From Rhizobium hidalgonense (GTDB taxonomy: Bacteria > Pseudomonadota > Alphaproteobacteria > Rhizobiales > Rhizobiaceae): 64,000 nucleotides of DNA. This document shows positions 1 through 64,000 of this stretch, in pieces. Both the position numbers and the translations under genes were made by a program. The stretch covers positions 62,001-126,000 of the forward strand of contig NZ_LODW01000033.1 in NCBI RefSeq assembly GCF_002914525.1. The letters run 5' to 3'. The notes below the pieces were generated by a model, which had not been told where the DNA came from, made no database searches, and saw nothing but the letters and a program-made list of their open reading frames with translations. How positions within the stretch are numbered: the stretch's first letter is position 1; each line of letters opens with the position of its first letter.

Positions 1-334
1 CGTCGAGCGACAGTGGCTCGATCATCGGCGTGTATTCGGCGAAAATCGAGCGGATCTGCAACGATACGGCTTTGTAAACATCAAAGCGCGGCTTGACGAA
101 GACAAGGTCCGGGCATTTCCGCTGGGCGGTCACCGAAGGCATGGCGGAATGGACGCCGAATTTGCGTGCCTCGTAGCTGGCGGCCGCCACGACCCCGCGG
201 GCAGCAGGACTGCCGACAGCAACCGGCACACCTCGCAGATCCGGATTGTCGCGCTGCTCGACCGATGCGTAGAAGGCATCCATGTCGACGTGCACGATCT
301 TGCGCGGCCGTTCGCGGTTGTCTTCGCCTGTCAT
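1..334 (-). CDS. dinB: DNA polymerase IV, N-terminal part (cut by window edge)
   Basis: Error-prone Y-family translesion polymerase; only the first 111 codons lie in the window and the gene runs off the left edge. The N-terminus carries the Y-family motif I ([16 protein letters not shown], residues 15-30) with the metal-binding Asp residues intact, then GVPVAVG and a conserved SYEARKFGV segment. The ATG at 334 is well supported: an in-frame TAG stands two codons upstream and GGAAGC precedes it. It follows a small Cys-containing gene by a few bases, and both probably use the promoter region shared with imuA, which has a LexA box. The call is secure from motifs; the 3' part cannot be judged. 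Confidence 0.95.
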
Positions 335-337
335 TAT

Positions 338-601
338 CTAGCTTCCATCAGCAAGACCATCACTCAAACATGGGAAGTGTGCTCCACACTTGTCACCTTG
401 CGGCGTCTGCATCCGCTCGCAGCCCATGGCCATGCGCCGACGGATTTCCGCGAAGGTGACGCTTGCGCCAAACGCTTTGACCAACAGTTTGCGCTCATGT
501 GTACAATGGCGATCGCAGAGGAGGCATATGAGTTCGACCACCGGGACCTGGTGATCTTGCAGTCTCGGGATCGTATCGTCCACAAGCCGCGTTCGGCGCA
601 T
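338..601 (-). CDS. Small Cys-rich conserved protein upstream of dinB
   Basis: A protein of about 87 residues with a Cys/His-containing middle (ELICLLCDRHCTHERKLL) and a second pair of Cys residues near the C-terminus, in a pattern that could bind zinc. I do not recognise a named family with certainty. The stop codon lies just before the dinB ATG, so the two are probably co-transcribed. The ATG at 601 is chosen because CAGGAAT lies about 10 bases upstream; an in-frame ATG at 625 is an alternative with a poorer ribosome site. Its place between an SOS box and dinB suggests a damage-response role, which is inference only. Confidence 0.7.
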   Translation of the reverse strand: MRRTRLVDDTIPRLQDHQVPVVELICLLCDRHCTHERKLLVKAFGASVTFAEIRRRMAMGCERMQTPQGDKCGAHFPCLSDGLADGS

Positions 602-712
602 CCGAAAATATTCCTGTCTCAACATCCGATTGAATCCGCTGGCGATTTTTATCTTTTGTACCGGTGCTCAACTTCAGCGGGTCATATGCGCATTGACTCA
701 TTTATCTCTTCG

Positions 713-727
713 GAACAAATACAGAAC
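713..727. promoter_or_regulatory. LexA (SOS) box between dinB operon and imuA
   Basis: GAAC-AAATACA-GAAC is an exact match to the direct-repeat LexA box of alphaproteobacteria (GAAC-N7-GAAC, or GTTC-N7-GTTC on the other strand). It lies 48 bases before the imuA start and overlaps the expected -10 of a promoter whose -35 may be TTGACT at 693-698. It also lies about 110 bases upstream of the small gene preceding dinB on the other strand, so one operator could control both directions. Confidence 0.85.
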
Positions 728-774
728 ATATTGCTGTTACTCAAGCCGAAAACGGGTTGCCGTCGAAGGAGATC

Positions 775-1533
775 ATGAACCCAGCCGTCGCCCCAAACGC
801 CGTCCTCGACGGCCTGCGAGAGCAGATCGCGCACCTGGAAAGCGCCAGTCGGCGCAACCGAGGGGTTTTGCCTTTCGGCGTAGCGCAGATCGACGAGCGG
901 CTTCCGGACGGCGGATTGGCCTATGGGGCGCTGCACGAGTGCGCCGGCGGCGGGGCCGGCACCGTCGACGGGGCGGCGGCCGCCCTGTTCGTGGCCGGGA
1001 TAGCCGCTCGCACCAAAGGCAAGGTCGTCTGGTGCCTGACACGTCCCGACCTGTTCTTCCCGGCCCTGGCGCAGGCGGGTCTTCATCCGAACCGAGTCGT
1101 CTTTGTCGAGTCCGACAAGGAGGAGGACGTCCTTGCCAACATGGAGGAGGGCCTCTCATACGGCGGCCTCGGGGCGGTGATCGGCGAGATCGTCCGGCTG
1201 CCGATGGCCGCGTCCCGGCGGCTGCAACTCGCAGCCGAGAAGAGCGGCACGATGGCGCTCGCAGTACGGCGGTGGAGACGGCAGACCGAGGCCAGCGACT
1301 TTGGCCAGCCGACGGCGTCGACGACGCGCTGGAGGGTGAGCGTAATCCCGAGCGAGGATCTGCCGGTTCCGGGCGTCGGGCGCGCGAAATGGCTTCTGGA
1401 ACTGATGAGGGTGAAAGCGGGTGAGTGCGCCGAGTTCGAGGTAGGAGCCTGCGATGCCGAGGGTCGTATCGATATTTTTTCCCGATCTGCCGACGGACAG
1501 GATCAGGCGGGCCGATCCCGCCATTCCCGTTGA
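775..1533 (+). CDS. imuA: ImuA, RecA-like mutasome accessory protein
   Basis: First gene of the imuA-imuB-dnaE2 inducible mutagenesis cassette. ImuA proteins have a RecA-like core and support translesion synthesis by ImuB and DnaE2. The 252-residue protein has the family's LPFGVAQIDERLPDGGLAYGALHE stretch near residues 31-54 and a long RecA-fold middle (KVVWCLTRPDLFFPAL). The ATG at 775 is preceded by GAAGGAG at ideal spacing; an ATG six codons upstream lacks such a site. The 3' end overlaps imuB by 80 bases in another frame, which suggests translational coupling. A LexA box upstream indicates DNA-damage induction. Confidence 0.92.
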   Translation: MNPAVAPNAVLDGLREQIAHLESASRRNRGVLPFGVAQIDERLPDGGLAYGALHECAGGGAGTVDGAAAALFVAGIAARTKGKVVWCLTRPDLFFPALAQAGLHPNRVVFVESDKEEDVLANMEEGLSYGGLGAVIGEIVRLPMAASRRLQLAAEKSGTMALAVRRWRRQTEASDFGQPTASTTRWRVSVIPSEDLPVPGVGRAKWLLELMRVKAGECAEFEVGACDAEGRIDIFSRSADGQDQAGRSRHSR

Positions 1534-2965
1534 GGAGGCGATCGCCGTCATTTGGAAGAGCGGTTCCAAACGCTGGGTGTCGGCTGCCGATCCCGCGGCC
1601 AGAAAGGCTGGCGTTCACGTGGGCATGCCGGCCGCCAAGGCGCAGGCGCTCCTCCAGGGCCTCCGGATGATCGACGCCGATGCCGCCGCCGATGCAGCGG
1701 CGCTCGATCGCATCACCATGTGGGCGCTCAGCCAGTATTCGCCGATCGTCGCCGTCGACGCGCCGGACGGCATCGTCATGGACACGGAGGGCGCGGACCA
1801 TCTGCAGGGCGGCGAGGAACGGATGTTGACGAGCATCGCCAACCGCTTCCGCGCCAAGGGCCTGACGACACGGGTCGCCATCGCCGACACGTGGGGTGCC
1901 GCCCACGCATGCGCTCGTGCCATCAACCGCGAAACCGTCGTCGTCCCGAGTGGGGAAACAATCCGGGCCGTCGAGCGCCTTCCGATCTCGTTGCTGCGGC
2001 TGCCGGAGAAAATCGTGGGTGATCTGCGCACGCTAGGCTTTCGGACAATAGGGGAGCTTTTGGCGACGCCGCGTGCTCCCTTGGCGCTTCGCTTCGGACC
2101 GGAAGTGGGTCGCCGTCTCGACCAGATGTTCGGTCGCGTCTGCGAACCAATAGATCCCATCCGTAGCCCGGAACTTGTCGAGGTCAGCCGATCCTTCGCC
2201 GAACCGATCGGCGCGGCGGAGACGATCAACAAGTATGTTGGACGGCTGGTTGTTCAACTCGTCGCCGAACTTCAGCGGAAGGGTCTTGGCGTCCGTCGCA
2301 CCGACCTCATCGTCGAGAAGGTCGACGGGGCCAGACAAGCGATTAGAGCGGGAACCGCCAAGCCCGTGCGAGACGTCGCCTGGCTGACGAAACTGTTCCG
2401 CGACCGGACGGAAAAGATCGAGCCGGGCTTCGGGATCGAAAAGCTGACCCTCGTCGCGGTGATGTCAGAACCGCTCGAGGAGAAGCAGAAGGCATCCTCG
2501 CTCGTCGACGACGAAGAGGCCGACATCACCCCGCTGATCGACGTCTTTGGCAATCGAGGCCAGCGCGTCTTCCGGGTCGCGCCGGTCGCGTCCGACGTTC
2601 CGGAGCGTAGCGTCCAGCGTATCGCCGCCGTCGGCGACGAGGTGACGGAGGGTTGGGTCCACCAGTGGCGGCGGCCGGTGCGGCTGTTTGCGCGTCCGGA
2701 TCCGATCGAGGCGATAGCTCTGCTTCCGGATCATCCGCCCGCCAGCATCACGTGGCGCGGCAAGCGCCATCGCGTCAAACGCGCGGATGGCCCGGAGCGT
2801 GTGTTCGGCGAATGGTGGAAGCGCGACAGCGAGCTAGAGGCGGTGCGGGACTACTTCGTCGTCGAAAACGAGATCGGCGAACGATACTGGATCTTTCGCT
2901 CCGGCGACGGCATCGATCCCGAAACGGGCTCCCATAAGTGGTTCATGCACGGGATATTCGGATGA
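1454..2965 (+). CDS. imuB: ImuB, Y-family polymerase-like mutasome hub
   Basis: A Y-family polymerase homologue of 503 residues. In this family ImuB is catalytically inactive and acts as a hub that binds the beta clamp, ImuA and DnaE2. Consistent with this, the N-terminus ([20 protein letters not shown]) lacks the VDMDxFY metal motif seen in the neighbouring dinB. The finger/thumb and little-finger regions are recognisable ([33 protein letters not shown] around residues 181-213). The start has GTAGGAG upstream. The stop overlaps the dnaE2 start as ATGA, a sign of translational coupling. Confidence 0.93.
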
Positions 2966-5900
2966 GATACGCCGAGCTGCAGGTCACGACGCATTTCAGC
3001 TTTCTTCGCGGGGCGTCTTCGGCCGACGAACTCTTTGTCACCGCCAATGAACTCGGCATCGAAGCTCTCGGCGTCGTCGACCGAAACTCTCTGGCAGGCA
3101 TCGTGCGAGCGCTGGAAGCATCCCGCGCGACGGGCGTCCGCCTCGTCGTCGGTTGCCGGCTCGATCTGCAGGACGGCATGTCGATCCTCGTCTATCCCAC
3201 GGATCGCGCCGCATATTCGCGCCTGACCCGCTTGCTGACATTCGGTAAGGGCAGGGGCGGCAAGGCGAACTGTATCCTGAATCTCGAAGACGTCGCCCTC
3301 TATTCTGAAGGGCTCCTCGGTATCCTCGTGCCCGACCTCCCAAACGACGCCTGCGCCGTCCAACTTCGCAAGATGGCTGAGATATTCGGGGACCGAGCGT
3401 ACGTCTCACTCTGTCTCCGGCGTCGTCCGAACGACCAGTTCAGGCTTCACGCGTTGTCGAACATGGCCGTAAAGCACCGTGTGAAGACGGTAGTCACCAA
3501 TGACGTTCTGTTCCACGAGCCTGGCCGGCGGCAGCTTCAGGACGTCGTCACCTGCATCCGCAACAACACCACCATCGACGACGTCGGCTTCGAGCGCGAG
3601 CGGCATGCCGACCGCTACCTAAAGCCGCCTGAAGAAATGGAGAGACTGTTTCCACGCTACCCCGAGGCGCTGGCGCGGACGATGGAGATCGTCGACCGCT
3701 GCAGGTTCTCGCTGGAGGAGTTGACCTACCAGTATCCCGAGGAGGCGATCCTCCCAGACAAGACGCCGCAGGAATCCCTCGAGCACTATGTCTGGGAATG
3801 CGTGCCCAACCGATATCCGGAGGGCCTACCGCCGGAGGTTCTCAAGATCGTCCGTCACGAACTCGATCTCATCCGGACGATGAAATACGCCCCATACTTC
3901 CTGACCGTCTTTTCGATCGTCCGCTTTGCCCGGTCGCAAGGCATCCTCTGCCAGGGGCGGGGGTCGGCGGCCAATTCAGCCGTCTGCTATATCCTTGGCA
4001 TTACCAGCATCGACCCTTCGACCAACGATCTCCTTTTCGAACGCTTCGTCTCCCAGGAGCGCGACGAGCCGCCGGACATCGACGTCGATTTCGAGCACGA
4101 ACGCCGCGAGGAGGTCATCCAATGGATCTACAAGACCTACGGGAAGGACAAGGCCGCACTCTGCTCCACAGTCACACGCTACAGGGCGAAGGGCGCCATC
4201 CGAGAGGTCGGCAAGGCGCTCGGCTTGCCCGAGGACCTCATCAAAGCCTTGTCCTCGGGCATGTGGGCGTGGTCGGAAGAGCTGGTCAGCGACCGCAGTC
4301 TTCGAGAGCAGGGCTTGAACCCGGAAGACCGCCGTCTGGCGTTGACCCTCAAGCTTGCCCAGCAGCTCATGGGCGCTCCTCGGCATCTGGGACAGCACCC
4401 AGGCGGCTTCGTCCTGACGCACGACCGCCTCGACGATCTCGTCCCGATCGAACCCGCCGCAATGGTCGACCGGCAGGTGATCGAGTGGGACAAGGATGAT
4501 GTCGAGGCGCTCAAATTCATGAAGGTCGACGTTCTGGCGCTCGGCATGCTGACCTGCATGGCGAAGGCCTTCGCTCTCATCCGAGAACACAAGGACGAGC
4601 ACCTTGATCTCGCGACCATCCCTCAGGAGGACCAGGCGACATATGCGATGATCCGAAAGGCCGACACCCTTGGCACTTTCCAGATCGAGTCGAGGGCGCA
4701 GATGGCAATGTTGCCGCGCTTGAAGCCGCGGACCTTCTATGACCTCGTGATCCAGGTGGCGATCGTCCGGCCCGGTCCGATACAGGGCGACATGGTGCAT
4801 CCCTATCTCCGCCGCCGGGAGGGCAAGGAGGCGGTCGTCTATCCGACGCCGGAACTGGAGGCCGTTCTCGGCAAGACCCTCGGTGTTCCGCTCTTCCAGG
4901 AGTCTGCGATGAAGGTCGCAATGGTCTGCGCCAGCTTCACCGGTGGCGAGGCCGATCAGCTTCGCAAGTCGATGGCGACCTTCAAGTTCACAGGTGGCGT
5001 CTCGCGCTTCAAGGACAAGCTCGTGTCCGGCATGATCAAGAACGGCTACGCGGCAGAGTTTGCCGAGAAGACCTTCAGCCAGCTCGAAGGATTCGGCAGC
5101 TATGGGTTCCCGGAATCCCATGCGGCATCGTTCGCCTTGATTGCCTATGCCTCCAACTATGTGAAATGCCACCACCCGGACGTCTTCTGCGCGGCACTGC
5201 TGAACTCGCAGCCGATGGGATTTTACGCGCCGGCCCAAATCGTCGGCTGCGCCAGGAACCACGACGTCGAGATTCGACCCGTCTGCGTCAACAATTCCCG
5301 GTGGGACTGCACGCTCGAGCGTATCGGCGATACCGATCACCACGCCGTCCGCCTCGGGATGCGTATGGTGCGCGGCCTCGCCGCTGCCGACGCCGCTCGT
5401 ATCGTGGCTGCCCGTATGGATCAACCGTTCGAAAGCATTGATGACATGTGGCGGCGGTCCGAGATCCCGGCGGCATCTCTGGTCGAACTCGCCGAGGCCG
5501 ACGCCTTCTTGCCGGCGCTGGGACTTCAGCGGCGCGACGCGTTGTGGGCGATCAAGGCCCTGCGTGACGAACCGCTTCCACTCTTTGCAGCCGCCTCGGA
5601 ACGAGAGGCGAGGGCGATCGTCGAGCAGCAGGAACCGGACGTCGCCCTCCGTCAGATGACGGAGGCGCACAACGTTGTCCAAGATTACAGTCACATCGGG
5701 CTGACGCTACGCGAACATCCCGTCGCATTCCTTCGAAAAGCCTTGGCAAAGCGCCAGATCGTCACCTGCGCGGAAACTATGAACGCGAGGGATGGTCGCT
5801 GGTTGATGACCGCTGGCCTCGTTCTCGTCCGGCAGCGGCCCGGCAGTGCGAAGGGTGTCATCTTCATGACGATCGAGGACGAGACCGGTCCGGCCAACGT

Positions 5901-6225
5901 GGTCATCTGGCCCAAGCTCTTCGAGCAGCGCCGTCGCATCGTCCTCGGCGCATCGATGATAGCGATCAATGGAAGGATTCAGCGTGAAGGCGATGTCGTT
6001 CATCTCGTGGCCCAGCAAGCCTTCGACCTGTCCGGCGATCTCTCCAGGCTGGCCGACCGCGGCGCCGAGTTCCGGCTGCCGACGGGCAGGGGAGATGAGT
6101 TTGCCCACGGCTCGCCGGGAACGCCGGATTCGCGGGACAGCGTGGCGGCCGGAAAGCCGAGGGACATCTTCATTCCAGATCTTCATATTGATCAGCTCAA
6201 GGTGAAGAGCCGGAACTTCCATTAA
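2962..6225 (+). CDS. dnaE2: Error-prone DNA polymerase III alpha subunit DnaE2
   Basis: C-family polymerase of 1087 residues, the catalytic member of the ImuA-ImuB-DnaE2 translesion mutasome. An N-terminal PHP domain opens with [15 protein letters not shown]. The polymerase core has the catalytic PDIDVDF motif (from residue 371) and [18 protein letters not shown] helix-hairpin-helix/OB region lies toward the C-terminus ([18 protein letters not shown]). The start is the ATG at 2962 in the ATGA overlap with imuB; an in-frame ATG at 2938 lies inside imuB. The last 45 or so codons are repeated as a decayed fragment near 11.8 kb. Confidence 0.96.
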
Positions 6226-6440
6226 AGGATTGTACCACTTGCGGCCTACCGCTCCACCGAGCACGGCTTTTAAATGGCAACTTTGCGCCTCAAGTCTGCC
6301 GAAGGGGACCGCATTTGGGATTCCTGAGAGCAGACGTCGTCTGCAGCTTCACTGGAGGTCAAGCAGCCAACTATTGCAATAATGCGGGGAAAGCGCAGAA
6401 TTGTCCAAAGGACCTTCGCCTGCGACAGGACATTTGCGCG

Positions 6441-7673
6441 ATGAGTCAACTTGGTAGCGAACCAGTTCGTGACCCTGGGCGCCTCGGCTTCGACAAGGCG
6501 CGGCTGGCGCGACTGAAGCGGTGGATGCAGCGATATGCCGACACCGGGCGCTGGCCGGGTGGTGCGGTGCTCATCGCGCGCCATGGAGAACTCGCCTTTT
6601 TCGACTGCGCCGGGCACGCCGACGTCGACGCCAAGCGGCCTTGGCAGCGCGACCTCATCGGCCGCATCTACTCGATGACCAAGCCTGTCACCGCGGTAGC
6701 GCTGATGATGCTTTACGAGGAGGCGCGCGTGCATCTCGACGATCCGGTCGAAGCTTACCTGCCGGAATTCAAAAATAGGCAACTTCTGATACCGGACGCA
6801 ACGTCGCTCGACCAAACGGTGCCGGTCAAAACGAAGATGACGATCCGTCACCTGCTGACCCACACGTCGGGCCTAAGCCTTTTTACGAACCCCGGAATAC
6901 TCGGCGAAGCTTATGCCAAAGAAAAACTCGGCCTCGCCCTTGCCTATGGTGGGCTCGACAAAATGGTGCGCAGGATCGCCGAGCTGCCATTGGAATGGGA
7001 GCCGGGCACAAAATGGCAATACAGCACGGGGTTAGATATCATCGGCCGCATCGTCGAAGTCGTTTCCGGAATGACGCTCGACAAGTACTTCGCGACTCTC
7101 ATCTTCGAGCCCCTCGGCATGACCGACACCGGCTTCTCTGTGCCGGGGTCTGAGATCAGCCGTTTTCCCCCGCTCTATGAGGCCATGGCTGGCGGAATGG
7201 CTTTGCACGAAGCGCCGGAGGTTTCGGAGTGGCGGCAAGGCAAGGTTGACACGTTCTGCGGCGGAGGCGGGCTCGTTGGAACCATCGACGACTATTGGCG
7301 GTTCGCCGAAATGCTGCGGGCTGGAGGTGAACTCAACGGCGAACGCATCCTCAGTCCCCGCACTTTGAGATTGGCGGCGCGCAATCACCTGCCGGGCGAT
7401 CTTGCCTCGATGGCAGCCGAAGTTTGGGCCGAAACCCAGTTTGATGGCGTCGGGTTCGGTCTGTTGGGCTCAGTCGTCCTCGATCCGGCGAAGGCACAAA
7501 TTTCGGCGCAAGTGGGCGACTATGGCTGGGGCGGGGCGGCGGGCACCTTCTTCTGGGTGAGTCCGGTCGACGACCTGGTTGTCATTCTCTTCACGCAACT
7601 GCTGCCTTCGAGCGCCATTCCGGTGCGCAAGGAGCTGCGCGCACTCGTCCATGGCGCATTGACGGGGGCCTGA
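6441..7673 (+). CDS. Serine hydrolase, beta-lactamase class C / esterase family
   Basis: Penicillin-binding-protein-like serine hydrolase of 410 residues. The nucleophile motif S-x-x-K appears as IYSMTKPVTAVALMMLYEE, the second motif as the Tyr in WQYSTGLDIIGR, and the family's HLLTHTSGL is present. In this family substrates range from beta-lactams to esters and D-peptides, so the substrate is not predictable. There is no obvious signal peptide from the chosen ATG at 6441, which has AGGA about 10 bases upstream; the open frame extends 42 codons further up without homology-like sequence. It stands alone after dnaE2. Confidence 0.85.
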   Translation: MSQLGSEPVRDPGRLGFDKARLARLKRWMQRYADTGRWPGGAVLIARHGELAFFDCAGHADVDAKRPWQRDLIGRIYSMTKPVTAVALMMLYEEARVHLDDPVEAYLPEFKNRQLLIPDATSLDQTVPVKTKMTIRHLLTHTSGLSLFTNPGILGEAYAKEKLGLALAYGGLDKMVRRIAELPLEWEPGTKWQYSTGLDIIGRIVEVVSGMTLDKYFATLIFEPLGMTDTGFSVPGSEISRFPPLYEAMAGGMALHEAPEVSEWRQGKVDTFCGGGGLVGTIDDYWRFAEMLRAGGELNGERILSPRTLRLAARNHLPGDLASMAAEVWAETQFDGVGFGLLGSVVLDPAKAQISAQVGDYGWGGAAGTFFWVSPVDDLVVILFTQLLPSSAIPVRKELRALVHGALTGA

Positions 7674-8027
7674 GACACGTCAACAGAAATTGCGCGGAGC
7701 AACTTCGCGCTTGGCAGGCTTGGGCCGTGGTCGAGACGATGCCCACGCAACCTGAATGTCCGCTCTTGAGGAACCCCAGCCTGAAGCTGCCTGTCCCTTG
7801 CGGCCCCATAACGGCCGTTGCAGTAGGGTTGGCATAGGCGCAAAAGCTTCCATCCTGACCCGCAAAATCCCGCAATTAGGTAGCAACTGCCACCAGATTC
7901 CCGCAGGCCCCGTCCAGTACGGAATTCTTCACAGGACTGCGATCTCCAAGGCTTCTTGCTGCACGTGCTCCGCGAGGCACTGGCTTCCATTGCTCAGGCT
8001 AACTCGGCGATTATTCGTCCATTCCAC
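7674..8027. other. Stretch without a recognisable gene
   Basis: No open frame here has a credible start, length and composition together. The only structure seen is one arm of a near-perfect inverted repeat (7874-7898) whose partner lies at 9289-9313. The right end may include further decayed sequence of the HEPN pseudogene. Confidence 0.5.
7874..7898 (+). repeat. Inverted repeat, left arm
   Basis: A 25-base segment that matches the reverse complement of 9289-9313 at 23 of 25 positions (core GGTAGCAACTGCCAC). The two arms enclose the nucleotidyltransferase gene and its broken partner. They could be the ends of an old mobile unit or two copies of a dispersed repeat. Confidence 0.6.
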
Positions 8028-8408
8028 TTATTCTTCAAGCCGTCCCAACGCTCTGTCAGCATCTCCTCTGGTCTTGGCTCGCGACCCGTATTGAACTTCA
8101 TCCTTCTGTTCGAGAAGCGATGCAAGGTTTCTGGCTTGGGCTTCCGGTAGTCGGTTTCCTAAAGCCGCCCGAAGCAGCTTCACCGCCGCTTAGTGATCAT
8201 CTTTGTTGGTCTCGCCGATGTACTTGGCGGCGATGACATCGGTGAATGCGATGGCGCAATTGATGATCGTTGACGGACGGATTGCTTATGTCGCCAGGAT
8301 CCGCCACGGCGTTGCTGTTTCTCGCATCCTTCAAGAAACCTCTGGCGATGACGAGCCTTCCCCGGATAAGGTTTCGTCGCGTTTTTCACTCGGGCCTTTT
8401 CTGGCCAT
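8028..8408 (-). pseudogene. Broken HEPN-domain protein (partner of nucleotidyltransferase)
   Basis: Reading leftward from an ATG at 8408, which overlaps the end of the nucleotidyltransferase by 23 bases, the frame gives MARKGPSEKRDETLSG and then must shift to continue as GKARHRQRFLE. It shifts again into INCAIAFTDVIAAKYIGETNKDDH, meets an in-frame TAA, and continues as AAVKLLRAALGNRLPEAQ and LASLLEQKDEVQYGSRAKT. This order of segments resembles the HEPN proteins encoded after HTH-nucleotidyltransferase genes (an alpha-helical bundle with a DDH/EDH segment and a late QYG segment). Several frameshifts and stops make it non-functional unless the sequence contains errors. Family assignment is by recognition, without alignment. 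Confidence 0.65.
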
Positions 8409-9066
8409 CCCCGTTCCCTCTCAACAATTCTTGAGCCACGTCTTCCGGATGTTTCCCGAGCATAACAAACGCATCTGCGACGCAACTTTTCCACCATGGA
8501 TCGTCGTCACGAGCCATTCTCTGTACATCGTTGAAATCGAGCCCGACAACATTCGGCAGGAAGAAAAGACGCTCGCCCGCCTCGCGGAGGTGTTCGCGAA
8601 CCGCCTCGACGATCGCTGCCAGATCGTCCGGCCCTGCGATCAAACCAATGTCGACGTCGCTGCCGGCGTGGTCCTCGCGACGGGCGACGCTTCCGTACAG
8701 CCACATTCCGGCGATACGACTGCTCAGCTTTTTGCCGCTGGCCTTTATCTCTTCGAAGATATTACGAAGCCGTTCGCTTTCCGCCCCGAAGAGCTGGCCG
8801 ATCGAATCGGCCAAGGGATGCTCCGAGTTGAATCGGAACAGGCGCGACCTGTTCGTGCCTTCCTCTACTATCAGACCATACTGCCGTAGGCTGTTCAGCG
8901 CATTCCACGTGCTGTTCCTGACCAGTCCGGTTCTCTCGGCCAGATGCGTGGCCGAAAGGTATCCTCCATGCAGGCAAAGCTCCCTCAGGAGGCGTATATT
9001 CGACTCTGCGCCCAAGATTGCGTTCAGGGGGTATCGGATCGAACTATCTGGGGTTGGGCGCGCCAT
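8386..9066 (-). CDS. HTH-domain minimal nucleotidyltransferase
   Basis: A winged-helix N-terminus (residues about 15-75, with LRELCLHGGYLSATHLAERTGLVRNSTWNALNSLRQYGLI split across the helices) is followed by a nucleotidyltransferase fold with the signature GSVARREDHAGSDVDIGLI, which contains the G-S and the D-x-D metal ligands. MNT proteins paired with HEPN proteins act as antitoxins by AMPylating the HEPN RNase. Here the HEPN partner directly downstream is broken, which would leave an orphan antitoxin-like gene. The ATG at 9066 fits homologues; the frame is open further upstream to 9141. Confidence 0.8.
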   Translation of the reverse strand: MARPTPDSSIRYPLNAILGAESNIRLLRELCLHGGYLSATHLAERTGLVRNSTWNALNSLRQYGLIVEEGTNRSRLFRFNSEHPLADSIGQLFGAESERLRNIFEEIKASGKKLSSRIAGMWLYGSVARREDHAGSDVDIGLIAGPDDLAAIVEAVREHLREAGERLFFLPNVVGLDFNDVQRMARDDDPWWKSCVADAFVMLGKHPEDVAQELLRGNGDGQKRPE

Positions 9067-9572
9067 CGCGAATACCGTGCATAGATGAAACTGAGGATCA
9101 TATATCGGGACATAAGTGCAAATAAAGGGACAAAACGTCAATTATCTGAATGAGCCCTCGCTACCAAACAAGTTTTGGGCCCGATCGACCTCCGTTGAGC
9201 ACCTTGGTATGGCTCGCGCTACGTTCAGTATCCAACGAATACGACAAGGCTGACCTTTTGATCGCCGCCCTCGGCGAGGTCCTGGCGTATCTAGTGGCAG
9301 TTGCTACCCAATTCCGCAAAATCCAGCCGGGGCGCTCTCTCGCCGGGAGTTTTAGCCGAAGCCCATCGCCGATGTCAGATGATCCGTTGCGGAGTACTCG
9401 CTGAGTAACGGCATCCGGTAGATGCTCATTTTTAGCCATTCGGATCTCGGACAGGCCCCCGCTTAGCGGGACACCGGCGGCTCGGTTGCGAAGGCGATTT
9501 ACCAAATGTCAGTGAAAGTGTTGCGGGGGTTTTCTAGCGGCGTATGTTTGGCTGCGTCATGGGGTAGTCCTG
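9067..9572. other. Stretch without a convincing gene
   Basis: It holds the likely promoter of the leftward nucleotidyltransferase gene (TTGACG on the minus strand near 9140) and the right arm of the inverted repeat. A leftward open frame of 114 codons covers 9161-9505 but has no recognisable domain or clear ribosome site, and the repeat arm lies inside it, so I do not call it a gene. Confidence 0.45.
9289..9313 (-). repeat. Inverted repeat, right arm
   Basis: Partner of the arm at 7874-7898, matching it in opposite orientation at 23 of 25 positions. Distance between arms is about 1.4 kb. Confidence 0.6.
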
Positions 9573-10844
9573 GTGCCGCGGATCCTTCTTTTGTTTGTCT
9601 TTGTCGCCAGCCTGTTCGCGGGACCGTCCTGTGCTGCCATAACCTATGAGCGCATGACGCTGCACGGTGACATGCGTGCTCTGGTGGTGAGCGGTGAGTT
9701 CGAGATCTCGGACGATCCAGTAGCGTTCGCCGGAGAAGTCGCCCTGTTCAAGCCGGCATTCATCACCTTCCGATCGGTCGGCGGAAACGTTACCTCTGCA
9801 ATGAAGATCGGAAGAATGATCCGTGCGCTAGGCATCTCGACATTGCAAATCCGGTCGGCCGAGTGCGCCTCAGCCTGTGCTCTCGCCTTCGTGGGCGGCG
9901 TCCGGCGCTCGGCCGAGGCTGGGTCCATCGGCGTCCACCAAGCTTCCTTTTCGGACGACGCCGCGCTTGATAGCAAGACTGCGGTGACCGCCGTGCAGGC
10001 GATGACCGCGGAAATCATCGGTTATCTCACCGAGATGGGCGTCAGCCCACAGTTGCTGCAGTTGAGCCTCTCGGTCGAGAGCTCGGACATGCGCTACCTC
10101 ACTTCTAGCGAGATGGCGAACTGGGGCGTCACGACGCCGGGTGCTGTAGGCGGGACCGACGTCGTAAGCACACCGTCCTCCACTCCGGCACAGGTTCCGA
10201 CTACATCGCCGTCCGAAGACGCGAACCCAACGTCGAAGTCGGATGACCCTTCTCAGGCGGCGTTGGCATTCGTCGCCAGGTACCATGACGCATGGTCGCT
10301 TCCGAACAGCCAGGCGATGGCATTCATGCGCCAAGCTTATGCCGACAGCGTAGACTTCTACGGCAAGCAGACTTCAATGGCTGACGTCCTTAAGGACAAA
10401 GAGACCTTTGCGGAGCGTTGGCCGGATCGAGCATACAGCGTTCGGCATGGCAGCGAGACCGTGAGCTGCATCGTGACCTGCCGCGTCACGGGGACGGTCG
10501 AATGGTTTTCCCGGAGCGTTCAACGCGGTAAGGCGTCTTCCGGTATCGCTGACTTCCAAGTCGTGTGGGATCCGCAGTCCAAGAAAATCCTTTCAGAGAG
10601 CAGCAAGGTTTTGAAGGCGGACAAGGGGCTTACCGAGCCGAGCCGACTGATCGCTCAGTGGGGAGAGGAAAACGGAAGCTGTCGAGGCAACTCCGGCGAC
10701 GATCCAGAAACCTGGAAAGCTTGTGAGCGACGGGAAGCTATAGGCGCGAAGCTCGATAAAATCGGTTGGTGCTACGGCCGCGAAGGCGAGGCCGGATACC
10801 AACATCAGTGGCACGTGTGCGGCCAGGATTCAGATCGGCCTTAA
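9573..10844 (+). CDS. Secreted ClpP-fold serine protease-like protein
   Basis: A 423-residue protein starting at GTG, with a signal peptide (PRILLLFVFVASLFAGPSCA). The domain up to about residue 190 resembles periplasmic proteins of the ClpP/crotonase fold (COG3904 type): FRSVGGNVTSAMKIGRMIR, the presumed nucleophile Ser in ECASACALAFVGG, and GSIGVHQ carrying a candidate catalytic His. A low-complexity Ser/Thr/Pro linker (about 190-225) joins it to a C-terminal domain with paired Cys residues that I do not recognise. The substrate is unknown. The ribosome site is weak, and an upstream ATG in the same area is closed by a stop. Confidence 0.72.
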   Translation: MPRILLLFVFVASLFAGPSCAAITYERMTLHGDMRALVVSGEFEISDDPVAFAGEVALFKPAFITFRSVGGNVTSAMKIGRMIRALGISTLQIRSAECASACALAFVGGVRRSAEAGSIGVHQASFSDDAALDSKTAVTAVQAMTAEIIGYLTEMGVSPQLLQLSLSVESSDMRYLTSSEMANWGVTTPGAVGGTDVVSTPSSTPAQVPTTSPSEDANPTSKSDDPSQAALAFVARYHDAWSLPNSQAMAFMRQAYADSVDFYGKQTSMADVLKDKETFAERWPDRAYSVRHGSETVSCIVTCRVTGTVEWFSRSVQRGKASSGIADFQVVWDPQSKKILSESSKVLKADKGLTEPSRLIAQWGEENGSCRGNSGDDPETWKACERREAIGAKLDKIGWCYGREGEAGYQHQWHVCGQDSDRP

Positions 10845-11036
10845 CCTCGTCTTGTCGCTCGGCGGCGGGTCATCGGGCAGAGGGGATACGGACTACACCT
10901 TGAATCTATTCTGTCGAGATCTCATCTTCGGGAGAGCATTCCTAATCGCTTTCAAGCGAGGCACACTGCAATAGCCGGTACTGATTCCGTCCTGCGTGCG
11001 ACCGATGCAAATCGCTTCTCGAACTCTACGAGGTAA

Positions 11037-11708
11037 GTGTTGACGCAGTTCTTCGAAACAACTCAGGGCATCATGCTAGTCGGAGCGATGATTGGGGCTG
11101 GCTGTTTCGCCGCCGGCATGATCATACCGAGCGCACTGCGGTGGACGAGTGCTGGACGCGCGCGGAACCCAAAAGCCAAAGCGCGCAGCGCGGCGATGCT
11201 GACAGCTCTGGCATTGGACGATTTTGTCGGCACCGCATACGCTGCCGTTCACGATACGCCTGAGTTCAACCCAGTCAACGAAGGCGAATTCGTCTTCCAC
11301 ACACCGGATCCGGTCCTTATCCTTCCGCCGGCTGAAGATTTGAGCCTCCTCGGCGACGAGCTCTTCCACGAGGCTTTATGGTTATTGAACCGAGTGACGA
11401 ACCTTGGAAACGCGTTGGATAACCTTGATCTCTCCGGCCCAGGCTTCGACAGCTTTTTCGAGCGGCGCCAGGAGGGCTATGCGGTGGTCGCGGCGAAGGC
11501 GATGGACCTCATCGAGCGACTGCTTGCCGATTTTGATCTCAGTCTTCCGGAAAAACCTGACTACTACAGGCAGCGCGATGGATTTGCCTCGGTCGTACAA
11601 GCTGCTGGCGAACGCAGCACCGGCATTAAGAAGATGGCAGCGAGGGTTCAGACCCCTGGTTCCAATGTCACTCATCTCTTTCCGAAGACAAGTGAAGAGG
11701 GTGAGTAA
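11037..11708 (+). CDS. Membrane-anchored hypothetical protein
   Basis: A 223-residue protein with one N-terminal membrane segment (GIMLVGAMIGAGCFAAGMIIPSAL, residues about 12-34) and a soluble, acidic, helix-rich remainder. No domain recognised. The start is GTG at 11037 or the adjacent TTG, both after ACGAGG. It stands between the secreted ClpP-fold gene and a set of very small genes. Confidence 0.6.
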   Translation: MLTQFFETTQGIMLVGAMIGAGCFAAGMIIPSALRWTSAGRARNPKAKARSAAMLTALALDDFVGTAYAAVHDTPEFNPVNEGEFVFHTPDPVLILPPAEDLSLLGDELFHEALWLLNRVTNLGNALDNLDLSGPGFDSFFERRQEGYAVVAAKAMDLIERLLADFDLSLPEKPDYYRQRDGFASVVQAAGERSTGIKKMAARVQTPGSNVTHLFPKTSEEGE

Positions 11709-11758
11709 CGTCCGGGCGCAAGGCGCCCAGCGGACGACTGGACCGTTGACCACCACGA

Positions 11759-11905
11759 CTGCCGACAGGCAGGGGAGACGAGTTCGCTCACGGCTCGCCC
11801 GGAAGTCCGGATTCGCGGGACGGGGTGGCGACCGCAAAGCCGAAGGACATTCATTTCGGATCTCCATATCGATACCTTGAAGTTGAAAAGCCGGAACTTC
11901 CACTG
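11759..11905 (+). pseudogene. Decayed copy of the dnaE2 3' end
   Basis: This segment repeats the last part of dnaE2 (about 6079-6225) at high identity. In the dnaE2 frame it reads [21 protein letters not shown], then KPKDI. A one-base deletion near 11850 follows, after which the other frame gives FISDLHIDTLKLKSRNFH and a TGA, matching the dnaE2 C-terminus [19 protein letters not shown]. No other part of dnaE2 is present here. It marks an old duplication, or a second imu cassette lost except for its tail. Confidence 0.85.
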
Positions 11906-11978
11906 ATCGAAGGAGGTCCTCTGCCATCCGGAACTTGCCGGCACTAGCCGCGTTCTCGAACGACGAGGAGAATGCCAA

Positions 11979-12191
11979 ATGTCAGTTCCCTTTGAACCGA
12001 TCGTGCCGCCACCATCCGTGCCGCCGCTCGACAATCCACCACCCGATCCCGATCGCATCCCCGGCGAGGAACCACATCCAGATCCTGAACCGGACGAGGG
12101 TGCCGCGCCGATTAGCCCGACATCGTCCCATTGCCCGACCTGGGGAATGCTTTGTCAAGGCGTCCGGCTTCAGCCAGAGAACCAAGGATGA
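11979..12191 (+). CDS. Small proline-rich protein
   Basis: A 70-residue protein, strongly proline/acidic in its first half (PPPSVPPLDNPPPDPDRIPG), with two Cys residues near the end. GAGGAG eight bases upstream supports the ATG. Its stop overlaps the next start as ATGA. No membrane segment or known domain. The proline-rich half looks like a rhizobial small-protein family; the C-terminal part is less typical and may reflect an old frameshift. Confidence 0.55.
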   Translation: MSVPFEPIVPPPSVPPLDNPPPDPDRIPGEEPHPDPEPDEGAAPISPTSSHCPTWGMLCQGVRLQPENQG

Positions 12192-12406
12192 ACGGCAACT
12201 GGAAAGACGGTCTTCGTGACCACCTGGAGGACTTCGTCGATTCGTTGGTCGTGAAAGGCGCGAAGCAGTCGGACGTCTACGACGCAATCGTCGAGGAGAT
12301 TGCGAAACTTCGAATCGCCTACGAGCGCGATCCCAATCCAGCCGAAGATCGTCCAGGCGCCGAGGCCGAGGAACCGTCGAACACATGGCCTGGCGCACTG
12401 CCATGA
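12188..12406 (+). CDS. Small acidic helical protein
   Basis: A 72-residue protein (MNGNWKDGLRDHLEDFVDSL onward) that is acidic and mostly helical in prediction by eye, with no known domain. It starts in an ATGA overlap with the preceding small gene, so the two form a coupled pair. It is followed by an inverted-repeat terminator that points mainly the other way. Confidence 0.6.
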   Translation: MNGNWKDGLRDHLEDFVDSLVVKGAKQSDVYDAIVEEIAKLRIAYERDPNPAEDRPGAEAEEPSNTWPGALP

Positions 12407-12413
12407 GGGCAAT

Positions 12414-12447
12414 AAAAAAGGCCGGGGCGAAATCGCACCGACCTTTC
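12414..12447 (-). terminator. Terminator hairpin (copy 1 of an inverted pair)
   Basis: On the minus strand it reads AAGGTCGGTGCG-atttCG-CCCCGGCCTTTTTT in essence: a GC-rich stem followed by a run of T. It would end leftward transcription from the gene at 12645-13277. The 34-base unit recurs with two mismatches, inverted, at 15238-15271. Confidence 0.7.
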
Positions 12448-12644
12448 AAACATCGCTATTCACACCAGTGCCAGTACATCCGTGGTCAAAAGTAAGATAA
12501 GCGACTTCGGCAGTTGCGAACGCTCACGTGGAGCACTCACCAGCAACGCCGATGACTTGAAGATAGTCGAGCAATGTGTCCGCTTCAAGACCATGCCATA
12601 TGGACCGGCCGTGGAGATCGCCACGACGGCGAGGAGTTAAACCC

Positions 12645-13277
12645 TTAACGCAGCAGTCCGTCGCGCCCAAACTCCTCCCAGCCGACCAGTCCCGTCCGAG
12701 AACCCTCGTCAGATCCCTCGATCGATTCCGCCTTGATCGTCTTGCCCTTTTTCAGGGACCGCGTCAGCTTCGCTGTGTAGGCCGCCTTCCGACGGTTCTC
12801 CGCTTTGGCTTCTGCATCTTGCTCCCGCCATTCGTCAACGGCCCCGCGGTCCAGCAGGTCCTCGACCACCTTGGGATCGAAGACATGGAAGGTGATCCTC
12901 CGGGCGCGCCCGTTCAGTCTTACCGTCCGGGTTCCTGCGCTCGGCAGCCGGCCGTCCGCGAGCCATCTGCGCCGTTCGCCTGGCTTTATGGTGAGGATGT
13001 CCTCGATCTCCCGCGGGATGACCGGCAGCGTCTCGACGTCCTCCATGGCCTTTGCCACGACGGCGGCCGCCGCGTTGAAAACGGCTTTATCGCTGGCCGG
13101 CATGGCCAGGACGATGTCGCTACCATCGAGAGCGAGCGACCTCTTCGAGGCGGCAGGGACTCGCGACTGCAGTTCCTGCAGAATACCTTTGGCCCGCACT
13201 GCCGATCCCAGGGTGGCTGCGGGAGACAGCGTCCATGTCCTGATGAGTTCTACGTCGTTCTTTTCGTGTTTCGGCAT
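12645..13277 (-). CDS. Hypothetical protein, possible DNA-binding
   Basis: A 210-residue protein with a basic C-terminal third (AENRRKAAYTAKLTRSLKKG) and a middle segment (IEDILTIKPGERRRWLADGRLPSAG) that could form a helix-turn-helix like those of excisionase or MerR-like proteins. This is a guess from the pattern. The ATG at 13277 is preferred because the upstream extension has the composition of noncoding frame. No clear operon partner: the next leftward gene upstream ends 196 bases away. Confidence 0.55.
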   Translation of the reverse strand: MPKHEKNDVELIRTWTLSPAATLGSAVRAKGILQELQSRVPAASKRSLALDGSDIVLAMPASDKAVFNAAAAVVAKAMEDVETLPVIPREIEDILTIKPGERRRWLADGRLPSAGTRTVRLNGRARRITFHVFDPKVVEDLLDRGAVDEWREQDAEAKAENRRKAAYTAKLTRSLKKGKTIKAESIEGSDEGSRTGLVGWEEFGRDGLLR

Positions 13278-13473
13278 GGCGCGTAGATGGGATGGGCATC
13301 CTTCCACGTCAACGAGTTGATACGACCTAGAGAAGCCGCGAGACGAGGAGTAGCCCTCCTCGAATACTGGGCGTGGGCCGACGACGGAAAGCTCAGACAC
13401 GCTTCCTACAGGGGCTTCGAGAGGTGCAGGACAACGCCGCTGTCTACCGCATCGATGCCTGACAGCAAGCGAA

Positions 13474-13701
13474 CTAGGCAGCCATCTGCTGCAGACGCAG
13501 CGTCCAACCCAGCGGAGATTCGTGAGCAGCCGATCCGTCCTGGTCGGCATCGATCCGCATGAACGAGACCAGCCAGTCGGCCGGCATGGCACCGGGAACG
13601 TCCTCGGCCACAATGATCGATATAATTTCCTCGACCGTGTCGAGGCCGCTGCGGGTCGACTGGCCGTCGCGTTCCAGCGTCCAGAGATAGCGTGTCGTCA
13701 T
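13474..13701 (-). CDS. Small hypothetical protein coupled to response regulator
   Basis: A 75-residue acidic protein (MTTRYLWTLERDGQSTRSGL onward). Its ATG overlaps the stop of the response-regulator gene upstream as ATGA, so it is probably translated with it. No domain recognised; a role linked to the regulator is inferred from coupling alone. Confidence 0.6.
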   Translation of the reverse strand: MTTRYLWTLERDGQSTRSGLDTVEEIISIIVAEDVPGAMPADWLVSFMRIDADQDGSAAHESPLGWTLRLQQMAA

Positions 13702-14078
13702 GCCCCGGACTTACGCCGAGGGTCGGACCCGTACAAGGCCGTCTCGACGGCTTCCACAAGCTGCGCAGGCGAGGCCGGCTTCATTAGAAGATGACCTTCT
13801 GCGAACGCGGGTTCCAGCTCGGAAGCGGATTCGGTCTCGCCCGAATAGAGAATGAACGGAATGTCGCAATCGACGAGATGCCGCGCGACGGCAGTGCAGA
13901 TGCCGTCCGAAAGGCGAGGGTCGACGATTACGGCGGACGGCGAGTTATCCTTCAGCCACGAAACGGCGTCCGAGCCGGTCGAGAGCGTTACGAAGCTGCG
14001 CTGGCCACATTCCTCCAGAACCGTCTCGATATCGAGCGCGATAAAAGGTTCATCTTCAAGGATGAGGATCGTAGGCAT
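13698..14078 (-). CDS. Single-domain response regulator
   Basis: A 126-residue receiver domain with no output domain. The acidic pair is in LILEDEPFIALDIETVLEE. The phosphoacceptor position is in VIVDPRLSDG, the conserved Ser/Thr region is FILYSGETES and the Lys is in LLMKPASPAQLVEAV. AGAAGGAGAG precedes the ATG at 14078. Proteins of this kind in rhizobia often sit near general stress regulators. It is divergent from a second, frameshifted receiver gene, separated by about 200 bases. Confidence 0.85.
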   Translation of the reverse strand: MPTILILEDEPFIALDIETVLEECGQRSFVTLSTGSDAVSWLKDNSPSAVIVDPRLSDGICTAVARHLVDCDIPFILYSGETESASELEPAFAEGHLLMKPASPAQLVEAVETALYGSDPRRKSGA

Positions 14079-14278
14079 TTCTCTCCTTCTAGGGCAGCGC
14101 AAGATTATCGAAAACGACCGTGCCCGTCACTTCCGACTGAAGTCCGAAGATCCGTTCGGAGAGTGCCGTCAAAACTTCGTGGGTATCCACTGCGTAATTT
14201 AGCATTTTCTTATCTATCCGTCGTTGACTTTCGTTGTCGCTGAATCATCTCAGTTATAGAGGTAGGAGAGGCGGCTCC

Positions 14279-14664
14279 ATGCAGAAAGCAGTCCTGATAG
14301 TGGAGGATGAAGCGCTCATTCGCTTCGTCGCGGTCGACGTTCTCGAAGACGACGGCTACGTGGCCTATGACGCAGGCTCCGTCCTCGAAGCGGTCGGCAT
14401 CCTCTCGAGCCGGGAGATCGACGTCTCTTCACCGACGTGGACATGCCAGGTGGCCTGACGGGCGTGGACCTGGCGAAGCTCGTGGCAGGCGTCTATCCGG
14501 AGATCGGGATTCTTGTCACCTCGGGCAGATACCATGTCGGCGCAGACATCCTGCCAGCGGGCGCGCGATTTCTCCCTAAGCCGTATGACCTCGGGTTCCT
14601 TTCGTCACTCGTCCGCGAACTGATGCCGCACGGGTCGTCCTGTCGTGCCGGCAGCTCGAGCTAA
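14279..14664 (+). pseudogene. Frameshifted single-domain response regulator
   Basis: The first frame gives MQKAVLIVEDEALIRFVAVD through SSREID. The receiver domain then continues only in the next frame as FTDVDMPGGLTGVDLAKLV, GILVTSGRY and FLPKPYDLGFLSSLV. Loss of one base at about 14,424 (GACGTCTC where GACGTCCTC is expected) explains it. Together the two halves hold the acidic pair, the phosphoacceptor Asp, the Ser and the Lys, so the ancestor was complete. It is either a recent pseudogene or a base-calling error. Confidence 0.8.
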
Positions 14665-14722
14665 GAGACGCAACATTTTGGAATCTTGTGCGTTTCCAAT
14701 TCTCCGATAGAGGAGAAAAGTC

Positions 14723-14905
14723 ATGACCAAACGTGAACTGATCGACACGGGAACCGACAAGCGCTACGTGCGCCGCGACAAGCAGGGCCAGTTCAAGGAA
14801 TCGACGGATGTCGGCCGATCTCTTTCAGCAGACAAGCGGCATAAGTCCAAGACAGAAGCGAAGCGGGGTGAAGGCGACCGCGGCGACCATCTTGCCAAGC
14901 ACTGA
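14723..14905 (+). CDS. Small basic conserved protein
   Basis: A 60-residue lysine/arginine-rich hydrophilic protein (MTKRELIDTGTDKRYVRRDK onward). AGAGGAG lies just upstream of the ATG. Similar short proteins are common in rhizobial genomes beside stress genes; the function is not known. It precedes another small gene by 6 bases. Confidence 0.75.
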   Translation: MTKRELIDTGTDKRYVRRDKQGQFKESTDVGRSLSADKRHKSKTEAKRGEGDRGDHLAKH

Positions 14906-14911
14906 CGAAGC

Positions 14912-15202
14912 ATGATTTCGATCGGCCCGTCCTTCCTTGAACTTCCGCCCGCAGAGCGGCAGGCCGTCCTCGAGCGGCTCGCCGTGACGCTCGAACGAAA
15001 TGCCGCGTGGGCTGGAGAACAGGGCGACGGCGCCTTGGAAATGGTGATGCGATCGGTTGGTACGGCGTTGCTCTCGGTGGCTGGCGATCTGGCGAATTCG
15101 GACCTGATGCTCGCAGACGACGTGGCAAGCCGGGCTATCGGCCTGATCACCACCTTCCACCTCAGACATCCGCAGTACCCGGTTGGCCCGGCGCTCCACT
15201 AG
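14912..15202 (+). CDS. Small helical hypothetical protein
   Basis: A 96-residue, mainly helical protein (FLELPPAERQAVLERLAVTL near the start) with no recognised domain. It begins 6 bases after the preceding small gene, so they probably share a transcript, which ends at the hairpin at 15238-15271. Confidence 0.6.
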   Translation: MISIGPSFLELPPAERQAVLERLAVTLERNAAWAGEQGDGALEMVMRSVGTALLSVAGDLANSDLMLADDVASRAIGLITTFHLRHPQYPVGPALH

Positions 15203-15237
15203 GCGGTTACGAACCGGCTGGTCCACGGCGATGATTA

Positions 15238-15271
15238 GGAAGGTCGGTGCGGTTTCGCCCCGGCCTTTTTT
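15238..15271 (+). terminator. Terminator hairpin (copy 2 of an inverted pair)
   Basis: A GC-rich stem (AAGGTCGGTGCG pairing with CGCCCCGGCCTT, one mismatch) is followed by TTTTTT on the plus strand. It ends the small-gene transcript. The same 34-base unit lies inverted at 12414-12447. Confidence 0.8.
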
Positions 15272-15305
15272 GTTGCTTGAAAGGCCGGAGTTTCCCCACG
15301 GCGGA

Positions 15306-15569
15306 TCAGTGCTGCGTATCCAGCAACGGCTCTTCGTCGTCAAAGTTTCCATTGCTGACGGCATCGTGTGAGTTAACGCTACGGCCTCCACCGCGCGTTC
15401 CGTATGCGGTCAATTGCACCATCACGGCCTTCGCTCTTTCGAGGGCTTCATCAGCGCTACCTGCGTGCTCGTCGGCGATGTTCACGGAGGCGGCGTCGCC
15501 GTCATCTCCGATGAAGTCGATCTTCCAACCGCCAGCTTCGTGCTCGATCCTCATATCCGTCAGATGCAT
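15306..15569 (-). CDS. Small hypothetical protein in ku operon
   Basis: An 87-residue acidic protein (MHLTDMRIEHEAGGWKIDFI onward) starting one base after the ku stop codon, so it is the third gene of the leftward ku operon. No domain recognised. Confidence 0.6.
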   Translation of the reverse strand: MHLTDMRIEHEAGGWKIDFIGDDGDAASVNIADEHAGSADEALERAKAVMVQLTAYGTRGGGRSVNSHDAVSNGNFDDEEPLLDTQH

Positions 15570-15570
15570 G

Positions 15571-16383
15571 TCAACCAGCCTTCCTATTCTTGAGGTCGGC
15601 CTCGAGGCTCTTGCGAAGCGCATCCATGATGTTGACCACGTTGGAATCCGGAGCGGCCTGATCCTTCTTTCCCTTGGCCGCCTTCTTCGGCTTGAGAAGC
15701 TTCTTCTTCTCCTCGATGAGCTTCAGCAAGGCATCCTGTATCGGATCGCTGGCCATCTCCGCCGACCAGTGCCCCGACTTCTGCTTGATGAGCTTCTGGA
15801 CGAGAGGAACGAGATCGGGATCCGCCTCTTCGTTGATATCCTCGAAGTACGAATCCTCTGACCGCACCTCGTCGCCAAACCGCAGGCTCCAAAGAACGAT
15901 GCCTTCATCACGCGGTTCCAGGATGACGGCGCGTTCGCGGCGACCCATCACCAGCTTCGAGACGCCGAATACCTTGTCCGCCTTCATTGCATCGCGGATG
16001 ACGGCGAACGCCTCATGGCCGACCGGGTCGTTAGGCATGAGATAATGAGGCTTCTCGAGATAGGTCCACTCGATCGAGTCCGCGGGCACGAACTTTTCGA
16101 TGTCGATCGTCTTCACAGTGTCCAGTGCGACCCGGTCGAGATCGTCGTCCGTCAGGATGACATAGTCATTGTCGCCGCGCGCGTAGCCCTTTGCCTCGTT
16201 TCCGTCCTTGACGGGCTTCCCGGTTACGGAATCGACGTATTGCGAAACCACTCGGTTCCCGGTCGCCTTATTCAGCGTATGGAAGCGAACCTTCTCGGAT
16301 TCCGAAGTCGCCGGGGTCATCGCCACGGGGCAGGTGACGAGTGACAGCTTAAGATAGCCCTTCCAGTAATAACTCGGAGCCAT
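15571..16383 (-). CDS. ku: Ku protein (non-homologous end joining)
   Basis: Bacterial Ku of 270 residues: a DNA-end-binding ring protein that recruits LigD. The start YYWKGYLKLSLVTCPV and the segment FHTLNKATGNRVVSQYVD are typical, as are YLEKPHYLMPND and VILEPRDEGIVLWSLRF, ending in a Lys-rich tail. It follows another ku by 11 bases in the same direction. Two Ku proteins encoded together can form a heterodimer, as reported for the paired Ku3/Ku4 of Sinorhizobium. No ligD is seen in the window. Confidence 0.93.
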   Translation of the reverse strand: MAPSYYWKGYLKLSLVTCPVAMTPATSESEKVRFHTLNKATGNRVVSQYVDSVTGKPVKDGNEAKGYARGDNDYVILTDDDLDRVALDTVKTIDIEKFVPADSIEWTYLEKPHYLMPNDPVGHEAFAVIRDAMKADKVFGVSKLVMGRRERAVILEPRDEGIVLWSLRFGDEVRSEDSYFEDINEEADPDLVPLVQKLIKQKSGHWSAEMASDPIQDALLKLIEEKKKLLKPKKAAKGKKDQAAPDSNVVNIMDALRKSLEADLKNRKAG

Positions 16384-16394
16384 GGCCGATCTCC

Positions 16395-17312
16395 CTAGCT
16401 GGCCTTGCGCCGCGGAGCAGCCCCGGAAGAGGCGGCTTTCGAAGCCACTCCGCGCGCGGCGCGCTCCCGACCGGCGCCTTTGTTGGCGTTGGCGGCAGTG
16501 CGTTTCGGTTTGTTGTCGGCGACCGTGCCGGCCTTGAGAAGCCCGGCGCTCTCGCGAAGGGCGGCCAGCAGGTCGTTCGGCTTCGAAATCTCGACCTTCT
16601 TCGGCTTCGGAAGCGCCTTGCCTTCCAACTTCGCCTTCACGAGCTCAGCCAGGGCGGCCTCGTACCGGTCGTCAAACGTTGCCGGATCGAACTCACCTCT
16701 CTTTGTTGAAATAATGTGCTTTGCGAGGTCGAGCATCTCGCCTTCGATCTTCAGCTTCGGCATCTCTTCGAAAGCCTTTTTCGAGGAGCGAACTTCGTAG
16801 TCGTAGTTAAGCGTGGTGGCGATCAAGCCCTTGCCATGCGGGCGAATGAGCACCGTCCGGACTCGCCGGAAGAGGACGGCACGCGCGATTGCCACGACCT
16901 CGGAATTCTTCATGGCCTCGCGGAGAGCGACGAAGGCGTCGGCGTTCATCTTGTCCGGTGTGAGGTAATACGGCTTGTCGAAGAAAATGTCGTCGATCTC
17001 GCTGCTGGAGATGAACGCCTGCACTTCGAGCGTCTTGTTGCTTTCCGGGATGGTGGCCGCCACTTCCTCGGGATCGATAATGATGTACTGCCCGTTGTCG
17101 ATCTCGAAGCCCTTTGTCTGGGCCTCGCGCTCCACGCGCTCTTCGGTCTCGCTGTCGATGAACACGCGGTTGACCCGATTGCCTGTCTTCGCGTTGATCG
17201 TATTGAATGTGATGCGCTCGGATGTGCTGGCGGCTGTGTAGAGCGCCACGCCGCAGCTTACCTCGCCAAACCGTAAAAAGCCCTTCCACTGCGCGCGATG
17301 TCCCGATGCCAT
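16395..17312 (-). CDS. ku: Ku protein, second paralogue with basic tail
   Basis: A 305-residue Ku with the family segments WKGFLRFGEVSCGVALYTAA, FNTINAKTGNRVNRVFID, FDKPYYLTPDK and VLIRPHGKGLIATTL. A long Lys/Arg/Ala-rich C-terminal tail (about residues 265-305) would bind DNA. GGAGG eight bases before the ATG supports the start. It is the first gene of the leftward operon. In Sinorhizobium the equivalent pair is reported to depend on the general stress sigma factor RpoE2; a GGAAC element lies about 55 bases upstream here. Confidence 0.93.
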   Translation of the reverse strand: MASGHRAQWKGFLRFGEVSCGVALYTAASTSERITFNTINAKTGNRVNRVFIDSETEERVEREAQTKGFEIDNGQYIIIDPEEVAATIPESNKTLEVQAFISSSEIDDIFFDKPYYLTPDKMNADAFVALREAMKNSEVVAIARAVLFRRVRTVLIRPHGKGLIATTLNYDYEVRSSKKAFEEMPKLKIEGEMLDLAKHIISTKRGEFDPATFDDRYEAALAELVKAKLEGKALPKPKKVEISKPNDLLAALRESAGLLKAGTVADNKPKRTAANANKGAGRERAARGVASKAASSGAAPRRKAS

Positions 17313-17361
17313 GGACGCATCCTCCGAATCACTAAGTCGCGACTCAAAGACGTGCGAAGGT

Positions 17362-17386
17362 GATTCGTTCCGACTCGAAACGAATC
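17362..17386 (-). promoter_or_regulatory. Inverted repeat and possible stress-sigma -35 upstream of ku pair
   Basis: GATTCGTT and AACGAATC form an exact 8-base inverted repeat with a 9-base spacer. On the minus strand it includes GGAAC (17371-17367), the -35 of EcfG/RpoE2 promoters. The expected -10 (CGTT about 16-17 bases on) is only poorly matched, so the promoter reading is tentative; the repeat could be an operator. Confidence 0.35.
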
Positions 17387-17863
17387 ATTTTTCAATGGCT
17401 TATGGAATCTTCTTCAGACAGTGATTTGTCTCTCTTGATGTTTGCGCTTTTGGTTGTTGTAAAGGTATCGGTAGCAAAAAATAGCGCGATCGCTCAGTTC
17501 GCTTCCCACGATGCAGCTTCCCGCTTCCGGGTAACTACCGGAATCCCTGCGAGTTTCTTGTTCAATCCGCAAATACAAAGACCGATTGTAGCGAACAGCG
17601 CGTTGAGCGGCGTCGAAATCTTCAAGAACGGCACTGCCGAATTACATACTCCCAACCGCCCGGCACTCGTCGACAATAGATACCTTCGGGCCACACATAA
17701 GGGAACGGGGGACTGAGGTGCGCGATGTAAGACAGCACGGCACGAATGAAGTTGTTGTCACCTATCAAGCCATCCGGCATCCGAAGAGCGTCCTTTACGA
17801 CGCACGCGAAAACTGTAATTCTTACATGGCATTCGCCTTGGAAGTTCGTGGGGAATTGTACAG
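17387..17863. other. Stretch without a recognisable gene
   Basis: Open frames exist on both strands but have no family resemblance, good start or ribosome site. The right end must contain the promoter and leader of the secreted protein that starts at 17864. Confidence 0.5.
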
Positions 17864-18883
17864 ATGAGAATGCGATACCTGCCTATTTCCGTTCTTCTCT
17901 TAATGGCCTGCGCAGCGGCGCCTGCGATCGCTCAACCCGCCGCATGCCATACCAAGACCGATGACGGTGGCTTGCAAGGGAGCGGAGGTACGATCGTTTC
18001 GTACAAAAAGGAGTTCTATGAATCTTCGAAGGCGTTCCCCGTCCAGACGTATTCCGACCAGGCGCCCACCGGAAAGACCGCGGAATTCTGTCTGCGCTAC
18101 GAGATCGAGAACATAGGTCAGGATCACATCCAGAACCTGTACTGGGGTCTGCCGGGCATCTTCGTTAAGGACTTCCGTCCTGGAGCGGCCGATAGGCAGT
18201 CCCGATCTTCGCAACTTCTGAGCACCAAAGATCCCGAGGAACTTCCGACGCTGCTCAATGCATTCGCGAAGAAGGAGGCGGTGTCCAAGGCATGGATGGT
18301 GGAGACCCAGACCGCGCAAGCTGCGGGCACGCAGTTCGCGGAGGTCGTGCCGGTCGATGGGAACCAATTCCTGCCGGCCGACGTCCGGCTGGTCCTCGAG
18401 GCGAACTCTATCCTGCAGAGAAGGCCATTGCTCGTCGTGAAGCTCGACCAGGACAAGCCGATCTATCCGGTCCGGGAGACGGTTAGCGGTCAGGGTTTCA
18501 ATCTCGAAGTGTATTCGCGCGTTATACGGGACGGGGATAGCGTGAGCTTCCAGACGGACGTGTCACTGAACGGGGAGGGGGCAGGGAAGGCGAAGCTCAG
18601 CATGCCCGCCCTTCAGGCTCTCGAGGACACCAGAGGTGCGGGATCTCCCGATTATTATGAATCGTATCTGAGGTCCGTCGAGAAGCAGGGTGGGGAGCTG
18701 ACCAGCGATTTTAAGGTGCACCGGTTCTCCACCACGATGAGCCGGAAGTCTTTGCTACAAGACGCTCTGTTCCTGTCCGAGCACGTGATCAAGGTGCAAG
18801 CGAACGACAACGAGTACTGCTACCGATTTCAGTCCTACACTCCATTCGCAGTCGACTTCGACCTCGATCGCTGCAGCCAGTGA
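17864..18883 (+). CDS. Secreted hypothetical protein
   Basis: A 339-residue protein with a clear signal peptide (MRMRYLPISVLLLMACAAAPAIAQ). The mature part has few Cys residues and mixed beta-type sequence; no domain recognised. It is followed after 9 bases by a small membrane protein in the same direction, so the pair may be one envelope-related unit. Confidence 0.65.
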   Translation: MRMRYLPISVLLLMACAAAPAIAQPAACHTKTDDGGLQGSGGTIVSYKKEFYESSKAFPVQTYSDQAPTGKTAEFCLRYEIENIGQDHIQNLYWGLPGIFVKDFRPGAADRQSRSSQLLSTKDPEELPTLLNAFAKKEAVSKAWMVETQTAQAAGTQFAEVVPVDGNQFLPADVRLVLEANSILQRRPLLVVKLDQDKPIYPVRETVSGQGFNLEVYSRVIRDGDSVSFQTDVSLNGEGAGKAKLSMPALQALEDTRGAGSPDYYESYLRSVEKQGGELTSDFKVHRFSTTMSRKSLLQDALFLSEHVIKVQANDNEYCYRFQSYTPFAVDFDLDRCSQ

Positions 18884-18892
18884 GGGTTCGAG

Positions 18893-19300
18893 GTGGCTGG
18901 GCTGGGAGATAAGATCGCCGACAAGGCGCTTGACTATGGGGTCGGTGCAGCGATCTGGTTCGGCGGAACGGTGATACCCGGTCTGTTCGGAACACCACGA
19001 TTTCAGGACCCCTTCTACCACGCAGGATGGATCCAGGAATACAAAGCCTGGCTGATCCTGTTCTTCATCCTCTGGATCGTATCACTATGTGCGGTCCTTA
19101 GGGTGTGGGGCCTCGCAGTCGTCACCGCCGTCGGGGTCGCCAGCGCGATCATCTTCGGACTGTTCTACGATGGATCGAGCTCGCTGAGCCAAGGGATGCA
19201 GGTGGCCCTGTGGGTTGATCACGGGGTGGCGTACAGTGTAATTCCCGGCGCCGTCGCAGGATGGGCGGTGATGGCGCTCAAATGGACCGGCGTAATATAG
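18893..19300 (+). CDS. Small integral membrane protein
   Basis: A 135-residue protein with about three membrane segments (AWLILFFILWIVSLCAVLRV, GLAVVTAVGVASAIIFGLFY and a C-terminal one). It starts at GTG after a GAGGG stretch. No family recognised. Probably co-transcribed with the secreted protein upstream. Confidence 0.6.
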   Translation: MAGLGDKIADKALDYGVGAAIWFGGTVIPGLFGTPRFQDPFYHAGWIQEYKAWLILFFILWIVSLCAVLRVWGLAVVTAVGVASAIIFGLFYDGSSSLSQGMQVALWVDHGVAYSVIPGAVAGWAVMALKWTGVI

Positions 19301-19507
19301 GTTTAGATTATGCTTCCGTAGGTTTCGACGCAATAAGCTCTGCGCTAACGGGAGATGCGGTCGAAGCGGAAAATTTGGAAAAGCCTGTTGACTCCGGGAA
19401 ATTTGTTCATATTTTGTTCACCATGATCAAGCTCCGTCGAATATCGCGAATAGGTTGAACGGCAGGCCGCCCCGTGGCGGCGTACGCATCGTTTTCCGTA
19501 TTCTGGG

Positions 19508-20131
19508 ATGTTCATGATGAGCCATTCGCGCGTCGAAACGCCTGCGGCCCTATACGCCGCGTATGCAGAAGCTTCCACCCAGCTTTTTTATCCGAGGGGT
19601 ACGGTCCGTTGCTCCGCCGACGCCATGTTCCGATCGCGCTTAGCTCGTGATCTGGGCTGCATCCTCGATGTCGACCCGGACGTCGTCGCTTGGCTCTGCC
19701 TGCCGGTCGAGTTCGAGACCGAGGTAGGACCGCACGTCCCCGATTTCTTGGTCGATTACGAGGACGGCACCAGGATCCTGCTGGACGTCACCGAGGAGAG
19801 GGAGCTTCCGGAGCTAAAGGAAGGCGCCGCGCTCGCTGGGTTTCGTTACCGGGGCGTCCCACGAGCGGAGATCAACAGCGGCTATCGCCTGGCGAACGCG
19901 CGCGATATTCTTCGATATGCAAACTGCAGGACGCCGCTGAACGACAGGGTTCGGATGTTGTCCGCAATTGAAGAGGCCGGGTCCTTGACGGTCGCGGAAT
20001 GCCTGAACGTGTTCCGCGAGGTTCAACCCATGACCGGCATTTCCTGGATGATTTTGCATCGGCTGATCATCGTCGATCTCGATGAGGCGATGATCGGGCC
20101 CGAGACAGTCATCCGTCGCGTCCAGCAGTAG
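19508..20131 (+). CDS. TnsA-like nuclease-fold protein (possibly degenerate)
   Basis: A 207-residue protein. Residues about 60-100 (VEFETEVGPHVPDFLVDYED, then GTRILLDVTEERELPEL) resemble the TnsA N-terminal restriction-endonuclease-like domain with its H-x-PDF...D segment. The position where the family has Q/E-x-K reads D-V-T, so the catalytic Lys may be missing. The C-terminal half has a winged-helix-like feel (GSLTVAECLNVFREVQ). It lies 11 bases before an AAA+/M41 protease gene and is likely part of that operon. No transposase genes TnsB/C are nearby, so transposition is not indicated. Confidence 0.6.
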   Translation: MFMMSHSRVETPAALYAAYAEASTQLFYPRGTVRCSADAMFRSRLARDLGCILDVDPDVVAWLCLPVEFETEVGPHVPDFLVDYEDGTRILLDVTEERELPELKEGAALAGFRYRGVPRAEINSGYRLANARDILRYANCRTPLNDRVRMLSAIEEAGSLTVAECLNVFREVQPMTGISWMILHRLIIVDLDEAMIGPETVIRRVQQ

Positions 20132-20142
20132 GGAGGGCGAAA

Positions 20143-22014
20143 ATGACTAACCTTCCTAATGGTCGCCGGACGGTGACTCTGGAGCGCGTCACCTACGGTT
20201 TCGCCCTTAAAACTGCCGCCAGGCTTGGAGGCGCTTTCAAGAAGACCGAGAGCGGCCGGCAGATCGTAATTGTTCTACGACTGCCTGTTGGATCTGCGTT
20301 TGACGAGTACGTCGCCGCGGCGAGCGTCATGGTGCGTGAGGTCGAGGCGTTGCGCAACTTCGCAGTTGCTGCTCCGAGAATCGGCAACAAAGGTGGAATC
20401 GATTTCCAGACGATTAGCTCTGATTTGAAATCAAGGCCTTCGCTGCTAATCGTCTGGCCGTCTGGCTACGCCATGCCTCGAGAGATCGCTCTGGCTGCCG
20501 ATCGCGCCGTGGATGTCGGACCGGTCCGCCCATTCCATCTCGTCGCAGGCGCCAAGCAGTTTGCAAGTCAGAATATCGACTTGGCGGAAGCGAGGAAGAT
20601 GATGGAATATCCTCTTTCAGAGGTCTTCGCAGCATTCAGAACCGGTAGACCAGCTTCCAGCGTGCTGGCACGTCTGACCGAAATGGCAGATAACGCTCCG
20701 CGCCCAGTTGACGGACCCTCTCTCGGAGACCTCGTGGGGTACGGCGAGGCACGGACTTGGGGGTTGTCGCTCGCTCAGGACATCGGCGCTTGGAGGGAAG
20801 GGGCGCTCGCTTGGACGGACGTCGATGGGGGGCTGCTACTGAGCGGAGCGCCTGGAACTGGAAAGACCATGTTTGCCGGCGCGCTCGCGCGGTCCTGTGG
20901 CGCGCATCTCGTTGCGACGTCCGTCGCGCGCTGGCAAGCGGCAGGACGTCTCGACGATACATTGAAGGCGATGCGCAAGAGTTTCGACGAGGCCAGTACA
21001 CATAAGCCCAGCATCTTGTTCATCGACGAGTTCGACGGCATCAGCGATAGAGCACGGGTTGTTGGAACCGAGCATGAGACTTATTGGACCCAGGTGATCA
21101 ACTTCCTGCTCGAGTTGATCGATGGCCATGAAAGGCTCGAAGGCGTCGTCGTCATCGGCGCGACAAATCATCCCGACGCCATCGACGCCGCCCTCCTGCG
21201 GCCCGGACGTCTCGACCGCCACATCAAGATCTCGCTGCCGGACAACGAGGAGCGCAAGCACCTTGCGCGCACCTATTTCGGCGACCAACTGTCCGAAAGC
21301 GACGTCGAAGCGATTGCCGCGGCGACCGCCGGATTCGCTGGAGCACATTTCGAGAAGACCAGCCGTGAAGCCAGGAGAGCCGCCCGACGGACAGGGCGGG
21401 CGGTCTCCATCGAGGACGTTTTGGCCGCCCTTCCCGTGCCAAAAAGAATCGCAGGCGGCGAACGTAGAATGGTCGCCATTCACGAGGCCGGGCACGCCGT
21501 AGTCGGAGTTCGCCTTGGGGTCGGCGAGCTGAAGACCGTAGCCGTTCCATGGGAGGCTCACGCCTCGCACCCCCTGGGCTTCGCGCACTTCCAATTCGAC
21601 GAGAACCCCCTCTGGGATAGACAGGAGTATCTCGACCAAGTCGCCGTGACGCTGGGCGGCAGGGCGGCGGAGGAGATGATCCTCGGCACCGCCTTCGATG
21701 GCGCGGGCGCTGCGGAAGGCTGTGACCTGCACAAGGCGAGCGACCTAGCCACGATGTTGGAGCTCCAACTCGGGATGGGAGAGGGGCTTGCCTACTTCAA
21801 TCTGAAATCCGTCGAGCAACGGGACCGCATCCGACAGAACAATACGGTAGTCGCAGCACGGGTCGAGCGTCTCCTCGGTCGGGAAATGGCGCGAAGCCGG
21901 GAGATCGTTACGCGGTTCCGTGCAGCCGTTGAAAAGATCGCCGACATCCTGGCGGAGAAGGCGATCATCGAGGGGGACGAAGTCAGGCGCATCATCCGGG
22001 AGACGTCGAGATGA
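20143..22014 (+). CDS. Soluble FtsH-like AAA+ ATPase with M41 metalloprotease domain
   Basis: A 623-residue protein with an N-terminal domain of unknown type (1-190). The AAA+ module follows: Walker A GAPGTGKT at 235-242, Walker B ILFIDEFD at 291-298, arginine-finger region RPGRLDR at 353-359. The M41 zinc protease has HEAGH at 447-451 and a likely third ligand Asp in GCDLHKASDLATM. FtsH normally has two N-terminal membrane helices; none is seen here, so it should be cytosolic. GGGAGGG precedes the ATG, and the stop overlaps the next gene as ATGA. It is distinct from the housekeeping FtsH and is probably an accessory or defence enzyme. Confidence 0.85.
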   Translation: MTNLPNGRRTVTLERVTYGFALKTAARLGGAFKKTESGRQIVIVLRLPVGSAFDEYVAAASVMVREVEALRNFAVAAPRIGNKGGIDFQTISSDLKSRPSLLIVWPSGYAMPREIALAADRAVDVGPVRPFHLVAGAKQFASQNIDLAEARKMMEYPLSEVFAAFRTGRPASSVLARLTEMADNAPRPVDGPSLGDLVGYGEARTWGLSLAQDIGAWREGALAWTDVDGGLLLSGAPGTGKTMFAGALARSCGAHLVATSVARWQAAGRLDDTLKAMRKSFDEASTHKPSILFIDEFDGISDRARVVGTEHETYWTQVINFLLELIDGHERLEGVVVIGATNHPDAIDAALLRPGRLDRHIKISLPDNEERKHLARTYFGDQLSESDVEAIAAATAGFAGAHFEKTSREARRAARRTGRAVSIEDVLAALPVPKRIAGGERRMVAIHEAGHAVVGVRLGVGELKTVAVPWEAHASHPLGFAHFQFDENPLWDRQEYLDQVAVTLGGRAAEEMILGTAFDGAGAAEGCDLHKASDLATMLELQLGMGEGLAYFNLKSVEQRDRIRQNNTVVAARVERLLGREMARSREIVTRFRAAVEKIADILAEKAIIEGDEVRRIIRETSR

Positions 22015-22316
22015 CGAAAGGAAGTTCGACTCCGGAAGTCGACTGGAAGCTGGTCGTGCGTACCCTGAAGGGGACCGGAACTTCAGAAGGGCGAATGCTG
22101 GTCGAGAAGGCGATCCTTGAAGCGGCAGGTCTACCCCTTCGGCTACGCCAGGCGCGGCGGCGTCTCTTCATTCTGACAACGTCTGCATCAGAAGGTAGGC
22201 CGGCGATCATCGAGGCGGAAAGCGGGCTGGTCTGCGTGATCGCGCTCGACGATCTGGTGGACGTCGTGATGGAGAAGGGGCCGACATTGGGGGAGGTCGT
22301 CGCAAGGGGACGCTAA
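22011..22316 (+). CDS. Small partner of the FtsH-like protease
   Basis: A 101-residue protein starting in an ATGA overlap with the protease gene. It is mixed alpha/beta by eye (LRLRQARRRLFILTTSASEG, LVCVIALDDLVDVVM) with no recognised domain. Strict coupling suggests an adaptor, inhibitor or substrate of the protease, which is inference from position. Confidence 0.65.
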   Translation: MTKGSSTPEVDWKLVVRTLKGTGTSEGRMLVEKAILEAAGLPLRLRQARRRLFILTTSASEGRPAIIEAESGLVCVIALDDLVDVVMEKGPTLGEVVARGR

Positions 22317-22493
22317 GGTCTGACTGCAATCAATACGTCATGCAGGGAACGTCTATTGGAAATCGAAAAAAAAGCGGCCGCTAGCACATTTATCGCCTTC
22401 AGCCCCAGCAAGCCAATCAAGCAGCAAGTCCTCGTTACAACTGCAACCGGGACGGGATATCATTCTGAATAAGACGATTCGCCGGGGGCACGC

Positions 22494-23477
22494 ATGCAAA
22501 TCGAAAAGGAAGGAATAGACGACGTTCTTCACGTTCTCTACGAGGCACTTCGCAAGGATGGCAGGTACCACAAGGGCTCGCGAGGCGGTACGCGCGAGCT
22601 CTTGTCGGTAGCAATTCGCATACGGAATGCCCGTGCACGGATCAGCCGCTCGGAAGATCGCGGAAAACCCTTCAGCGCCGTCGGCGAGCTGCTTTGGTAT
22701 CTCGCCGGATCAAACAAGCTCGAGTTCATCGTTCCCTACATCGACTTGTACAAAGAAGATGCGGAAGACGATGGAACCCTACATGGTGCCTACGGGCCAC
22801 GGCTCGTGAACATGCGGGACAAGATAAATCAGCTCGAGAACGTCGTCGACCTCCTGAAGGCGAAGCCAGGGTCGAAACGCGCTGTCATTCAGCTCTTCGA
22901 TGCAAATGATCTCGTTGGGAATTTCAAGGAAATACCCTGCACAACGACTGCTCAGTTCCTGGTCCGAGAGGGCCGGGTTCACCTCTCCGTGACGATGCGC
23001 TCGAACGACGCCTACTACGGTCTGCCTCACGATGTCTTCTGCTTTACCATGTTGCAGGAGATGGTCGCTCGACGCCTAGGCTACGACATCGGCGAATATT
23101 ACCACTACGTCGGAAGCATGCACGTCTATGAAGACTTTCTTCCGGATTTGGACAATTACCTCGAAGAGGGATGGCACCGAACTGAAAGCATGCCGCCCAT
23201 GCCAGAGGGGAATCCCTTCGACCTCGTAGGAACGATCTTAAAGGCGGAAGCAGCAGCTAGGAGCGGTGAGACTTTCCGTTCAGAAGATTTTGTTGCAGAG
23301 CCTTACTGGGCTGATGTTCTTCGCCTTGTCCAAGTCTTTTGGGCATCCGGCAACGGGGAGCGTCTCGACCAACTCAAGAGCGAATTCCATAGTCAGATAT
23401 ACAGAACCCACCTCGAATCCAGGCGTCACCTGCGCCGACGGGTCAACCTGGATACAGTCGGAGAAGTCAGCAAATGA
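22494..23477 (+). CDS. Thymidylate-synthase-family enzyme, dCMP-type active site
   Basis: A 327-residue ThyA-fold protein. The catalytic Cys is in IPCTTTAQF (C149) and the phosphate-binding Arg region is RSNDAYYGLPHD. In canonical ThyA the last motif reads G-L-P-x-N; here the Asn is Asp (D180), the change that distinguishes dCMP hydroxymethylases and MilA-type enzymes from dUMP methylases. The later G-x-x-H-x-Y element is GSMHVY, also altered. It is therefore more likely a pyrimidine-nucleotide (hydroxy)methylase acting on a cytosine nucleotide than a housekeeping ThyA. Its stop overlaps the next gene (ATGA), a predicted thymine-pyrophosphorylase-like protein. Confidence 0.82.
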   Translation: MQIEKEGIDDVLHVLYEALRKDGRYHKGSRGGTRELLSVAIRIRNARARISRSEDRGKPFSAVGELLWYLAGSNKLEFIVPYIDLYKEDAEDDGTLHGAYGPRLVNMRDKINQLENVVDLLKAKPGSKRAVIQLFDANDLVGNFKEIPCTTTAQFLVREGRVHLSVTMRSNDAYYGLPHDVFCFTMLQEMVARRLGYDIGEYYHYVGSMHVYEDFLPDLDNYLEEGWHRTESMPPMPEGNPFDLVGTILKAEAAARSGETFRSEDFVAEPYWADVLRLVQVFWASGNGERLDQLKSEFHSQIYRTHLESRRHLRRRVNLDTVGEVSK

Positions 23478-24394
23478 GATGGCCTACACGTTCCGCCAAA
23501 AAGGCCCAGCTCGTCGCCGCGTTGTCCCAGCACTCCAACAACGTCCGTCCTTTGCAAGGTATCATGGATCCAGTTGCTCTTGACACACTTGCGACCCAAT
23601 TCATAGCCAGCCTTAGGCGCGAGGACTATTATAGCAGAGTTCAGCAGAAGAAGGTGTCTGCAGATCGTGCCGATCCAAACAATCCGGCTTTCGATGCGGA
23701 GCGAGCGGTCGCCTACCACCTACAGGCCGGCAATATTGAGGAAGCCGCCTGGCTTATATTCTTGATGACACACCTTGCGCGCCCGGCAGACACGGGCTGG
23801 CTTCGCCTGCAGGACATATATGGCAAACGCGGCCAGGGCATTTGGACGTGGGAAATCGTTTCTGCAGATCCGGCCGCATTTTCAGACTGGGTCTACGCGA
23901 ATGCAAACCTGATCCGTGGAAAGTTTGGCAATCACCGGAAATATGAAAGCCTGGAAAAGGGCACCAAGCGCGAGCTTTCCAAGGTGCTGAAAACGTATAT
24001 TGATCTGGTCGGTCCAAGCCAGCGTGCTTTCTTCGCAGACGCCGTCCGTATAGCCGGCAACGATCCTCAGGTGATCTTCGACCACCTCTATAGAAAGATG
24101 GGCGCCGTGTTCTCTTTCGGCAGGCTCGCCAAATTCGACTATCTCTCGCTGATCGGTAGATACGGCGTCGCTCCAATATCTTCCGGCTCGGCCTACTTAA
24201 CCGGCGCGACCGGGCCAGCGTCCGGTGCCAAGCTTCTATTCTTCGCTAATCCCGACGCCCAGGCATCGCCCAAGCAGCTTCAGGCTTTACTGGACGAACT
24301 GGATCTCAGTATCGGAGTGGGCATGGCAGTGATGGAAGACGCCCTCTGCAACTGGCAGAAGAGCCCGACAGAGTTCATCCACTTTACAGGATGA
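23474..24394 (+). CDS. Alpha-glutamyl/putrescinyl thymine pyrophosphorylase-like protein
   Basis: A 306-residue protein that I match from memory to the clade of bacterial proteins named after phage alpha-glutamyl/putrescinyl-thymine pyrophosphorylases, which are related to helix-hairpin-helix DNA glycosylases. Recognisable parts are NPAFDAERAVAYHLQAGNIE (52-71), WLIFLMTHLARPADTGWLRL, KFGNHRKYESL, and RLAKFDYLSLIGRYGVAPIS with GSAYLTGATGP. In phages such enzymes convert pyrophosphorylated hydroxymethyluracil into hypermodified thymine. Translationally coupled (ATGA) to the ThyA-like gene, it suggests a base- or nucleotide-modification pathway. The family call needs a profile search. Confidence 0.68.
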   Translation: MRWPTRSAKKAQLVAALSQHSNNVRPLQGIMDPVALDTLATQFIASLRREDYYSRVQQKKVSADRADPNNPAFDAERAVAYHLQAGNIEEAAWLIFLMTHLARPADTGWLRLQDIYGKRGQGIWTWEIVSADPAAFSDWVYANANLIRGKFGNHRKYESLEKGTKRELSKVLKTYIDLVGPSQRAFFADAVRIAGNDPQVIFDHLYRKMGAVFSFGRLAKFDYLSLIGRYGVAPISSGSAYLTGATGPASGAKLLFFANPDAQASPKQLQALLDELDLSIGVGMAVMEDALCNWQKSPTEFIHFTG

Positions 24395-24396
24395 AG

Positions 24397-25503
24397 TCAG
24401 ACCTCGACGGGATCTATCTGTTCCCAAGTCCATGTGCGCTTGAGGAAGTTCAGCTTCTCCTTGCCGATCATGTCTCGCTTCTGCATCTGGCCTACAGTCA
24501 GGCCCGGTGCGATCTTCGATTTGACGCTGAACCGAACGACCTGATCGCGATCTGCCTTCAGGCTCTCGAATTCGTCGAGACGCTCGTCAGGTATAATGCA
24601 TTTCGTTGCGTAAGTATTCGCTTCGTCCTCGCGCATATCTGAAGGCCCTTCCTCGTCGGTGTCGACGAACGTCTGCGCATGGTGAAGGACGAGATGGCCG
24701 ATTTCGTGGAGAAGTGTGAACCAGAAATGGTCGTCCGAGCGGTGGCGGAAGCTCATTAGGATCATCGCCTTGTCCGGCGAAACAAGCCGGGTGGCACCGC
24801 TGGCCCTGCACCCTGCGGGCGCCTTCACAACGGCAAACGCGACACCGGCCTCCGCGAGGAGAGTGCGGAGCTTCGGTATGAACTGTTCCGGCAGCTTGAG
24901 CCGCGACAGTTGCTTGATCGTCTCAACTCGATCCTCCAGGTTTCCCGCATTCCACTCCAGTGTCTTCACAAGATCTGCCTCGAGCTCGCCTCGACGAAGC
25001 CAGAGGAGAACTGCCTCTTCCTTCGTTGCGAACGCGCTCGTGCTACGGAAGTCCGTACGCCCGACCAGACGGCCATAGTGCTGGTGCCAAGACTTCGCGT
25101 TGGGGACGCTGAAGTAGACCAGCCTCTTCCCCACTTCTTCGTAACGGCGCTCGTCCGTCATTTTTCCACGAGGAGGTTTCAGTCCGGGTGCAGGCACATT
25201 TTGAATGAATTCATCGATTTCGTCACGGGATATCGCTGCAACGGCGCGTTCGACCGCCCGCTCGAAATTCTCCTGACGCTTCAGCCAGAAGGAAGGTGAG
25301 GCGCCCAGCGCCTCTGCAAGCGAACGGGCGACGTCGGTATCGATCACCTTCGAGCCGTCGAGAAGGGAACGGAGCGTCCGTAGACCCCCTTCGAGCTTGG
25401 TCGCGACCTGGTCTGCTGTCATTAGGCGGCGCTGCATGACGGCGCGGATCGAATCGCCTGGTTTGGAAAACCAGTCTGTCGCGTTTGCCTCATCCATCAT
25501 CAT
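24397..25503 (-). CDS. XRE-family HTH protein with ImmA/IrrE (M78) peptidase domain
   Basis: About 368 residues. An N-terminal helix-turn-helix of HigA type (DSIRAVMQRRLMTADQVATK, then GLRTLRSLLDGSKVIDTDVA) is followed by a linker and a C-terminal metallopeptidase with the zinc motif HEIGHLVLHH and a downstream ligand region EDEANTYATKCIIP. Such proteins are antitoxin-like regulators that can cleave a repressor or toxin. The start is taken as the ATG at 25503, which overlaps the upstream stop as ATGA; further Met codons follow at once. It ends two bases from the convergent base-modification gene. Confidence 0.85.
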   Translation of the reverse strand: MMMDEANATDWFSKPGDSIRAVMQRRLMTADQVATKLEGGLRTLRSLLDGSKVIDTDVARSLAEALGASPSFWLKRQENFERAVERAVAAISRDEIDEFIQNVPAPGLKPPRGKMTDERRYEEVGKRLVYFSVPNAKSWHQHYGRLVGRTDFRSTSAFATKEEAVLLWLRRGELEADLVKTLEWNAGNLEDRVETIKQLSRLKLPEQFIPKLRTLLAEAGVAFAVVKAPAGCRASGATRLVSPDKAMILMSFRHRSDDHFWFTLLHEIGHLVLHHAQTFVDTDEEGPSDMREDEANTYATKCIIPDERLDEFESLKADRDQVVRFSVKSKIAPGLTVGQMQKRDMIGKEKLNFLKRTWTWEQIDPVEV

Positions 25504-25823
25504 CGTCTCCATATCGCGGTCACTTTCAGGCGCGTCACGCTCGACCACTCCGTCTTTCCGTCCTCGCCGACAGCGTATTTGCGGCCGACCGGGACGAAGT
25601 TTGCGATGTAGTCCGGTCCGACTGCGATTTGAAAGGCGTCGGCACCGCAGGACAGCAAGTCATTCACAAGAATCTCATGCCACTCCACAGCATTGTCGGC
25701 AGCCTCCGCTTCCGCAAGCATGTTGAAGACAATATTCGCGAGGAACGGCCCGAAAGCTTCCTCGCCTCTCTCGTATAGGCAACAGGAATCGCGAAGCTCG
25801 TCATTCTCGAACGATATCTTCAA
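25500..25823 (-). CDS. HigB-like toxin candidate
   Basis: A protein of about 107 residues (KISFENDELRDSCCLYERGE onward) with the size, basic-aromatic ending (TRLKVTAIWRR) and position of a RelE/HigB-type toxin next to an XRE-ImmA gene. The start is uncertain: TTG at 25823 has GAGG upstream, GTG at 25832 and TTG at 25868 are alternatives. Its stop overlaps the downstream start (ATGA). Sequence similarity is weak enough that the toxin role is inferred mostly from operon context. Confidence 0.58.
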   Translation of the reverse strand: MKISFENDELRDSCCLYERGEEAFGPFLANIVFNMLAEAEAADNAVEWHEILVNDLLSCGADAFQIAVGPDYIANFVPVGRKYAVGEDGKTEWSSVTRLKVTAIWRR

Positions 25824-25899
25824 CCCAGCCACCTCGACGAGGTTTCGACGTCGATCATCAACAGCCAAGCTTGCGCGACCATAAATTCTGTATGTGTCC

Positions 25900-26265
25900 T
25901 CATAAAGGAAGCGCCGACCCTGACGGCTTCGCCGCCTGTTTTGCGCGGATCATCTCGATACGATCCCAGTTGCGGGATAGTTCGCGATCCGCGGAGATTT
26001 CGAGGTCGACATCCTGGGCGTTGCAAAGAGCCGCAAGCGTAACCATGACGCCTCCGGTCTCTTGAGTGATTTCCCCAACAGGTCGTGAATAGACGTAACG
26101 GACGAGCGCGATGGCATCCTCTTCGCTGCAACCACTCGCCTGGGCGAGCTCCAGGGATTCCTCAAGGAATCGATGCGAGCGCTCCGTGCGATTGGAGACG
26201 GAACTTGGTGGGAAGCAGGCGCACACCCAGTCGGCAACGCGCTGCTGATACGACCGCAGGCTCAT
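25900..26265 (-). CDS. MazG-like all-alpha NTP pyrophosphohydrolase
   Basis: A 121-residue protein with the all-alpha NTP-PPase pattern: ERSHRFLEESLELAQA supplies the E-E-x-x-E metal ligands and ETGGVMVTLAALCNAQDVDL the later acidic helix. Such enzymes hydrolyse (d)NTPs to monophosphates. AAGGAG precedes the ATG. It is the first gene of the leftward group with the HigB-like and ImmA genes, and lies opposite the ThyA-like pair, so nucleotide-pool chemistry recurs in this block. Confidence 0.78.
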   Translation of the reverse strand: MSLRSYQQRVADWVCACFPPSSVSNRTERSHRFLEESLELAQASGCSEEDAIALVRYVYSRPVGEITQETGGVMVTLAALCNAQDVDLEISADRELSRNWDRIEMIRAKQAAKPSGSALPL

Positions 26266-26675
26266 CGTCGCTCCTTGTAACTCTTATCGTCTGACCGCGA
26301 CTCGGTTCAGTCGAAGACACTCTCGAAGAACTGACGAAATTTTGCAATCTGCGGATGATTGGTGCGAAGAGTTCATCCACGACGAATCCTTACTGCGGAA
26401 GGATTCGACGGGTTGTGTCGAAATTTCTCAATCCTCCAGGGCGGTGGTCCGCTACGTCGAAGAATCTCCACTCCGGCCCTTTGGAGTAACGAGATGCTGA
26501 GCAGTTTCAGCACGTTGCGACCAGGATTCCCGGTCAACTCACGATCATAAGAGGGAGTGATCCACTTACAAATTTATGGCTGTAGGTGACATTGGTACGA
26601 CTCGCAACCTGGACGGTTTATCAACCAACGGCGCGTACAGGGGAGGCTATCGTACCGTAACTCAGGAAATGATCC
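26266..26675. other. Intergenic region between divergent cassettes
   Basis: About 410 bases between the leftward MazG-like gene and the rightward gene at 26676. No credible gene; it must hold the promoters for both directions. No operator repeat stands out. Confidence 0.55.
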
Positions 26676-27644
26676 TTGTTTGACCAGATTGAGGACGTCA
26701 AAGACTACCTCGCAGACGGTGAACTCGACCAGGTTCGCCGCAAAAATGAAGGAGGGCGTTCCAATTTAGTAGGACACCAATACGAAGTTGCTTATGCCTC
26801 CATAGAGGTGCTGCGTCTCGCCGCGCAGATGGTGATGGCTTCGCTCGACCCAGACAAAACCAAAATCGCAGCGCAGTTAAGAGCGTCTTTCGTAGACGAT
26901 TTCGCGATCATCGAGCGCGGCGTGTTCTGGTGGTTCGAAATGAAGGCGGGCAAAGATGTTCGGTGGGACAAAAAACAGTCGAAAACGGCTCGAAGTATCG
27001 AAGAAAACTTTAGGAGCATGATCAATATCGATAACCGGCGGCGTCGGAAGGCATTTTATCGCCTCGTTGTGGCCGATGCCGATGCCGCAGACAATCTGGT
27101 TGTTTCCTGTCCGGACGGACTCGAAGAGGTAGAGGTCATTCATTTTCCGTGGGCGCTTATTCCCCGCGACGTCGAAGCACTTTTCCCTGATTTCCAGGAA
27201 TGGGTCCGCTGGATCCTGCCGGCTCGCAAGGCAGAAACGTTTAAAGGACTTGAGCTATACCCAATCGAGGCTTCGTACGGCGAAGCCGAAGCAAACGCGG
27301 CGCTACGACAATTTCGAGGGTTTGTGTTTGATATGCGACCCGCGACAACCTATTCAATACGCGAGGCTTTCAAGGAGATCGATAGGGCATGTCTGGGCCT
27401 CTTCGGCTGGGAAACTGACGATCTTGACGCCGAAGTGGCTTCAATCCTGGATCAGATTCCGAATTTCCAATTTGTGACTTTCAATGGCCAGCTCAACTAT
27501 GTGCTCTACGAACGGATTACCGGCAGCGTGCCTGCTCGCCTAGGGGCGGACTCTGGCAGGAGGTTCGAAAGTGCTGTCAGACAACTTAAACCGAGGACGG
27601 TTGATGCCCTCAAACCCATTCTGAGAGGCAAATATGGCCCGTGA
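26676..27644 (+). CDS. PD-(D/E)XK-like protein, putative nuclease
   Basis: A 322-residue protein starting at TTG, with AGGAA upstream and no in-frame ATG nearby. The segment VDDFAIIERGVFWWFEMKAGKD (about residues 72-93) has the D...E-x-K arrangement of PD-(D/E)XK nucleases. The conserved GHQYEVAYASIEVLRLA ahead of it resembles the N-terminal part of defence-associated endonucleases of the Cap4/DUF4297 sort; I cannot confirm the family. It overlaps the next gene by 11 bases. Base composition is less GC-rich than the core genes to the right, in line with acquired DNA. Confidence 0.6.
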   Translation: MFDQIEDVKDYLADGELDQVRRKNEGGRSNLVGHQYEVAYASIEVLRLAAQMVMASLDPDKTKIAAQLRASFVDDFAIIERGVFWWFEMKAGKDVRWDKKQSKTARSIEENFRSMINIDNRRRRKAFYRLVVADADAADNLVVSCPDGLEEVEVIHFPWALIPRDVEALFPDFQEWVRWILPARKAETFKGLELYPIEASYGEAEANAALRQFRGFVFDMRPATTYSIREAFKEIDRACLGLFGWETDDLDAEVASILDQIPNFQFVTFNGQLNYVLYERITGSVPARLGADSGRRFESAVRQLKPRTVDALKPILRGKYGP

Positions 27645-28350
27645 AGCAAATTTTTCTAATGAAGAACACGCGGTTCGCAACGCTATCCGCCAGATTGTTT
27701 CTTCTGAAGCCACCTACGGAAACCTTCGAGCGCTAGGGTATGTATTGGCTGCGGTGTTCGCCGATCGTCTGCGTGGATTGAGCGTGCGTTTGGTTGCGGA
27801 TCCAATTGACGTCGACCTGCTGGCTTCTGGCTTCATCGAGCGACTTCAGGAAGATGATGTGGATGTGCGGTTGTCTTGCTTCTGGAACACTCTTTGTCCC
27901 GTTAACAATGACCCGCTCGACAAATCGAGGATCGCAAGACTGGACTCGCAGTATCACGAACAGCCGCGCACTGTTCCCGTCCACATCATAGTACTCAAGC
28001 TTCATCTCGACGACGGCGTCGAAGCTGCCGCGAACGCAGTTCGAGCCGCCGAGACCTTCGGCATTGACAACGTCGCCGTCATGGCTCCTTGCGCCACTCC
28101 AAGGCAGCAACAGCTTCTCAATCGGCAGCTTCTTACCTACTTTCAAGAAGTACCGCCGTTGCTCGTCGGGGTCGGTGCCGACAGCAGAACATTTTTCGAT
28201 CTCAAACGTCTGGCCGAGGAACGAGCCCGCTATCTCAGCACGATCGGAATCAACGACCTCTCATTCGTAGTGCCGTCCTCCATCTTGGATAAGCCTCCTA
28301 TTCCCAAGGGCCGGCCCCCCACTGCCTCCCGTTCATTCGGTCGAGGATGA
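27634..28350 (+). CDS. Unknown partner of the putative nuclease
   Basis: A 238-residue protein. A central stretch (VPVHIIVLKLHLDDGVEAAA, then IDNVAVMAPCATPRQQQ) looks like a Rossmann-type or phosphoribosyltransferase-like alpha/beta core, without a clean PRPP-binding motif. The C-terminal tail is Pro/Arg-rich. Its 11-base overlap with the preceding gene shows that they are co-translated. No function assigned. Confidence 0.6.
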   Translation: MAREANFSNEEHAVRNAIRQIVSSEATYGNLRALGYVLAAVFADRLRGLSVRLVADPIDVDLLASGFIERLQEDDVDVRLSCFWNTLCPVNNDPLDKSRIARLDSQYHEQPRTVPVHIIVLKLHLDDGVEAAANAVRAAETFGIDNVAVMAPCATPRQQQLLNRQLLTYFQEVPPLLVGVGADSRTFFDLKRLAEERARYLSTIGINDLSFVVPSSILDKPPIPKGRPPTASRSFGRG

Positions 28351-28434
28351 ACTCTAGTTCGCTCCAGGCGACGCGGTGTACACGCGTCGTCTTACTGTTC
28401 GAGCTGCTTATCGACGCGATCGTTAGCTCTGTCG

Positions 28435-29460
28435 TCAAGCCAACGTCGAACGTGCCACGAGATCCGCCAGACGCGTTCGAGCTTCGCGCTCCGTCCTATA
28501 GCTCTGGCAATCTTTGCGATGGCGACGTCCCCCGATTGTATATTCAACGGCCGGCTTGATGCCGGGTTGGAAGATGGCGCGCTCCTCCCTTCCTTGGAAG
28601 ATGCAAGTCCACTCGTTGTCGTTCAAGCGGATCCAGCGTCGAGCCGGGCGCAGCCGCTCTAGTTCTTGTCGAAGGGCGGCAGCCGTCGGGTATCTCTCGC
28701 CAACAATGCGGTTGGTCGCCTTTCTGATGATACGCTTTAGCTTCGAAGGGACATGGTCGGCAAAGCCTATCTGGTTCGCGAGTTTGCCCTCTTTGACAAG
28801 AGCTGGCCAGCCCGCACTTCCCAAGACCGCGTCCCAGCCGGTCATGTTGTTTACAGCACGCAGCAGCGTCATACCTGCTGCGAACACGTCGCTGGCAGGC
28901 GAGAACTCCCGATTATTGAAGGCCTCCGGTGAGGCGTGCGGCCTATAGAACATATCCGTGACGCTCACCCCGCTCTTTGGGTGGATGACGGTACCGAAGT
29001 CCGACAGTCTGGCAATGCCGCCTGTCAGCATGATGTTGCCCGGCTTGACGTCTCTGTGGACGATTCCACGGTTGTGGGCATGCTCAAGCGCGAACAAGAT
29101 CTGCTTCATGTAGCCGATAGTTTCGATGACAGGTACGAATTCCTGCTGGAGCCTATCAGCCAGTGAACCGCCGTCCAGATACTCCATTTCGATGAGGACT
29201 GCGCCGTCGAAGACATCGGCGGTGAGCACTTTCACGACATGATCGTGGCCGCAGAGGCTCTGCGCCTGCGCTTCGACGACGGCGCGGTGCTCGACCGGGT
29301 TGGCAACCCGGACTAGCTTCAGGGCAGACTCTCGACCGAGGTTCCGATTGACGACGTGGAAGACATCCCCGAACTGGCCGCTACCAAGCTGTCGGATAAT
29401 CTCGTATTTGTTCAGCACGATCTGGCCGGGTTGAAACGTGAGGGGAGCGACGGAGGACAT
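28435..29460 (-). CDS. Serine/threonine protein kinase
   Basis: A 341-residue Hanks-type kinase. The Gly-rich loop is LGSGQFGDVFHV, the ATP-binding Lys is in SALKLVRV, the catalytic loop is HRDVKPGNIM and the DFG motif is SDFGTV. A short C-terminal domain (from about 270) with Cys and basic residues follows and has no membrane helix, unlike PASTA-type kinases. The ATG at 29460 overlaps the stop of the upstream gene by one base. Together they form a two-gene unit, a layout seen in phage-defence kinases, though that role is inferred. Confidence 0.88.
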   Translation of the reverse strand: MSSVAPLTFQPGQIVLNKYEIIRQLGSGQFGDVFHVVNRNLGRESALKLVRVANPVEHRAVVEAQAQSLCGHDHVVKVLTADVFDGAVLIEMEYLDGGSLADRLQQEFVPVIETIGYMKQILFALEHAHNRGIVHRDVKPGNIMLTGGIARLSDFGTVIHPKSGVSVTDMFYRPHASPEAFNNREFSPASDVFAAGMTLLRAVNNMTGWDAVLGSAGWPALVKEGKLANQIGFADHVPSKLKRIIRKATNRIVGERYPTAAALRQELERLRPARRWIRLNDNEWTCIFQGREERAIFQPGIKPAVEYTIGGRRHRKDCQSYRTEREARTRLADLVARSTLA

Positions 29461-29906
29461 CAAAGGCTCATCCAAGCGGCAAGCGCTGCGAGTTTCGCGG
29501 CGTTCGGCCACGCAGCAGGACAATCCTCGATCCGCTCGTCGCAAGCCGTGAACTTGTCACCCGAATGCGCCAGGGCCTTCTTCGTGAAGGTGTGGATGGT
29601 CGACTGTGCAATTGCCAACCCTCGCTCGTAGGCGACAAGGGAAAGAATCCCGAACGGGAAGGTCAAATACGCGATTTGATCGGCCTTTTTGCCGTCCATC
29701 GACAAACGGTATGCGAGGCCTTGCGGTTGTTGCGCTTCGATCAGTTCGTTGAACGTCTGCTTGAAGAAGTTTGCCATCTCCGGTCGCGGCTGATCTACCT
29801 CGAACCGATGACGACCATGCATGAGGTACCGTGGATCCGCTCTAGTGCCGTCCATCAGGCAGAAGTGCAACTCTCCCTTCTGGAGATTAAACCCAAGGAT
29901 CGCCAT
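29460..29906 (-). CDS. DUF3010-like protein (RNase H/RuvC-like fold)
   Basis: A 148-residue protein. The beginning (MAILGFNLQKGELHFCLMDG) and middle (YRLSMDGKKADQIAYLTFPF) resemble DUF3010, which has a RuvC-like fold. The ending has two Cys residues (TACDERIEDCPAAWPNAAKL). It precedes the kinase with a one-base stop/start overlap, so it is co-translated. It could be the sensor or target of the kinase. Confidence 0.6.
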   Translation of the reverse strand: MAILGFNLQKGELHFCLMDGTRADPRYLMHGRHRFEVDQPRPEMANFFKQTFNELIEAQQPQGLAYRLSMDGKKADQIAYLTFPFGILSLVAYERGLAIAQSTIHTFTKKALAHSGDKFTACDERIEDCPAAWPNAAKLAALAAWMSL

Positions 29907-29957
29907 CAGTTTGCCTTTCTACGCAATACACGCGCTCGTCGTGCCCTGAATCAAAGA

Positions 29958-29985
29958 GCTCGGGCGAAACACACCCGAGCCTTTT
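29958..29985. terminator. Hairpin between kinase unit and nrdJ
   Basis: GCTCGGG and CCCGAGC form a perfect 7-base stem around a 9-base loop, followed by CTTTT on the plus strand and CTCTTT on the minus strand. Placed about 210 bases beyond the nrdJ stop, it may end the nrdJ transcript. Confidence 0.55.
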
Positions 29986-30197
29986 GCATGATTTTATTCA
30001 GCCAGCGGCTAGCTCTTACGTTTCACATCTACCGTCCATGACAACTTGAGTTCATGCTGTTTCAGTTGGGGCTATCCACTGGCTTGTGACGTTCGAACGT
30101 GGTTGGCCAGTTTTGGCTTCCGGAAAGGCCAGGATTAGAGCATCTTGGCCAGTACTAGGTTGGTTTTCTCATCAGAACTGAAGAGTAGAAAGAATAA

Positions 30198-33100
30198 TCA
30201 GCTGCACCCGCTCGTCGCACCGCACGTGTCGCACTTCTCGCAGGTGCCGTTCCGCACCATCGTGAAGTTCTGGCACTCCGAGCACATGTTGCCCGTGTAC
30301 CCCTGCATGATCGAGCGCTGGCGGCGTTCGGCTTCGCGCTTTTTGGCCTCGGATTTCGCCGTTGCCGCGTCGGCTGCCGCCTTGTCGGAGAAGAGAGCGG
30401 TGGCGTCGCTGGTGATTTCCTCGGTCACCTCTTCGGCGATCTCTTCGGCCAATTCCTTGGCGCGCTCTTCGTAATCGCGCTTGAAGGCAACGATTTCGGA
30501 GGTGGAGATGGCAACCGTCGGTTCCAGCTTGCGGGCCGCGGCACCTGCAAAGGCGGTCACGGTGCCGCTGGAAGCGGCACGGGCAGGGGCTGCGGTGGCA
30601 GCACCCTTAGGTTCGCCCGCCTGGCGCTCGCCGCCGGTGCCGGAAACCAGCGTCGGCTTGTAGCCGCGGGTCCAGCCGGTGGAGAGAAGGTTGGTCTTGC
30701 CTTCCTGGATGCCCTTGCCGAGTGCCGTGTTCGAGAAGTCCGACGTATCGACATGCGCGAGGTCGTGACGGCCGAGATAGGAGACGGCAAGCTCGCGGAA
30801 GACATAGTCGAGGATCGAGGTGGCATTCTTGATGGCATCATTGCCGATGACCATGCCGGCCGGCTCGAACTTGGTGAAGGTGAAGGCCTCGACATATTCC
30901 TCGAGCGGCACGCCATATTGCAGGCCGAGCGAGATGGCGATGGCGAAGTTGTTCATCATCGCACGGAAGGCAGCACCTTCCTTGTGCATGTCGATGAAGA
31001 TCTCGCCGAGGCGGCCGTCGCCGAATTCGCCGGTTCTGAGATAGACCTTGTGCCCGCCGACGGCAGCCTTCTGGGTGTAGCCCTGGCGGCGGTTCGGCAG
31101 CTTCTCGCGTTCACGCGAAACCCGTTCGATCACCCGCTCGATGATCTTCTCGGTGATGGTGACGGCCTGGGCGGCGACCGGCGCCTGCAGCAGTTCCTCC
31201 AGCGCATCCTCGTCGTTCTCATCCTCGATCAGCGAGGCGTTGAGCGGCTGCGACAGCTTGGAGCCGTCGCGATAGAGCGCGTTGGCCTTGAGTCCGAGCT
31301 TCCAGGAGAGCAGGTAGGCGTTCTTGCAATCCTCGACGGTCGCCTCGTTCGGCATGTTGATCGTCTTGGAAATTGCGCCGGAGATGAACGGCTGGGCAGC
31401 CGCCATCATGCGGATATGGCTTTCGACGGAGAGGTAGCGCTTGCCGATCTTGCCGCAGGGATTGGCGCAATCGAAGACCGGCAGATGCTCGGCCTTCAGG
31501 AAGGGCGCGCCTTCCAGCGTCATCGCACCGCAGACATGGATGTTGGCCGCTTCGATGTCCTTCTTCGAGAAGCCCATATGGTCGAGCAGGCTGAAGCTCA
31601 TGTCGGCGAGCTGTTCGTCGGAAACCTTCAGCGTGTCCTTCAGGAAGTCGGCGCCGAGCGTCCACTGGTTGAAGACGAATTTGATGTCGAAGGCGCTCTT
31701 CAGCGCGGCATTGACGGCTTCCACCTTCTCATCGGTCAGGCCCTTGGCCTTCAGCGTCGACGGGTTGATCGCCGGCGCCTGGTTCAGGTTGCCGTGGCCG
31801 ACGGCATAGGCCTCGATCTCGGCAATCTGGCTTTCCGAATAGCCGAGCGTGCGCAGCGCGTCCGGCACGGCGCGGTTGATGATCTTGAAGTAGCCGCCGC
31901 CGGCGAGCTTCTTGAACTTGACGAGGGCGAAGTCGGGCTCGATGCCGGTGGTGTCGCAATCCATGACGAGACCGATCGTGCCGGTGGGCGCGATGACCGA
32001 GACCTGGGCATTGCGGTAGCCATGCTGTTCGCCAAGCGCGAGCGCCTTGTCCCAGGCCGATTTGGCGTGGGCGACGAGATCCTGGTCCGGGTTTTCCGAA
32101 TGGATCAGCGCGACCGGGTTGATCGACAGGGCCTCATAGCCTGACGTTTCTCCGTGAGCGGCGCGGCGATGGTTGCGGATGACCTTGAGCATGCTCTCGC
32201 GGTTCGGCGCAAAGTTCGGGAAGGGCCCGAGTTCGGCAGCCATTTCGGCCGAGGTCGCATAGCAGATGCCGGTCATGATCGCGGTCAGTGAACCGGCAAT
32301 GGCGCGGGCCTCAGCGGAGTCGTAGGGAATGCCCGACGACATCAGCAGGCCGCCGATATTGGCGTAGCCGAGGCCGAGCGTGCGGTATTCGTAGGAGAGT
32401 TCGGCAATGCGCTTCGACGGGAACTGCGCCATCATCACCGAGACTTCGAGCACGACGGTCCACAGGCGCACTGCATGTTCGTAATCGGCGATGTTGATGC
32501 GCTTGGTGGCCTTGTCCTTGAACTGCAGGAGGTTCAGCGAGGCAAGGTTGCAGGCCGTGTCATCGAGGAACATGTATTCCGAGCACGGGTTGGAGCCGCG
32601 GATCGGGCCGCCGGCCGGCGAGGTGTGCCAGTCGTTCATCGTCGTGTTGAAGTGGATGCCCGGATCGGCAGACGCCCAGGCGGCGTAGGAAATCGTTTCC
32701 CAGAGATCGCGCGCCTTCAGCGTCTTCATCACCCGGCCGTCCTTGCGGGCGGTCAGGTTCCATTCGCCGTCATTCTCGACGGCGCGCAGGAAGTCGTCCT
32801 TGATCGAGACGGAGTTGTTGGAGTTCTGGCCGGATACCGTGAGGTAGGCTTCCGAATCCCAATCCGTGTCGTAGGTCTTGAATTCGAGATCCTTGTAGCC
32901 CTGGCGGGCGAACTGGATGACACGCTGGACGTAGTTTTCCGGAACCTGGTCCTTCTTGGCAGCGCGGATTTCGCGCTTCAGGGCAGGGTTTTTGGTGGGG
33001 TCGTAGCAATCGCCGTTGTCGCCGCCTTCGCAATTGAAGCAGGCCTTCATGATTGCCTTCAGGTGCCGGGCGACGATCTTCGAGCCGGTGACGAGGGCCG

Positions 33101-34013
33101 CGACCTTCTGCTCTTCCTTGACCTTCCAGTTGATGTATTCCTCGATATCGGGATGATCGATGTCGACGACCACCATCTTGGCGGCGCGGCGCGTCGTGCC
33201 GCCCGATTTGATGGCGCCGGCAGCGCGGTCGCCGATCTTCAGGAAGCTCATCAGGCCGGAGGAACGGCCGCCGCCGGAAAGCTTTTCGCCTTCGCCGCGC
33301 AGCATCGAGAAGTTGGAGCCGGTGCCGGAGCCGTATTTGAACAGGCGCGCTTCACGCACCCAAAGATCCATGATGCCGCCTTCGTTGACGAGATCGTCCT
33401 CGACCGACTGGATGAAGCAGGCATGCGGCTGCGGATGTTCATAGGCAGACTTGGACTTGGTCAGCTTGCCGGTGAAGGGGTCGACGTAGAAATGGCCCTG
33501 GCCGGGGCCGTCGATGCCGTAGGCCCAGTGCAGGCCGGTGTTGAACCACTGCGGCGAGTTCGGGGCGACGCGCTGGGTGGCGAGCATATAGGCAAGCTCG
33601 TCCTTGAAGGCCGAGGCATCTTCTTCCGAAGAGAAATAGCCACCCTTCCAGCCCCAATAGGCCCAGGTGCCGGCAAGGCGATCGAAGACCTGGCGCGCAT
33701 CAATTTCGGAGCCGGTCTGCTCGTCCTTGGACAGGGTCTTCAGCGCCGCATCGTCGGGAACGGAGCGCCACAGGAAGGAAGGAACGTCGTTTTCCTCGAC
33801 CTTCTTCAGCCGGGTGGGGACGCCGGCCTTGCGGAAATACTTTTGCGCCAGAACGTCGGTCGCGACCTGGGAGAACTGCGCGGGAACGTCGATATTCTCG
33901 AGGCGGAAGACGATCGAACCGTCGGGGTTCTTGATCTCGCTCGTCGCCTTGCGGAATTCGATATCCGCATAGGCGCCTTGGCCGGCCTTCGTGAAACGAC
34001 GTTCGATGCGCAT
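30198..34013 (-). CDS. nrdJ: Adenosylcobalamin-dependent (class II) ribonucleoside-diphosphate reductase
   Basis: Makes deoxyribonucleotides with a B12 radical, the RNR class typical of rhizobia. The 1271-residue protein has the class II core: a substrate-site Cys region [44 protein letters not shown], and the Cys-rich C-terminus [20 protein letters not shown] (residues about 1244-1263), which likely binds zinc or relays electrons. The ATG at 34013 is the only sensible start. Twin NrdR boxes lie 128-174 bases upstream, so it should be repressed when dNTPs are ample. It marks the start of the housekeeping part of the window. Confidence 0.97.
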
Positions 34014-34140
34014 GGTCTTGACCTCGTGTTGGCGCCCAGTCCCCGCGACCGGGGCGCAAAATTCCTATCCGGCGGCACATTGTCGTCGTGCAGCCAGTCT
34101 CGTTTCCGTATTGTCACAGGGGTGTCATCCGGAGATGCTC

Positions 34141-34187
34141 TTCCTGTATCTTGTGGTGATGGTGGCTGCAAACACTAAATATAGTAT
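34141..34187 (-). promoter_or_regulatory. Twin NrdR boxes upstream of nrdJ
   Basis: ACACTAAATATAGTAT (34172-34187) matches the NrdR consensus ACACwAtATmTwGTGT closely. A weaker copy, TTCCTGTATCTTGTGG, lies at 34141-34156. The starts are 31 bases apart, about three helical turns, which is the usual NrdR spacing. Confidence 0.8.
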
Positions 34188-34603
34188 TAACAGCTTATTA
34201 TCGCCAGTCCCGACGTCACTTTTTTTGGAGGCTGAAAATCGCGCGGAAATCCTGTCAGGCCTCATGCCGCTTCCGGCATATCACCCTGATTCCGCGTCCA
34301 ATTTTTCAAAAGGAAACCGGGCTCGTTACCTCCGGTCCTGTCGCCGCCGCAACATCAGTAACAATAAGTTTGAATCAGGTGATTCCGTCAAGGGCTGGAT
34401 CTTAATTGATTGCTAACCACAACATCTTGTGGATGCGCCTGTGAAGATTGGGGAAAGCCGGGGAGCCCTGAAATTACAATGGCTTGCGGGCGTCGCCGGC
34501 TAAGGAAAATGCTGGAACGGCAAAAAAGCGCCCTGCGGCAAATCTTGTGATGGCATTTCCGGCGCAAATGCGCATGGCGATTCGCTGAGAAAACAGGGGC
34601 GGT
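34188..34603. other. Intergenic region right of nrdJ regulatory site
   Basis: About 415 bases with no credible gene. It lies between the divergent side of the nrdJ promoter and the 3' end of a leftward gene, and shows AT-rich runs that fit promoter and terminator functions. Confidence 0.5.
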
Positions 34604-35191
34604 TTAGAGAGCATCGATGGCGATGGTGACGGTGGCAACGCCAATCGGCCTGGCCTCGTCGTCCATGACGACGAAGCTCGCCTGTGTCTCAAGCATCTGG
34701 GTGGATTCGTTGCGTTCCGCCCGGTCGATGAAGATGTCCGGGGAGCCGCTGGCGAATGTCCTGAGGTATTTCTCCTCGTCGCCCTGCCAGTAATCGGCAG
34801 TGATGACGCTTTGCCCCACGTTGAGCCCGTGAATGTCGGTCACGAAAAATTCGACGATCGCACCCTGTGAGGCGTCCTGCCTGATTTTCAGATAATGCGA
34901 CACGGATTTGTCGAGCAGTAGCTTGACCATGTGCAGATGGTGGTGATCGATCTCCGACCGGTAGGTCTTGTCGAGTACCCGCATATCCTTCTCGCTGACA
35001 TCGCCGAATTCCGCATTCTGCTCGGCAATGGCTTTCAGCACCAGTGGCGTCTCCACCATCGGCCGCACCCGTTGCTCGACATAATCGCGCACGAGGGGAA
35101 TATAAGCAGGCTCGGCGCGGGCGGGGTGGAGCGCAAGCAGACACGCCGCCAGCCCGGTGGTCATAACCGCAATATGCCCCCACCGCGCCAT
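34604..35191 (-). CDS. Secreted protein, possible periplasmic sensor-type domain
   Basis: A 195-residue protein with an N-terminal signal sequence (ARWGHIAVMTTGLAACLLALHPARA). The mature part (YIPLVRDYVEQRVRPMVETP, IVEFFVTDIHGLNVGQSVIT, ending in ARPIGVATVTIAIDAL) resembles the PDC/Cache-type ligand-binding fold, here without any attached signalling domain. The ATG at 35191 is chosen so that the signal peptide is first; an upstream ATG at 35236 adds 15 residues. Confidence 0.65.
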   Translation of the reverse strand: MARWGHIAVMTTGLAACLLALHPARAEPAYIPLVRDYVEQRVRPMVETPLVLKAIAEQNAEFGDVSEKDMRVLDKTYRSEIDHHHLHMVKLLLDKSVSHYLKIRQDASQGAIVEFFVTDIHGLNVGQSVITADYWQGDEEKYLRTFASGSPDIFIDRAERNESTQMLETQASFVVMDDEARPIGVATVTIAIDAL

Positions 35192-35380
35192 TTTACTTCC
35201 TTGCACTGCATCGTTCGTTGCACGTTTTAGGCGCAACCTGACACGCTTCTCATGCTGCCGGGTCCATGGCGCTAAAATAAATCAGATCCCGAACCCGTCA
35301 AAGCGGATTCGGGAACCCCGGCCGACGAAATTTGGAACAATTTCAAGTGGTAAATATGATCACCGCAGCTGGATCGGCGA

Positions 35381-35875
35381 TCAGCGCGGGCCCTTGGCGA
35401 TCGGCTCCTGATAGGTGAAGCCCATATCCCACGGGAAGTAGATCCAGGTATCCTGGCTCACCTCGGTGATGAAGGTATCGATCGTCGGCACACCCTGCGG
35501 CTTGGCATAGACGCAGGCGAAATGCGCCCTCGGCAGCATGGTGCGAACTTGGACGGCGGTCTTGCCGGTATCGGTCAGATCGTCGACGACCAGCACGCCT
35601 TCGCCGCCGTTTTCGGCAAGCTCGGGCGCTATTCCCTTGAGCAGCGTCATGTCGCCCTGGTTCACATAGTCATGATAGGAGGCGACGCAGACGGTCTCGA
35701 TCAGCCGGATGTTGAGTTCGCGCGAGATAATCGCGGCCGGGACAAGGCCGCCGCGGGTGATGCAGACGATCGCCTTGAACGTCTGGTCCAGGCCGGCAAG
35801 CCGCCAGGCAAGGGCGCGCGCATCGCGGTGGAACTGATCCCAGGAAACGGGAAAGGCTTTATCGGGAAGGGACAT
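35381..35875 (-). CDS. gpt: Xanthine phosphoribosyltransferase
   Basis: Purine salvage enzyme (xanthine/guanine + PRPP). The 164-residue protein has the PRPP-binding motif [13 protein letters not shown] and the start [20 protein letters not shown] typical of Gpt, with [19 protein letters not shown]. The ATG at 35875 has CGGAG upstream. It stands alone, followed by an AT-rich intergenic stretch. Confidence 0.93.
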
Positions 35876-35961
35876 CGGGCTGCTCCGCGGCATGAAAAAA
35901 CAACACGCCGTTTGCCGGCGACCGGACGCGCTCGAGGTGGCAATTGGCAAAACGCAAATCG

Positions 35962-36007
35962 CGCGAGCTGCAACTGCGCGAGATCGCGAGCTGCAACTGC
36001 GCGAGCT
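35962..36007. repeat. Tandem 23-base duplication upstream of gpt
   Basis: Two adjacent 23-base units (35962-35984 and 35985-36007), each with the core GAGCTGCAACTGCGCGAG, differ only in the last-but-one base. It lies in the gap between gpt and the universal stress protein gene, upstream of gpt. Confidence 0.75.
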
Positions 36008-36093
36008 GTGGCCGAGGCTCGAAGCTGTCATCGGTCGCCGCAATTAACGGAAGTTGCCGGCAAAAGGCAAGAGCGCCGATGATCGCGGCAACG

Positions 36094-36936
36094 TCAGCGC
36101 GACAGCAGCGTCAGCGCCGTCATCGATTGCAGCAGGGTCTTGGTCGTACCGCCGAAAATCATCTGCCATAGCCAGGAATGCGTATAGGCGCCCATGACGA
36201 GAAGATCGATGCTGTCGTCGGAAAGCCGGTTCTCGATGATATGCGAAGTGTTTTTATCCACGCTTCTGGCTGTCGCAAGCGTCGTCTTCACGCCATGGCG
36301 GGTGAGCGTCGCGGCAATCTCGGCACCTGCCGTCAGCGGCGATTGCAGCGCCGTGTCGGCCGGATCGACCGAAAAGATCTCCACCTCCTCGGCCGCTTTC
36401 AGGATCGGCAGCGCGTCGAAGGTCGCGCGCGCCGCCTCCTTCGAGCCGTTCCAGGCAATCAGTACGCGCCTGATCGGCTTAGGCTGGCGGATGGTATACG
36501 GGATGACCATCACCGGCCGGCCGGTTTCGAAAAGGAAGTTGTCGACGTCGACATGGCTGTCGGAGCGTTTGGCCGGGTCGGCCTGCGATGCGATCAACAG
36601 ATCGGCGCTGCGCGCGCTTTCGATCAGCGGTGCAGAGCCATAGCCGGTTGAGGTGGTAAAGCTGCGCCATTCGGAGGAGCCGCCCGACGCTTGCGCCTTG
36701 GCGCGAAAGATCCGTTCCACCGCGACCGTTTCGCTATGCGCCATATCCTGCAGCGCCTGCACGGCGACGGGATCGGGAATTTCCATCGGCGCTACCAGCG
36801 GCACGGTGGAGATGGTTTCGGCATGCAGGCCGATCACATGGGCGCCGCTTTCGGCGGCAATGGCAAAGGCGAAATCGGCAACGGCGGCGCTATTGTCTGC
36901 TGTATCGAGAATGGCGAGAATGGTTTTGTAAGACAT
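36094..36936 (-). CDS. Universal stress protein, tandem UspA domains
   Basis: A 280-residue protein made of two UspA domains. The first begins MSYKTILAILDTADNSAAVA; the second begins RRVLIAWNGSKEAARATFDAL and ends LLVMGAYTHSWLWQMIFGG, which carries the G-x-x-x-H-S type ATP-binding region. AAGGAG before the ATG at 36936 decides the start. Such proteins bind nucleotides and aid stress survival; the specific role is unknown. Confidence 0.88.
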   Translation of the reverse strand: MSYKTILAILDTADNSAAVADFAFAIAAESGAHVIGLHAETISTVPLVAPMEIPDPVAVQALQDMAHSETVAVERIFRAKAQASGGSSEWRSFTTSTGYGSAPLIESARSADLLIASQADPAKRSDSHVDVDNFLFETGRPVMVIPYTIRQPKPIRRVLIAWNGSKEAARATFDALPILKAAEEVEIFSVDPADTALQSPLTAGAEIAATLTRHGVKTTLATARSVDKNTSHIIENRLSDDSIDLLVMGAYTHSWLWQMIFGGTTKTLLQSMTALTLLSR

Positions 36937-37045
36937 ATCAATTCTCCTTGCGCTGAAATGGCGTGCGGGAGGGAAGGAATGCACCCGGACCGCTCCTCCG
37001 TTCCTTGACGGGGATCAAGCCTGGTCCCCGGTTCCGGCATTCTCC

Positions 37046-37822
37046 TCAAGCCTCGGCGGAATGGTTTTCGGCGATGTCCTTCCTCTGGCGGATGGCCTCG
37101 ATCATTGCATGCACCTCGGCGCCGGCCGCATCGATCGCCGCCTGCGAGCGACCGCGCACGACGATCTCGGTCGAGAATTTCTGGCCGATATAGCGGGGGT
37201 AGGAACCGATGCTGGTGTCCGGATGGGCTTTCTGGATCGCGGTCAGCGGCGTGCCGATCTCGCCTTCGCCGTAGGGGCAGGCGATGGCGAGCGAGAGCAC
37301 CGGCGTTCCTGTTCGAAGCGTCGGCAACACATTGTCGACCATCGCCTGGAAAACCTGTGGCACGCCGGCCATCACATAGACGTTGCCGATGATGAAGCCC
37401 GGCGCCGTCGAAACCGGATTGGCTATATGGGTGGCACCGCGCGGCATGCGGGCCATGCGCTGGCGCGCCTCGGTGAATTCCATCTCGCGGCGCCGGTACA
37501 TATCGGCAAGCAGCGTCATCGCCGTTTCGTCATGTTCGCAGGGCACCCCGAACGCCTTGGCGATGGCATCGGCGGTGATATCGTCATGCGTCGGCCCGAT
37601 GCCACCCGAGGTGAAGACATAATCATATCGAGCGCGAAGCGCATTCAGCGCCTCGACGATCGCCTCCTCTTCGTCGGCGACGATGCGCACCTCCTTGAGG
37701 TCGATGCCGGAAAGAGTGAGCAGGTCGGCGAGATGGCCGATATTCCTATCCTTGGTGCGGCCGGAAAGAAGTTCGTCGCCAATGGCGAGCATGGCGGCGG
37801 TGACGACGGTGGCATGGCTCAT
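37046..37822 (-). CDS. CinA-type molybdopterin-binding domain protein
   Basis: A 258-residue protein of the MoCF/CinA N-terminal family: AAMLAIGDELLSGRTKDRN, VFTSGGIGPTHDDITADAIA and GVPQVFQAMVDNVLP are the signatures. It lacks the C-terminal PncC (nicotinamide-nucleotide deamidase) domain of full CinA; stand-alone proteins of this type may act in nucleotide or ADP-ribose metabolism. The ATG at 37822 fits homologues; the frame is open for 23 more codons upstream. Confidence 0.88.
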   Translation of the reverse strand: MSHATVVTAAMLAIGDELLSGRTKDRNIGHLADLLTLSGIDLKEVRIVADEEEAIVEALNALRARYDYVFTSGGIGPTHDDITADAIAKAFGVPCEHDETAMTLLADMYRRREMEFTEARQRMARMPRGATHIANPVSTAPGFIIGNVYVMAGVPQVFQAMVDNVLPTLRTGTPVLSLAIACPYGEGEIGTPLTAIQKAHPDTSIGSYPRYIGQKFSTEIVVRGRSQAAIDAAGAEVHAMIEAIRQRKDIAENHSAEA

Positions 37823-38100
37823 GGGATGTTCCGTAAAGTGAGGCTGGTGAATAGGTAGCGCCCTTCGGCCGCTTTGCAAACATGCGAGCATGATGCCGAA
37901 AAGTGTAGGCGGTTTTCGGATGGCATCGTGCTCTTGGAACAGGCCGATGCGATAGCTGCGATCTTAAGCAATTCCAATAGTGGTGCAGCTAACCGGAGCA
38001 TTGTACCGGCCCGACTTCGTTGCCGACGGAACTACGGCGCGACAGCCTTCGCTTGGCTGCTGTCTTAGGCTCGCCGAGCCGAAGCTCACAGAGCGAAGGC

Positions 38101-38389
38101 TGGTGCGGACGGCGGGGGTCGAACCCGCATAGCCTAGGCCGAGGGATTTTCTTACCGCTACGGCTTTCGCCGCCGCCTTCCGGCGTTTGTGGTCTGGACT
38201 ATACCTTCACCTTAGCGCCTGCCTTAGGTGCTGCCCGTCTAGTCTCTACACCTTCCCCTTGCAGGGCTTGGCTCGGGATTGCCATCTGACAGGTTTCCCC
38301 GACTTTGAGCAGTTCTACATCAGGCGTTTCCGCCAGTGCACTCAATTTTGCTTTAAGTCCCTTGTGTCTACCGATTCCACCACGTCCGC
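38101..38389 (-). tRNA. tRNA-Leu(UAA) interrupted by a group I intron
   Basis: On the minus strand exon 1 (38389-38355, 35 nt) starts GCGGACGTGGTGGAATCGGT and ends ...GGGACTT. Exon 2 (38150-38101, 50 nt) starts AAAATCCCTCGG and ends GTTCGACCCCCGCCGTCCGC plus ACCA. Joined, they give a 7-base acceptor stem (GCGGACG/CGTCCGC), a GGGA/TCCC anticodon stem with loop CTTAAAA (anticodon TAA), a variable arm as in tRNA-Leu, a standard T-arm and an encoded CCA. The break falls between U34 and A35, the same place as the cyanobacterial and plastid tRNA-Leu(UAA) introns. Confidence 0.93.
38151..38354 (-). other. Group I intron (IC3-like) in tRNA-Leu(UAA)
   Basis: A 204-nt intervening sequence. The upstream exon ends in T and the intron ends in G, as group I splicing requires. 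Conserved core elements are visible in order on the minus strand: AATCCCGAGCCAAGCCC (P-Q/P6 region), GTGTAGAGACTAGACGG (R, P7 5' strand) and AAGGTATAGTCC (S, P7 3' strand). No homing endonuclease is encoded. Small size and core match the IC3 introns of Azoarcus tRNA-Ile and cyanobacterial tRNA-Leu. Confidence 0.92.
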
Positions 38390-38762
38390 GTGGTTCTCCC
38401 TGCTAACAAAGAGACGCGGCATTCTCAACCGATATTCAGTGGTGATGTACGATTCCGTTTCAAAGTCTGGAGTCCTCCGCCACCTGGTCGCTTCGAGTGT
38501 CCAGCTGAATTCGGGAGTAAGCGACGATCCCAGGTGCTGATCAAAGCTTTGGCAAGCAACTGCGCGTCAGCAAGTTTTCAAATTGACGCTGCGAGGCGGC
38601 GTAGAAAACCTAATGCAACCCCTGCGACACAAGCTTGTTGAATTTCGCCGGACATTGGGACAAAGTGCTGGCGAGGGTAGAGTTTGCAATTTTTACTGTT
38701 GTTATACGTGTGCTTCACTTTTCAGCGTGAGCGCCGAAACATGTGGTGACTTATAGGGCAAA
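38390..38762. other. Intergenic region between tRNA-Leu and SARP gene
   Basis: About 370 bases without a credible gene. The left part should hold the leftward tRNA promoter (on the minus strand a TTGAGA about 16 bases ahead of TTAGCA is a candidate). The right part carries the promoter of the SARP-type gene. Confidence 0.5.
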
Positions 38763-40688
38763 ATGGCTTTTGTTCTGAAGACCTTCGGGAGGCTGCAGCT
38801 CGTCGACGAGGAGGGGAACGCTGTCGCGTTTCCCGAGAAAGGCCTGCTGCTTCTCGCCTATCTATTTACAACCGATCAAGGTTCGGCCGATCGAACGACC
38901 TTGGCTCGCTTCCTATGGGGCGAAGCCGACAGGGACGTTGCACTTTCGACTTTGCGGAAAGTGATTTCGAGAATTAAGGCCCGTCAAGTCGATCTCGGGG
39001 TAAATACCCTATCATCTCAGGGCAACGTGCTCACACTCGACCCATCTCTGTCTTCCGACATTCTGCTGGCCGAGGCGGAGGAGGTTGAGCCGTTCTCCCG
39101 GCTGAGACAGCTGGTGGCGCTGATGAACCAGCCTTTTCTCGGGCCGGTTCACAGCCATAGTCGTCACTTCCAGCGTTGGCTCGCCGAACGTGAAAATTAC
39201 CATATCGAGCTGCTCGGAAATACATTGAGAACTGCCTACCCACTGGCCCAGTCGCGGAAGGACGCCGAGCTGCTGAGGAAGGCCGCGGTTATCCTGTTTC
39301 GCACCGAGCCGAAGGATCCGGAAACGCTGCAACTGCTCATACGGATCTTCAATGCGGAAGAGGAAGTCGAATCCCTTCGGAGCTATTTTGAACAGCGGCG
39401 CAGTTTGACGTCCGGGGGCATCGCCGCGCGCACCGGATCCGATGGTGGCGACGCGAAATCCCTGCGTCCGTCATCGGTGCCGTCAAAGGCAAAACCTGAG
39501 GCTTCTCTTCCCCTTGAGCCTGAAGATATCCGCATTGCCATTCCCCGCCTGGTGCTGCTTCCCCCCAAAAATCAATCCGCTCGGCCGCAAGCCGGTTTTT
39601 TAGCTGCGTCTTTGGTAGAGGATATCACCATCGGATTTTGCGTCTTCAACAGCCTGGAGGTCATAGCCCCGTATTCGGCGGTTCAAATCGGCCACCAGGT
39701 GGAGACGCAGAAGGCCTTCTTCGAGCGGCATCGCGTCAACTACATCCTCGACACCCGGATCAGCAGTTCGGATGACGAAGTGACGCTGTTCGCCCAACTG
39801 ATCTTTTTCGATCAGAACCAGATTGTTTGGGCGGAAAGGTTCAGCCTCGATCGTATGGATCTCGCCAGAGACAGAAGAGTTGTTGCCCGGCAGATCGCTC
39901 TCTCCGTATCCAGCGAAATCGAGCGCCATGAGGCGCTGCGCGAAGACCTGAACCCGGTCGCCTATCACAGATATCTTGTCGGCAGGCGGCACCTGGCGCG
40001 GCTGACGCTTCCGAACCTGCGGCGCGTCCGCAAGGAAATGAAAGCTGCGCTCAGCGTGAGCCCGGATTTCGCACCGGCGATGAGTTCGATGGCGCGGACC
40101 TACTCCAAGGAATGGTTGCTGACGGCGCGCGGTGATATCGATCTTTTGCAATTGGCGGAGACATTCGCAAAGCAGGCGACCGGTATGCGTGCGGACTTCG
40201 CCGATGGCTATCGCGAGCTCGGTGTCGCCAAACTGTTGCAGGGCGCGTTCGATGAAAGCGCCGAAGCAATGGAAGTAGCGGAAAGCCTTGCGCCGCACTA
40301 CGCCGACGTCATCGCCGACTACGCAGACACGTTGGTTCATTGTTCGCTCCCCGCCATGGCATTGCGAAAGATCGAGCGGGCAATCGAGCTGAACCCGCTC
40401 GGTCCCGACACCTATTTCTGGACCGCTGCGGGAGCAAACTATGCCCTCGGCGAATTCGAAGCTTCGCTGGACTATATCGGGCAGATGGCCGATCCTCATT
40501 TAGCGGATAGGTTGTCCGCCGCAAGTTGGGCCATGTTGGGCCATCCGGACAAGGCGCGGATCTTCGTACGAAGGTTTCGTGAAGGCAATCCGGACTTCGA
40601 TGTGGACAAGTGGTTGTCCGCAGTTCCAAGTAAAGAGCAATGGCATAAGGATCTTTATCGCGAAGGCCTGAAGAAAGCTGGATTTTAA
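38763..40688 (+). CDS. SARP/BTAD-type regulator with TolB-like and TPR regions
   Basis: A 641-residue protein. The N-terminal winged helix and bacterial-transcriptional-activation region (FGRLQLVDEEGNAVAFPEKG, TTLARFLWGEADRDVALSTL) match SARP-type activators. A middle alpha/beta part (ASLVEDITIGFCVFNSLEVI, about 280-370) resembles TolB-N/adenylate-cyclase-associated regions. The rest is TPR repeats (ALSVSPDFAPAMSSMARTYS, AIELNPLGPDTYFW). There is no catalytic domain. A 72-codon gene follows 26 bases later, a possible target or partner. Confidence 0.78.
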   Translation: MAFVLKTFGRLQLVDEEGNAVAFPEKGLLLLAYLFTTDQGSADRTTLARFLWGEADRDVALSTLRKVISRIKARQVDLGVNTLSSQGNVLTLDPSLSSDILLAEAEEVEPFSRLRQLVALMNQPFLGPVHSHSRHFQRWLAERENYHIELLGNTLRTAYPLAQSRKDAELLRKAAVILFRTEPKDPETLQLLIRIFNAEEEVESLRSYFEQRRSLTSGGIAARTGSDGGDAKSLRPSSVPSKAKPEASLPLEPEDIRIAIPRLVLLPPKNQSARPQAGFLAASLVEDITIGFCVFNSLEVIAPYSAVQIGHQVETQKAFFERHRVNYILDTRISSSDDEVTLFAQLIFFDQNQIVWAERFSLDRMDLARDRRVVARQIALSVSSEIERHEALREDLNPVAYHRYLVGRRHLARLTLPNLRRVRKEMKAALSVSPDFAPAMSSMARTYSKEWLLTARGDIDLLQLAETFAKQATGMRADFADGYRELGVAKLLQGAFDESAEAMEVAESLAPHYADVIADYADTLVHCSLPAMALRKIERAIELNPLGPDTYFWTAAGANYALGEFEASLDYIGQMADPHLADRLSAASWAMLGHPDKARIFVRRFREGNPDFDVDKWLSAVPSKEQWHKDLYREGLKKAGF

Positions 40689-40714
40689 ACATCAATCGTT
40701 AGAGAGGGCAAAAC

Positions 40715-40933
40715 ATGGCTACAGTTGTTGTTATTAGTATTGAGGGTCGAGACGGGCTCTGGGTCGCTGATCTGGACGCCGGCACTGTACTGCCGCTCCC
40801 GGTCCCCAAGGCGGGCGGCCTGAAAGTCGTAACCGATCTTCGCGACACCGGCGCGACGGTGACGAAGGGCGTGAACGTGGCTGTCACGGTCAAGTCGGCG
40901 GAAGCGGCGTTCTCCGGCCATTACGACGGCTAG
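40715..40933 (+). CDS. Small conserved protein after SARP-type regulator
   Basis: A 72-residue protein (MATVVVISIEGRDGLWVADL onward) with GAGAGGG before the ATG. It is beta-rich by eye, with a Gly/Val-rich body and no Cys. It is followed by a hairpin terminator, so it is the last gene of the unit. Function unknown; it could be a small secreted or ligand-like peptide, but no signal peptide is seen. Confidence 0.65.
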   Translation: MATVVVISIEGRDGLWVADLDAGTVLPLPVPKAGGLKVVTDLRDTGATVTKGVNVAVTVKSAEAAFSGHYDG

Positions 40934-40945
40934 GCGTGAATGATT

Positions 40946-40962
40946 GGCGCCATAGCGCCTTT
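40946..40962 (+). terminator. Hairpin terminator after the small gene
   Basis: GGCGC-CATA-GCGCC followed by TTTG, 13 bases after the stop codon at 40933. Confidence 0.6.
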
Positions 40963-41272
40963 GCGTTCTGGATTCTAATCTCAGGAATCGCGCGAGACGG
41001 CGAGCGGGGCATTGACCTGCTCGCCGCCGAGCATCATGCCGGTGCTCTACTGAGAGGATCATAGTCGTTCCGGTGCCGATCAAGTGTAGCGGATCTCAGT
41101 GATAATCTATCGGCCCCGTCATGTTGCCGATTGCCCACATGCCTTCATAATACCGTTGGAATACGCATATATATTGTGGATATAAGCGTGTTATTGCTTG
41201 ACAAAGGCATTTTCGGTGCAAGGATTGCGCCGCGGCAGTTGAGTAAGTGTTGTCTTGTGGGAGTAAGAGACG

Positions 41273-41404
41273 ATGGTTTACGATTGGACTGGGGCCAGGG
41301 TCCGGCGCATCCGGATCTTCAAGACCAGTGTCGCGCTTGTTTTTGGAGCCGCGACGGCTGCAATACCGCTGTTCTTCTGGGCCGTGGAGTTTCGCGGTTT
41401 CTAA
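41273..41404 (+). CDS. Very small membrane protein
   Basis: A 43-residue protein: a basic N-terminus (VYDWTGARVRRIRIFKTS) followed by one hydrophobic helix (VALVFGAATAAIPLFFWAVE). GGGAGTAAGAGACG precedes the ATG. It overlaps the convergent VanZ-like gene by four bases at the stops. Proteins of this form recur in rhizobial genomes; role unknown. Confidence 0.65.
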   Translation: MVYDWTGARVRRIRIFKTSVALVFGAATAAIPLFFWAVEFRGF

Positions 41405-41757
41405 CCTGAGATCATCAGCGTCTCGCGCCATCTGTTGATCACCCAGCCGGCCAGCAGTCCGATGGCGGCGCCCATGGCCTTGATGCCGGCATCGTGCAGG
41501 CGCGGATGGCGTGTCGGCGAGAGGTACTGCAGATACTCGATGGCGACGGAGCCAGCGATCAGCAGCACGGCCACCAATTTCCACTGTTTCGGATAAGCGA
41601 GCGCAAAGGCGAGGCCGACAAGAATATAGGCGGTAGCGCGGTCGGTATCGACCGTCGTCACCGTTTCCGGCCTCAGCCCGATCGGCGAGACCGTGACGAA
41701 GATGATGATGGCGAGCAGCAGCCAGGCGAGCGGTCTTGCGAATTTGAACATGATCAT
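41401..41757 (-). CDS. VanZ-like membrane protein
   Basis: A 118-residue protein with three or four membrane helices (PLAWLLLAIIIFVTVSPIGL, LVGLAFALAYPKQWKLVAVL, AMGAAIGLLAGWVINRW) and the VanZ-type segment SVAIEYLQYLSPTRHPRLHD. VanZ itself gives low-level teicoplanin resistance, but most members have no known function. The start may be this ATG or the next one two codons later. Confidence 0.8.
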   Translation of the reverse strand: MIMFKFARPLAWLLLAIIIFVTVSPIGLRPETVTTVDTDRATAYILVGLAFALAYPKQWKLVAVLLIAGSVAIEYLQYLSPTRHPRLHDAGIKAMGAAIGLLAGWVINRWRETLMISG

Positions 41758-41950
41758 GGCTTCATATTTAATGGCTCGCCGTTTCTTTGACAGTTAAAAT
41801 CAGTTCATGTGCCGCCAATTTCGCCGTTGGCTTGAGAAAAGCTTTCGCAGACAGAGCCTGGGCCGAACCGTAAACGACCGAAGCGGCCTTTCTTTTGCCG
41901 GCCGGTCCGTGCCATAGCGGCAGCTACAATTGTGAGAATGGATCACGCCC

Positions 41951-43201
41951 GTGACGAGACTTGATGTCGAAAGCGCCGAAGAGGCAATGCGCAGCCTTTT
42001 TCCGGCAACAGCGCTGCAGCTCAATGATCATCTCTCGGCGCGTTACGGGGCCGATATCTGGCTGAAGCGCGAGGATCTGTCGCCGGTGCGCTCCTACAAG
42101 ATCCGCGGCGCCTTCAATTTCTTCCGCAAGGCGATCGGCCAGGGGGCTTCGGCCAAGACCTTCGTCTGCGCCTCGGCCGGCAATCACGCCCAGGGCTTTG
42201 CCTTCGTCTGTCGTCATTTCGGCGTGCCGGGCGTTGTCTTCATGCCGGTGACGACGCCACAGCAGAAGATCGACAAGACCCGCATGTTCGGCGCCGAATT
42301 CATTACCATCCGGCTGTTCGGCGATTTCTTCGACCAGTGCTACCAGGCCGCACGCGACCATGTCGAGGCAATCGGCGGCGTCATGGTGCCGCCCTTCGAC
42401 CACGCCGATATCATCGAGGGCCAGGCGACCGTCGCCGCCGAGATCATGCAGCAGCTGCCTGAGGGCACGGTGCCCGACATGGTCGTCCTGCCGGTCGGCG
42501 GCGGCGGGCTTGCCGCCGGCATCACCGGCTATCTCGACGGCACCGTGCCGAAATCGGCCTTCGTCTTTACCGAACCCGCCGGGGCGCCGAGTCTCAGGCG
42601 CAGCATCGAAGCGGGCAGGGTGACAACGCTTGCCAAGGTCGACAACTTCGTCGACGGCGCTGCCGTCGCCCGCATCGGCGATCTGAATTTCGCCGCCCTT
42701 CGCGATTTTCCGGCAAGCCAAGTGCAACTGATGCCGGAGAACGCCATCTGCGTCACCATCCAGGAGATGCTGAACGTCGAGGGTGTCGTGCTGGAGCCGG
42801 CCGGCGCGCTGTCGCTGACGGCGATCGCCGCGATGGACGCCGAAGCAATCCGCGGCAAGACCATTGTCGCCGTCGTCTCCGGCGGCAATTTTGATTTCGA
42901 GCGCCTGCCTGACGTCAAGGAAAGAGCCATGCGTTACGCAGGGCTGAAGAAATACTTCATCCTGCGGCTCGCCCAACGTCCCGGCGCACTCCGGGATTTC
43001 CTCAATCTCCTCGGCCCCGATGACGATATCGCCCGCTTCGAATATCTGAAGAAATCGGCCCGCAATTTCGGCTCGATCCTGATCGGCATCGAAACCAAGG
43101 CGCCGGAGAATTTCGCCCGGCTGATCGGAAATTTCGAAGCCGCCGGCATGGGTTACGAGGATATCACCGAAAACGAGATCCTCGCCAATCTGATCATTTG
43201 A
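41951..43201 (+). CDS. ilvA: Threonine ammonia-lyase (threonine deaminase)
   Basis: PLP enzyme converting threonine to 2-oxobutanoate for isoleucine synthesis. The 416-residue protein has the PLP Lys in VRSYKIRGAFNF, the CASAGNHAQGFA phosphate region, the PLP-binding Gly loop VLPVGGGGLAAGI and a short C-terminal ACT-like regulatory domain (FILRLAQRPGALRDFLNLLG). It starts at GTG; an ATG just upstream is out of frame. One gene, followed by a HlyU-like gene 37 bases later. Confidence 0.93.
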   Translation: MTRLDVESAEEAMRSLFPATALQLNDHLSARYGADIWLKREDLSPVRSYKIRGAFNFFRKAIGQGASAKTFVCASAGNHAQGFAFVCRHFGVPGVVFMPVTTPQQKIDKTRMFGAEFITIRLFGDFFDQCYQAARDHVEAIGGVMVPPFDHADIIEGQATVAAEIMQQLPEGTVPDMVVLPVGGGGLAAGITGYLDGTVPKSAFVFTEPAGAPSLRRSIEAGRVTTLAKVDNFVDGAAVARIGDLNFAALRDFPASQVQLMPENAICVTIQEMLNVEGVVLEPAGALSLTAIAAMDAEAIRGKTIVAVVSGGNFDFERLPDVKERAMRYAGLKKYFILRLAQRPGALRDFLNLLGPDDDIARFEYLKKSARNFGSILIGIETKAPENFARLIGNFEAAGMGYEDITENEILANLII

Positions 43202-43238
43202 CTTGGCGATAACAACACCATCGTGCTAAAGGCGGATC

Positions 43239-43565
43239 ATGGCTTCGTTCCTTTCAAATCTCTTCTCGATGTTCTCCGGCGGCGGCAAACCGGCTTCCGA
43301 AGCGGCAGGTCCTTCCGGCGAGCCGCAGCTTTACGGCGATTGCACCATTTATGCCGAGCCGCGCAGGGAAGGCAGCCAGTATCGCCTTGCCGGCCGCATT
43401 GAAAAGAAGGTCGGCGACGAGGTGCTGGTACGCAATTTCATTCGCGCCGATCTGTTTTCCTCTTCCGACGACGCGCTCGAATGCACGGTGCGCAAGGCAC
43501 AGCAGATCATCGATCAGCACGGTGCGTCACTCTTTGGTGACGGCGAGAAGCTTCGTCAGGTCTGA
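43239..43565 (+). CDS. HlyU-family protein
   Basis: A 108-residue protein with the HlyU domain (YGDCTIYAEPRREGSQYRLA, FIRADLFSSSDDALECTVRK). In Vibrio the name is tied to haemolysin activation, but most alphaproteobacterial members are of unknown role. The N-terminus is a short hydrophobic, Gly-rich lead (MASFLSNLFSMFSGGGKPAS). It probably follows ilvA on the same transcript. Confidence 0.82.
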   Translation: MASFLSNLFSMFSGGGKPASEAAGPSGEPQLYGDCTIYAEPRREGSQYRLAGRIEKKVGDEVLVRNFIRADLFSSSDDALECTVRKAQQIIDQHGASLFGDGEKLRQV

Positions 43566-43820
43566 GACCGGGATCCGCCGCATGGATACGGAATGCCCGG
43601 CCGCAATTATTCTTGTTTTTCAATCCTGTGACGCGGCTACGCCGCCGCTCATTGGGATCTCGCTCACGCAATCTTAAAGGATTGCAGTCAAAGCTATCGC
43701 CTGCAGCATTTGCAGGGCCGCCCTCGTGTTTGACTTTTTCGGACGATCGACCAAAGGATCCGCCGTCGCGACCGTTGCGCCCATGCGCGGAGGGTGCCGG
43801 CCTGAAGCCGGGGTGTGGTG

Positions 43821-45089
43821 ATGGAGACGCTCAACCTCGCTCTCTTCGTCGTCGAAGCCGTCGCCTATTTCGTGCTGATGGTGACGCTTCTGCATTTCCG
43901 TCATCGGCTCGGTCTCGGGGTTTTCCTGACGGCGCTCGGCGTCATGCATTTCATGGAAACCTATCTGGCGGCGGTGTTCTATGTCTCGCTGCCGTTCGGT
44001 GATGTGTCGCCGGGGTCGTCGGTCTTCTTCTCCGGCAAGCTGATGATGATCCTGATGCTTTACCTGCAGGAGGATGCCGCGACGGTTCGGCAGCCGATCT
44101 ACGGCCTGTTCCTCGGCAACCTGCTCACCGTCGGCATCGCCTGGGTGTTGCAGCTGCACCAGCCGCTGCAGCTGTCAGCCAACCACACGCCCGACGTCGA
44201 TTTCCTCAAGGAGATGGGCTGGCTGATGGTCTGGGGCACGGCGCTGCTCTATGTCGATTCGCTCGGCATCATTCTGCTTTACGAAAAGCTCGGCGATTTC
44301 TTCCGCCGGCGCGTCGTCCTGCGTTTCCTGATTTCGGGCTTCGTGCTGCTGACCTTCGACCAGATCGGCTTCTTCTCCGCGCTGAATTATTTCCTGGATG
44401 TGCCGATCGACGCATTCTGGGCGGGCTGGAAGGCAAAGATGCTTGCCGTCTGCCTCTATGCGGCAATGTTTGCAATTTATGAATATCGTATTCGCCGGGG
44501 CGGGGCGGCCGTGTCCGCACGCTCGATCAGCGACGTGTTCGGCGACCTGACGTTCCGCGAGCGCTACAACGATCTTCTCGAGCGCACCGGCCGCGATATG
44601 CTGACCGGCGTCTACGATCGAACGCGCATGGAGTTGGAGGCGCCGCTGATGCTGCGCGAGGCGCAGAGGCAGGGGCTATTCACCACCATCCTCATCCTCG
44701 ACGCCGATCACTTCAAGGATGTCAACGATGGCTACGGCCATCTCCAAGGCGATGAGGTGCTAAAGGCAATCGCCGCCCGAGTGGGCACGACCTTGCGCTC
44801 GAGCGACCGCGTCTTCCGCTTCGGCGGCGAGGAATTCGTTGCCGTCTGTCCGGGCACCGACCACGAGGAAGGTCTGCTGCTTGCCGAACGCCTGCGTTGG
44901 ACGATCGCCACCAGCGTCAAGACGCCGGACGACAGGCCGGTCACGGTCAGCATCGGCGTGGCGACCGCCGACGAGGACGGCGTTGATTTTACCGCGGTGC
45001 TGACGGCCGCCGACGGCAGGCTCTACGCGGCAAAGAAGAGCGGCCGCAACTGTGTTGTCGGCCGTTCCGGCGTGATGAACCTCGGTTGA
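43821..45089 (+). CDS. Membrane diguanylate cyclase (GGDEF)
   Basis: A 422-residue protein with about six N-terminal membrane helices (residues 1-220) and a C-terminal GGDEF domain: LILDADHFKDVNDGYGHLQGD and the active-site motif RFGGEEF, followed by VSIGVATADEDG. It should make cyclic di-GMP. No RxxD inhibitory site is obvious before the GGEEF. The ATG at 43821 follows two GTG codons; the first GTG is at 43815. Confidence 0.92.
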   Translation: METLNLALFVVEAVAYFVLMVTLLHFRHRLGLGVFLTALGVMHFMETYLAAVFYVSLPFGDVSPGSSVFFSGKLMMILMLYLQEDAATVRQPIYGLFLGNLLTVGIAWVLQLHQPLQLSANHTPDVDFLKEMGWLMVWGTALLYVDSLGIILLYEKLGDFFRRRVVLRFLISGFVLLTFDQIGFFSALNYFLDVPIDAFWAGWKAKMLAVCLYAAMFAIYEYRIRRGGAAVSARSISDVFGDLTFRERYNDLLERTGRDMLTGVYDRTRMELEAPLMLREAQRQGLFTTILILDADHFKDVNDGYGHLQGDEVLKAIAARVGTTLRSSDRVFRFGGEEFVAVCPGTDHEEGLLLAERLRWTIATSVKTPDDRPVTVSIGVATADEDGVDFTAVLTAADGRLYAAKKSGRNCVVGRSGVMNLG

Positions 45090-45268
45090 CTCGATCAAGG
45101 CAGCGCGTCGGCTGCCGGTGTTCGTGATGTTGCACAAACAGAAACATCTGTTGCCGATATTATGCGTTTTCAATATGTTAATAGAACAATAAAAACGGGT
45201 TGTTGGCACGCCACAAACGTGATCTCCATTGCCGCGACGGGACGAGTTTTCCTGCGAGGGGCGGAGAC

Positions 45269-46480
45269 ATGAGTGATACAGCTGTGCGAACGAAGGTCGA
45301 TGGCGGCGAGTTCGCCGTTTTGTGCATCGGCGGATTTCTTCTTTCGATCGCCTATGGCGTGACCTTTCTGATCCCGGTGCTGGTCGGTCAGCGCGGCGGC
45401 AACGAGGCGCTGGCCGGCCTGATCATCTCGGCCGCGACCGTCAGCACCGTCATTCTGGTGATCCTCTCCGGCCACATCGCCGATGCCATCGGCTCGGCGC
45501 GGGCGGTGGCGGTTGCCGGGCTGTTTCTGGCGGTGTCGGGGCTGGGATTTGCCACGGTCCCATCGGCTGGGCTCGGCCTGATAATCGTCGGCCTTATCCT
45601 CGGCATCGGTTGGGGCACGTTCTATACGCTCGGACCCATTCTGGTCGCCGCACTCGTCGAGCCCGAGCACCGCATCAGGTTCTTCGCCTTGCTGTCGGGA
45701 TCAATGATGTCGGGCATCGGCGCCGGTCCGATCATTGGCCGCACCGCCACCGGCTGGTCCATGCCGATCGAGACGGCCTTCGCCTTTGCCTTGTTTTCCA
45801 GTCTCGCCGGCGGTGCACTTTATTTCTGGCTGCATCTGCGACTGAGCAATGCCGGCAAGAATTTGCCGCATGTCAACAAGATCTCCTTTGCCGCAGCGCG
45901 TCAGGTGATTGCTTCGCCGGCGATCTATTCCATCGTCATGGTCGGCATCGGCGGCGCGATTTTCGGCGGGCTCTCCAGCTTTCAGACAAGCTACGCCAAG
46001 GCGCACGACTTCGATTATTCGCTGTTCTTCATCGGCTTCATGTCCGCCGCCATCGCCAGCCGGCTGTTCGTGGCGGGATATGTGGTCAAAAAGGATCCCT
46101 TCTATTCGCTTCTGGTGCTGACGAGCCTGTCGCTGACATCCATCCTGCTGTTCCTGATGGTGACATCAAGTCAGCTGGCCTATTTCGGAGCCGCGGCGAT
46201 GCTGGGGCTGGGTTACGGGCTGACCTATTCCGTCATCAATGGGCTGGCGGCGAACGAGGCGCCCACGGGGCTTATGCCGCAATCGCTGCTCTTGTTTTCG
46301 CTGTCCTATTTCATCGGCGTCTTCGGCTTTCCGCTGATCGCTGGCAATCTGATCGTCTCCTCCGGCATTCAGGCGATGCTGCATGTCTTGCTCGTGCTTG
46401 CCGCCCTGAATTCAGCAATCGTCCTGGTTCGTATTGCCCACCGCGCGACAATCGGCAAAGCGTCCTTCGCGGGGAAATAG
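45269..46480 (+). CDS. Major facilitator superfamily transporter
   Basis: A 403-residue, 12-helix permease with the MFS loop 2-3 signature (SGHIADAIGSARAVAVAGLF). GGGGCGGAG before the ATG at 45269 decides the start; the frame is open 23 codons further up. The substrate is unknown. A strong hairpin follows at 46521-46543. Confidence 0.85.
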   Translation: MSDTAVRTKVDGGEFAVLCIGGFLLSIAYGVTFLIPVLVGQRGGNEALAGLIISAATVSTVILVILSGHIADAIGSARAVAVAGLFLAVSGLGFATVPSAGLGLIIVGLILGIGWGTFYTLGPILVAALVEPEHRIRFFALLSGSMMSGIGAGPIIGRTATGWSMPIETAFAFALFSSLAGGALYFWLHLRLSNAGKNLPHVNKISFAAARQVIASPAIYSIVMVGIGGAIFGGLSSFQTSYAKAHDFDYSLFFIGFMSAAIASRLFVAGYVVKKDPFYSLLVLTSLSLTSILLFLMVTSSQLAYFGAAAMLGLGYGLTYSVINGLAANEAPTGLMPQSLLLFSLSYFIGVFGFPLIAGNLIVSSGIQAMLHVLLVLAALNSAIVLVRIAHRATIGKASFAGK

Positions 46481-46520
46481 GAAACTTTCGGCGATTGACC
46501 GCAGTCGGGGACGGATAGGC

Positions 46521-46543
46521 CCCGGGCAAGTTTCACTTGCCCG
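46521..46543. terminator. Strong hairpin between convergent genes
   Basis: CCGGGCAAGT-TTC-ACTTGCCCGG is a perfect 10-base stem with a 3-base loop between the MFS gene (ends 46480) and the SDR gene (ends 46556). It could stop transcription from both sides. Confidence 0.65.
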
Positions 46544-46555
46544 GATCTGGCTTGC

Positions 46556-47332
46556 TCAGGCGGCGCGGAAGATCTTGGCGCCGGACGGGGCGCTCGTCAT
46601 GCCGCCGTCGACGGTGATCTCGATGCCGGTGACATTGGCGGAATCATCCGAAGCCAGATAGAGCGCGGCCTTGGCGATTTCGTCGGCTTCGCTCATGCGG
46701 CCGAGCGGGCTGAGGCCACCCATGCGGGCCTCGAGTGCCGACATCGCGTCGTCTGTTGGTGCCATCGGCGACCAGATCGGCGTCTTGGTGCCGCCGGGGG
46801 TCACCTGATTGACGCGGATACCGCGCGGCGCGAGTTCGGAGGCCATATTGCGCGTCATCGCGCGAACCGCCGCCTTGGTCGCCGCATAGGCCGACCAGCC
46901 GGGAGCTCCGAGCACGGCATGCACCGAACCGTTGAGGATCACCGAACCGCCGTCGTTGAGGTGCGGCAGGGCCGATTGAACGGTGAAGAATACTGCCGTC
47001 AGATTGGTGCTGATGATCCGATTGAACTGTTCCGGCGACGTGTCCCCGAGCGGTGTCGCGCCGCCGATGCCGGCATTGGCGAAGACGATGTCGAACTTGC
47101 CCACCTCTACGGCGGCTTCGGCAAAGACCTTCTCGGTAGCGGCGGCATCGGTGACATCGAGCTTCAGTGCGACGACGCCGGCCCCAAGCGCCTTTTCGGC
47201 GGCGGCAAGCGTTTCCGGGTTACGGCCGGTGATCACGACCTTTGCACCCTCATCGATGAAGACTTTGGCGGTCGCAAGACCGATACCGCTGTTTCCGCCG
47301 GTGATCAGCGCGACCTTGTTTCTTAGACGCAT
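46556..47332 (-). CDS. Short-chain dehydrogenase/reductase
   Basis: A 258-residue classical SDR: cofactor motif TGGNSGIG, NAG in FANAGIGG, and the catalytic YAATK in WSAYAATKAAVRAMT, ending with a typical GxxV(T/D)GG segment (EITVDGGMTS). It is divergent from a TetR-family gene with two palindromes in the 106-base gap, so it is likely the regulated target. Substrate unknown. Confidence 0.9.
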   Translation of the reverse strand: MRLRNKVALITGGNSGIGLATAKVFIDEGAKVVITGRNPETLAAAEKALGAGVVALKLDVTDAAATEKVFAEAAVEVGKFDIVFANAGIGGATPLGDTSPEQFNRIISTNLTAVFFTVQSALPHLNDGGSVILNGSVHAVLGAPGWSAYAATKAAVRAMTRNMASELAPRGIRVNQVTPGGTKTPIWSPMAPTDDAMSALEARMGGLSPLGRMSEADEIAKAALYLASDDSANVTGIEITVDGGMTSAPSGAKIFRAA

Positions 47333-47366
47333 AATTCATGCTCCTCTTGGAATTGGCAACGATCTG

Positions 47367-47404
47367 GATTATGATCGTTATCTATAAAGATTACGATCGT
47401 AATC
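47367..47404. promoter_or_regulatory. Twin palindromic operators of the TetR-family regulator
   Basis: GATTATGATCGTTATC (47367-47382) and GATTACGATCGTAATC (47389-47404), the second a perfect 16-base palindrome, lie 22 bases apart between the divergent SDR and TetR genes, overlapping the expected promoters. This is the usual layout for a TetR repressor controlling itself and its neighbour. Confidence 0.8.
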
Positions 47405-47438
47405 TACGCGAGTCAAGAGGCATTCTGGGGGATTTCCG

Positions 47439-48014
47439 ATGGGTCGTTCGCAGCTGGAAAAACAGAAGACGCACGAAAAGATCCTCGAGATCGCGTCGAA
47501 GCGCCTGCGAGAGGAGGGGCTTGAAGGTATCGGCGTCGCCGACCTGATGAAGGAGGCCGGACTGACCGTCGGCGGCTTCTATAAGCACTTCGCCTCCCGC
47601 GACGATCTCGTCGCCGAGGCGATCCAGTCGGCCTTCGATTCATGGGGAGGCAAGCTGGAGGCTGAAGGGGTAGACCCGGCGAAGATGACGGCCGCCGATG
47701 TCGCCGACCGTTATCTGAGCGCCTATCATCGCGACAATCCTGGCGAAGGCTGCCCCTTCGCCGCGCTGACTTCCGATATCTCCCGCAGCGGCGGCAAGGC
47801 GCGGGGGATCGCCACCGAGCGGCTCGAGCGCAATTTCGACGCCTTGGCTAGCAAGGCGACGGGAGCGAATGAAGGGGAAAGACGGCGCAAGGCGATCATG
47901 GCCTTCGCGATGATGGCAGGCGGTGTCGGCCTTGCCAGGGTTTCCTCGGATGACGGACTTTCGGCCGAAATCCTCGAGACGGTCCGGGATTTTGTCGCTG
48001 CCATCGACAAATGA
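47439..48014 (+). CDS. TetR/AcrR-family transcriptional regulator
   Basis: A 191-residue repressor. The DNA-binding helix-turn-helix is LEGIGVADLMKEAGLTVGGF followed by YKHFASRDDL; the rest is the all-alpha ligand and dimer domain. It is divergent from the SDR gene and probably binds the twin palindromes between them. Confidence 0.92.
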   Translation: MGRSQLEKQKTHEKILEIASKRLREEGLEGIGVADLMKEAGLTVGGFYKHFASRDDLVAEAIQSAFDSWGGKLEAEGVDPAKMTAADVADRYLSAYHRDNPGEGCPFAALTSDISRSGGKARGIATERLERNFDALASKATGANEGERRRKAIMAFAMMAGGVGLARVSSDDGLSAEILETVRDFVAAIDK

Positions 48015-48017
48015 TAA

Positions 48018-48037
48018 CGGCCGGCAAATGCCGGCCG
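48018..48037. terminator. Hairpin after TetR gene
   Basis: CGGCCGGC-AAAT-GCCGGCCG is a perfect 8-base stem between the convergent TetR and azoreductase genes. There is no T run, so rho-independent termination is only possible. Confidence 0.4.
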
Positions 48038-48065
48038 CTGTACGACAGTAAGCGTTGAGAGCCGA

Positions 48066-48680
48066 TCAGGCGGCCAGCGCGATTTCCTGGACGCGCGACT
48101 TGGCGGCGTCGATGGCCTTTTCGGCAGCTTCCGGACCGAAGGCGAGGCCTTCGACATAGATGGTCTCGATATCGGTAATGCCGAGGAAGCCGAGAACCGA
48201 CTTCAGGTACGGCACGGCATGGTTCAACGGCGCTGCGGGACCCTGCGAGTAGACGCCACCGGAGGTGAGCACGACATAGACCTTCTTGCCGGTGACGAGG
48301 CCGACCGGGCCGGTTTCCGTGTATTTGAAGGTCACGCCGGCGCGGGCGACGTTGTCGATCCAGGTCTTCAGCGAGGAATAGATGTTGAAGTTGATGAGAC
48401 CGGTGCTGATGACGATCGTGTCGGCGGCAAACAGTTCGGCGACGAGTTCGTCGGAGGTTTTGATGGCAGCGATTTCTTCGGCGGTGCGGTCGTCCGCCGG
48501 CTTGCGGATCGCGCCGGTGAACAGGTCATCGATATGCGGCAGCGGGCTGGCGGCGAGGTCGCGGCGGACGACGACGCTGCCCGGCTTCTGGTTCTTCAGC
48601 TTTTCGGCGAGATCGGCGGCGATCGGCGTCGAGAGCGAATCGGCACGCGGGCTGGACGTCAGGAGAAGGATGGACGACAT
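48066..48680 (-). CDS. azoR: FMN-dependent NADH-azoreductase
   Basis: A 204-residue flavodoxin-fold reductase: LLLTSSPRADSLST, NFNIYSSLKTWIDNVARAGVTF and VLTSGGVYS are AzoR signatures. Such enzymes reduce azo dyes and quinones and guard against thiol stress. It is divergent from a LysR gene 123 bases away, the likely regulator. Confidence 0.92.
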   Translation of the reverse strand: MSSILLLTSSPRADSLSTPIAADLAEKLKNQKPGSVVVRRDLAASPLPHIDDLFTGAIRKPADDRTAEEIAAIKTSDELVAELFAADTIVISTGLINFNIYSSLKTWIDNVARAGVTFKYTETGPVGLVTGKKVYVVLTSGGVYSQGPAAPLNHAVPYLKSVLGFLGITDIETIYVEGLAFGPEAAEKAIDAAKSRVQEIALAA

Positions 48681-48803
48681 GGTGCATTTCCTTTCGAATT
48701 GGATTTGACGGCCCGTTGCTGGGAGGTGAGCCGTGGTGTCGAAAAGGAAAATAGGTCTGGCCTGCTATCGAAAAAACGGTGATAATGTCGATCGAAACTA
48801 TCG

Positions 48804-49787
48804 ATGGAATGGATGGATATGCTTCCGAACCCGACTCTGGATCAATTGCAGGTGTTTCTGACCGTTGCCGAGACCGGCAGCTTTTCGGCCGCCTCACGGG
48901 CGCTGAACCGGGCTCAGTCGGTGGTCAGCTATACGATCGCCAATCTGGAAGCCCAGCTTGAAATGCCGCTTTTCGAACGCTCGGGCGCCCGCCAGCCGAA
49001 GCTGACGGAGGCGGGCAAGGCGATGCTGGAGGATGCACGGCGCATTCTCGGCGACCTGCAGGTCATGCGGGCGCGCGTCAAGAGCCTGAAGGAAGGGCTC
49101 GAAGCCGAGGTCTCCGTCGCCATCAGTGTCATGGTGCCGTCAAAAGCCGTGGTCGACGTGCTCCACGAATTCCGCGAGATGTTCCCGTCGGTTTCGTTGA
49201 ACCTCAACGTTGGCGAGCTCGGAATGGTCATGGACCTTGTCCTCAGCGGCAAGGCGACGATCGGGATCGGCGGCGCCGTGCTGAAGCAGGACGATTCGGT
49301 CGTCACCGAGCGGATCGGTCACTCCTTCATGATGCCCGTTGCCGCGCGCAATCACCCGCTTGCCGGGATCGGCCGGCCACTGACCCTCGGTGACGTGCGT
49401 GAGGAAGTGCAACTCGTCGTCACCGACGCCTCGGGCCGGACGAAGGGGCGCGATTTCAACGTTCTGTCTTATAAGACATGGCGCGTCAGCGATATTGCCA
49501 CCAAACATCAGCTCATCAAGGCCGGTCTTGGCTGGGGCGGCCTTCCGGCGTCGCTCATCCATGACGATCTCCTGAGCGGCGCGCTCGTCCATCTCGATCT
49601 GGACGCCTATGAGCAGGGGGAATATGCCATCTATTCGACGCGCCGCCTCGCCAACCCGCCGGGGCCGGCCGCCACCTGGATGATCGACGCGTTCCGCACG
49701 AGGCTTTCCAATTGCCCCAGCCAGGCGGATTTCCACGCCCGGATCGCCGAACTGCGCGAACCCGCAATCCCGCTTGCAGCCGAATGA
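48804..49787 (+). CDS. LysR-family transcriptional regulator
   Basis: A 327-residue LysR protein with the N-terminal wHTH (LDQLQVFLTVAETGSFSAAS, RALNRAQSVVSYTIANLEAQ) and a substrate-binding domain. It is divergent from azoR. The start may be this ATG or one five codons later (48819). CTATCGA elements occur twice in the shared gap and could be binding sites. Confidence 0.9.
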   Translation: MEWMDMLPNPTLDQLQVFLTVAETGSFSAASRALNRAQSVVSYTIANLEAQLEMPLFERSGARQPKLTEAGKAMLEDARRILGDLQVMRARVKSLKEGLEAEVSVAISVMVPSKAVVDVLHEFREMFPSVSLNLNVGELGMVMDLVLSGKATIGIGGAVLKQDDSVVTERIGHSFMMPVAARNHPLAGIGRPLTLGDVREEVQLVVTDASGRTKGRDFNVLSYKTWRVSDIATKHQLIKAGLGWGGLPASLIHDDLLSGALVHLDLDAYEQGEYAIYSTRRLANPPGPAATWMIDAFRTRLSNCPSQADFHARIAELREPAIPLAAE

Positions 49788-49814
49788 GGAAGGCGCGGCT
49801 GCCGCGCCTGCCTC
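49786..49814. terminator. Strong bidirectional hairpin
   Basis: GAGG-A-AGGCGCGG pairs with CCGCGCCT-G-CCTC around a CTG loop: 12 pairs with one internal mismatch, followed by a TTT-rich tract. It separates the convergent LysR and phosphodiesterase genes. Confidence 0.75.
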
Positions 49815-49826
49815 AGCTGTTTCCGT

Positions 49827-51815
<1,989 letters not shown>

Positions 51816-52143
51816 TGAAACTCTCCTTGAAGGATCATGCATCGTCCGGCCCGTCAGAATTAGGACGATTTGGCGAGGAGTACACTGCAAAAATGACAGG
51901 ACGGCAAAACAATCGGTAGCAAAGGCGATGCGGTTTTGAAATGCAATTTATGGTGCAGTCCTCCGACTGAAATTCATCGGAGGCGGGATCGTGAGCAAGC
52001 GTCTCATTGCGTGCCACCGCCCTCAACATCAGGAACCTCGGCGCCCGCTTGCTGCAGACGCAGGCCTTGTTGCGCTCGCCGCAATGTCAACGGCAGCTCA
52101 GGAACGATCTCGGCCGCTCCTTCGGCGCAGAATCGGTGCGGCC
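51816..52143. other. Intergenic region, possible tiny gene
   Basis: It holds the promoter of the leftward phosphodiesterase gene. A rightward frame of 55 codons (TTG at 52007 to TGA at 52174) reads LRATALNIRNLGARLLQTQA and ends in YDFSVDVAK; it looks protein-like but lacks a good start and overlaps the PilZ gene's 3' end, so it is not called. Confidence 0.4.
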
Positions 52144-52545
52144 TTACGATTTCAGCGTCGACGTGGCCAAATGAGGTGGGCGTTCGCCGCTGGTCGCGGC
52201 TCTCAGCTGACGCACCGCCAGCACCGGCCGTATTTCCTTATGGAAAAAGCGGAAATAGGAGGAGACCTGTGCCCGCGCATTCGAATTCACGTCGAACTGG
52301 ATGCCGACACGGCCATTGTGCTTCCAGCGGATGATGCCTTCGAGCAGACCGAGGTTTTCAGCTTCGATGCGCACCTTGCTGCCGGAAGCGGCATGAAGTG
52401 GCGTCTTCGTCTCCAGGGCGGCGCCGGTCACCGACAGGTTGAGAATGCGCACATCCACTTCGCTGTTCAAATATTTGACGCTGCCGAAGACGCGGCAGTT
52501 TTGCCGATCAGCCTTTCGCGCCGTGATTTTCAAGTTGCGGGTCAT
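52144..52545 (-). CDS. PilZ-domain protein
   Basis: A 133-residue protein with the cyclic-di-GMP-binding PilZ pattern: basic start (ARKADRQNCRVFGSVKYL) supplying the R-x3-R element and DVRILNLSVTGAALETKTPL supplying (D/N)-x-S-x-x-G. The ATG at 52545 has GAGGGAG upstream. Likely a receptor for the second messenger made by cyclases such as the one at 43.8 kb. Confidence 0.85.
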   Translation of the reverse strand: MTRNLKITARKADRQNCRVFGSVKYLNSEVDVRILNLSVTGAALETKTPLHAASGSKVRIEAENLGLLEGIIRWKHNGRVGIQFDVNSNARAQVSSYFRFFHKEIRPVLAVRQLRAATSGERPPHLATSTLKS

Positions 52546-52629
52546 GCTGTCTCCCTCGATACAGTCAGGGACCATAGCAGCTGAAAATTGAAATGGTTTT
52601 AGTGGCTTGGCTAAAATTGCAGCGAACCG

Positions 52630-53511
52630 TCAATTGGTTTTGGCGGTTCTGCGCCCAACCACATGTTCGCGCCAGACCGTGAAAATGCCGGCGGCGACGA
52701 CAATGACCGAGCCGACGATCATGTTGAGGCTCAGCGTTTCGCCATAGATGGTCACGCCGATGATCGAGGCGTAGACAAGTGACAGATAGGTCAGCGGCTG
52801 GACGGCGGCGGCATCGAGAATATCGTAGGCGCGGATCAGGAAATAATGGCTGGAAATGCTGGTCATGCAGACGAGCGCCATCCAGCCCCAGTCGCCCGGC
52901 GACATCCAGCTCCAATAGAACGGGCCGACGATGGTCATCGTGATGCCACCGACGACGCCGGTATAGAAGAAGCTGGTCATCGACGAATCGTCGCGGCTGA
53001 CGAGGCGGGTGGCGATGACGTAGAAGGCGAAGTTGAAGCAGGAGGCGACGGCGATAAGCAGCTTCACATCGAAAAATTCGCCTTCCGGCTTCAGGATTAG
53101 CAGCACCCCGAAAAGTCCCGCGCCAATCGCCGCCCACCGCCGCCAACCGACCCGCTCGCCGAGGATCGGCATCGCCAGCAGCGCGATCAGAATCGGCGTC
53201 GCGGAAAAGATCGCCTGTGAGCGGGCAAGGCCGATCACGGCAAAACAGGTGATGGCCAGGACCACCTGGACCGCAAGCAGCACGCCGCGCGTCACTTGCA
53301 GAAGGGGGCGTTTGGTGCGGGCCGTCGCCTTGATGCCGCCGCGCATCTTCGAAGCGAGGATGATCGTGAAAAGCGCGAAGGCCCAGTAGCGGATCATCGT
53401 CACGAAGATCGGCGGATAGGTCGTTGCCAGATGTTTCGAGATGGCGTCCTGCAACGAAAAGATGGTGAGCGCCGAGAGAGCGAAAATATAGCCTTGGGTC
53501 TTCGATGTCAT
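52630..53511 (-). CDS. DMT-superfamily (EamA) transporter
   Basis: A 293-residue protein with ten membrane helices in two EamA repeats (FALSALTIFSLQDAISKHLA at the start; LTYLSLVYASIIGVTIYGET near the end). Probably exports metabolites or amino acids; substrate unknown. It lies next to the leftward lrp gene. Confidence 0.88.
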   Translation of the reverse strand: MTSKTQGYIFALSALTIFSLQDAISKHLATTYPPIFVTMIRYWAFALFTIILASKMRGGIKATARTKRPLLQVTRGVLLAVQVVLAITCFAVIGLARSQAIFSATPILIALLAMPILGERVGWRRWAAIGAGLFGVLLILKPEGEFFDVKLLIAVASCFNFAFYVIATRLVSRDDSSMTSFFYTGVVGGITMTIVGPFYWSWMSPGDWGWMALVCMTSISSHYFLIRAYDILDAAAVQPLTYLSLVYASIIGVTIYGETLSLNMIVGSVIVVAAGIFTVWREHVVGRRTAKTN

Positions 53512-53583
53512 GACTTGCCATTGAGCGGGAAACGCCCGCGCGCATGAAAAGTCTGGGCAGGCTTTCGGACGATATGCAAGGGC

Positions 53584-54045
53584 TCAAAGCCCGACATTCG
53601 GCTTGTCGATGATCTCTCTGAGCGCAAAGCTGGAATTAATCTTGACGACGTGGGGCAGGGCCGACAGCCAGTCGCGGTGAATGCGCTCGTAGTCTTCGAG
53701 ATCGCGGGCGGCGACCCTGAGGATATAGTCGTATTCGCCCGACATCAGATAGCAAACCAGCACGTTTGGGCAGAGCTTCACTGCCGCCTCGAATTCCGCC
53801 AGCGTCTTGGCGAACTGGCCGGAGAGCGAGATATGCACGATGGCGATCATCTTGTAGTCGAGCGCCTTGTGCGACAGCCGCGCATGGTAACCGTCGATGA
53901 CGCCGCTTCTTTCCAGGATGTCGAGCCGGCGCGAACAAGCCGAAGGCGACAGGCCGATCCTTTCAGCAAGCTCGGCATTGGTGATGCGGGCATTGGCCTG
54001 CAATGCCTTGAGAATCGCAAGATCGATGGTATCGAGATCGGCCAT
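53584..54045 (-). CDS. Lrp/AsnC-family regulator of alanine dehydrogenase
   Basis: A 153-residue protein with the N-terminal HTH (DTIDLAILKALQANARITNA, ELAERIGLSPSACSRRLDIL) and a RAM ligand domain. It is divergent from ald; regulators in this position (AldR-type) activate ald in response to alanine. The start is the ATG at 54045, leaving a 156-base shared promoter region. Confidence 0.92.
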   Translation of the reverse strand: MADLDTIDLAILKALQANARITNAELAERIGLSPSACSRRLDILERSGVIDGYHARLSHKALDYKMIAIVHISLSGQFAKTLAEFEAAVKLCPNVLVCYLMSGEYDYILRVAARDLEDYERIHRDWLSALPHVVKINSSFALREIIDKPNVGL

Positions 54046-54201
54046 TCGAAGGACCTTCGAAAAAAGGAATATGAGGCGCAATAATAGCCGAAAAATCGTC
54101 TATTCGCAAATCGTCTTTGCAAGGACATTTCACCGCCTTGGTGGTTGGATTCATCGTCTGAGGAGATCCGCAATTGCGGAGACGATAAGAGAGGAACGCC
54201 A

Positions 54202-55320
54202 ATGCGTGTCGGTTGCCCGAAGGAAATCAAGAATCATGAATATCGCGTCGGTCTGACACCGGCTTCTGTGCGCGAATATGTCGCCCACGGCCACGAGGTC
54301 TGGGTCGAGACCAAGGCGGGCGCCGGCATCGGCGCCGATGACGCCGCTTATGCCGCGGCTGGCGCGAAGATTGCCGCCTCCGCCAAGGATATCTTCGAAA
54401 AGTGCGACATGATCGTCAAGGTGAAGGAACCGCAGGCCTCCGAATGGGCGCAACTCCGCGACGGTCAGCTTCTCTACACCTATCTGCATCTCGCCCCGGA
54501 TCCCGAACAGACCAAGGGTCTTCTCGCCTCCGGCGTCACCGCGATTGCCTATGAGACGGTCACCGACGAGCGCGGCGGCCTGCCGCTGCTGGCGCCGATG
54601 TCGGAGGTCGCCGGCCGCCTGTCGATCCAGGCGGGAGCAACCGCCCTGCAGAAGGCCAATGGAGGGCTCGGCGTGCTGCTCGGCGGCGTGCCTGGCGTGC
54701 TGCCAGGCAAGGTCACGGTGATCGGCGGCGGTGTCGTCGGCCTGCACGCGGCCCGGATGGCCGCCGGTCTCGGCGCCGATGTCAGCATCCTCGACAGGTC
54801 GCTGCCGCGCCTGCGCCAGCTCGACGACATCTTCGCTGGCCGCGTCCACACGCGGTATTCCAGCATCCAAGCATTGGAGGAGGAAGTCTTCTCGGCTGAT
54901 CTGATTATCGGCGCCGTGCTGATCCCCGGTGCTGCCGCTCCGAAGCTCGTCACCCGCGAGATGCTGTCCGGCATGAAGAAGGGCTCCGTCATCGTCGACG
55001 TCGCGATCGACCAGGGCGGCTGCTTCGAGACCTCGCATGCCACCACCCATTCCGATCCGACCTACGAAGTCGACGGCGTGGTGCATTATTGCGTCGCCAA
55101 CATGCCGGGCGCAGTCCCCGTCACCTCGGCGCATGCGCTTAACAATGCGACGCTCGTCCATGGCCTCGCGCTTGCCGACCGCGGCCTGCGCGCCATCGCC
55201 GAAGACAAGCATCTGAGGAACGGCCTCAACGTGCACAAGGGTCGCATCACCAACAAGCCGGTCGCCGAGGCGCTCGGCTACGAGGCCTTCGCGCCGGAGA
55301 GCGTGCTCAACGTAGCGTAA
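54202..55320 (+). CDS. ald: Alanine dehydrogenase
   Basis: NAD-dependent L-alanine/pyruvate interconversion; in rhizobia it governs alanine secretion by bacteroids. The 372-residue protein begins [20 protein letters not shown]. It has the catalytic Lys/His region ([19 protein letters not shown]), the Rossmann loop [20 protein letters not shown], and [26 protein letters not shown] before the ATG decides the start. Confidence 0.96.
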
Positions 55321-55336
55321 GCTTCCTGACTCGAGG

Positions 55337-55840
55337 TTAGGCGCCGGTCTCCGCAAGGGCCGGCGCCTCTATCTTGTCGATCCGGCATTGAAAGCAGTTG
55401 TTGCGCGCTGAGCGGACATGAACATACGCAATGTCAGACCGCGCGAGTAATGTCTCGGCATAGGCCGGAATATCGGCGATCTCGGTCACTGCGCCGGTGC
55501 CATAGACGATGCGGTCATTCTCGCCATAGCCGCGAACGATGAAGTCAGGGCTCATCGCCAGCATCGGCGGCTGGATCTCCTCGGCGGCGTAACGCCGGCA
55601 GCGCTGTTTGTGCAGGAAAATCGGCCCGGTCTCGGCATAGGGCTGCAACGCCGGGAACGGTCGGTAGGCGAAAACCAAGAACTCCTCGCCCTCTTCGATA
55701 TTCTGCAGGCAGTGGCGGCAAGGGTTGCCGTCACCGTCTGATATCATCGTCTCGGGCAGGTTGTCATAGGCGTCGCGGCCGCCGTTCCAGAGAGCTTCGG
55801 CATCGGCAGTCGGCATGGCGGCAAAACGAATGACGGTCAT
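55337..55840 (-). CDS. DUF1203 family protein
   Basis: A 167-residue protein with the DUF1203 pattern: PCRHCLQNIEEGEEFLVFAY with paired Cys, IFLHKQRCRRYA, YGENDRIVYGTG, and a closing ARNNCFQCRID with another Cys pair, suggesting metal or redox chemistry. AAAGGAG precedes the ATG at 55840. Confidence 0.82.
   Translation of the reverse strand: MTVIRFAAMPTADAEALWNGGRDAYDNLPETMISDGDGNPCRHCLQNIEEGEEFLVFAYRPFPALQPYAETGPIFLHKQRCRRYAAEEIQPPMLAMSPDFIVRGYGENDRIVYGTGAVTEIADIPAYAETLLARSDIAYVHVRSARNNCFQCRIDKIEAPALAETGA
55339..55368. terminator. Bidirectional hairpin at ald / DUF1203 junction
   Basis: AGGCGCCGG and CCGGCGCCT form a perfect 9-base stem with a 12-base loop; it overlaps the last codons of the DUF1203 gene and lies 19 bases past the ald stop. 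CTCTATCTT follows. Confidence 0.55.
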
Positions 55841-56121
55841 GGCAATCTCCTTTGTGATTGTCATGAAATGCGCCCGAATGATCGCGTGAGCCACCCGTTT
55901 CTTGCGCGCCGCAGGCATTGGGGCGTCATGGGCCGGCGTCCTTGTCGCGGTAAAATGCTGTCGTCGATCCGATCGTGTCTCTCGTGGCAGCGCCGGGTAT
56001 GTCTAGCCTCTCCATCCCGTGGTAAGCGATCGGGTGGCACATGTAAGGGCCGCTGGTCGGGTTGTGAGGGTCGCTGGCCCGACCTTACACCTCACGAGTT
56101 TCGCTTTCTGGGGGACAGGTG

Positions 56122-56910
56122 ATGGCCGAAGAAGCAGTATTGAACTTCGCAGACTTCTATGATGCGGAGCTTGCTCTCCACAACGCGCATTTTAGGGTCG
56201 TCGCCGCAGTCGGGCATTCTGATCGTGTGCTCGATATCGGTTGCGGCGCTGGACAAACCACCCGTGACGCGGCTCGCGCTGCTGAAAAAGGACGAGCGCA
56301 CGGAATAGACCTGTCCGTCACGATGCTGGAGATTGCCCGCCGGCGCAGTGCCGAGGAGGGCTTGTCAAATGCGACGTTCGAAGTGGCGGATGCGCAGAAC
56401 CATGTCTTCGCTCAAGGGGAATTTGACATTTGCATCAGTCGATTTGGCGTCATGTTCTTCGCGGATCCGGCGGCAGCCTTCGCGAACATCGCCAACGCCC
56501 TACGGCCAGGAGGTCGTTTCGTGTTCATGGTCTGGCAGGGCAGAGACCGCAATGAGTGGGCGACCGGCATCCATGAGGCCCTTGACCCTGAAGCAACCGG
56601 TCCGGTTGCGGCCAGCAAGGCCTTTTCGCTGAGCGAACCCTCCGTGACTTCTGCGCTGCTAGAAACGGCTGGGTTCACTGCCATCGAGTTCTATGAAATA
56701 AACGAGCCTGTATACTACGGTCCGAATCCTCAGACTGCATTGGCGACTATTCAGACATTTGAGAATGTCGAGAAAGCTCTCAATCATCCCACTGCTACGG
56801 CCGCCAAAATACGGGCGCGGCTACTCGACATGCTGGAGGCGCACCAGACACTCCACGGAATTCACTTCGATTCGCGCGCATGGTTGATCACAGGCCGCCG
56901 GCACGGCTAG
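56122..56910 (+). CDS. Class I SAM-dependent methyltransferase
   Basis: A 262-residue methyltransferase with motif I VLDIGCGAGQTTRDAARAA, motif II acidic residue in AHGIDLSVTMLEIARRR, and ALRPGGRFVFMVW as motif III. Substrate unknown. GTG at 56119 is a possible start one codon earlier. Composition is slightly unlike the neighbours. Confidence 0.88.
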   Translation: MAEEAVLNFADFYDAELALHNAHFRVVAAVGHSDRVLDIGCGAGQTTRDAARAAEKGRAHGIDLSVTMLEIARRRSAEEGLSNATFEVADAQNHVFAQGEFDICISRFGVMFFADPAAAFANIANALRPGGRFVFMVWQGRDRNEWATGIHEALDPEATGPVAASKAFSLSEPSVTSALLETAGFTAIEFYEINEPVYYGPNPQTALATIQTFENVEKALNHPTATAAKIRARLLDMLEAHQTLHGIHFDSRAWLITGRRHG

Positions 56911-57020
56911 ATGTTATGGGCTTCAACGGAGGCGGCACGGTTGGGGTTTAATAAGGTCAAACTCGTGCACGGATCATTTGCTATCGAATCCGCAAACTGC
57001 ATGACGAAAAGGAGAAGGCG

Positions 57021-57188
57021 ATGGCCGACGTCGATCTCGCGCTGCTGGCGCAGCAGAATGCAGAAATACTGGAAGAGCTGAAGGCCTTGCGCCGGGAGGT
57101 GGCGGAACTGAAGGAGCAGTCGGATCGCACACTCGATTTCGAGCGCCGCAACGATCCGCGCCGCCCGAACAACCTGTCGCGACGTTAG
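57021..57188 (+). CDS. Small coiled-coil protein
   Basis: A 55-residue protein (MADVDLALLAQQNAEILEEL, KALRREVAELKEQSDRTLDF) with heptad-like leucines, then a basic tail (RRNDPRRPNNLSRR). AAAAGGAGAAGGCG gives an excellent ribosome site before the ATG. Function unknown. It is convergent with the GNAT gene. Confidence 0.75.
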   Translation: MADVDLALLAQQNAEILEELKALRREVAELKEQSDRTLDFERRNDPRRPNNLSRR

Positions 57189-57209
57189 CGACGTCGGGAA
57201 AGAGAGCGG

Positions 57210-57770
57210 TCAGCCTTTCCGCGCCATCTCCAGAAGTTCCTTGTCGCTCAGCGGCCGGACGATGCCGGTGCCTGTGGACACCGGGGAGAAACCGAACATT
57301 TGGTAGAGCTGCAGAGCGCGCGGATGGTCGAGATTGTTGGTGGTGGTGGTGACCCGCTTCGGATTGAGCGTCCAGATGGCGTAGAGCGCCTGCAGCAGGA
57401 ACCATTTACCGATGCCGAGGCCGAGCGCATGTTCGATCAGGCCGAAATGGCTGAGCTCGATCGTATCCTCGTCCTCGCAAAAATATTCGTAGAAGCCGGC
57501 GGGCGCGCCGTTGACGTAGAGGACGCTGATATTGTTGCGCTTGTCATTCAGCGTCAGGGTAAGCTGCTCGTCGCTCATCCGCAGCCGGTCCACCCATTGC
57601 CAGCGCGCGCCCACCTGCCGGTAGAGGTAGCGATAGAAGGGCAGCGGTATCTCAGGCGCGCGCATGATCGCCGTCTGGATATTGACGGGCACCGGCATGC
57701 TAGCCTTCGGCGCCGCTGTCATTTCGAGCCGCGTGATGTGAGCTTTCAAAGAAGCGGGTGTCTTCCCCAT
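57210..57770 (-). CDS. GNAT-family N-acetyltransferase
   Basis: A 186-residue acetyltransferase: the acetyl-CoA loop region LIEHALGLGIGKWFLLQALY has the Q/R-x-x-G-x-G/A type element, followed by HPRALQLYQMFGFSPVSTGT. Substrate unknown. It follows the sulfurtransferase gene by 5 bases and is the last gene of a leftward run. Confidence 0.85.
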   Translation of the reverse strand: MGKTPASLKAHITRLEMTAAPKASMPVPVNIQTAIMRAPEIPLPFYRYLYRQVGARWQWVDRLRMSDEQLTLTLNDKRNNISVLYVNGAPAGFYEYFCEDEDTIELSHFGLIEHALGLGIGKWFLLQALYAIWTLNPKRVTTTTNNLDHPRALQLYQMFGFSPVSTGTGIVRPLSDKELLEMARKG

Positions 57771-57775
57771 GGCGA

Positions 57776-58645
57776 TCAGGCTTTAACCGGCGTCGGCGGA
57801 CCGGTGACGATGGGCGTATCGTCACGGCTGCCCCACTCGCTCCATGAGCCGTCATAGAGTTTGTTGTCGTGATGGCCGAGCGACTCCAGCGCCAGCGTGA
57901 TGATCGCCGCTGTTATGCCCGAGCCGCAGGAAGTGACGACGGGCTTGGAAAGATCGATGCCGGCATCCTCGATCGTCTGGCGGAGTTCGGGCAGCGACTT
58001 GAAGCGGCCCTGGTTGGCGAAGGTGCCGGAGGGCAGGCTGCGGGCGCGGGGCATATGGCCGGAGCGCATGCCGGCGCGCGGCTCGGGCTCGGCGGCGGCG
58101 AAGCGGCCGGCGCTGCGGGCATCGGCGATCTGCATCGCGCCGCTCGAGACGATGTCGCGCATCGTATCGAGCGTCACGACACGGCTCTCGTCGAAGTCAG
58201 GCCTAAAGGTCGCCGGCGCAGGGTCGGGTGTCGTGGTTTCTAGCGGACGGCCTTCGGCCTTCCAGCCGTCGAGACCGCCGTCGAGCACGAAGACGTTCTT
58301 TGCGCCCATCACCCGGAACAGCCACCAGACGCGGGGCGAGGCGAACAGACCGATGCCGTCATAGACGACGATGCGATCGTTCTCGCTGATTCCGAGCCGG
58401 CCGGCCTCAGTGGCGAAATAATCGGGCGAGGGGATCGTGTGCGGTAGCGACGTCGAATGGTCGGCGATCTTGTCCTGGTCGAAGCGGATGGCGCCGGGAA
58501 TATGGCCGGCCGCGTATTCGGCATCGGCATCGCGCTTCTGCGCCGGCAGATAGAAGGAGGCGTCCAGCACCCGTAGATCCGGTTCGCCGAGTTCGGCCTG
58601 CAGCCAGTCGGCCGAGACGACGAAACGGCTCTTGGTCTCATTCAT
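57776..58645 (-). CDS. sseA: 3-mercaptopyruvate sulfurtransferase
   Basis: A 289-residue two-domain rhodanese. The active-site loop is VVTSCGSGITAAIITLAL, with CGSG(I/V)TA being the mercaptopyruvate type instead of the thiosulfate type. The inactive first rhodanese domain has ISENDRIVVYDGIGLFASPR. It lies in the cysK-alaX-sseA run, so a sulfur/cysteine theme is likely. Confidence 0.93.
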   Translation of the reverse strand: MNETKSRFVVSADWLQAELGEPDLRVLDASFYLPAQKRDADAEYAAGHIPGAIRFDQDKIADHSTSLPHTIPSPDYFATEAGRLGISENDRIVVYDGIGLFASPRVWWLFRVMGAKNVFVLDGGLDGWKAEGRPLETTTPDPAPATFRPDFDESRVVTLDTMRDIVSSGAMQIADARSAGRFAAAEPEPRAGMRSGHMPRARSLPSGTFANQGRFKSLPELRQTIEDAGIDLSKPVVTSCGSGITAAIITLALESLGHHDNKLYDGSWSEWGSRDDTPIVTGPPTPVKA

Positions 58646-58663
58646 GATGATCTCCCTTGATGG

Positions 58664-59401
58664 TCAGGCTTCGTCGCCGGGCGTACCGAAACGGATGCGG
58701 AAGCGCCGGTTCTCTTTGCCCTTTTTCTCGATTTTGGCGATGTGAATCTGGCCGACTTCCTGTGTTTCGGAGACATGTGTGCCGCCGCAGGGCTGGCTGT
58801 CAATCGACGAGTTCTCGCCGATGCAGACGAGGCTGACGCGCCCAAGCCCGATCGGCGGGCGGACATTCTTCGATTTGACGATATCGGGGTTGGCTGCAAG
58901 CTCCTCGTCGGTAATCCACTGCAGATAGACCGGATGATTCTCAGCGACCAATTCCATCAGCTTGGCGGTTACAGCGTCCTTGTCGATCGTCTCGCTCATG
59001 TCGAAGTCGACGCGGCTCTCCTCCTCGCCGACGGCGGCGCCGGTGATCGGATAGGAGCAGACGACGGAGAGCAGATGGCAGGCCGTGTGCATGCGCATCA
59101 GCCTGTAGCGGCGCTGCCAGTCGACATGCAGAACCAGCGTTTCTCCGACATCAGGCCGCGGCTCGGTTTCGAGGGGAACATGGATGACGATATCCTTGCT
59201 TGCACCGTGCTTCGTCTGGCCGAGCGCGATCCTGGTGCCGTCAGCACGTTCAAGTTCGCCCGTATCACCCGGCTGGCCGCCTGACGTCGCATAGAAGCAG
59301 GTCTGGTCGAGTTCAATGCCCCCATCTTCGTGCACGGCGGTGACAACCGCCTCGCATGTCGAGAGATAGAAGTCGTCACGATAAAGGGCATTGACGGGCA
59401 T
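58664..59401 (-). CDS. Alanyl-tRNA editing protein AlaX-like
   Basis: A 245-residue stand-alone editing domain homologous to the AlaRS editing domain, which hydrolyses Ser-tRNA(Ala). Zinc ligands are in MHTACHLL (H-x3-H) and SQPCGGTHV (C-x3-H). The TSGGQPGDTGELE element is near the N-terminus. The start is ATG at 59401; a GTG three codons upstream overlaps the cysK stop. Confidence 0.9.
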   Translation of the reverse strand: MPVNALYRDDFYLSTCEAVVTAVHEDGGIELDQTCFYATSGGQPGDTGELERADGTRIALGQTKHGASKDIVIHVPLETEPRPDVGETLVLHVDWQRRYRLMRMHTACHLLSVVCSYPITGAAVGEEESRVDFDMSETIDKDAVTAKLMELVAENHPVYLQWITDEELAANPDIVKSKNVRPPIGLGRVSLVCIGENSSIDSQPCGGTHVSETQEVGQIHIAKIEKKGKENRRFRIRFGTPGDEA

Positions 59402-59406
59402 GGGTC

Positions 59407-60444
59407 TCACGCGGGTTCGTAGGGAACGTCGATCTCGGGCGACTTGGCCATCCAGCCCGGAACGGGCAGTCCCTTCGAGGTCAGGAAATCCGGGTTGAAG
59501 AGCTTTGACTGATAGCGGTTACCGTAGTCGCAGAGGATCGTCACCACCGTGTGGCCGGGTCCGAGATCCCGGGCGAGTTTGACCGCGCCGGCAATGTTGA
59601 TCGCCGTCGAGCCGCCGAGGCAGAGGCCCTCGTTTTCGACGAGATCGAAAAGATAGGGAAGCGCTTCGGCATCAGAGACCCGATAGGAAAAATCAGGTGT
59701 GAAGCCCTCGAGATTGGCGGTGATGCGGCCTTGGCCGATGCCCTCGGTGATCGAGGAGCCCTCGGATTTCAGTGTGCCGTTGTGGTAGAATTCATAGAGG
59801 GCGGCGCCATCGGGATCGGCGATGCCGATCTTGATGTCCGCATTGAAGGCTTTGAGGCCGGCTGCGACACCCGCCAGCGTGCCGCCGGAGCCGACGGAGC
59901 AGATGAAACCGTCGACCTTGCCGTCGGTATCGTTCCAGATTTCTTTTGCCGTCGTTTCGATATGCGCCTGCCGGTTGGCGACATTGTCGAACTGGTTTGC
60001 CCAGATCGCCCCGTTCGGCTCGGTCTTGGCCAGTTGTTCGGCGAGTCGGCCCGAGACCTTCACATAATTGTTCGGGTTCTTGTAGGGAACGGCGGGCACT
60101 TCGACGAGTTCGGCGCCGAGCAATTTCAGCGCGTCCTTCTTTTCCTGGCTCTGCGTTTCCGGGATGACGATGACGGTGCGGTAGCCGAGCGCCTTGGCAA
60201 CCAGCGTCAGCCCGATGCCGGTATTGCCGGCTGTGCCTTCGACGATGACGCCGCCGGATCGAAGCAGCCCTTTCCGTTCCGCGTCGCGGATGATGTAGAG
60301 CGCTGCGCGATCCTTCACCGACTGGCCGGGGTTCAGGAACTCCGCCTTGCCGAGAATGGTGCAGCCGGTCGCCGCCGAAGCGCCCTTGAGCTTGATCAGG
60401 GGGGTGTTGCCGATGGCTTCGAGGACGGAAGGGTGGAAGGTCAT
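59407..60444 (-). CDS. cysK: Cysteine synthase A
   Basis: O-acetylserine sulfhydrylase, PLP enzyme, last step of cysteine synthesis. The 345-residue protein begins with ignature IGNTPLIKLKGASAATGCTI and has the PLP Lys in NPGQSVKDRAALYI. The GTAGNTGIGLTLVAKALGY loop and GSGGTLAGVAAGL phosphate cup are also present. First gene of the leftward cysK-alaX-sseA-GNAT run. Confidence 0.93.
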   Translation of the reverse strand: MTFHPSVLEAIGNTPLIKLKGASAATGCTILGKAEFLNPGQSVKDRAALYIIRDAERKGLLRSGGVIVEGTAGNTGIGLTLVAKALGYRTVIVIPETQSQEKKDALKLLGAELVEVPAVPYKNPNNYVKVSGRLAEQLAKTEPNGAIWANQFDNVANRQAHIETTAKEIWNDTDGKVDGFICSVGSGGTLAGVAAGLKAFNADIKIGIADPDGAALYEFYHNGTLKSEGSSITEGIGQGRITANLEGFTPDFSYRVSDAEALPYLFDLVENEGLCLGGSTAINIAGAVKLARDLGPGHTVVTILCDYGNRYQSKLFNPDFLTSKGLPVPGWMAKSPEIDVPYEPA

Positions 60445-60684
60445 GGAATCTGCCTCTATTCGAACTCTTACTTTAGGAACGGTCTTTTCCCTTCACAAGG
60501 CTGAGTTGGCAAGAAATGCTATTCCACGCCTCTGTCGGGCACGATAAAATTTGGCCTTCCTCCCCCGAAATGACGCATGGCCGGCAATCCCGCCGCGGGC
60601 GGGTGATCCGACGATTGACTTTCCCCGTACGGATGACGACAAAGCGACAGCGGAGCGCGGTAACAGGGCGTGGCCGAAACGGGC

Positions 60685-61326
60685 ATGATTCACGAGCAGA
60701 TCGACACGATCGATGCATTGATGGCGCATTATGTCGCCGGCTCCCTGCCCGAGCCGGCGCGTGTGCTGGTGCAGTCTCATCTGGAAATGAAACCGGATAA
60801 TCGCCGCCTGGTGAACAGCCTCGAACTGCTGGCCGGGGAGGCGCTCGAAAGTGCTCCTGCAGCCGCCATTGCCGACCGCGACCGGCGGCTTGCGGCGATC
60901 TTTTCCTCCGCCTCTCCCATGTCGGCGCCGGCCGCCGCGCGGCGGGAAAACGCGCTGTTTCCCCAAGCGTTGCGCGATCTCGTCGGCTTCGAAGCCGAGG
61001 ATGTGCCCTGGCGCACGCGGTTGCCGGGGTTCAAGGAATATTGCCTCGACATGGACGGCTGCGAGGTCAGCCTGATGTGGATCCGCCCGGGTCGCGCCTT
61101 GCCGGCGCATACGCATGAAGGCTTGGAACTGATCCTCATTCTTGACGGCGCGTTCAACGATGAGCGCGGCCGTTTCGGCCCCGGCGACATCTCCATTGCC
61201 GACGACACGATCGACCACCGGCCAGTCGCCGAAAAGGACAGGCCCTGCATCGCCTTTGCCGTTTCGGACGGGCCGGTGAAGCTCACCGGATCCCTTCGTC
61301 AGATGATCGGCGATCTGATCGGCTGA
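60685..61326 (+). CDS. ChrR-like cupin anti-sigma factor
   Basis: A 213-residue protein with an N-terminal zinc-binding anti-sigma-like region (IDALMAHYVAGSLPEPARVL) and a C-terminal cupin (LPAHTHEGLELILILDGAFN, with the H-x-H...E ligands). In canonical ChrR the zinc site ends H-x3-C-x2-C; here it reads HLEMKPDN, so both Cys are Lys and Asn. No adjacent rpoE-type sigma gene is seen. A GTG at 60670 is an alternative start. Nearby cfa and photolyase genes match the singlet-oxygen regulon. Confidence 0.8.
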   Translation: MIHEQIDTIDALMAHYVAGSLPEPARVLVQSHLEMKPDNRRLVNSLELLAGEALESAPAAAIADRDRRLAAIFSSASPMSAPAAARRENALFPQALRDLVGFEAEDVPWRTRLPGFKEYCLDMDGCEVSLMWIRPGRALPAHTHEGLELILILDGAFNDERGRFGPGDISIADDTIDHRPVAEKDRPCIAFAVSDGPVKLTGSLRQMIGDLIG

Positions 61327-61424
61327 AAGCAGCCACAATGGTGTGATAGAGCCATAAATCCGGGAGGAGCAGAGAAACTTCCGGACCTGTTTTCGTGTTT
61401 GCAAGGCAGCAGGAGGAACATGTC

Positions 61425-62258
61425 ATGCGTGATTTCATCGCCCGTCCCGAACATGGAGTCGTCTGGATCACCGGGGCGAGCTCGGGTATCGGCCGGGCGC
61501 TGGCGCTGAAGCTCGCGGCTGAAGGATACAAGGTCGCAGTCACCGCCAGAAGTCACGAAAAGCTGGTCGAACTGCAGGCCGAGGCCCGCGGCCTTTCCGG
61601 CAGCATCGTCGTTCTCGACGGCGACGTCACCGATGCCGAGGACATGGAACATGTCATGGCTTCAATCGAATATGAACACGGCACGCTCGCCATGGCGATC
61701 CTCAATGCCGGCGTCTGCCTGCCTGTTCATGGCGAGGATCTGAACCGCGCCGATTTCGACAAGAGCTTTGCCGTCAATCTTTCCGGCGTCGTCAACTGCA
61801 TGGTGCCGGCAATCGGTCATATGAAGGCGAAAGGGCAGGGGCAGATCGCCGTTGTCTCCTGCGCCACCGGCTATGGCGGTCTGCCGACGGGTGCTGCCTG
61901 TGGCGCCACCAAGGCGGCGCTGATCAACATGGCCGAAAGCCTGAAATTCGATCTCGACAAGATCGGCATCCGCATCCAGCTCGTCAGCCCGGGTTTCGTC
62001 GATACGTCGGCGGCCGGGAAGAACGCCTTTCCGATAACATCAGTGGTGTCGGTCGAGGAGGCTGCCCAGCAGATTGCCGCCGGGCTGAAGTCGCAGGCCT
62101 TCGAGATCACCTTCCCCAGGCGGTTCACCACCATGCTGAAACTCGCGCGCCTGCTGCCCTATTGCGCTTATTTCCCGCTGGTCAACCGCGTCACCGGCTG
62201 GCGCGAGCGGCCGTCATCGCCTGGTCACCATCCGGCGACACCGCATCCGGCGGAATGA
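61425..62258 (+). CDS. SDR-family protein with altered catalytic Tyr
   Basis: A 277-residue SDR with cofactor motif TGASSGIGRALAL and NAG in AILNAGVC. The usual Y-x-x-x-K reads C-G-A-T-K (GAACGATKAALINM), so the catalytic Tyr is replaced by Cys. CAGGAGG before the ATG decides the start. Members next to cfa in alphaproteobacteria belong to the lipid/singlet-oxygen cluster. It ends one base from the convergent cfa gene. Confidence 0.85.
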   Translation: MRDFIARPEHGVVWITGASSGIGRALALKLAAEGYKVAVTARSHEKLVELQAEARGLSGSIVVLDGDVTDAEDMEHVMASIEYEHGTLAMAILNAGVCLPVHGEDLNRADFDKSFAVNLSGVVNCMVPAIGHMKAKGQGQIAVVSCATGYGGLPTGAACGATKAALINMAESLKFDLDKIGIRIQLVSPGFVDTSAAGKNAFPITSVVSVEEAAQQIAAGLKSQAFEITFPRRFTTMLKLARLLPYCAYFPLVNRVTGWRERPSSPGHHPATPHPAE

Positions 62259-63521
62259 TCAGCTGCTGCGCGAGAACACGACCTGTCGCACATCGATATT
62301 GCGGGCGCGGAAGCCGGCTTCGCAATAGAACAGATAGAATTCCCAGAGCCGTTTGAAACGCTCGTCGAAGCCCATCGGGCGGATGCGTTCCCAGACTGAC
62401 CAGAAGCGCTCGCGCCATTCGGCAAGCGTGCGGGCATAGTCGAGCCCGAAGCCGAAGTCTCTGACCAGTGACAGATCGACCTTGCCGGCGAGTTCGGCCA
62501 GATGATTGCGCGTCGGCAGCATGCCGCCGGGAAAGACATATTTCTGGATGAAGTCAGGATTGCTGCGATACTGGTCGAAGGACTCGGGTTTGATCGTGAT
62601 GATCTGCAGACCGGCCTTGCCGCCGGGTTTCAGACATTGCCTGAGCTTGGAGAAATAGGACGGCCAGTATTTCTCGCCGACCGCTTCGAACATTTCGATC
62701 GAGACGATCCGGTCGTAGAGCCCGATCTCGTCACGGTAATCCTGGAAACGGAATTCGACGCGGTCGTCGAGGCCGGCCTTGTGGATGCGCTCCTGCGCAA
62801 AGGCGAGCTGCTCGCGGCTGATCGTCAGCCCCGTCACCTTGCAGTTCAATTCGCCAGCGGCGAATTCGGCAAAACCGCCCCAGCCGCAGCCGATTTCCAG
62901 CACGTGATCCCCCGGCCCGATGCCGGTCGCCTCGGCGAGCGCGCGATATTTGGCGTTTTGGGCCGATTGCAGGTCGTTGGCCCCTGTGGAGTAGAGCGCT
63001 GAGGAATAGGTCATGCTTGGATCGAGCCATTGCCTGTAGAAATCATTGCCGAGATCGTAATGGGCGGAGATGTTGCGCTTGGAGCCCGTCCTGGTATTGG
63101 CGTTCATCCAGTGGCGTACGCGCTCGAAGAGGCGGCCGACACCGCTCTTGCCATGCGCATAGCTGAACGCGGCCTCGCCGTTGACCAGGAAGAGTTCGAG
63201 GAAGGCGGTGAGGTCGGGGCTGTCCCAATCGCCGTCCATATAGGTCTCGGCGACCCCGATCGTGCCGCTCGTCAGCGCCCGATAGGCGAGGTTCCAGTTG
63301 TGGAGGCTGAGCGCCGCCTTTGGCCCGGCCTTCTGGCCCTCGACCAGCAGCCGGCGGCCATCGGGGAGAGTAACGGCGAGCGAACCGTGCTGCATGTGCA
63401 GAAGTCCGCGCAACGCCAGCTTTGCCTTGAAGGGCAGGCCCTTCACCATGCGGGACATGTTTTCGGCCGTCAGCGTCACCGCATCACGAGCCAGCAGATT
63501 CCAGTCCTGCGCCTTGCTCAT
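62259..63521 (-). CDS. cfa: Cyclopropane-fatty-acyl-phospholipid synthase
   Basis: A 420-residue methylase acting on unsaturated lipids. SAM motif I is VLEIGCGWGGFAEFAAGELN. The family's ISAHYDLGNDFYRQWLDPSM and MTYSSALY are present, as is RNIDVRQVVFSR near the end. It lies beside an SDR, a ChrR-like gene and a photolyase gene; cfa-type genes are members of the RpoE-ChrR singlet-oxygen response in relatives. Confidence 0.94.
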   Translation of the reverse strand: MSKAQDWNLLARDAVTLTAENMSRMVKGLPFKAKLALRGLLHMQHGSLAVTLPDGRRLLVEGQKAGPKAALSLHNWNLAYRALTSGTIGVAETYMDGDWDSPDLTAFLELFLVNGEAAFSYAHGKSGVGRLFERVRHWMNANTRTGSKRNISAHYDLGNDFYRQWLDPSMTYSSALYSTGANDLQSAQNAKYRALAEATGIGPGDHVLEIGCGWGGFAEFAAGELNCKVTGLTISREQLAFAQERIHKAGLDDRVEFRFQDYRDEIGLYDRIVSIEMFEAVGEKYWPSYFSKLRQCLKPGGKAGLQIITIKPESFDQYRSNPDFIQKYVFPGGMLPTRNHLAELAGKVDLSLVRDFGFGLDYARTLAEWRERFWSVWERIRPMGFDERFKRLWEFYLFYCEAGFRARNIDVRQVVFSRSS

Positions 63522-63727
63522 CTCTCCTCCTCCAGCATTTTCTTGCCGGTTAGGGACGACGAAGCCCTAGAATATACGCGCGGCCGCCCCCCGGCGATTA
63601 GATCGAAGGCTACTGCATAATTGCTCAAATCGGAACAGATTTAAGATAAGATCGTAAGAGCGGTTCAATCTGTCTCAGCGCCTTTGCTCGTCCGAAAAGA
63701 CGGGCGGCGCGGAACGGAAGTGCGCGT

Positions 63728-64000
63728 TCATACGGCATGCTTTGTGACGTCGTAGGCGGCCAGCGCCCGGTTGCGCGCGCTGGCGTGATCGACGATCGGT
63801 CTCGGATAGGTCTGGCCAAGAATGATGCCTGCCGAGTCGAGCACGCTCTCCGGTGCCTCGAACGGCCGATGGATGTAGTTTGCCGCGAGTTCTCGAAGCT
63901 CAGGCAGATAAGTTCTGACATAGTCGCCGTGCGGATCGAAGGTTTGGCCCTGCAGCACCGGATTGAAGATCCGGAAGAACGGCGACGCATCGGCTCCCGA
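63728..64000 (-). CDS. phrB: Deoxyribodipyrimidine photolyase, C-terminal part (cut by window edge)
   Basis: The last 90 or so codons of a class I photolyase: SPFFRIFNPVLQGQTFDPHG, DYVRTYLPELRELAANYIHR, then a short C-terminal tail. These are FAD-binding and C-terminal signature regions of light-driven CPD repair enzymes. The gene continues beyond the right edge. It lies upstream of cfa in the same direction, 206 bases away. Confidence 0.92.
   Translation of the reverse strand, partial: SGADASPFFRIFNPVLQGQTFDPHGDYVRTYLPELRELAANYIHRPFEAPESVLDSAGIILGQTYPRPIVDHASARNRALAAYDVTKHAV

Follow-up and report, generated by a model that had tools for sequence, protein, structure and literature searches.

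A tail-to-tail cassette of four to five genes

The window (the whole 64,000-nucleotide stretch of Rhizobium hidalgonense contig NZ_LODW01000033.1 that was analysed) contains a plus-strand pair of genes encoding a thymidylate-synthase (TS)-like enzyme and an amino acid:DNA transferase (ADDT)-family protein. The original prediction had these genes overlapping as ATGA, and both are present as open reading frames with that overlap (Table 1). It had also read them as a chromosomal two-gene pathway for a modified pyrimidine, possibly serving defence. The defence part of that reading is probably right; the two-gene part needs changing, as the unit is a mobile one of four to five genes that includes a convergent HigBA-protease pair.

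Table 1. Positions of the cassette genes in the window, with the matches on which their naming is based
Feature	Position	Strand	Description
TS-like enzyme (gene 1)	22494..23477	+	327 aa; predicted deoxycytidylate 5-hydroxymethylase, thymidylate-synthase superfamily; PF00303 2.7e-29
Gene 2 (protein 2)	23474..24394	+	306 aa; aGPT-Pplase3 / amino acid:DNA transferase (ADDT) family; PF18746 9.5e-113, PF18724 2.3e-65
HigA-ImmA	24397..25548	-	HigA-type helix-turn-helix fused to ImmA/IrrE zinc protease; Peptidase_M78 2.8e-9; HigA 4mcx 4.1e-10; PD-Lambda-2_B 3.6e-23
HigB/RelE-fold small protein	25500..25868	-	AlphaFold2 fold; probable HigA-protease partner (antidote or toxin)
MazG-like gene	25900..26265	-	First gene of minus-strand operon; PHROG 14118 1.9e-54
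Cassette extent	22434..26265	n/a	Judged by alignment to closest relative L020

Loci were collected via protein 2 from plasmids, IMG/VR, GTDB contigs and further genomes (L001-L084), so that the counts given here are fractions of protein-2 loci; with L056 (an 81-bit fragment) dropped, there are 63 distinct gene-2 loci. The four main genes, encoding the TS-like enzyme, protein 2, HigA-ImmA and the HigB-fold protein, occur together in 55 of these; six are truncated where a contig ends (L035, L043, L054, L065, L068 and L071) and gene 2 stands alone in two (L055 and L077). All 59 loci that hold the TS gene, gene 2 and a convergent HigA-ImmA gene have them in one order and orientation, with a median spacing of about 3 bp between gene 2 and HigA-ImmA (range -45 to 1016, and above 100 in three loci). 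The divergences of the four proteins correlate across the 55 loci (Mantel r 0.84-0.92, with none of 500 permutations above 0.25). This gene content, the tail-to-tail order, the co-divergence and the family memberships described below make up the anatomy of the cassette.

A later family-wide search added six other loci, five holding the full set of four (one being, judging by position, very likely L025 again) and one (L158/L161) with the TS gene and gene 2 only; the genome of L161 is the one that carries the enzyme arm without the switch pair. The switch pair without the enzyme arm is found in G071 (L093). The closest relative of the window cassette, L020 (16.9 kb, from Rhizobium sp. S152), matches it at 72% over the extent given in Table 1, and no other match of more than 150 bases at 1e-10 was found between L020 and positions 14-36 kb of the window. 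To look for an operator shared by the two promoters, exact matches between their upstream regions were set against shuffled sequence, with nothing consistent above background; L050 was the one locus above it, with an exact match of 13 against 11 for the best of its 40 shuffles.

Residues and family membership of the enzyme arm

Profile searches place both proteins of the enzyme arm above Pfam cut-offs. Gene 1 scores 102.6 bits against Thymidylat_synt (cut-off 24.3), and the host genome has a separate ThyA at 422.7 bits, compared with 102.5 for the window gene. The best match of gene 1 in the PDB is the CMP hydroxymethylase MilA (1.3e-38), with the best TS at 4e-23. Residue counts refer to 61 distinct cassette TS sequences, the window's included, with sequences below 300 bits left out. 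C149, S170 and D180 are invariant among all 61, which bears out both the catalytic Cys foreseen for gene 1 and the Asp in place of the Asn of ThyA; at the position of D180 the host ThyA, the phage PaMx11 TS and the enzyme of E. coli plasmid L121, all used as controls, have Asn. The GSMHVY motif of gene 1 was likewise read correctly, and MilA, its closest solved relative, carries GSVHIY.

In an excerpt of earlier work on these enzymes, the choice of cytosine over uracil is attributed to T4 Asp179, and an Asp or Glu three residues before the Cys, where TS has Leu, is said to activate water in hydroxymethylases (PMC6400193). E or D occupies this place (146) in 57 of the 61 cassette enzymes, E146 in the window, and the host ThyA has Leu. 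An excerpt on MilA gives the double change A176S/K133R as moving its preference from CMP to dCMP (PMC5175136); position 128 of the cassette enzymes, equivalent to MilA 133, is R in 44/61 and the MilA-like K in 17/61, the window being among the latter. Two bacimethrin-like plasmid enzymes, so labelled by gene content as they lie beside deoxyribosyltransferase and methyltransferase genes, have MRAND, the CMP type, with Ala where the cassette enzymes have Ser170. TS relatives of the S- and D-type also occur in quite different plasmid clusters (L118 and L119).

The presumed place of T4 Ser94, deduced by its spacing to the invariant Tyr100 as the T4 enzyme lies outside the alignment, is Gly98 in 57/61 cassette enzymes, with no Ser/Thr match; Gly is also found there in the PaMx11 TS and other relatives. 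Because of this mismatch we class gene 1 as a dCMP-hydroxymethylase-like member of the TS superfamily. Its residues at the key positions agree with the dCMP-type TS relative of the original prediction, and suggest that gene 1 encodes a deoxycytidylate hydroxymethylase, with 5-hydroxymethyl-dCMP as its predicted product.

Gene 2 scores 376.6 bits against Pfam aGPT-Pplase3 (cut-off 25) and 221 bits against ADDT (cut-off 26.2). The family to which protein 2 had been assigned is therefore the right one, and the “thymine pyrophosphorylase” label that came with it is misleading, because the predicted base is cytosine; the aGPT-Pplase family names reportedly originate with Iyer et al. 2013. ADDT-type enzymes serve phages for modifying their own DNA. 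By its Pfam match, gene 2 encodes an ADDT-family protein, in the same family as PaMx11 gp46, the 5-PmdU glycinyltransferase PUGT (8z2n), which itself matches Pfam ADDT at 1.6e-27. An AlphaFold2 model of gene 2 from 23 sequences (pLDDT 93.0, pTM 0.89) has PUGT as its top VIA match (Z 10.8, 216 aligned residues, rmsd 4.0, 12% identity), a Z that helical models reach by chance, and Foldseek of this model against PUGT gives E 0.47; it is for these reasons the sequence family that carries the ADDT argument. After PUGT, the VIA matches are DUF2419 (Z 9.1) and HhH DNA glycosylases. Gene 2 and PUGT have the motif ExxLCxW in common, with the invariant E288, L291, C292 and W294 all having PUGT counterparts, and hhalign of gene 2 against PUGT alone aligns 16 columns around this motif only (1.8%). 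Neither the gene 2 sequence nor its family profile found a meaningful match in the PDB, and tblastn (E up to 0.1) found gene 2 in none of 50,697 phage records.

Two further genes accompany the arm in some loci. The original prediction had put a MazG-like NTPase gene 1.5 kb away on the other strand; the place and the strand are correct and the identity as MazG is weak, with no Pfam match, a MazG PHROG at only 0.071 and a PDB pyrophosphatase at 0.03, PHROG 14118 (function not assigned) being its one strong match. A gene of this window type is present in 28 of the 63 distinct gene-2 loci. An extra gene of about 265 codons lies between the TS gene and gene 2 in 9/63 (L005, L018, L046, L049, L050, L052, L053, L065 and L071). 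The motifs LGLNPSN and GFNHNxQSS of its product look uracil-DNA-glycosylase-like by eye; Pfam gave nothing convincing for four examples and the PDB nothing, and hhalign against three UDG groups gave probabilities of 0.3, 0.1 and 16% (four controls below 1%).

The convergent switch pair, its distribution and its setting

The HigA-ImmA and HigB-fold genes, which lie between the gene pair and the MazG-like gene, were absent from the original prediction. In HigA-ImmA the protease motif HExxH (H281, E282, H285) is invariant in the family (48/48), and it is the N-terminus of the family profile that matches HigA in the PDB. The small protein had no Pfam or PADLOC match, and its family profile found nothing meaningful in the PDB; its probable HigB identity comes from the fold of an AlphaFold2 model (pLDDT 88.8), whose best VIA row is HigB 9chl_B (Z 9.8, 87 aligned), the next 20 rows being RelE/HigB-type toxins. 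The last residue of the model, 122, aligns to HigB residue 91, so that it ends before the counterpart of His92, which we take to be the catalytic residue of HigB, and there is no conserved C-terminal His in A1. A HigA-type helix-turn-helix protein and a HigB fold in adjacent genes is the layout of a HigBA type II toxin-antitoxin system. With the HigA-protease profile, six of 150 relatives gave a match at 1e-20, of which three carry the cassette, one (G071) the switch pair alone and two distant relatives (L094 and L092).

The pair most resembles PD-lambda-2, described in the excerpted text as a validated defence system in which a HigB-like protein accompanies an Xre-peptidase, and in which the peptidase expressed by itself is toxic, an effect that the HigB-like protein counters (PMC9519451). 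Both have a HigB-like protein, by fold in the cassette, with a HigA-like peptidase, and PD-Lambda-2_B matches the E. coli copy (8.7e-30) as well as the window protein; the cassette differs in having the convergent operon of TS-like and ADDT genes, often with a MazG-like gene. PADLOC found no PD-lambda-2 component C among the 10 window proteins scanned, and neither of the other two components among the scanned window and E. coli proteins.

The cassette is a sporadic mobile unit, carried on plasmids (one Pantoea plasmid also holding phage structural genes), IMG/VR contigs and chromosomal islands, and among the bacteria that have it are Alpha- and Gammaproteobacteria, Actinomycetota, Spirochaetota and one Flavobacterium MAG. 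It was present in 6/200 relatives, 1/385 genomes in the class, 4/398 in the phylum and 7/297 in the family, these samples overlapping and the window's own genome being counted in each. Gene 2 was found by tblastn in eight plasmid records. The seven inspected all have the TS gene, gene 2 and a convergent ImmA/IrrE metallopeptidase gene (in one, an unnamed ORF matched by profile), and leave aside an eighth whose match figures are identical to those of H6. The window copy is flanked by genes read by eye as Ku and nrdJ.

At least 80% of an E. coli version is present in 226 of 5,426 complete genomes of that species (about 4%); 245 of 250 matching records are at an identity of at least 99%, and all 259 places are chromosomal. 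Its neighbours are the MazG-like gene, here divergent, and a type I restriction system. RefSeq names the E. coli gene 2 product ‘alpha-glutamyl/putrescinyl thymine pyrophosphorylase clade 3 protein’ in one record and ‘hypothetical protein’ in the other; the HigB-fold ORF is unannotated in both, and our profile finds it where predicted, at 81 bits.

At 1e-10, PADLOC families matched by flank ORFs number 81 and those matched by control ORFs seven, figures which count families rather than proteins, as one protein may match several. PADLOC was given 125 ORFs out of 294 in the flanks and 119 out of 205 in the controls, which were 16 other regions of six cassette genomes; flanks include plasmids and controls come from large contigs. 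We regard this enrichment in defence models as supportive only. In the excerpted text of DefensePredictor, thymidylate synthase and 5hmdU kinase are among the newly validated anti-phage domains, aGPT-Pplase is among predicted ones, and the legend to Fig. 6F names aGPT-Pplase, HTH and UDG (PMC13092281). Nucleobase-modification enzymes in bacterial defence are common to those systems and the cassette. The same excerpt defines transcription units as genes on one strand with gaps of no more than 30 bp, later hand-adjusted (PMC13092281), so that the convergent switch would probably not have been joined to the enzyme arm there. Among the matches listed from titles and abstract openings of the open-licence literature, none described the four-gene unit, and in the records that we inspected its genes are annotated only singly.

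A possible immune role and its alternatives

The chemistry and the defence role of the cassette are inferred from the above, and we lean towards the gene pair being the enzyme arm of a mobile four- to five-gene cassette that is most likely an anti-phage or anti-mobile-element system. We count for this the order seen in 59/59 loci, the co-divergence, the dCMP-type residues, ADDT family membership, the HigA and HigB matches, the likeness to PD-lambda-2, the defence-rich flanks, the domains in the DefensePredictor excerpt and the sporadic occurrence. Counted against it are the missing HMUDK kinase (see below), the lack of a shared operator, the halves found alone, Gly at the T4 Ser94 place, K128 in 17/61 enzymes, a PUGT fold match that is within chance for helical models and the TS relatives in the L118 and L119 clusters.

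One form that such a system might take, which we put forward as possible rather than likely, is that amino-acid-decorated cytosine, in DNA or nucleotides, is an infection-induced immune weapon, gated by the HigBA-protease pair, with activation by something other than an HMUDK kinase. In the broader reading that we favour, a PD-lambda-2-like switch is coupled to a cytosine-modifying arm. The TS-like enzyme would make 5-hydroxymethyl-dCMP, which host kinases could pass into DNA, or which might persist in nucleotide form; the ADDT protein would then couple the hydroxymethyl carbon of cytosine to an amino acid or a similar moiety. In some loci, the extra, perhaps glycosylase-like, protein encoded between the TS gene and gene 2 may take part, and the MazG-like protein could trim the nucleotide pool. 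The HigB-fold protein and HigA-ImmA would act as a PD-lambda-2-like switch, sensing infection and then releasing or controlling the enzyme arm, arresting the cell, or both.

The phage pathway begins its work on the hydroxymethyl group with a phosphorylation, carried out by HMUDK kinases. We found PF18723 in none of eight cassette genomes and none of four cassette plasmids, and PF18748 in none of the eight genomes; a PaMx11 control matches both families, PF18748 below its cut-off. Within these eight genomes and four plasmids, the activation step known from phages has no candidate. This is the main gap in the proposal: the step may fall to a different kinase, or the chemistry may not be the same. 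The cassette is like the thymine hypermodification of PaMx11 (TS, HMUDK kinase and ADDT/PUGT) in combining a TS-superfamily enzyme with an ADDT-family transferase, and unlike it in its cytosine-type Asp rather than Asn, in having no HMUDK kinase that we could find, in being bacterial and in its toxin-antitoxin-like pair.

It could instead be that the enzyme arm constantly decorates the cytosines of element and host against restriction, with HigBA-protease as an addiction module. Phages do modify their own DNA with ADDT-type enzymes, PUGT being one, and carriage on IMG/VR contigs and plasmids, of which one has phage structural genes, would fit; yet gene 2 is absent from the phage records, every E. 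coli place is chromosomal, the HMUDK kinase is missing from all eight genomes and the arm is tightly coupled to a sensor-type protease. Constant hydroxymethylcytosine would also be ill-suited to the window genome, which has a partial McrBC-family match (2.0e-6; 28.7 against a cut-off of 23.9 bits), weak evidence in that it lacks a base rate and comes from one of eight cassette genomes. On balance we find self-marking of this kind unlikely. More doubtful still is that the TS-like enzyme works with gene 2, acting as an N-glycosidase, to free a growth-stopping modified pyrimidine, as MilA/MilB and the bacimethrin enzymes do. The cassette enzyme shares with MilA and bacimethrin-type enzymes the Asp at the base-selecting position and GSxHxY, MilA is its closest solved structure, TS relatives do lie in plasmid clusters of bacimethrin-like content, beside genes for deoxyribosyltransferase and methyltransferase, and the gene 2 model resembles the queuosine-monophosphate salvage enzyme DUF2419. 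However, Ser170 in 61/61 enzymes is of deoxy type, where MilA has Ala176 and the two bacimethrin-like enzymes Ala; the cassette has no deoxyribosyltransferase partner, and gene 2 matches ADDT rather than deoxyribosyltransferases. Least probable to us is that HigBA-protease merely stabilises the element and that the enzyme pair is unrelated cargo which happens to adjoin it: each half does occur alone on occasion (the switch in G071, the enzyme pair in L161), but a 59/59 arrangement with about 3 bp median spacing, matched divergence across several phyla and the same layout in E. coli argue against chance proximity.

Two separate fields, phage DNA-base hypermodification and toxin-antitoxin immunity, meet in one conserved mobile unit. 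If the immune proposal were true, bacteria would be employing the base chemistry of viruses, with cytosine as its probable target, and this could bring to light a novel DNA modification as well as a novel means of activating the hydroxymethyl group. As a version of the cassette is present in some 4% of complete E. coli genomes, it is testable in laboratory strains.

Additional proteins in the cassette

Between the thymidylate-synthase-superfamily (TS) gene and gene 2, a conserved protein of ~265 aa is encoded in 9 distinct loci; Pfam gave no convincing match for the four examples searched, and by eye its motifs look glycosylase-like. The HigB-fold ORF of the E. coli cassette (L159) is omitted from the RefSeq annotation.

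Positions of features in the window and compared loci
Feature	Location	Strand	Remarks
HigB-fold ORF	L159:8161-8487	-	E. coli; adjoins XRE-ImmA gene
~265-aa protein gene	L049:7196-7990; L005:7175-7978; L046:7138-7959		also in further loci
HigB-fold + HigA-ImmA pair	L093:6659-8151		genome G071; pair alone
AAA+ ATPase with M41 (FtsH-type) protease domain	window 20143-22014	+	Pfam; immediately 5' of cassette
Two adjoining genes, then Ser/Thr kinase gene	window 26676-29544	+, +, -	beyond MazG-like end
Metallophosphoesterase, weak TS-like, MazG, Asn-type TS genes in one row	L121:2828-5759		E. coli plasmid

Flanking genes

In L034, L048 and L082 too, the region upstream holds a gene related to the AAA+/M41 protease gene of the window, which is possibly a separate, recurring defence neighbour. 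At the other end, the two plus-strand genes gave no informative Pfam match, and the kinase resembles the PADLOC mad6 and PD-T4-6 kinases.

Related arrangements elsewhere

Near the solitary switch pair of L093 lies an ORF (9381-10883, +) that appears JAB/E1-like by eye, and which is perhaps another defence locus. The L121 gene row is a possible further nucleotide-modification system. Plasmid clusters of Geobacillus and Streptococcus salivarius (L118, L119) combine Ser/Asp-type TS relatives with PqqD-family, QueA-like and kinase-like genes, and possibly encode a nucleoside natural product.
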